This document shows, one piece after another, positions 1 through 18,668 of a stretch of DNA of 18,668 nucleotides. Both the position numbers and the translations under genes were made by a program. The notes under the pieces were generated by a model. That model saw nothing but the letters and a program-made list of their open reading frames with translations. It was not told where the DNA came from and made no database searches. Origin of the DNA: Nitrospira sp. (GTDB taxonomy: Bacteria > Nitrospirota > Nitrospiria > Nitrospirales > Nitrospiraceae). The stretch lies in the NCBI GenBank assembly GCA_025361385.1, contig JANYAJ010000319.1, forward strand, positions 1 to 18,668. The letters are read 5' to 3'. Position 1 is the stretch's first letter. Each line of letters begins with the position of its first letter.

Positions 1-133
1 TGATCCGAAACCGGATACCGGGGAAACGGCCGTCCAGAGCTGTGAGCGCCTCTGCGAGGGTGGAGCCAGTCAGCTCCATCCTCGCCTGCTGCGACGTGTA
101 GGATCGCAATGCGCTGGGGATATGTATCGTCAT
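1..133 (-). CDS. MoaD/ThiS-family sulphur-carrier-like protein, N-terminal part (cut by window edge)
   Basis: Reading the minus strand from the ATG at 133 gives 44 codons that stay open to the window edge, beginning MTIHIPSALRSYTS and continuing through a segment ending RFPGIRFRI. The short first strand (IHIPSALR), the serine/threonine-rich turn and the STLAEALTALDGRFPG helix are the pattern of MoaD/ThiS ubiquitin-like sulphur carriers, which take a thiocarboxylate on a C-terminal Gly-Gly for molybdopterin, thiamin or other sulphur transfer. The C-terminal half, including any Gly-Gly, is outside the window, so activity cannot be judged. The start ATG overlaps the stop of the upstream propeller gene as ATGA, and there is no separate Shine-Dalgarno, so translation is probably coupled. 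Family assignment rests on 44 residues and is moderately secure. Confidence 0.7.
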   Translation of the reverse strand, partial: MTIHIPSALRSYTSQQARMELTGSTLAEALTALDGRFPGIRFRI

Positions 134-1287
134 CGTCCGAGTGCGACCGCTTCAACCGAATAGATTTCAGGCAGATGTCTGGCCATGCAGGTCCAGGTTG
201 CTCCTTCATTCCGGCTGGCCCAGATCTCGCCGCTGGTGGTGCCGAGATAGAGCCCGACGGGGTCATGTGCATCGCGGCTCATCGCCTGACGCTTCACGGT
301 CCACCAGGCGTTTGACTTCGGGAAGCCTTTGTCTTGACGCGTCCAACTCTTGCCGGCGTTCTTGGTTGCAAACGCGGCAGGCTTGCCGCCGGGACTCACG
401 CGCGGCCAGACCGTCGAGCCGTCCATGGGAAAGACCCAGGCTTGGTCCGCATTGCGCGGATGCAGGACCATGGGAAATCCGATATCGCCGATTGTCTTGG
501 GCATGTTCTTGCCGATTCGTACCCAGGTATTCGAGGGCCGGTCGAGGCGATAGATGCCGCAGTGGTTTTGCTGATAGAGCCGGTCAGGATTGCTAGGACA
601 GAGCCGGACGCAATGGGGATCGTGGAAGGTGACGACGGCGGGATCGAACCCCTCCACGATGTCGAGTCCCTGCACCAGAGGCACGAAGGTCTTGCCGCCA
701 TCGACAGATTCATGCACGCCTCCGCCGGACATGGCGAAGTAGAGATGTTTGGGATCGCGCGGGTCCACGAGGATCGAGTGCAGCTTCGGGCCGTCCGGCG
801 TGCCGTCTTGCACCGTGCCCATCCACTCGCGGTATTGCGGATCGTCGTTGATAGAGGAAAACGGCTTCCACGTGACCCCTCCGTCATCGGAACGGAAGAG
901 GCCCTGCGGCGAGGTGCCTGCGTACCAGGCGTTCGGTTCGTTTGCATGACAGGGCGTCAGCCAAAAGGTGTGACCCACCGATCGGCCCTTCTCGCTTTCG
1001 GGAAGTTTAGGAAAGGTCGGCGGGGCCGGCGATTCCTTCCAGGTTTTCCCGGCATTGGTGGAACGATAGAGCGTCGGTCCCAGATGCCCGGTACTGGCCG
1101 CCATCAATATCGTGCGGCGGTCCCGCGGATCGCACACGACGTGATGGATGATGTGGCCGAGGAAGATCGGAGCCGAGAGTTTCCATGTCCGCCTCGTCCG
1201 ATCGCTCTTCAGTGTGAATGCGCCTTTTCTGGTGCCGATCAACAAGGTGACGGCCCCGCTACTGGCTGGTGCGGTCGACAGTTTCAT
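130..1287 (-). CDS. BNR/Asp-box beta-propeller protein (sialidase-like fold, WD40/YVTN/BNR-like)
   Basis: Predicted 385-aa protein without a signal peptide, so probably cytoplasmic. It carries repeated Asp-box-like motifs (NAGKTWKE, DGGVTWKPF, DGGKTFVPL, NAGKSWTRQ, NEGATWTCM), each in the S/T-x-D/N-x-G-x-T/S-W/F pattern of BNR propellers such as sialidases, photosystem assembly factor YCF48 and VPS10 domains. No catalytic sialidase set (Arg triad, Tyr/Glu pair) can be assigned, so a binding or scaffold role is as likely as a glycosidase. The start is ATG 1287, not the longer open frame to 1407, because GGAGG lies at 1294-1298 just upstream and the extra N-terminal residues would overlap the preceding lipoprotein gene. 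It follows that gene by about 20 nt and overlaps the MoaD/ThiS-like gene by ATGA. Confidence 0.85.
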   Translation of the reverse strand: MKLSTAPASSGAVTLLIGTRKGAFTLKSDRTRRTWKLSAPIFLGHIIHHVVCDPRDRRTILMAASTGHLGPTLYRSTNAGKTWKESPAPPTFPKLPESEKGRSVGHTFWLTPCHANEPNAWYAGTSPQGLFRSDDGGVTWKPFSSINDDPQYREWMGTVQDGTPDGPKLHSILVDPRDPKHLYFAMSGGGVHESVDGGKTFVPLVQGLDIVEGFDPAVVTFHDPHCVRLCPSNPDRLYQQNHCGIYRLDRPSNTWVRIGKNMPKTIGDIGFPMVLHPRNADQAWVFPMDGSTVWPRVSPGGKPAAFATKNAGKSWTRQDKGFPKSNAWWTVKRQAMSRDAHDPVGLYLGTTSGEIWASRNEGATWTCMARHLPEIYSVEAVALGR

Positions 1288-1307
1288 TACCGGCCTCCGA
1301 TGTGGGA

Positions 1308-1742
1308 TTACTTCAAAGTTTGCAATGTTTCCCGCAATTCTTTCAGTTCGGTGATCAGGAGGTCCAGATGTTGGTCGCGCTGCGGTTGTTCGTCTTTGAA
1401 CTTCCACAGCCGACCAAAGACCGCCCCGAGTTCTTTCTTGTGCGTCTTGGCCAGGTCATACGCCGGCGTCTTAGCTTGGGCGTCGGTGACTCCACAGAAC
1501 GAATCCATCAAGGCATGTAGTTGGTTGTGGAGGTCATCGAAGGCAGTATCGACGCCTTTGCCGCCTTTGGCTTTCGCCGCCGTGGCTTCCATCATATTCG
1601 TCAGATTGATCATCGTCTCCACGCCGCTGGCGCCTTTGGCCTGCGTCGCATAGTCGCCCGCACGAGGATAAAACAAATAGCTGCAGCCACTGAGCCCGGT
1701 CAGCATCAGGACCAATGCCAACATGCCAATTGTCCGTTGCAT
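1308..1742 (-). CDS. Small lipoprotein, unknown function
   Basis: 144-aa protein with a typical lipoprotein signal: MQRT start, hydrophobic stretch at residues 5-17 and lipobox LSGC with Cys20 as the lipidated residue. The mature part is mainly predicted alpha-helical, with many Lys/Glu/Gln/Leu heptad-like segments near the C-terminus (LDLLITELKELRETLQTLK), suggesting a helical bundle or coiled coil at the membrane face of the periplasm. I do not recognise a named family. AAGGAGG sits 6 nt upstream of the ATG. It is separated from the upstream DUF1579 gene by about 70 nt and followed after about 20 nt by the propeller gene, so it is probably in the same transcript. Confidence 0.85.
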   Translation of the reverse strand: MQRTIGMLALVLMLTGLSGCSYLFYPRAGDYATQAKGASGVETMINLTNMMEATAAKAKGGKGVDTAFDDLHNQLHALMDSFCGVTDAQAKTPAYDLAKTHKKELGAVFGRLWKFKDEQPQRDQHLDLLITELKELRETLQTLK

Positions 1743-1815
1743 AAGAAGCCTCCTTAGGTAAACGTGTAAGGTCTCTAGTCAAGCATGTCGGTCTATCCAG
1801 GTCAATGCCGCGGGA

Positions 1816-2418
1816 TCACGATTTCCTGGTATAGACGATCTCGAGGAACTTCATTTCCTTGCCACCATGGCCGTGCGTCCCGTACATCTCGAACGTCTGG
1901 TTGTTGGCGTCCTTGATCGTCCAGACCGCGCGATGGGACATCTTGCCGCCGCCCGGCTCAGGGTGCGATCCTTTCAACGTGATGGTCTTGCCGTCGGCGC
2001 TGGCCGTGCCCTCCATGAAGAAGATCCCGGTTCCCATGGTGTCGATCCAGGCGGTGACGTATTTCTTGGTCACGTTGTCGTATCCGTCGATCCCGATACC
2101 GGAGAAGGGCAGTCCCATCATCTGTGCGTTGTATTCCTGGTAGAGGAATCGTCCATCCAGCAGCATCTTGGTTTCCGCGGTCCCAGTGGATTCCATCGGT
2201 GGCTTGCCCGGTTCCATCCATTCTTTGGTCTGCGTCGTCCAGCTTCCGGCTAGGGTGGCAAACAGTTTATGGGGTTCGCCGGGCTGGGCCAGCTTCTTCC
2301 AGAGCTCCATCATCGCTTGCGGATCCGTCGGCTTCTCGTGTTTCTTCTCTTTGGCGAGGGCCGGTGAGACAGTCAGCATGGTGCATAATGTAATGGCTGC
2401 GAAAGTTGTCAAACGCAT
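1816..2418 (-). CDS. Secreted DUF1579-family protein
   Basis: 200-aa protein with a Sec signal peptide (hydrophobic core at residues 5-19, cleavage likely after SPALA, residue 22). The mature part has the DUF1579 pattern: an N-terminal helix (PQAMMELWKKLAQPGEPHKLFATLAGSWTT, in part), then antiparallel strands with the motifs LLDGRFLYQEY, GIGIDGYDN and KKYVTAWIDTMGTGIF, and a C-terminal strand EMKFLEIVYTR. The family is a lipocalin-like barrel of unknown function that in many genomes is linked to stress or DGPF/YciI clusters. AAGGAGG lies just before the ATG, and the gene follows the SRPBCC gene with a 15-nt gap, so the two are almost certainly cotranscribed. Confidence 0.85.
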   Translation of the reverse strand: MRLTTFAAITLCTMLTVSPALAKEKKHEKPTDPQAMMELWKKLAQPGEPHKLFATLAGSWTTQTKEWMEPGKPPMESTGTAETKMLLDGRFLYQEYNAQMMGLPFSGIGIDGYDNVTKKYVTAWIDTMGTGIFFMEGTASADGKTITLKGSHPEPGGGKMSHRAVWTIKDANNQTFEMYGTHGHGGKEMKFLEIVYTRKS

Positions 2419-2433
2419 GGCGGCCTCCTTGGT

Positions 2434-2961
2434 TTATTTCTCAGCCAATTGTTTCAGATTGGCCAAGCCGGTTTCAAAGTCTTTTCCGACCATCTTGTCC
2501 ATACCCATCAGCAGATCCATGACCTTCATGATGAAGGGCTGCGGGCCATGCATGGTCCAGGTCACGTTTGTCGCAGACTCACTGCCTTCAATGGTGAACT
2601 CCGCTTGGTTGTGGGCTTCGAATGGCTTGAGAAAGTCCAGCTTGATGGCGACGTGTGAGGAGGAGACGGCATTGACGATTTCCATGCGTCCCGTCCCGAC
2701 ATCGTTATTGCCGTCCCATTCGAGGATAGCGCCTCTCCCGAGTAGTGCGCCGCTGTAGGTCTTCTTCATTGCGGGGTCCATCTTTTCCCAAGGCGACCAG
2801 GAGGCCCACTGATGCAGATCTTGGATGAGTCCGAAGACTTTCTCCGGCGGAGCCGCGATGGCTGCCGTCCGTTGAACCCGGAACGTATCGGGCTTGGTCT
2901 CAGCGTACATGAGAACGGCTGAGATGAGGATCACGGCGAGGATGACGATGTTCTTCTGCAT
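2434..2961 (-). CDS. SRPBCC (polyketide cyclase/START-like) protein with N-terminal membrane segment
   Basis: 175-aa protein. Residues 4-19 form one hydrophobic segment (signal anchor or signal peptide). From residue 28 the START/SRPBCC helix-grip fold follows: VQRTAAIAAPPEKVFGLIQD, then the signature DLHQWASWSPWEKMDP (W.sW.pw), a GRGAILEWDGN strand, GTGRMEIV, and a long C-terminal helix (FETGLANLKQLAE). Such proteins bind hydrophobic ligands; this subtype is annotated as polyketide cyclase or an AHSA1-like protein, with no proven reaction. A strong Shine-Dalgarno (AGGAGGGAGG) overlaps the stop of the YciI gene just upstream, only 9 nt away, which implies translational coupling. Confidence 0.85.
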   Translation of the reverse strand: MQKNIVILAVILISAVLMYAETKPDTFRVQRTAAIAAPPEKVFGLIQDLHQWASWSPWEKMDPAMKKTYSGALLGRGAILEWDGNNDVGTGRMEIVNAVSSSHVAIKLDFLKPFEAHNQAEFTIEGSESATNVTWTMHGPQPFIMKVMDLLMGMDKMVGKDFETGLANLKQLAEK

Positions 2962-2970
2962 GCCTCCCTC

Positions 2971-3402
2971 CTACTTGTTGTGCGCTGCTTGTGCCCGGAC
3001 CCGCTCTTCTTGTTTCCTCAGCTCAGGTGTAAATTCGGCGCCAAAGTCTTCTGGCGAGAAGACTTGGCGAATCTCGATCTCGCCTTCTTTGCCGTCGCCG
3101 GCCGGACTCGGGCAGCGTTTCACCCACGCGATCGCCTCGTCCTTCGATTTGACTTGCCACAGCCAGTAGCCGGCGATGAGCTCTTTCGTCTCGGCAAAGG
3201 GACCGTCGATGAGCGTGCGCGTAGTTCCGGAAAATGTGACACGCGTGCCTTTCGAGCTCGGGTGAAGCCCCTCTCCAGCTAGAAGTATCCCGGCCTTCAC
3301 CAACTCCTCGTTGTACTTGCCCATTTCGGTCAACAGCTGCTCGCTCGGCATTGCACCCGCTTCCGAATCCTTCGTGGCTTTGACAAGAATCATGAATCGC
3401 AT
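2971..3402 (-). CDS. DGPF/YciI-family protein (copy 1, most divergent)
   Basis: 143-aa protein. The YciI/DGPF dimeric alpha-beta barrel domain is at residues 1-115: MRFMILVKATKDSE strand, a helix with KYNEELVKAGILL, the strand-turn GEGLHPSSKGTRV, and the signature LIDGPFAETKELIAGYWLWQV with Asp-Gly-Pro-Phe, then KSKDEAIAWVKRCP. A longer C-terminal tail (FGAEFTPELRKQEERVRAQ) is typical of the DGPF proteins encoded beside ECF42 sigma factors. Family members are distantly related to EthD and muconolactone-isomerase-like enzymes, with no settled substrate. Start supported by AAGGAGA 7 nt upstream. Copies 2 and 3 lie further upstream in the same set. Confidence 0.9.
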   Translation of the reverse strand: MRFMILVKATKDSEAGAMPSEQLLTEMGKYNEELVKAGILLAGEGLHPSSKGTRVTFSGTTRTLIDGPFAETKELIAGYWLWQVKSKDEAIAWVKRCPSPAGDGKEGEIEIRQVFSPEDFGAEFTPELRKQEERVRAQAAHNK

Positions 3403-3450
3403 GGTGGTGTCTCCTTCCGCACAGTGGCTCGAGCGTATTTCCTGACCGGC

Positions 3451-3936
3451 TTATGTCCCATCATAGGCTCGCTTGATTGTCTTGATATCGGGCTTGGTCA
3501 TTTGCAGGATGGCCTGCATCACCCTTTCGGACTTAATGGGATCCTTGTCCCGCAACATCTTGTCCCATTCAGGCACCACGATCTGCCAGGATAGACCATA
3601 TTTATCTTTGAGCCAGCCACAAGGGCCTTCTTCACCGCCTTCGGAAAGCTTGCGCCACATCTCGTCGATTTCCGCCTGTGTGTGGCATTTCACCATGAAC
3701 GAGACCGCCTCGGTAAACTTGAAGAGCGGTCCGCCGTTGAGGGCGATGAACTCCTCCCCGTCGATTTCGAATGTGACGGTCATGACCGAGCCCTTCGGTC
3801 TTCCTGAGACTGCTGCGCCGGCTTCTCCATAGTAGGTTGTATGCCGGAGCTTCGAATGCTTGAAGATCGAGACATAAAACTTCGCTGCCTCTTCGGCGTT
3901 ATCGTTGAACCACAAACAGGTGGTGATCTTCTGCAT
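3451..3936 (-). CDS. PhnB-like VOC protein (glyoxalase/3-demethylubiquinone-9 methyltransferase fold)
   Basis: 161-aa protein of the PhnB-type vicinal-oxygen-chelate superfamily: KITTCLWFNDNAEEAAKFY at the N-terminus, a GSVMTVTFEIDGEEFIALNGGP core, FTEAVSFMVKCHTQAEIDEMW, GWLKDKYGLSWQIVVPEW, and a C-terminal helix (RVMQAILQMTKPDIKTIKRAY). These proteins form beta-alpha-beta-beta-beta dimers related to glyoxalase and fosfomycin-resistance folds. The database name '3-demethylubiquinone methyltransferase' is historical, and methyltransferase activity should not be assumed. The Shine-Dalgarno GAGAGGAA precedes the ATG. PhnB-type VOC genes commonly accompany DGPF/ECF sigma clusters. Gaps of about 60 nt upstream and 48 nt downstream are compatible with one transcript. 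Confidence 0.88.
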   Translation of the reverse strand: MQKITTCLWFNDNAEEAAKFYVSIFKHSKLRHTTYYGEAGAAVSGRPKGSVMTVTFEIDGEEFIALNGGPLFKFTEAVSFMVKCHTQAEIDEMWRKLSEGGEEGPCGWLKDKYGLSWQIVVPEWDKMLRDKDPIKSERVMQAILQMTKPDIKTIKRAYDGT

Positions 3937-3990
3937 GCGGTGTTCCTCTCTTACATCAAGTCGAGTCGTTTCTCGCAGGAAGTTGCTTTA

Positions 3991-4008
3991 ACTCAGCACT
4001 CAGCACTT
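3991..4008 (+). repeat. CTCAGCACT direct repeat (two and a bit units) at the end of a YciI gene
   Basis: ACTCAGCACTCAGCACTT is two head-to-tail copies of a CTCAGCA unit followed by CT. The same motif recurs in the MFS gene at 14309-14354. Here it forms the 3' end of YciI copy 2, which is on the opposite strand, and the adjoining non-coding spacer. Confidence 0.7.
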
Positions 4009-4374
4009 TTCCACTTCAGGTAGTCCCGTGATCTCAATCAATGGCCGCACTTCAACGGTTCCGATCCGAGCGCCTGGTACCCGAGAAGCGATGCTGACGG
4101 CCTCATTCAGATTCCTCGCAGTCACCAAAAAATAGCCTGCGATCTGCTCGCGCGTTTCGATGAAGGGGCCGTCGGTCACGAAGGGTTTGCCCTCGCGCAC
4201 TCTCACAATTACTGACGTGCCGGCCGGATGCAGCGGCGAGGCATGGACGTATTGTCCTGCGGCATGAAGCTGGTGCGTCAGCTCGATGGATTCGGCGAGC
4301 AGTGCCTGTCGCTCTTCCTGCTCGATCTTCTTGAACGCCTCTTCGTCATGATGCACGATCAATAAGAATTTCAT
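4000..4374 (-). CDS. DGPF/YciI-family protein (copy 2)
   Basis: 124-aa protein covering just the YciI domain: MKFLLIVHHDEEAF strand, a long helix to LHAAGQYVHASPLHPAGTSVIV, the signature VTDGPFIETREQIAGYFLV with DGPF, NLNEAVSIASRVPGARIGTVEVRP at the C-terminus. It is close to copy 3 in length, layout and wording (ASPLHP, DGPF-ET-EQ, GYFLV/GYLLI, GTVEVRPL/GSIEVRPL), so the two look like a tandem duplication. The gene ends inside an ACTCAGCACTCAGCACTT repeat (3991-4008 on the plus strand), which supplies the last Cys codon and the TGA. GGGAA lies upstream of the ATG. Confidence 0.9.
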   Translation of the reverse strand: MKFLLIVHHDEEAFKKIEQEERQALLAESIELTHQLHAAGQYVHASPLHPAGTSVIVRVREGKPFVTDGPFIETREQIAGYFLVTARNLNEAVSIASRVPGARIGTVEVRPLIEITGLPEVEKC

Positions 4375-4410
4375 GGCATGATTCCCGAGATGATCGCGAT
4401 CGCTTGCGGA

Positions 4411-4767
4411 TTACGCACAGCCGCCTTCTTTCAGCGGCCGCACCTCGATGCTCCCGTACTGGGCTCCGGGAAACTTCGAGGCGATCCGTATGGCGTCGTT
4501 CAGGTCTCTGACATCGATCAGAAGGTAGCCGCCCAGCTGTTCCTTCGTTTCGGCAAAGGGCCCATCGGTCGTGGAGACTTTTCCGCTTCGCACCCGCACC
4601 GTCGTCGCGGTCTCCACCGGGTGGAGCGGCGAGGCCGCGATGAACTGGCCGTTTTTTTGCAGCTCGTCGCAGTAGGCCATGGATTCATTCGAGAGCGTGA
4701 CCCGCTCGTTTTGTGGCATGGCGTGGAGTATTTTCTCCTCAAGGTAGACTAAGCAAAGGTATTTCAT
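4411..4767 (-). CDS. DGPF/YciI-family protein (copy 3)
   Basis: 118-aa YciI/DGPF protein: MKYLCLVYLEEKIL strand, a helix with YCDELQKNGQFI, ASPLHPVETATTVRV, the signature TTDGPFAETKEQLGGYLLI, DLNDAIRIASKFPGAQYGSIEVRPL. The open frame extends to 4887, but the real start is ATG 4767: AGGAG lies 6 nt upstream, and the extra 40 residues overlap the VOC gene and look nothing like the family. It lies about 50 nt after the VOC gene and about 36 nt before copy 2, and no promoter-like motif is seen in either gap, so it is probably read from the candidate ECF promoter near 5272-5297. Confidence 0.9.
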   Translation of the reverse strand: MKYLCLVYLEEKILHAMPQNERVTLSNESMAYCDELQKNGQFIAASPLHPVETATTVRVRSGKVSTTDGPFAETKEQLGGYLLIDVRDLNDAIRIASKFPGAQYGSIEVRPLKEGGCA

Positions 4768-4819
4768 GGCCTGCTCCTGATGAATGGTGTGGCGAATCCA
4801 TCCTTCGGCTGTGAATGCA

Positions 4820-5230
4820 TCACGCAGCTTGCTCGTTCGGCTCCCAGAGTGCGAAGACGTTCTGCTCCGTGTCCTCGCAGATCGCAAAGTAACCCATGTG
4901 CGGCACGCTAGTTTTTGGTTTGCAGACTATTCCTCCCAGCTTCTGAACTTTGGCCAGGGCCTTGTCGACCGATAGGACCGTCACATAGACCGTGATGGAA
5001 TGCCCGGGATGCATCCGGGGCAAGAGCCCACCGTCCGGAGAGGCATCCTTTCCGCCGGTGTCGATGTGCCAGTAGTCGGCGATGGCCGCGGGCAACTTCG
5101 CGAACTTCCAACCGAATAACGACGTATAGAACTTCTTCGCCCGTTTCAGATCGTCTGCGGGAACGTCAAACCAACAGACACTTGCTGCTTGTAGTGGTTG
5201 TTTCACCTTTTTCTTTGCCGGTTTTGCCAT
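4820..5230 (-). CDS. VOC-family protein (glyoxalase/bleomycin-resistance fold)
   Basis: 136-aa single-domain VOC protein. After a Lys-rich start (MAKPAKKKVK), residues 17-41 read SVCWFDVPADDLKRAKKFYTSL plus FGW, the usual first beta-alpha unit; then YWHIDTGG, GGLLPRMHPGH, ITVYVTVLSVDKALAKVQKLGG and PKTSVPHMGYFAICEDTEQN with FALWEPNE. This matches the subgroup with a 'PKT..P.MGYFA...DTE.N.FglWE' ending that is widespread next to DGPF genes. No enzyme activity can be assigned; a metal site is possible but not confirmed. The start is ATG 5230 with GGAGG 5 nt upstream, rather than the longer frame to 5344. It is the first gene after the candidate ECF promoter. Confidence 0.88.
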   Translation of the reverse strand: MAKPAKKKVKQPLQAASVCWFDVPADDLKRAKKFYTSLFGWKFAKLPAAIADYWHIDTGGKDASPDGGLLPRMHPGHSITVYVTVLSVDKALAKVQKLGGIVCKPKTSVPHMGYFAICEDTEQNVFALWEPNEQAA

Positions 5231-5271
5231 GGCATCCTCCAAGATTAAGTAAGCTCTGTTGTCATGAGATA

Positions 5272-5297
5272 GTCGTTGGAAGATCTCAAAATCGACA
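5272..5297 (-). promoter_or_regulatory. Candidate ECF42-type promoter (TGTCGA-N16-CGAC)
   Basis: On the minus strand, TGTCGA (5297-5292) is followed by exactly 16 nt and then CGAC (5275-5272). This agrees with the consensus I recall for ECF42-dependent promoters (TGTCGA at -35, CGA[T/C] at -10). The predicted transcript start would fall near 5265, about 35 nt before ATG 5230 and upstream of its GGAGG, a normal leader length. It lies in the 110-nt gap between the sigma gene and the VOC/DGPF genes. TGTCGA alone is common in this GC-rich sequence, but the paired motif in an intergenic gap in the right orientation is not expected by chance at this site. Confidence 0.6.
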
Positions 5298-5340
5298 TCG
5301 GCCTGCCAGTTTCGAGACATTAATAATTGTTGCTGCTCGA

Positions 5341-6636
5341 TCAATGGTTTATGGATGAGAGCGATGGGTCATTAGCCGGCAAAGCCAGCAGTTCAGCCAA
5401 CCGTTTCCTCAAAAACCTCCGCTCCGGTTCCTGCTGTGTCAGGCTCAGGGCTCGCTGGTAAGAGGCGCGGGCCTCTTTCGTCCGTCCCAGTCGGCGACAG
5501 AGATCCGCTCGCGCGGCATGGGCCAAGTGATAGGTGTCCAGATCGCCTCTCTTCAAAATGGCATCGACCAACTCCAGACCGGCGAGGGGACCATCGCGCA
5601 TGGCCACGGCGACCGCGCGGTTGAGTTTGATGACCGGGGAGGGGTCGGCTTGGAGTAAGAGGCTGTAGAGCTCGACGATCTGCTTCCAATCCGTCGCGGC
5701 GGCGGTCGGGACTTGCGCATGTGCGGCGGCGATCGCAGCTTGAACCGTATAGGCTCCGACGTGGCCTATCGAGAAGGCCTGCTGTACGAGCGCAACGCCC
5801 TCTGCAATCTGCTCACGGTTCCAGAGTGAGCGGTCCTGATCTTCCAGGAGAATCAGCTCGCCGGCTGCTGAGGCGCGCGCGGCCCGCCGTGAGTCTTGTA
5901 AGAGCATCAGCCCCAGCAGTCCCAGCACCTCTGCTTGCGGGATCAGTGCGATCAGCACTCGCGCCAGGCGAACCGCCTCTCCACAGAGATCATGCCGGGT
6001 GACTGTTTCACCGAAGGAGGCCGAGTATCCTTCGTTGAAGACGAGGTAGACCACGCGGAGCACGGCGTCCCATCGATCCGGCAGTTCTTTCTCGGGTGGG
6101 ACTTCATAGGGAATGCGCGCGTCGCGGATCTTGGCCTTGGCCCGCACGATTCGCTGCGCGATGGTGGCCGGTTTTGTCAGGAATGCCCGCGCGATCTCTT
6201 CAGTCGTGAGACCGCAGACTTCGCGCAGAGTCATGGCGACCTGGGCTTCAGGCGCGAGGGCGGGATGGCAGCAAGTGAAGATCAATCGGAGCCGGTCATC
6301 CTGGAGGTGTTCGTCCTCCTGCTGTTCGGTCTCAATGGTGGTTGTGGGTTCCGTTTCCTTCGCCAACTCTGCCACAGACGCATCATGCCGGGCGCGACGG
6401 CGCATCCCGTCGATGGCTTTGAAGCGGCCGGTCGAAACGAGCCAGGCGCGTGGATTGGCCGGCACACCCTCTCGCGACCATTGTTCGAGCGCCACCGCAA
6501 AGGCTTCGTGCAAGGCCTCTTCGGCGGCGTCGAAGTCGCCAAGCAGACGGATCAACGTCGCGAGCACCTGTCGCGACTCAGCGCGGTAGATTGCCTCCAC
6601 CGCCACACGCGCCCGATTGGATGCCTCATCGCTCAT
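5341..6636 (-). CDS. ECF42-type RNA polymerase sigma factor with long C-terminal TPR-like extension (DUF6596)
   Basis: 431-aa protein. Sigma region 2 is at about residues 14-85 (AIYRAESRQVLATLIRLLGD, AAEEALHEAFAVALEQW, PRAWLVSTGRFKAIDGMRR); region 4 at about 112-172 (DDRLRLIFTCCHPAL, VAMTLREVCGLTTEEIARAF, IAQRIVRAKAKIRDA). From about 180 onward is the DUF6596-type extension with RVVYLVFNEGYSAS, LLGLMLLQDSRRAAR, LYSLLLQADPSPVIKLNRAVAV, and helical-hairpin repeats (HLAHAARADLCRRLGRTKEAR) of TPR character. This layout, about 250 residues beyond region 4, is that of the ECF42 group, which lacks a cognate anti-sigma factor and is linked to DGPF genes, as here. ATG 6636 has only a distant GGAGAG; the open frame upstream to 7062 is ruled out because it overlaps the TetR gene. 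The gene follows TetR by 26 nt. Confidence 0.92.
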   Translation of the reverse strand: MSDEASNRARVAVEAIYRAESRQVLATLIRLLGDFDAAEEALHEAFAVALEQWSREGVPANPRAWLVSTGRFKAIDGMRRRARHDASVAELAKETEPTTTIETEQQEDEHLQDDRLRLIFTCCHPALAPEAQVAMTLREVCGLTTEEIARAFLTKPATIAQRIVRAKAKIRDARIPYEVPPEKELPDRWDAVLRVVYLVFNEGYSASFGETVTRHDLCGEAVRLARVLIALIPQAEVLGLLGLMLLQDSRRAARASAAGELILLEDQDRSLWNREQIAEGVALVQQAFSIGHVGAYTVQAAIAAAHAQVPTAAATDWKQIVELYSLLLQADPSPVIKLNRAVAVAMRDGPLAGLELVDAILKRGDLDTYHLAHAARADLCRRLGRTKEARASYQRALSLTQQEPERRFLRKRLAELLALPANDPSLSSINH

Positions 6637-6662
6637 CGGTTGGGGTATCTCTCCAAGAAAAT

Positions 6663-7259
6663 TCAGTGGAGGATCGACAGCGCCGTCTTCGCGGTCTGCC
6701 TCACTACGTCGGCCGGTGTGCCGGCTTTGATCATCACAATTGTGCCTTGCATCATCGTCACCAGGACGCGTGCCAGCCCGAGAGGATCTTTGCTTTGCCC
6801 CAGCCCGCCCTCTTGTTTGGCGCGGGTCAGCAGCTTGAAGAATGCTGTTTCCAGCGTCTGAAGTCGTCCCGACACTTTTTTTGCGATATCGTGCTGGTGC
6901 GGGGCCAGCTCCATGGCGGTATTGGCGATGAAACAACCGCGCCGCTGCGGATCGGAGAGCGCGAATTCCACCATGCCCTCGATGAACTGGCGGATCAGAG
7001 GAATGGCCGGACCTGGCTGACTCAACATGGACAGTCTGCTGCCGAGACTGCCGCCAGCGCAATAGAGGTCCATGGCTTTCAAAAATAGTTCGCGTTTGTC
7101 GCCGAAGGTGGCATAGAGGCTGCCCCGATTGATGTCCATCGCGGTGAGCAGATCTTCCATCGAGGTCGCTTCGTAGCCCTTGTGCCAGAAGACCTGCATG
7201 GCTTTCTCAAGCGCCTCATCCGGATTGAATTCTTTCGGGCGAGACATGCGGGCGTCCAT
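6663..7259 (-). CDS. TetR/AcrR-family transcriptional regulator
   Basis: 198 aa from ATG 7259, or 194 from ATG 7247 (MSRPKEFNPDEAL); neither start has a clear Shine-Dalgarno, and the second matches the usual family beginning. The N-terminal HTH is clear: LEKAMQVFWHKGYEATSMED, LLTAMDINRGSLYATFGDKR, then ELFLKAMDLY. The C-terminal ligand domain contains IRQFIEGMVEFALSDPQRRG and CFIANTAMELAP, the pattern of the TetR_C subgroup that responds to small or electrophilic ligands; the Cys in RRGCF is a possible redox or electrophile sensor (inference). It is the first gene of the sigma/DGPF block, 26 nt upstream of the ECF42 gene, so it may control sigma synthesis and its own. Confidence 0.9.
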   Translation of the reverse strand: MDARMSRPKEFNPDEALEKAMQVFWHKGYEATSMEDLLTAMDINRGSLYATFGDKRELFLKAMDLYCAGGSLGSRLSMLSQPGPAIPLIRQFIEGMVEFALSDPQRRGCFIANTAMELAPHQHDIAKKVSGRLQTLETAFFKLLTRAKQEGGLGQSKDPLGLARVLVTMMQGTIVMIKAGTPADVVRQTAKTALSILH

Positions 7260-7275
7260 CCTAATCTTGTCTAGG
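7260..7275 (-). promoter_or_regulatory. Possible TetR operator at its own start (imperfect inverted repeat)
   Basis: Minus-strand CCTAGACAAGATTAGG has matching ends (CCTA...TAGG) and agrees with its own complement at 10 of 16 positions. It directly abuts the TetR start codon and would cover the start point of a promoter formed by TTGATC (7310-7305) and TATTGT (7286-7281) with an 18-nt spacer. Autoregulation through a site here is usual for the family, but the symmetry is modest. Confidence 0.3.
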
Positions 7276-7338
7276 AAACGACAATATCACATACTGGAAC
7301 GATCGATCAATAACGGCTGTTTCGGCATCGATCCGCCT

Positions 7339-7348
7339 TGTCGCGACA
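7339..7348. promoter_or_regulatory. Perfect 10-bp palindrome TGTCGCGACA in the divergent spacer
   Basis: TGTCGCGACA equals its own reverse complement. It lies between the divergent TetR and PilZ genes, just upstream of the candidate promoter at 7361-7389, so it could be an operator. No partner copy was found in the window. Role unknown. Confidence 0.35.
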
Positions 7349-7360
7349 GGATACATATAT

Positions 7361-7389
7361 TTGCGGAACCCTTTTGTTTTCTATACAAT
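7361..7389 (+). promoter_or_regulatory. Candidate sigma-70-type promoter for the PilZ gene
   Basis: TTGCGG (7361-7366), a 17-nt spacer and TACAAT (7384-7389). The -10 differs from TATAAT at one base and the surrounding 7350-7390 stretch is AT-rich compared with neighbours; the -35 keeps only TTG. It would give a leader of about 100 nt before the ATG at 7497. Confidence 0.4.
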
Positions 7390-7496
7390 CGCGCGTGCGG
7401 TGTATTACAACCTCACAGTCGCAGGAATGCCGACAATCCGGTTGGGAGAATGCCGGGCAGGGGCGATGTCATTCGTTGCATAGGTGGAGTTCGCGC

Positions 7497-7934
7497 ATGA
7501 AGCAGATCGTGGAATCGATACGGACGTACGGGAAATCGTTGCTGCGGAAGATAGGCCTGCACATTGCGGAGCCCACCGCGCAGGCAACGGCTTGGCATGG
7601 GATACAGCCTCTTCGGGTTGAACGGCGGCGGGAAACACGTAATCCGAGGATCACGCCTTGTACCTATGGCTTGATGCGATCGGTAGATCGCGATGCCGTC
7701 ACGCTTGAAGAAGGGCAGGGCACGGCGGTGAACGATAGTCCGACCGGATTGCGGCTGCTGCTCGGCGTCGCTCCGTCCAAAGGGCAGCTTCTGGAAATCC
7801 AAACCGGCGATTCAGCGTTCAAAAATGCGATCTGCCTGGCAGAAGTCTGTTGGACGAAACCTCTCAGAAAAGAATCGCAAGGAGTGCTGTACCTTGTCGG
7901 TTGCCGTGTGAACTTCGGGACCACGCACCTCTGA
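7497..7934 (+). CDS. PilZ-domain-like protein (probable c-di-GMP receptor)
   Basis: 145-aa protein. An N-terminal helical segment (residues 1-38) precedes a PilZ-like core: R43-R44-R45-E-T-R48 fits the RxxxR c-di-GMP motif, and N79-D-S81-P-T-G84 fits the (D/N)xSxxG motif about 30 residues later. The rest (LRLLLGVAPSKGQLLEI, AICLAEVCWTKPL, GVLYLVGCRVNFG) follows the PilZ barrel with its Trp and terminal GC-F strand. PilZ proteins bind cyclic di-GMP and change the activity of a partner. The start is ATG 7497 with AGGTGGAG 7 nt upstream; the longer open frame from 7338 has no Shine-Dalgarno and crosses the promoter region. It stands alone, divergent from TetR, with no partner enzyme beside it. 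Confidence 0.75.
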   Translation: MKQIVESIRTYGKSLLRKIGLHIAEPTAQATAWHGIQPLRVERRRETRNPRITPCTYGLMRSVDRDAVTLEEGQGTAVNDSPTGLRLLLGVAPSKGQLLEIQTGDSAFKNAICLAEVCWTKPLRKESQGVLYLVGCRVNFGTTHL

Positions 7935-7979
7935 GGTCGTTGATCTACCCCGTGCATTCTCCCTGGCGTCCTTATGTGG

Positions 7980-8000
7980 CCGGACATGTTCTTTGTCCGG
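7980..8000. terminator. Hairpin after the PilZ gene (possible terminator)
   Basis: CCGGACA, loop TGTTCTT, TGTCCGG: a perfect 7-bp stem with one further G-U closing pair, 45 nt after the PilZ stop. No T-run follows on either strand, so it is not a classic intrinsic terminator. Confidence 0.4.
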
Positions 8001-8059
8001 TCAGGTCGTATGAGATCCTTAAACATCGCACCGATGATCGAACTGCACCCTCTCCTTCT

Positions 8060-8102
8060 CTAGGCCTGGTAGGGTCTCATGTCGTTGTCCTACTGGGACT
8101 AG
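8060..8102. repeat. 14-bp imperfect inverted repeat (hairpin)
   Basis: Left arm CTAGGCCTGGTAGG (8060-8073), 15-nt loop, right arm CCTACTGGGACTAG (8089-8102). Of 14 positions, 11 pair canonically, two are G-U and one is a mismatch. It lies about 140 nt before the DUF6714-like start, and could be a leader structure or a remnant of a palindromic repeat. No T-run follows. Confidence 0.5.
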
Positions 8103-8244
8103 AAGGGCCACCCGTTTGTACTCGGGCTGTGAGAGGGTTGCTCCTCCGCAGGCCGCCCATGTTGGCCTGATATTGCCTCCTTCTGTTCTGTTCAGATAGG
8201 CTTTCCGGGAGACCGTCCTATGTGAAACGCGAAGGGAAGTCGTC

Positions 8245-8889
8245 ATGCTTGACAGGCAACGGGTTATCGGCCGTATCAGGCAGGCCTTTCGCGACACTGA
8301 GCATCCCGGAGACGTATTTCTGCAGGGCAGTCACGAGGGCTGTGAGCCGGGCGAGCCGGTTGCCCCGTTCATGGGCATCGCCGATTGGTCGCAGCTCGAT
8401 CCTGCGATTCTCGATGCGAGCTACACCGCGCTCAGTTTCTTTTCCGAAGGGGGCTTTCGGTATTTCCTGCCGGCCTATCTGGTCGCCGATTTGGAAGAGC
8501 GGTTGCAGACTGCCGATCCGGTATTTCACCTTACGAATGGCTTCTCCGATAGAGTCGTCACGCTTCCCGCAGGGCGGCGCGTCTACAAAAAGACGGTCGG
8601 TAAATCGGCGTTCGTGAATCTGCTGCGGTATGGGGCGATGAGCTGGCGGGATCATGCGCGCCGGCAGCCCTCCGTTTTCACTAGAGAGGAAGCCGGGGCC
8701 ATTGTGGCCTATCTGGAATATAAACGGGACCAGGACTCCCACGGGCTCAATGCAGAAGACATCAATGCGGCCCTCGACAGTTTCTGGCGGGACCGGGCTG
8801 CGACGGGACCCACGCATCAAGCCATGAGGCAGCATCTCAAGGAAGAAGCCGAGTATCTGAAAGAGATCGGTGGCGGAACGAGTGACTAA
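8245..8889 (+). CDS. DUF6714-like protein, first gene of the methyltransferase operon
   Basis: 214-aa soluble protein with no signal peptide or membrane segment. It begins with a helix (DRQRVIGRIRQAF) and then shows the pattern I associate with DUF6714: PGDVFLQGSHEGCEPGE, W-SQLDPAILDASYTALSFFS, and the well-conserved GGFRYFLPAYL at residues 70-79. The C-terminus is charged and helical (LKEEAEYLKEI). Function of the family is unknown. The start is ATG 8245 after AAGGGAAG. A long open frame on the opposite strand (8218-9642) is discarded because it covers this gene and the methyltransferase. The next gene starts 15 nt after its stop, so the two share a transcript. Confidence 0.7.
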   Translation: MLDRQRVIGRIRQAFRDTEHPGDVFLQGSHEGCEPGEPVAPFMGIADWSQLDPAILDASYTALSFFSEGGFRYFLPAYLVADLEERLQTADPVFHLTNGFSDRVVTLPAGRRVYKKTVGKSAFVNLLRYGAMSWRDHARRQPSVFTREEAGAIVAYLEYKRDQDSHGLNAEDINAALDSFWRDRAATGPTHQAMRQHLKEEAEYLKEIGGGTSD

Positions 8890-8891
8890 AA

Positions 8892-8899
8892 AAGGAGGG
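8892..8899 (+). promoter_or_regulatory. Strong Shine-Dalgarno that fixes the GTG start of the methyltransferase
   Basis: AAGGAGGG followed by a 5-nt spacer (ATACA) and GTG at 8905. No ATG in frame lies nearby, so this site decides the start. Confidence 0.8.
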
Positions 8900-8904
8900 A
8901 TACA

Positions 8905-9918
8905 GTGGCCATACATCGATTGACTCCGGCGAAGATCATGCAACTCGGCGCAGGGTTTATGGGTTCGAAAACGCTGCTGAGCGCGATTGAACTTGGTCTC
9001 TTCACCGAGCTTGCGAAGGGCCCGAAGACACTGGAGGCCTTGACGTCGCGGCTGGATTTGCATGTCCGCAGCGCGCACGACTTCTTCGACGCGCTGGTCG
9101 CGCTCGGCATGTTGAAACGGACCGGGACACGCTACGCCAATACACCGGAGACCGCGCTGTTCCTCGATCGGAACAAGCCGTCGTACATGGGCGGCATTTT
9201 GGAAATGGCGAATGCGCGACTGTACCCCTTCTGGGGCACGCTGACAGACGGTCTCCGTACCGGCCAACCGCAGAACGAGGTCAAGACCGGCGGAGACTTT
9301 TTCGGCACGCTCTACGCCGACCCCCAAAGGCTGCAGGGATTTCTCAAGGCCATGACCGGCCTCAGCATCGGCACCGCACAGATCATCGCCAAGAAGTTTC
9401 CCTGGAAAAAGTATAAGACGTTTGTGGACGTTGGTTGCGCTCAAGGTGGTGTGGCGGTCGAAATCGCGCTCGCGCACAAGCATCTGACGGGCGGGGGGAT
9501 GGATTTGCCGGTCGTGCAGCCTGTGTTCGAAGCCTATGCACGGGAGCGGGGCGTCGCGCAGCGGCTGCGCTTTCACTCCGGAAATTTCTTCAAGGATCCT
9601 TTGCCAACGTGCGACGTGATCATCATGGGGCATATCCTTCACGACTGGAACCTGGACGAGAAGAGGCTGCTCCTGCGCAAGGCTTATGAGTCGCTATCCC
9701 CGAAGGGTGCGATCATCGTCCACGAAGCTCTCATCGACGACGCGCGGAAGCAGAATGCGTTCGGGCTGCTCATGAGCCTCAATATGCTTATCGAAACCCC
9801 TGGCGGGTTCGACTTCACCGGTGCGGATTGCCGGAAGTGGATGAAAGAGGCCGGGTTCAAGCGGACGCAGGTTGCCCGCCTGGCCGGACCGGACGGCATG
9901 GTCGTGGGATTCAAGTGA
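8905..9918 (+). CDS. O-methyltransferase-like SAM-dependent methyltransferase (dimerisation domain plus class I fold)
   Basis: 337 aa from GTG 8905. Residues 8-90 form a winged-helix dimerisation domain ([40 protein letters not shown]), as in acetylserotonin/hydroxyneurosporene/CrtF-type O-methyltransferases. The class I SAM fold follows: motif [17 protein letters not shown] (173-188), acidic residue in [26 protein letters not shown], and [10 protein letters not shown] with His246 in the position of the catalytic base. Two-domain architecture and length are normal for the family. The acceptor is likely a phenol, enol or other hydroxyl of a small molecule, but this is not readable from sequence. 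The gene overlaps the next by GTGA. Confidence 0.88.
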
Positions 9919-10859
9919 GTGCTACCTGGGCCAATAGGGCCACGCTCTTACTGATTGCGGCTATGACTCTCGTGCTGGCTGCTTGCAGCCAGTTCGAGCC
10001 ACGCGACAAGCGGTTCTACTACCGGGCTTTGTGGAACTTCTCGCTACGCGAGGATCTGGCCGAACTCGACAGTGAGTTCAACGGTGTCGATTTCGGCCAT
10101 TCCAATTTGTACGAAAATCTCCTCCTGACCGGCGGCAAGGACGTCCCGGCTATTGAAGACCGGGCCCGCAAAGAAACGCTGGCCTTCATCGCGACTAAGC
10201 CCCGCATCAATCCCAACGAGGAGGCCATTGCTCCGACCTACATGAAGCTGGCCTGGCGCGCGCAGAATACCTTCGACGAAGCCCATGCCCTGCATCGCGC
10301 CACCTACGACATCGTCGTTTCGGACGAGCCGGACAAAGACCGCGCGATTCGAAATGTGCTGGCGTACTACCAGGAGAGTGCTTACGCCATCACGGCCAAA
10401 CGGCTGGACCATCATCGCCTCGATCAATTTCCCTATTCCAAGACGTTCCGTACCCGGTTCCCGTTCTTCAATGCCACGATCTGGTCGTATCACTATCTGC
10501 AAGTCGCCGTGTACGATCCCCTGCAGGCCGCGCCCGATCTCGCCGCGAAGACGCAGGCGGTGCGGCCTATTCTCACGACCTATCACCGCTATCTCGAGCA
10601 GCCGCCTGTAGCCTGGACCTTCATGCCCCTCACCGCGGAGTTAAGCCCTGCGTTTGCCGCCCGCTATCCGGAGATCGCCAATGTCTTCGACAACCTCCAT
10701 ATGCTGCACGACAACATCAGCGACATCCTCGCGTGCGAACAGTTGTCGACCTGGGACGCGAAGCGGACGGAGATCTATCGCGTGCTGAATGCCTATTATC
10801 TGGCGAGCGCCGACGCGACCAATCCGATGATTGTCAAAGACCAGGAGCACCACCATTGA
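9915..10859 (+). CDS. 314-aa lipoprotein, unknown function
   Basis: Begins at GTG 9915, which shares GTGA with the methyltransferase stop. The N-terminus ([20 protein letters not shown] then LAAC, Cys24) is a clear lipoprotein signal. The mature protein (about 290 aa) is rich in aromatic residues and His, with [69 protein letters not shown] and a terminal HHH. Much of it looks alpha-helical. I do not recognise the family. The scattered His/Glu/Asp (HHHR, HYLQV, H-MLHD) make metal binding possible, but that is inference. It is followed by an outer-membrane barrel gene with TTGA overlap, so both likely work at the outer membrane. Confidence 0.85.
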
Positions 10860-11641
10860 ATCGAGTCGCTGTGCACCTAATCCGACAGATCGTCGTCCTT
10901 GTCTTCATGCTCGTGCCTCTGCCGAGCTTCGCCCTGGATCACGATAATCTCGATCCGAACCGGCCGATCGGGATGGAAGACGCCTATGCGATTCCGAAGG
11001 GAGAAATCGGCATGGAAGGCGGCGTGCGTTTCAACGATCGGCGGGAGGGCCGCACGCGCGTTACCTTCCAACCGCAGATTATCTACGGTGCCTTCGACAA
11101 CGCACAGATCGAAATCCAGGGCGACCTCATGACCGAGCCGAATACCCTCGTCGGCGCGACCAAGTCCGGGGATCTGCATCTGGGCCTGCTCTACAACTTC
11201 AATACGGAAACGTTGCAGCTGCCGGCCATGGCCCTGCGCGTCGAGGCGGATCTCCCCACTGGCGTGAACTCCAAAGGGGTGGATACCCAGGTCACCGGCA
11301 TCCTTACGCGCTCGTTCGGGAGGCTCCGCGCGCATCTCAATGCGGGTTACACCATTTTGGGTTCGCCACAGGGGCAGGAGCGGCCGGGCGCCTATCGGGC
11401 CGTGGCAGCCGTGAGTTATCCGTTAGGTTATCCCGACAGTTTCCGAGATACGCTGATCGCCAGCATCTACACGAGGCAGTCAGACCAGCGAGGCCAACGC
11501 AACAACACGGGATGTGAAATCGGCCTGCGCCATCAGCTCACCTCGCGCGTCGTGCTCGACGCAGGGCTCGGCACCGAATTCTATGGGCCGACCGATCGGG
11601 CTGCGTTGCTGGGAACCGTGGGGGTTTCCGTCGGCTTCTGA
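10856..11641 (+). CDS. Outer-membrane beta-barrel protein (transporter/MetA-pathway-of-phenol-degradation type)
   Basis: 261 aa from TTG 10856, which overlaps the lipoprotein stop as TTGA and has AGGAG 8 nt upstream; no ATG gives a full signal peptide. Residues 1-26 are a Sec signal peptide (cleavage after SFA). The mature part begins with DHDNLDPNRPIGMEDAYAIP and alternates short amphipathic strands with turns (GVRFNDRREG, IIYGAFDNAQIEIQGDLM, LRVEADLPTGVNSK), ending VGVSVGF with the terminal Phe used in outer-membrane protein assembly. This resembles the Phenol_MetA_deg / YddL-like barrel group annotated as 'transporter'. The partner lipoprotein gene is immediately upstream. Confidence 0.8.
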   Translation: MNRVAVHLIRQIVVLVFMLVPLPSFALDHDNLDPNRPIGMEDAYAIPKGEIGMEGGVRFNDRREGRTRVTFQPQIIYGAFDNAQIEIQGDLMTEPNTLVGATKSGDLHLGLLYNFNTETLQLPAMALRVEADLPTGVNSKGVDTQVTGILTRSFGRLRAHLNAGYTILGSPQGQERPGAYRAVAAVSYPLGYPDSFRDTLIASIYTRQSDQRGQRNNTGCEIGLRHQLTSRVVLDAGLGTEFYGPTDRAALLGTVGVSVGF

Positions 11642-11699
11642 TCCTCGCAGGATGACCCATCTGGCGGATCTTTTCCTCATCCTGCTAGAATCTCCCGCC

Positions 11700-12434
11700 A
11701 TGTCGGCCGAAACCTTTACCGCGCACGTTGAATCGGTTACGCATCTCACGCAGGACGTGTGTGAGCTCGATCTGCGATTGATCGAGCCGAAGGCCATCAC
11801 ATTCAAGCCCGGTCAATTCATCTCCTTCGAAATGCCGCATCTGCAGACCGGCCGTCTCATGACGCGGGCCTATTCCATCGCCTCGCAGCCCAGTCGCCCC
11901 GACGTCATCACACTACTGTTCAACCTCGTGCCGGGCGGAGCCGGCTCAGGATTTCTGTTCGACCTCAAGGTGGGGGATAAGACATCCTTCAAGGGACCGG
12001 CGGGGAGTTTCTACCTCCGGGAGGATCCGGGGCGCGATCTCCTGTTCATCGCCAACGGCACCGGCATCACGCCGATCCGATCCATGTTGCTGGCGAATGC
12101 AGAGCGTCCCGATCCGAGGCCTGCGACCCTATTCTGGGGGCTGCGGAGCCAGCGGGACCTGTATTATCAGCATGAGTTGGCCGAATTGGCTAAGCGGATT
12201 CCGACTCTGACCGTCGTCACGACATTGTCCCGTCCTGAGCCTGGCTGGCCGGGTCCCTCAGGCCGCGTCCTCCGATTGATTGAAGAGCGAATCGCGTCAG
12301 TCAAGGATCTGGCGGTCTATCTCTGTGGGAATAGCGCCATGATCGCCGAGGCCAAGACATTGCTGCAGCAAAAAGGCCTCTGCCCCATCTATCGAGAAAA
12401 GTACTACGACGATACAGGCTCGACCGAGGACTGA
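11700..12434 (+). CDS. Flavin-dependent NAD(P)H oxidoreductase (ferredoxin-NADP reductase-like, FAD_binding_6/NAD_binding_1)
   Basis: 244 aa. The FAD domain contains FKPGQFISFEMP and R56-A-Y-S (the RxYS flavin motif); the NAD(P) domain contains FIANGTGITPIRSML (GTGxxP) and YLCGNSAMI (C209-G-N), ending with EKYYD. There is no 2Fe-2S domain, so electrons must pass to a separate acceptor. It resembles Fpr/CysJ-like ferredoxin(flavodoxin)-NADP reductases or a phenol-hydroxylase reductase. ATG 11700 is chosen because the domain begins there; ATG 11652 gives a longer N-terminus (MTHLADLFLILLES) with no Shine-Dalgarno either. A TAGAAT at 11686-11691 lies only 8 nt before ATG 11700. The SDR gene starts 9 nt downstream. 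Confidence 0.85.
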   Translation: MSAETFTAHVESVTHLTQDVCELDLRLIEPKAITFKPGQFISFEMPHLQTGRLMTRAYSIASQPSRPDVITLLFNLVPGGAGSGFLFDLKVGDKTSFKGPAGSFYLREDPGRDLLFIANGTGITPIRSMLLANAERPDPRPATLFWGLRSQRDLYYQHELAELAKRIPTLTVVTTLSRPEPGWPGPSGRVLRLIEERIASVKDLAVYLCGNSAMIAEAKTLLQQKGLCPIYREKYYDDTGSTED

Positions 12435-12443
12435 AGAGACGAT

Positions 12444-13163
12444 ATGCACCGGCTCAAAGATAAAGTTGCGATTGTGACAGGCAGCAGTAGCGGTATTGGC
12501 AAGGCGATCGCGTTACGGTTTGGAGCCGAAGGGGCGAAAGTCGTCGTGACGGCCAGGCGGATGGCGCTCTGTGAACAGACGGTTGCGCAGATCGTGAAAG
12601 AGGGGAGCGAGGCTTGGGCCATTCAGACCGATGTGGCCGACGAGCGTCAGGTGGAACTACTGATCGAGCAAACCGTGAAGCGGTACGGGCGGCTGGATAT
12701 TCTCGTCAACAACGCCGGAATCTTCGGCGGCAAGCGCCTCGCGGACACGACGACGAAGGATTTCGACGCGGTGATGAACATCAATTTGCGCGGCACGTTT
12801 TTCTGTTGCCGGGCGGTGTTCCCGCAGATGAAGCAGCAGGGCGGAGGCACCATCATCAATATGTCGAGCGTCGCTGGATTACAGGCCTGGGCCGGCACCG
12901 GCGCCTATAGTGCCTCGAAGCACGGGGTTCAGGCGTTGACAAAATCGCTGGCCGACGAAGGCCGGCCCTATCACATTAAAGTCAGCGCCATCTGTCCCGG
13001 CGGTGTGGCCGACGAACTCGTGGATGCGTCAGCGGAGGATAGGCTCAGGAGCGAGAAGATCGATCCCTTCGATGTCGCAGAAACCGCCGTTTATCTGGCG
13101 ACCCTGGGACAATATTCTGTGGTGCATCAGATCGTCATCGATCGACTGGGCGCCGACTGGTGA
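12444..13163 (+). CDS. Short-chain dehydrogenase/reductase (SDR)
   Basis: 239-aa classical SDR. Cofactor motif TGSSSGIG (residues 12-19) with R38-R39 after the second strand, which favours NADP(H); NNAG at 89-92; catalytic Ser142, Tyr155 and Lys159 (YSASK). The C-terminal cofactor segment (CPGGVAD at 184-190) is intact, and the protein ends IDRLGADW. Length and all motifs are normal, so it should reduce or oxidise a carbonyl/alcohol on a small molecule; the substrate is unknown. Upstream spacing is 9 nt from the reductase gene with a weak GAAGAGA, and its stop overlaps the MFS start as GTGA. Confidence 0.92.
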   Translation: MHRLKDKVAIVTGSSSGIGKAIALRFGAEGAKVVVTARRMALCEQTVAQIVKEGSEAWAIQTDVADERQVELLIEQTVKRYGRLDILVNNAGIFGGKRLADTTTKDFDAVMNINLRGTFFCCRAVFPQMKQQGGGTIINMSSVAGLQAWAGTGAYSASKHGVQALTKSLADEGRPYHIKVSAICPGGVADELVDASAEDRLRSEKIDPFDVAETAVYLATLGQYSVVHQIVIDRLGADW

Positions 13164-14449
13164 CGATCGTTCCATCTGCTACACCGACTCAGCCGCGGCA
13201 AGCTGCGATCCTCTTCATCCTCATCACCGTCATGCTCGACGTGCTCTCGTTCGGGATCATCATTCCCGTCTTGCCGAAGCTCGTCGAGGACTTCATGGGG
13301 GGTGACACGGCGCAGGCCGCCGTGATCTACGGCCTGATGGGCACGGCCTGGGCGCTCATGCAGTTCGTCTGTTCGCCGATTCAAGGCGCGCTCTCGGATC
13401 GTTTCGGGCGGCGGCCGGTCGTGCTGCTGTCGAATCTCGGCCTCGGCCTCGACTACATCTTCATGGCACTTGCGCCGAATGTGATCTGGCTCTTCGTGGG
13501 TCGGGCCATTTCCGGCATCGCTTCATCCAGCTTCAGCACCGCGGGTGCCTATATCACCGATGTGACGCCGCCGGAGAAACGAGCCGCCGGCTTTGGGATG
13601 ATCGGTGCGGCCTTCGGCTTAGGCTTCGTGCTTGGGCCCGCAGTCGGCGGACTGCTTGGGGTGATCGACCCGCGTCTCCCGTTTTGGGGCGCAGCTGCGA
13701 CGAGTTTGGTGAATGCCTGTTACGGATTTTTCGTCCTGCCGGAATCGCTTCCGCGCGAGAAGCGTATGGCCTTTGCGTGGAAGCGGGCTAATCCGGTCGG
13801 CTCGCTCGTACTCCTCCGGTCTCACCATGAACTCTTGAGTCTCGCAGCGGTCGTGTTTCTTGGCTATCTTGCGCATGCGATCTTGCCCAGTGTTGCCGTG
13901 CTCTACGTGGGATATCGGTATGGCTGGGACACGACGGCGGTCGGTTTTATGCTGGCGGGGTCCGGTGTCAGCGCGATGCTGGTGCAGGGCATCCTGATCA
14001 AACCGATGACCGCACGGTTCGGGGAGCGCAAGACCTTGCTGATGGGATTGGGCTGCGGGGCCATCGGGTTTTCAGTATATGGCGTTGCACCTAGCGGGTG
14101 GATCTATTGTGCTGGTATTCCGGTCATGGCCTTCTGGGGTATGGCCGGTCCGTCCGTGCAATTCTTCATGACCCGCCGCGTGAGCGCCTCGGAACAGGGC
14201 CAGCTCCAAGGGGCCATCGCGAGCCTCTCCGGTATTGCCGGTCTCATCGGACCCAGTCTCTTCACGCAAACCTTCGCCTTCTTCATCCGTTCAGACTCCT
14301 CTCTCAGCGCTCAGCACTCTGGCCTCAGCACTCAGGACTCAATGCTCAGCACTTCCCTGCATCTCCCCGGCGCGCCGTTTCTGCTGGCGTCCGTTCTTTT
14401 GCTGCTTGCCATGGTACTGGCCTGGAGGGCCACGAGGCCAGCCGATTGA
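13160..14449 (+). CDS. Tet-type (TCR/Tet) MFS transporter with repeat-derived insertion
   Basis: 429 aa from GTG 13160 overlapping the SDR stop. It follows class A-D TetA proteins closely: MLDVLSFGIIIPVLPKLV in TM1, ALMQFVCSPIQGAL and motif A SDRFGRRPVVLLS (residues 79-91), LDYIFMALAP, GAYITDVTPPEKRA and FGLGFVLGPAVGGLLG. These are drug/H+ antiporters in the inner membrane; the substrate need not be tetracycline, and in this operon a pathway product is more likely. Between the last two membrane helices, residues about 378-401 (SDSSLSAQHSGLSTQDSMLS then TSLH) are encoded by CTCAGCACT repeats and have no family counterpart; the normal length would be near 400 aa. The reading frame stays open through the insertion and TM12 (FLLASVLLLLAMVLAWRA) is present. 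Confidence 0.92.
   Translation: MTIVPSATPTQPRQAAILFILITVMLDVLSFGIIIPVLPKLVEDFMGGDTAQAAVIYGLMGTAWALMQFVCSPIQGALSDRFGRRPVVLLSNLGLGLDYIFMALAPNVIWLFVGRAISGIASSSFSTAGAYITDVTPPEKRAAGFGMIGAAFGLGFVLGPAVGGLLGVIDPRLPFWGAAATSLVNACYGFFVLPESLPREKRMAFAWKRANPVGSLVLLRSHHELLSLAAVVFLGYLAHAILPSVAVLYVGYRYGWDTTAVGFMLAGSGVSAMLVQGILIKPMTARFGERKTLLMGLGCGAIGFSVYGVAPSGWIYCAGIPVMAFWGMAGPSVQFFMTRRVSASEQGQLQGAIASLSGIAGLIGPSLFTQTFAFFIRSDSSLSAQHSGLSTQDSMLSTSLHLPGAPFLLASVLLLLAMVLAWRATRPAD
14303..14354 (+). repeat. Degenerate CTCAGCACT repeat tract inside the MFS gene
   Basis: Contains GCTCAGCACT (14309-14318), CTCAGCACTCAG (14324-14335), ACTCAATGCTCAGCACTT (to 14354) and a preceding CTCTCAG. It is the same motif as at 3991-4008. 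Its length keeps the reading frame and it encodes a Ser/Gln/Thr-rich loop. Confidence 0.75.
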
Positions 14450-14496
14450 CAGCAATTCGAGCAGCCAGTAGTCTAAGAACAGAAGGAGGATTCATC

Positions 14497-14811
14497 ATGC
14501 CCATTCTTCTTGCTCTGTTTCTTGTCCTTGCCGTCGTCATTCCATCACAAGCCGCAGAAGAAGCTCAGCCGACTGTCACCACTGCGGTCAAGGCTGATGT
14601 GATGTATTGGGAAGGCGAGGAGGTTGTGGTGAAGGAGGTCTCCGGTCGGGAACTGCGCTTGCGGGTGACTGCCGAGACAAAAGTCACGGGCGTTGCTGGG
14701 GGGCGATTGAAAACCGGCGATAAAATTGCGGCACAGGTTGCATCCGACGGGCATGCGCTTTCGATTGCGGTACAGATTCCGGATGGCGGGATGGCCCCTG
14801 GGCCACGCTGA
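14497..14811 (+). CDS. Small secreted protein, unknown function
   Basis: 104 aa with signal peptide (MPILLALFLVLAVVIPSQA, cleavage after residue 19). The mature 85 residues form a strand-rich domain: VKADVMYWEGEEVVVKEVSG, ELRLRVTAETKVTGVAGG, LKTGDKIAAQVASDGHALSIAV. This is like the small OB-fold/DUF5666-type periplasmic domains, but I cannot name it securely. It has its own strong AGAAGGAGGA 6 nt before the ATG and lies 47 nt after the MFS stop, so it may be the last gene of the operon. Its 3' end converges with the GIY-YIG gene only 19 nt away, with no obvious terminator between. Confidence 0.85.
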   Translation: MPILLALFLVLAVVIPSQAAEEAQPTVTTAVKADVMYWEGEEVVVKEVSGRELRLRVTAETKVTGVAGGRLKTGDKIAAQVASDGHALSIAVQIPDGGMAPGPR

Positions 14812-14830
14812 CCGGTAGTCTGTCGATCTG

Positions 14831-15142
14831 TCAATGGTGTCTGTCGCGTTGCCGGACCATTTTCTGCTCAGGGTTGGTGCGGCATTTTTTGGTCGGGGGG
14901 TGAGCGGCGATCAGTGCCAGTTTCTCTTCTCTACGAAGTGATTTGATCGAGGCCTCACGTGTCAGCGCGGCGCCTTTGCTGTCCTGCTGCTCGGTATATC
15001 GTACGGTGACCGGACCGCGGTGTTTCGTGTATTTGGCGCCTTTGCCTGTCCCATGTTCTTCCACTCGCCGCGCGAGATCGTTCGTGATGCCGGTATACAG
15101 ACTGCCGTCCGAGCATTCCACGATATAGATGATCCACGTCAT
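14831..15142 (-). CDS. GIY-YIG nuclease-domain protein (UPF0213/YhbQ-like)
   Basis: 103 aa, almost wholly a stand-alone GIY-YIG domain: WIIYIVECSDGSLYTGITND holds the two tyrosines of the GIY-YIG strand pair in the form IYIV...LYTGIT, followed by LARRVEEHGTGKGAKYTKHRG, VTVRYTEQQ, AALTREASIKSLRREEKLALI with the conserved Arg and Glu. This matches the UPF0213/YhbQ group, whose members have weak DNA nuclease activity and an unclear cellular role. A short basic tail follows (TKKCRTNPEQKMVRQRD). The ATG 15142 has only a weak GGAA upstream. It is a single-gene unit between convergent and divergent neighbours. Confidence 0.92.
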   Translation of the reverse strand: MTWIIYIVECSDGSLYTGITNDLARRVEEHGTGKGAKYTKHRGPVTVRYTEQQDSKGAALTREASIKSLRREEKLALIAAHPPTKKCRTNPEQKMVRQRDRHH

Positions 15143-15387
15143 GCCGATGGTTCCATTGTGTGGCCAGCGTCAGTATGGCGAATTCGAGTGTGAGGAGCCA
15201 TTCAATTTTCCCTCATCTGCTCCCGTTTCGCTGCGGTTCCCCATCTTGATTCTGAATCGGGAATATGGGACCGTCTTCCACCGAATTGCTGAAGGCCTGT
15301 AGGCCTGATTGAGGGGCTCAGAATCCTGAGAGCCGCCGCATGTCAGAGATCGCGCGTGAAACCTCACAGAACCGGGGACAGGATTCC
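15143..15387. other. Divergent spacer between GIY-YIG and Slp genes
   Basis: About 245 nt with no credible gene. It holds small inverted elements (GATTCTGAATC near 15248-15258, AGGCCTGTAGGCCT near 15293-15306) of unclear meaning and no convincing promoter pair. Confidence 0.4.
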
Positions 15388-15942
15388 ATGACTCGATATG
15401 CGCTTCACCTAGGCTGGGCTAGGCCTATGATATTGGCCATCGGTCTGACGATCCTGTGTGTCGGCTGCGCCAAAGTGCCGCGTCAATATGTCGAGATGGC
15501 TGAGTCGGGCGTGACGCTGACCTCGTTGAATGCTCAACCGGAGATGTATCGCGGGAAAGTCGTGCTGCTGGGAGGGGCGATCGTCGAAGAAGAAGAGAAG
15601 GACCAGCATCTTTGGCTGCGCGTGAAGAACAGGCCACTGGACCAGGACTATGTCCCCCATCGTCCCGTGGACATAAGTGGTCCGGAAGCCGGTCATTACT
15701 GGGTCGTGGTATCTAAGGATCAAATTCCAGGCGGGTATCGACATTGGGCGAGGATGACGGTGGCGGGCCGAGTCACGGGGACGTTGCGATTGGCAACCGA
15801 GCCGGTGCTGGCGCTTCTCTATGTGAGGGGCTGGGGAGCGAGCCCGGCTCATGATGCGGCCAGGGGGGATTTTTCAGACCCCAACTACATTCCCTCGGTT
15901 CCGGCAGGTGTCGGTGGTGAGTTTAGTGGGAGTCGTCCATAG
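15388..15942 (+). CDS. Slp/YeaY-family outer-membrane lipoprotein
   Basis: 184 aa from ATG 15388 with AGGA 4 nt upstream. Lipoprotein signal with hydrophobic core MILAIGLTILCVGC and lipidated Cys27. The mature domain matches Slp: VPRQYVEMAESGVTLTSLNA then QPEMYRGKVVLLGGAIVEEE, then LWLRVKNRPLDQDYVPHRP, SGPEAGHYWVVVSKDQIPGGYRHWARMTVAGRVTG. Slp proteins in E. coli are starvation- and acid-inducible outer-membrane lipoproteins. The conserved lipid-barrel strands are complete; the C-terminal tail (SDPNYIPSVPAGVGGEF) is Pro/Gly-rich. A longer frame from 15340 is rejected because it would displace the signal peptide. Confidence 0.88.
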   Translation: MTRYALHLGWARPMILAIGLTILCVGCAKVPRQYVEMAESGVTLTSLNAQPEMYRGKVVLLGGAIVEEEEKDQHLWLRVKNRPLDQDYVPHRPVDISGPEAGHYWVVVSKDQIPGGYRHWARMTVAGRVTGTLRLATEPVLALLYVRGWGASPAHDAARGDFSDPNYIPSVPAGVGGEFSGSRP

Positions 15943-16176
15943 CCCATGGGGCATCTCGACTGGGCGATCTACTATGTGACGGTGGCGGTGAGCGGTCGGA
16001 GGCCCTGACAGGTTATACAAGGGCCTCTGGAGAATTGGATGAACGATGGTGAGTGGTGAGGAGTCGATTGTTGAGATGGTGAAGCGTGGACCGTGTGAGC
16101 CTGGCACAGCGGTCGGGAGTCTTTTCTCGCCAGCACAGGGCCATGAAGACTCCCGACCGTCCTTGTGTCTCCGTTG
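15943..16176. other. Convergent spacer between Slp and haem peroxidase genes
   Basis: About 230 nt with no convincing gene on either strand. It holds the long inverted repeat at 16110-16159 and GAGG/GTGG-rich low-complexity sequence before it. Confidence 0.5.
16110..16159. terminator. 14-bp perfect inverted repeat, possible bidirectional terminator
   Basis: CGGTCGGGAGTCTT (16110-16123), a 22-nt loop and AAGACTCCCGACCG (16146-16159). It sits 17 nt downstream of the peroxidase stop and about 170 nt after the Slp stop, where transcription converges. Neither arm is followed by a proper T-run, so termination is inferred from position and stem strength. It could also be a repetitive palindromic element. 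Confidence 0.5.
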
Positions 16177-17769
16177 TTAGTTCAACGGGGGAACCACTCC
16201 GGCAAATGTCAGCAGGTCGGTCATGTGAAACTCGCCTGGCGTCGCAGAGGGCAACAGGGGTGTCCAATGTGGCCTGGCTGACAGATAGGAGGTGTCATCG
16301 GCTTTCAGCAGACCGATAAACACTTCACCGACGATGCGGCCTCCCACCGGTCCCAAGCGGAGACCATTCTCTACGAGTTCCGCCTCTTTCAAAATATAGA
16401 ACCACAGCGGCGTGCTTTTCTCCATCTCGAAGGGCGCGAGCGCGCTCAGTTGCGCCGGTGTCAGCACCGGAAGGCCCATCCGTCGGGCAATCGCTTGACC
16501 GGAGGGTATGCCGAAATTGACGTGGCGCATCAGATTGCGCGAGGCCAGCGATTGAACCCCGTCGGCAGGCAGTGCCGTTGCAGGCCCGCGTGAGCCGGGG
16601 AGCAACATCACGACGCTGGAGAGCTTCGTGTCGATACGTTTGTTGGGACGGAAGTTGCCATCGCCGAAATTGAAGAACGTTTGCCAGTCGACAAACCGGC
16701 GGGCTGTGCGCTTTCCGCCCCGCAGATCGTTGGGGTCCGGGTCGTTGGGATCTTGGGCATCGTCGAAGAGAAACACGAAGAACGGATTGTGCCCCATATC
16801 GGGACGGCCGAAGTTGAGGCGGTAGCTGGGACGGATTTGCGAATGGCCAAAACGATAGGCCGCCACCGAAAACTCGATCGGCATCAGTGGATTGTCCCGA
16901 TCGAAGTGATAGAAGCGGATTCCATGATTCAAAATATCATCGACGCGCGCTTGCCCGATGGTCAGCGGCAGAAAATCGTGCAGGATGATCCATTGATAGT
17001 GCCAGCGGACCTGGCGTCGAGCTTCTCTGAAAATCTGTTCGGCGGAATCACCGGCGTTCGACGGGTCGGCCCGGAGCCGGTCGGTGACTGCATTGTGAAA
17101 CCGGAGCATGGCCGTATGGAGCTGGGAGAGGATCACGTTCTCGTCGTTGCGCCGGTCTCCTAGAAGCGCCGTGAGCGTATTGGGATCCCGTGGGAGATCG
17201 AACCGGACCGCTCCGTTGCGCGAAAACTGTTCAGATCCTGGAATGGTCTCGACGCGCAACTTGATGATGCCGGTGCTCAGGTCATACAACTCCGGGGACC
17301 GTTCCGGCCCGCCGCCATAGACACTGTCCAGATCGAACTTCGGCGTCCGAAAGTTGGTCGTCTTCTCGGGGTTGGATTTTTCGAGCAAGGGAGAATTCGG
17401 ATCGAACGTAATATCGTGGTCGAGGAACTGGCCCAGGAATGTCATGCCGGACGTCATGTTGGGATTGTCGGGATTGTTCGGACTGAACTGGGCGGGATTT
17501 GCAATCGACAACACCGGATCGCTGAGAATATCTAGCGCATCGATGAGGCCGCCTTTTTCCCCCAGCTTCTTGGCCTGGTCACGTGCCGCATCGGTTGGCG
17601 GTGCAAAGGGAGGCAACTCAGGAAACATCCTGGTAAAGGACATATCCCGGTCTCTCTCTCGACCCCGATCTCTCTCTCCATCGTCCGCCACAGCGAGACC
17701 AAGCAGTGCGGTAGAGCACAGCGCTCCTGCTAGCCCGGCGCGTAGAACCGTCTGACGACAATACGACAT
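16177..17769 (-). CDS. Secreted animal-type haem peroxidase (peroxidase-cyclooxygenase superfamily)
   Basis: 530 aa with a Sec-type N-terminus (RAGLAGALCSTALLGLAVA) followed by a highly charged linker DGERDRGRERDRD. The catalytic domain has the hallmark motifs: GQFLDHDITFDP with Asp117 and distal His118; GDRRNDENVILSQLHTAML plus RFHN (210s) matching the conserved Arg/Glu and 'LHT..L..HN' helix; WIILHDFLP; and FSVAAYRFGHSQIRPSY with proximal His309. The last third has RNLMRHVNFGIPSGQAIARR and LWFYILKEAE, as in bacterial peroxicins and peroxinectin-like enzymes. These use H2O2 to oxidise halides or phenols outside the cytoplasm. AGGAGG lies 5 nt before ATG 17769. Confidence 0.92.
   Translation of the reverse strand: MSYCRQTVLRAGLAGALCSTALLGLAVADDGERDRGRERDRDMSFTRMFPELPPFAPPTDAARDQAKKLGEKGGLIDALDILSDPVLSIANPAQFSPNNPDNPNMTSGMTFLGQFLDHDITFDPNSPLLEKSNPEKTTNFRTPKFDLDSVYGGGPERSPELYDLSTGIIKLRVETIPGSEQFSRNGAVRFDLPRDPNTLTALLGDRRNDENVILSQLHTAMLRFHNAVTDRLRADPSNAGDSAEQIFREARRQVRWHYQWIILHDFLPLTIGQARVDDILNHGIRFYHFDRDNPLMPIEFSVAAYRFGHSQIRPSYRLNFGRPDMGHNPFFVFLFDDAQDPNDPDPNDLRGGKRTARRFVDWQTFFNFGDGNFRPNKRIDTKLSSVVMLLPGSRGPATALPADGVQSLASRNLMRHVNFGIPSGQAIARRMGLPVLTPAQLSALAPFEMEKSTPLWFYILKEAELVENGLRLGPVGGRIVGEVFIGLLKADDTSYLSARPHWTPLLPSATPGEFHMTDLLTFAGVVPPLN
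17641..17684. repeat. CTCTCT-rich low-complexity tract in the peroxidase gene
   Basis: GGTCTCTCTCTCGACCCCGA and a second TCTCTCTCTC run encode the Asp/Arg/Glu-rich linker after the signal peptide. The repeat may be prone to length change. Confidence 0.55.
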
Positions 17770-18150
17770 TCTCTCCTCCTCATGTTGTTACACCTGCGCG
17801 AAGATCCGGGATGTGACCATTGCCTCCCAGGGATAAGCGCGATGAAAGCGAGATTGAAGCAAGAACCAAACCACGAATGCGCGCAGGCCTAATCGCCTAT
17901 TTCTCGGGTGGAAAGTACTGAAGCATAATTTCCTGGCTGGGCGGTAACTGCCAAACGGTATCCAAAAAAGTCCTCTGTTCGACAAAAACATACGAAGTGG
18001 TCACTCCCGTTGTGCCCCATCGTCCTCTACCCATGACTCATGGTGTAGGCGAGCAACTTCATGCTGATGATTCCACGTGCAGCCAGTGCGGCGCAGCGGT
18101 CGTGAGCCATTGTTGCGAAGGGTCACAGGAGGGCGCAGGCTACAGCCAGG
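17770..18150. other. 380-nt gene-free region upstream of the peroxidase
   Basis: The short open frame at 17788-17991 (minus) lacks a Shine-Dalgarno and any family pattern, so I do not call it. The stretch 17970-18000 is AT-richer than its neighbours and could carry the peroxidase promoter, but I cannot define boxes. CCATGACTCATGG (18031-18043) is a 13-bp interrupted palindrome (6-bp arms, 1-nt centre) that could be an operator. Confidence 0.4.
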
Positions 18151-18668
18151 TCACTTCGCAATCGTGATGCTGGGGACACCGACGCGAGGCACATCAGTGA
18201 CGGTCATCTGGAATAGCAGATACAGCAATTGGAAGGCTTCGCGGTTCCAACGCGCCATGGGTCCGGTGGCGTTGACCGCGTAATATTTTCCATGGGACTG
18301 AATCGCCAGGTCGGCTTCCGATGGCGCGCCATCCGACAGCACAAGTTCCATGGTGTGGACGGGATTTTCGTGGACATCCGGGGTACGCGGATCTTTGTCG
18401 ACGAGGTATTCGGGGTCTTCTTCAAGCGATCGGCCCAGGAAATTGAGAATGGTATTGAAGCTCCGTAGCCGGAAATCTCCCTTGAGGGGGTATTCCCCTC
18501 CCACGTGCCCCGGGCGGATGTCGAAGGAGACATCGTTGAGGTGCCCTTCCTCCGTTTCGTCGACCAACCGGGCCCGTTCCTCGGGTGAGAGGGTGTCGGG
18601 GTCATAGTTGGTGATGACCGTTCGTCCGATGATTTGCTCTCGCAGGGTGTAGGTGTTGTCCTTCTGGT
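18151..18668 (-). CDS. Unrecognised protein, C-terminal part (N-terminus beyond the window edge)
   Basis: The frame is open from the right edge to TGA at 18151, giving 171 visible residues; the apparent internal TTG start is unlikely because the frame continues upstream (QKDNTYTLREQIIGRTVITN then YDPDTL). Visible features are acidic segments (DETEEGHLNDVSF, LEEDPEYLVDKDPR), GEYPLKGDFRLRSFNTILNFLG, HTMELVLSDGAPSEADLAIQ, MARWNREAFQLLYLLFQMTV and the end GVPSITIAK. The mix of short strands and helices suggests a soluble domain, but I recognise no family. The 600-nt distance to the peroxidase start makes a shared promoter uncertain. Confidence 0.75.
   Translation of the reverse strand, partial: QKDNTYTLREQIIGRTVITNYDPDTLSPEERARLVDETEEGHLNDVSFDIRPGHVGGEYPLKGDFRLRSFNTILNFLGRSLEEDPEYLVDKDPRTPDVHENPVHTMELVLSDGAPSEADLAIQSHGKYYAVNATGPMARWNREAFQLLYLLFQMTVTDVPRVGVPSITIAK

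Follow-up and report, generated by a model that had tools for sequence, protein, structure and literature searches.

The window, an 18,668-nucleotide stretch of a Nitrospira sp. contig (JANYAJ010000319.1), carries on its minus strand, in this order, genes for a TetR-family regulator, an ECF42-type sigma factor, a VOC protein, two YciI proteins, a PhnB-type VOC protein and a third YciI protein (YciIc), which are followed on the same strand by SRPBCC, DUF1579, lipoprotein, BNR and ThiS/MoaD-like genes up to the contig end (Table 1). A sequence-only reading had described a sigma factor of ECF42 layout (region 2, region 4 and an extension) with three DGPF/YciI and two VOC genes downstream, and Pfam confirmed both points, the 3-dmu-9_3-mt family of one VOC protein being a member of the VOC superfamily. 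The DGPF motif was legible in the sequence of each of the three YCII proteins. The VOC start was taken at the ATG at 5230 and not at the ORF start at 5344. The Pfam search gave no match for the lipoprotein-like protein, whose gene was present in 18 of the 20 TetR loci compared, and the other two contigs stop short of its position. An in-frame Pfam search with the 44-residue MoaD-like piece at the contig end found no match, and the full-length copy in genome G017 fell in the ThiS family (44.4 bits). Rfam and tRNA searches found nothing.

The TetR stop codon is separated from the sigma ATG by 26 bases, and the gaps at YciIc-SRPBCC-DUF1579 are 9-15 bases. The dN/dS values between the window and G017 were 0.04-0.29 for the 11 genes compared; judged by these values, purifying selection acts on these genes and the locus is not a product of chance.

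Table 1 Features of the locus, with coordinates in the window
Feature	Position	Strand	Basis
TetR-family regulator, CifR-related, invariant Cys in RRGC motif	6663..7259	-	TetR_N + TetR_C_13 (Pfam); PDB matches 2i10, 6nsn/6nsm; Cys alignment
ECF42-type sigma factor, sigma2-sigma4-DUF6596-TPR, 431 aa	5341..6636	-	Pfam, tree, AlphaFold2
VOC/glyoxalase-fold protein	4820..5230	-	Glyoxalase PF00903, PF22677
YciI/DGPF protein a	4411..4767	-	YCII PF03795
YciI/DGPF protein b	4000..4374	-	YCII PF03795
PhnB-like VOC protein	3451..3936	-	3-dmu-9_3-mt PF06983
YciI/DGPF protein c (YciIc)	2971..3402	-	YCII PF03795
SRPBCC protein, Polyketide_cyc2	2434..2961	-	PF10604; next after TetR in G008, G021
DUF1579 protein	1816..2418	-	PF07617; after SRPBCC in G008 and G021
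Small lipoprotein-like protein	1308..1742	-	Conserved in TetR locus
BNR-repeat propeller protein (BNR1)	130..1287	-	PF02012, PF15902
ThiS/MoaD-like gene, 4-base overlap with BNR, cut by contig end	1..133	-	Sequence; full-length G017 copy
ECF42-type promoter TGTCGATTTTGAGATCTTCCAACGAC	5272..5297	-	Ends 41 bases before VOC ATG; compared with S. meliloti RpoE10 promoters
Candidate TetR operator TTGATCGATCGTTCCA, near-palindrome, overlaps -35-like TTGA(T/C)C of TetR gene	7295..7310	-	Alignment of TetR upstream regions from Nitrospira genomes
ECF42 cassette extent, stretch missing at the same place in G008	2963..6664	.	blastn of window vs L163 (G008), L164 (G021); junction alignment

The sigma factor, its promoter and the predicted transcript

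Pfam placed Sigma70_r2 (PF04542) at residues 16-83 of the sigma factor, Sigma70_r4_2 (PF08281) at 119-170, DUF6596 at 188-287 (120.8 bits) and TPR_2 at 371-400, and TIGR02937 matched with 53.9 bits over 42.9. The protein therefore has sigma2 and sigma4 without sigma3, as in the ECF core, and the TPR-bearing C-terminal extension (about 200 residues) that marks ECF42. This extension had been described as about 250 residues of TPR-like DUF6596, but DUF6596 spans just ~100 of its ~255 residues; the TPR part held up, and structure prediction, which had been proposed as a check, bore it out. A structure search with the AlphaFold2 model (mean pLDDT 80.8) gave TPR-fold matches over residues ~290-421, the parts below ~124 being barely covered; in the model this stretch thus resembles a TPR fold. 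The YCII/DGPF neighbourhood of ECF42 was also found, with three such genes in the window and a YciI match in 82 of 95 related ECF42 loci. No Pfam match to an anti-sigma family was found among the 11 genes scanned in 130-7259, which include the lipoprotein-like gene that matched no family in Pfam. The far references in the sigma tree were five plasmid-borne homologs (42.9-52.7% identical, long branches). A plasmid survey matched 139 records, of which 25 were listed and five examined. The ECF42 identity and the DGPF/VOC target set were thus supported at the sequence level.

TGTCGR ... CGWC is the general ECF42 promoter motif. The form TGTCGATTT-N13-CGAC had its sole exact occurrence in its own 3.05-Mb genome, a draft in 562 contigs, at the site before VOC, and 72 of 82 related loci had TGTCGR-N16/17-CGWC sites upstream of target genes. 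Upstream of VOC/YciI/PhnB genes we counted 110 sites with spacer 16 or 17 and 0-4 sites for each other spacer from 10 to 24, except spacer 13, whose 24 sites may stem from CGACGAC ends. Strict sites also occurred in ECF42-negative genomes (22 in 41 genomes, some of them incomplete assemblies; 17 of the sites were not one repeated match). The ECF42-positive genomes had 15 further strict sites away from the ECF42 gene, three being the repeated match, and four of 20 had no strict site near that gene.

The coding (minus) strand showed no terminator-like site in 1-7700, which, together with the short gaps, argues for one transcript across YciIc-SRPBCC-DUF1579; the two sigma-70-like matches on the minus strand (2412-2385 and 2477-2448) are no more than shuffled sequences give (mean 2.3). 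The earlier proposal that the sigma factor feeds the gene set gains support from the sequence, namely from the ECF42-type promoter before VOC and from this lack of terminator-like sites. The sigma factor, its activity presumably dependent on the TPR extension, would start transcription at 5297-5272, and the polymerase may read through as far as the ThiS-like gene. In G011 an ECF42-type site stops 80 bases short of YciIc, after which come a 524-base gap, DUF1579, lipoprotein and BNR1.

The TetR regulator and its candidate operator

The closest PDB sequence match of the TetR protein was 2i10, which is uncharacterised, and the second was CifR (6nsn; residues 5-188, E 4.3e-18). The cysteine of the RRGC motif was invariant across 23 aligned sequences and aligned with the RGC cysteine of CifR, at which position the structure 6nsm has Ser. 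CifR of Pseudomonas aeruginosa is reported to be a TetR repressor of an operon that is released from DNA by certain epoxides. Among the 20 window proteins scanned there was no alpha/beta-hydrolase and hence no epoxide hydrolase (cif-like) candidate, so we filed the protein as a relative of CifR and not as a CifR. The exact candidate-operator pattern TTGAYYGATCRTTCCA was present in 19 of 61 genomes, in a single copy each, and the reversed-pattern control gave 0.

TetR would repress its own promoter and hence also the sigma gene just downstream, and release of TetR would allow the sigma factor to be made; such gating of the sigma factor by TetR is plausible. One alternative concerns control only: the ECF42 gene may be free of TetR, with its own promoter inside the TetR gene and with activity set by the TPR extension alone. 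ECF42 genes elsewhere do occur without this TetR, and a review reports the extension of ECF42 sigma factors as essential and proposes that it binds a partner, for which a YciI protein has been put forward. Against this, the sigma-70 scan found no site within 5341-7259, a scan of one promoter type that also gave no match at the assumed TetR promoter. We consider control without TetR quite possible, if somewhat short of probable.

Linkage and history of the two modules

G008 is colinear with the window over 70-2962 (87.4%) and 6665-7936 (78.2%), but the blastn comparison showed that 2963-6664 is missing, and TetR is directly followed by SRPBCC-DUF1579-lipoprotein-BNR. The same gap was found in G021. 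The SRPBCC/DUF1579/lipoprotein/BNR/MoaD genes follow TetR, in whole or part, in four genomes without ECF42 (G008, G021, G018 and G036). The sequence-only reading had taken these genes as an extension of the sigma factor's set; they are present as described, but since they follow TetR without ECF42, the reverse view accounts for most of the extension. Its proposed comparison with related genomes showed that the gene order in the window is real but composite, the cassette being missing in G008 and G021. In G023 an ECF42 of a different lineage is inserted at another point of the TetR locus, between SnoaL and DUF1579, and its sister G018 (support 100/99) lacks this insert; we infer the TetR-ECF42 linkage of G023 across a contig gap. 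N. moscoviensis (L097) has a third arrangement, with TetR 6.5 kb after ECF42.

A single clade of linked ECF42s was rejected (p-AU 0.00256, ~0.0026; at least three changes) in a test with 51 rows hand-chosen from 98, in which L097 was not counted as linked. The first tree, which omits five duplicate loci, L131, L128 and L129, counted L096 as a TetR locus on Lipo and methyltransferase matches alone and gave four changes; L096 was left out of the later count, giving three. The comparisons showed at the sequence level that genomes either have or lack the cassette at precise positions within one syntenic locus, that at least two ECF42 lineages are in the TetR locus, and that each module has its own conserved site.

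We therefore consider it likely that an ECF42 cassette was captured by a TetR-headed operon and that the ECF42 promoter now serves both gene sets. The mobile unit would consist of the sigma gene, its -35/-10 promoter and VOC-YciI-YciI-PhnB-YciI, and would have come between the TetR gene and the series SRPBCC-DUF1579-lipoprotein-BNR-ThiS, which in some relatives has TetR at its head. The locus thus looks like a merger of two known types of genetic switch, the cassette lying inside an older TetR operon. As to history, the TetR-ECF42 locus could instead be ancestral in the clade, with the cassette deleted in G008 and G021. On the TetR tree (which omits G024, part masked) G008 groups with the cassette-bearing G017 (94/94), so for the window's own case the change may have run the other way, as a loss of the cassette from G008, and G000 and G011 have one TetR-ECF42 junction in common. 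But the cassette is also missing from G021, which on the downstream-gene tree lies outside G000+G017+G008, the window clade is nested among ECF42s located elsewhere, and no ECF42 was shown beside TetR in 17 of 22 TetR-bearing genus genomes, some on short contigs, so we think an ancestral locus rather unlikely.

Capture would also fit the separate occurrence of the modules. Among 32 genus genomes TetR was found in 22 (one a fragment), ECF42 in 14 and both in 13. They lay within 4 kb in four of these 13, or five counting the one across the contig gap, were unlinked in eight, and abutted directly in the window and G011. By these counts, the two modules are separate in most of the genus genomes in which they occur. 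The claimed TetR-ECF42 regulator pair therefore stands as adjacency in the window, but we dropped the view of it as a conserved unit, against which the genus counts speak; by these comparisons the pair with its extended set is a composite. The G011 TetR is a remnant that has lost its DNA-binding half and the cysteine, and the ECF42 set is kept there, which means that persistence of the set does not need TetR. The unlinked genomes, this decay and the 89 of 95 ECF42 loci with no match to the window TetR over the stretch compared (one of the six matches, L101, is weak) would suit an ordinary ECF42-DGPF cluster adjoining an unrelated TetR operon by chance, with no interaction of the regulators and with the downstream genes keeping their own promoter, but at least two ECF42 lineages in the same locus (a second landing by chance within ~16 kb of 3.5 Mb is ~0.5% by rough arithmetic), the tight spacing without a terminator-like site and sigma-70-like matches at the level of shuffles make this unlikely.

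Propeller genes and comparison with known systems

The BNR1 and BNR2 propellers are ~34% identical. Of the ECF42 loci that are fused to the TetR operon, 5/5 carried BNR1 and 1/5 BNR2, whereas BNR2 occurred in 23/30 and BNR1 in 0/30 of the remaining lineage A/B loci having two YciI genes, with some loci short (p 0.026, not corrected for kinship). BNR2 had seemed never to occur in fused loci (4/4), which was weakened by G011, also fused and carrying both. Genome-wide, 14 of 32 genomes had BNR1, 14 had BNR2 (two partial), four had both and eight neither, so there is no strict exclusion. The small gene beside BNR2 is MoaD-like by phmmer and by eye; in L097 it gave no Pfam match, with unverified coordinates used.

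The output of the captured cassette and its host operon looks like small-molecule/electrophile handling, going by the VOC, YciI and SRPBCC genes. A bolder proposal, which we hold to be doubtful, is a two-tier switch in which the ECF42 supply is set by a CifR-like TetR that senses electrophiles, ECF42 cassettes enter the TetR locus repeatedly because both control parts of one pathway, and the propeller with its small ThiS-like partner is a fixed pathway slot filled by BNR1 or BNR2. If it were true, the signal for these ECF42s would be the TetR ligand. The locus offers a link between ECF42 and a ligand-binding repressor whose class of ligand can be tested, and it illustrates how an operon under another regulator can become the target of a sigma cassette; its single-site promoter lends itself to a reporter construct, and genome pairs with and without the cassette are available (G023/G018 and G017/G008).

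The ECF42s Sven_0747/4377/7131 of Streptomyces venezuelae, RpoE10 of Sinorhizobium meliloti and ECF-10 of Pseudomonas putida share with the window the sigma2-sigma4 and TPR-bearing extension, a YCII neighbour, the TGTCGR...CGWC promoter (PMC6180224 for RpoE10) and glyoxylase-like and hydrophobic-ligand-type targets, and no anti-sigma gene is recognised for them; by the RpoE10 precedent the kinds of member in the extended set are not new. The window promoter has a spacer of 16, compared with 17 counted in three RpoE10 promoters in that text, and its -35 continues as TGTCGATTT with a -10 of CGAC, compared with CGTC in the RpoE10 type. Unlike in these systems, the cassette sits inside a TetR-headed operon, and our literature searches found no title on such cassettes among the matches listed. 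Among PDB entries, CifR is the characterised TetR closest in sequence and shares the RGC cysteine position, but it is divergent from its operon, whereas the window TetR is co-directional with genes that, as scanned, include no epoxide hydrolase. A Streptomyces sp. NBC_01136 plasmid has a TetR gene beside YciI-ECF42, in the order TetR-YciI-ECF42, but its TetR has no real similarity to that of the window (15 bits). The TetR part resembles the Nitrospira TetR-lipoprotein-BNR locus of G008, G018, G021 and G036, which differs in having no ECF42, VOC or YciI genes and has the same TetR and downstream genes, with flanks alike in the window and G008 and an operator-like site alike in the window, G008 and G018.

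The TetR and ECF42 modules and their joining

The locus is best explained as an ECF42 cassette captured by a TetR-headed operon. In a genus survey of 32 genomes, TetR was found in 22, ECF42 in 14 and both in 13, and the two lay on one contig less than 4 kb apart in four (the window's own genome G000, and G017, G007 and G011). TetR heads variable gene sets in the 20 other fetched TetR loci; the lipoprotein-like gene was present in 18 of them, the two remaining contigs stopping before it, and the propeller gene BNR1 in 9. The cultured species Nitrospira moscoviensis shows a third TetR/ECF42 arrangement: its chromosome carries a lineage B ECF42 set and, 6.5 kb downstream, the same TetR. Between TetR and ECF42, G017 has a protein that weakly matches 4Fe-4S and SCP2 domains; this protein also occurs beside TetR in G007 and is absent from the window.

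Positions of features in the window and in the G017 locus
Feature	Sequence	Coordinates	Strand	Description
Sigma-to-YciIc block	window	2963-6664		cassette
Sigma factor gene	window	5341-6636	-	ECF42 type
ECF42-type promoter	window	5297-5272		TGTCGA-N16-CGAC
Small protein	window	14831-15142	-	GIY-YIG domain
530-aa protein	window	16177-17769	-	animal haem peroxidase domain, PF03098
Protein between TetR and ECF42	L113 (G017)	6627-7985		weak 4Fe-4S and SCP2 matches

In G008 the window flanks are colinear and the sigma-to-YciIc block is missing, and G021 has an identical gap. G023 carries a different ECF42 lineage between SnoaL and DUF1579, an insert that its sister genome G018 lacks; the two G023 contigs meet on the G018 locus, where their ends map to the adjoining positions 7178 and 7182. 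Forcing the five linked ECF42s (those of the four genomes and G023) into one clade was rejected (p-AU 0.00256), and at least three changes are needed on the tree. The TetR-sigma junction is common to G000 and G011, the G011 TetR being without its DNA-binding half. Cassette loss in G008 is possible, because G008 groups with G017 on the TetR tree. On plasmid pPNP1 of Pseudomonas sp. JS425, an ECF42-like sigma gene is flanked by two IS6100 copies and adjoins a class 1 integron, so such sigmas can travel on mobile DNA.

The sigma factor and its target promoter

The window sigma factor belongs to the ECF42 type. At least 8000 homologs were scored, every one at E <= 0.001, and the best 120 of these had 78-100% identity to it. 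Among 98 sigma sequences placed in one tree, those of the window, G011 and G017 grouped together (support 99), nested in a larger, mostly Nitrospira, set. The FTCCHP motif of region 4 was near-invariant in these ECF42-type sigmas (C122 in 96, C123 in 97 and H124 in 98 of the 98 rows) and Cys141, also in region 4, was conserved in 93; together they are a possible redox or metal site.

For RpoE10, the ECF42 sigma of S. meliloti, three promoters shown in PMC6180224 read TGTCGG-N17-CGTC, the spacer being our own count. Spacers of 10 to 24 were scanned upstream of VOC, YciI or PhnB genes in 95 loci after removal of duplicates, and this analysis showed 61 sites with spacer 16 and 49 with spacer 17; the remaining spacers gave 0-4 sites each, save spacer 13 with 24, which we ascribe to presumed CGACGAC ends. 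A spacer-16/17 site was found in 72 of the 82 loci with a target gene. The window's own genome has a single copy of the strict form TGTCGATTT-N13-CGAC, and TGTCGATTT-N13/14-CGAC gave 59 matches in 61 genomes versus 2 for the reversed control, lying less than 10 kb from an ECF42 gene in 16 of 20 ECF42-positive genomes. Of these 59 sites, 22 lie near an ECF42 gene and 15 elsewhere in ECF42-positive genomes; the other 22 come from the 41 negative ones. One repeated match accounts for 8 of the 59. A G006 locus (contig C18) has VOC-YciI-YciI genes and an ECF42-type site; no intact ECF42 was found in this 83%-complete genome, where fragments matched the last TPR residues only.

The TetR regulator and its candidate operator

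The solved structures nearest to TetR were 2i10 (uncharacterised) and CifR, which PMC8244358 describes as an operon repressor that releases DNA when certain epoxides are present. The cysteine of the TetR RRGC motif was invariant in 23 of 23 sequences and aligns with the CifR cysteine for which entry 6nsm has Ser. Upstream alignment showed a conserved near-palindrome 5' of TetR, overlapping its presumed -35. The pattern TTGAYYGATCRTTCCA was found as a single copy in each of 19 of the 61 genomes (reversed control, 0 matches), immediately 5' of TetR in 17; the other two were G021, with TetR at a contig end, and G052. The exact pattern was absent from G007, G019, G028 and G036, all of which have TetR.

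A possible propeller slot and comparison with described systems

Many unfused ECF42 loci of lineages A and B contain, amid their YciI/VOC genes, a different propeller gene (BNR2) together with a small partner gene. BNR2 was present in 23 of the 30 unfused lineage A/B loci with YciIa and YciIb, counted after G011 was transferred to the fused group, and the fused loci had BNR1 in 5/5 and BNR2 in 1/5 (p 0.026, with loci treated as independent of kinship). The G011 locus has an ECF42-type site whose end lies 80 bases 5' of YciIc, which is followed on the same strand by DUF1579, the lipoprotein-like gene and BNR1. The propeller distribution and the G011 site and gene order suggest that, after capture, genes of the TetR operon may take part in the ECF42 response. 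At the window locus the site and gene arrangement are demonstrated; its regulation and chemistry we infer.

In the literature searched, which covered a minority of subscription papers, we found no description of the repeated capture of ECF42 by a TetR operon that is proposed here for Nitrospira. The window sigma, its targets and its promoter are all like those of ECF42 systems as described.
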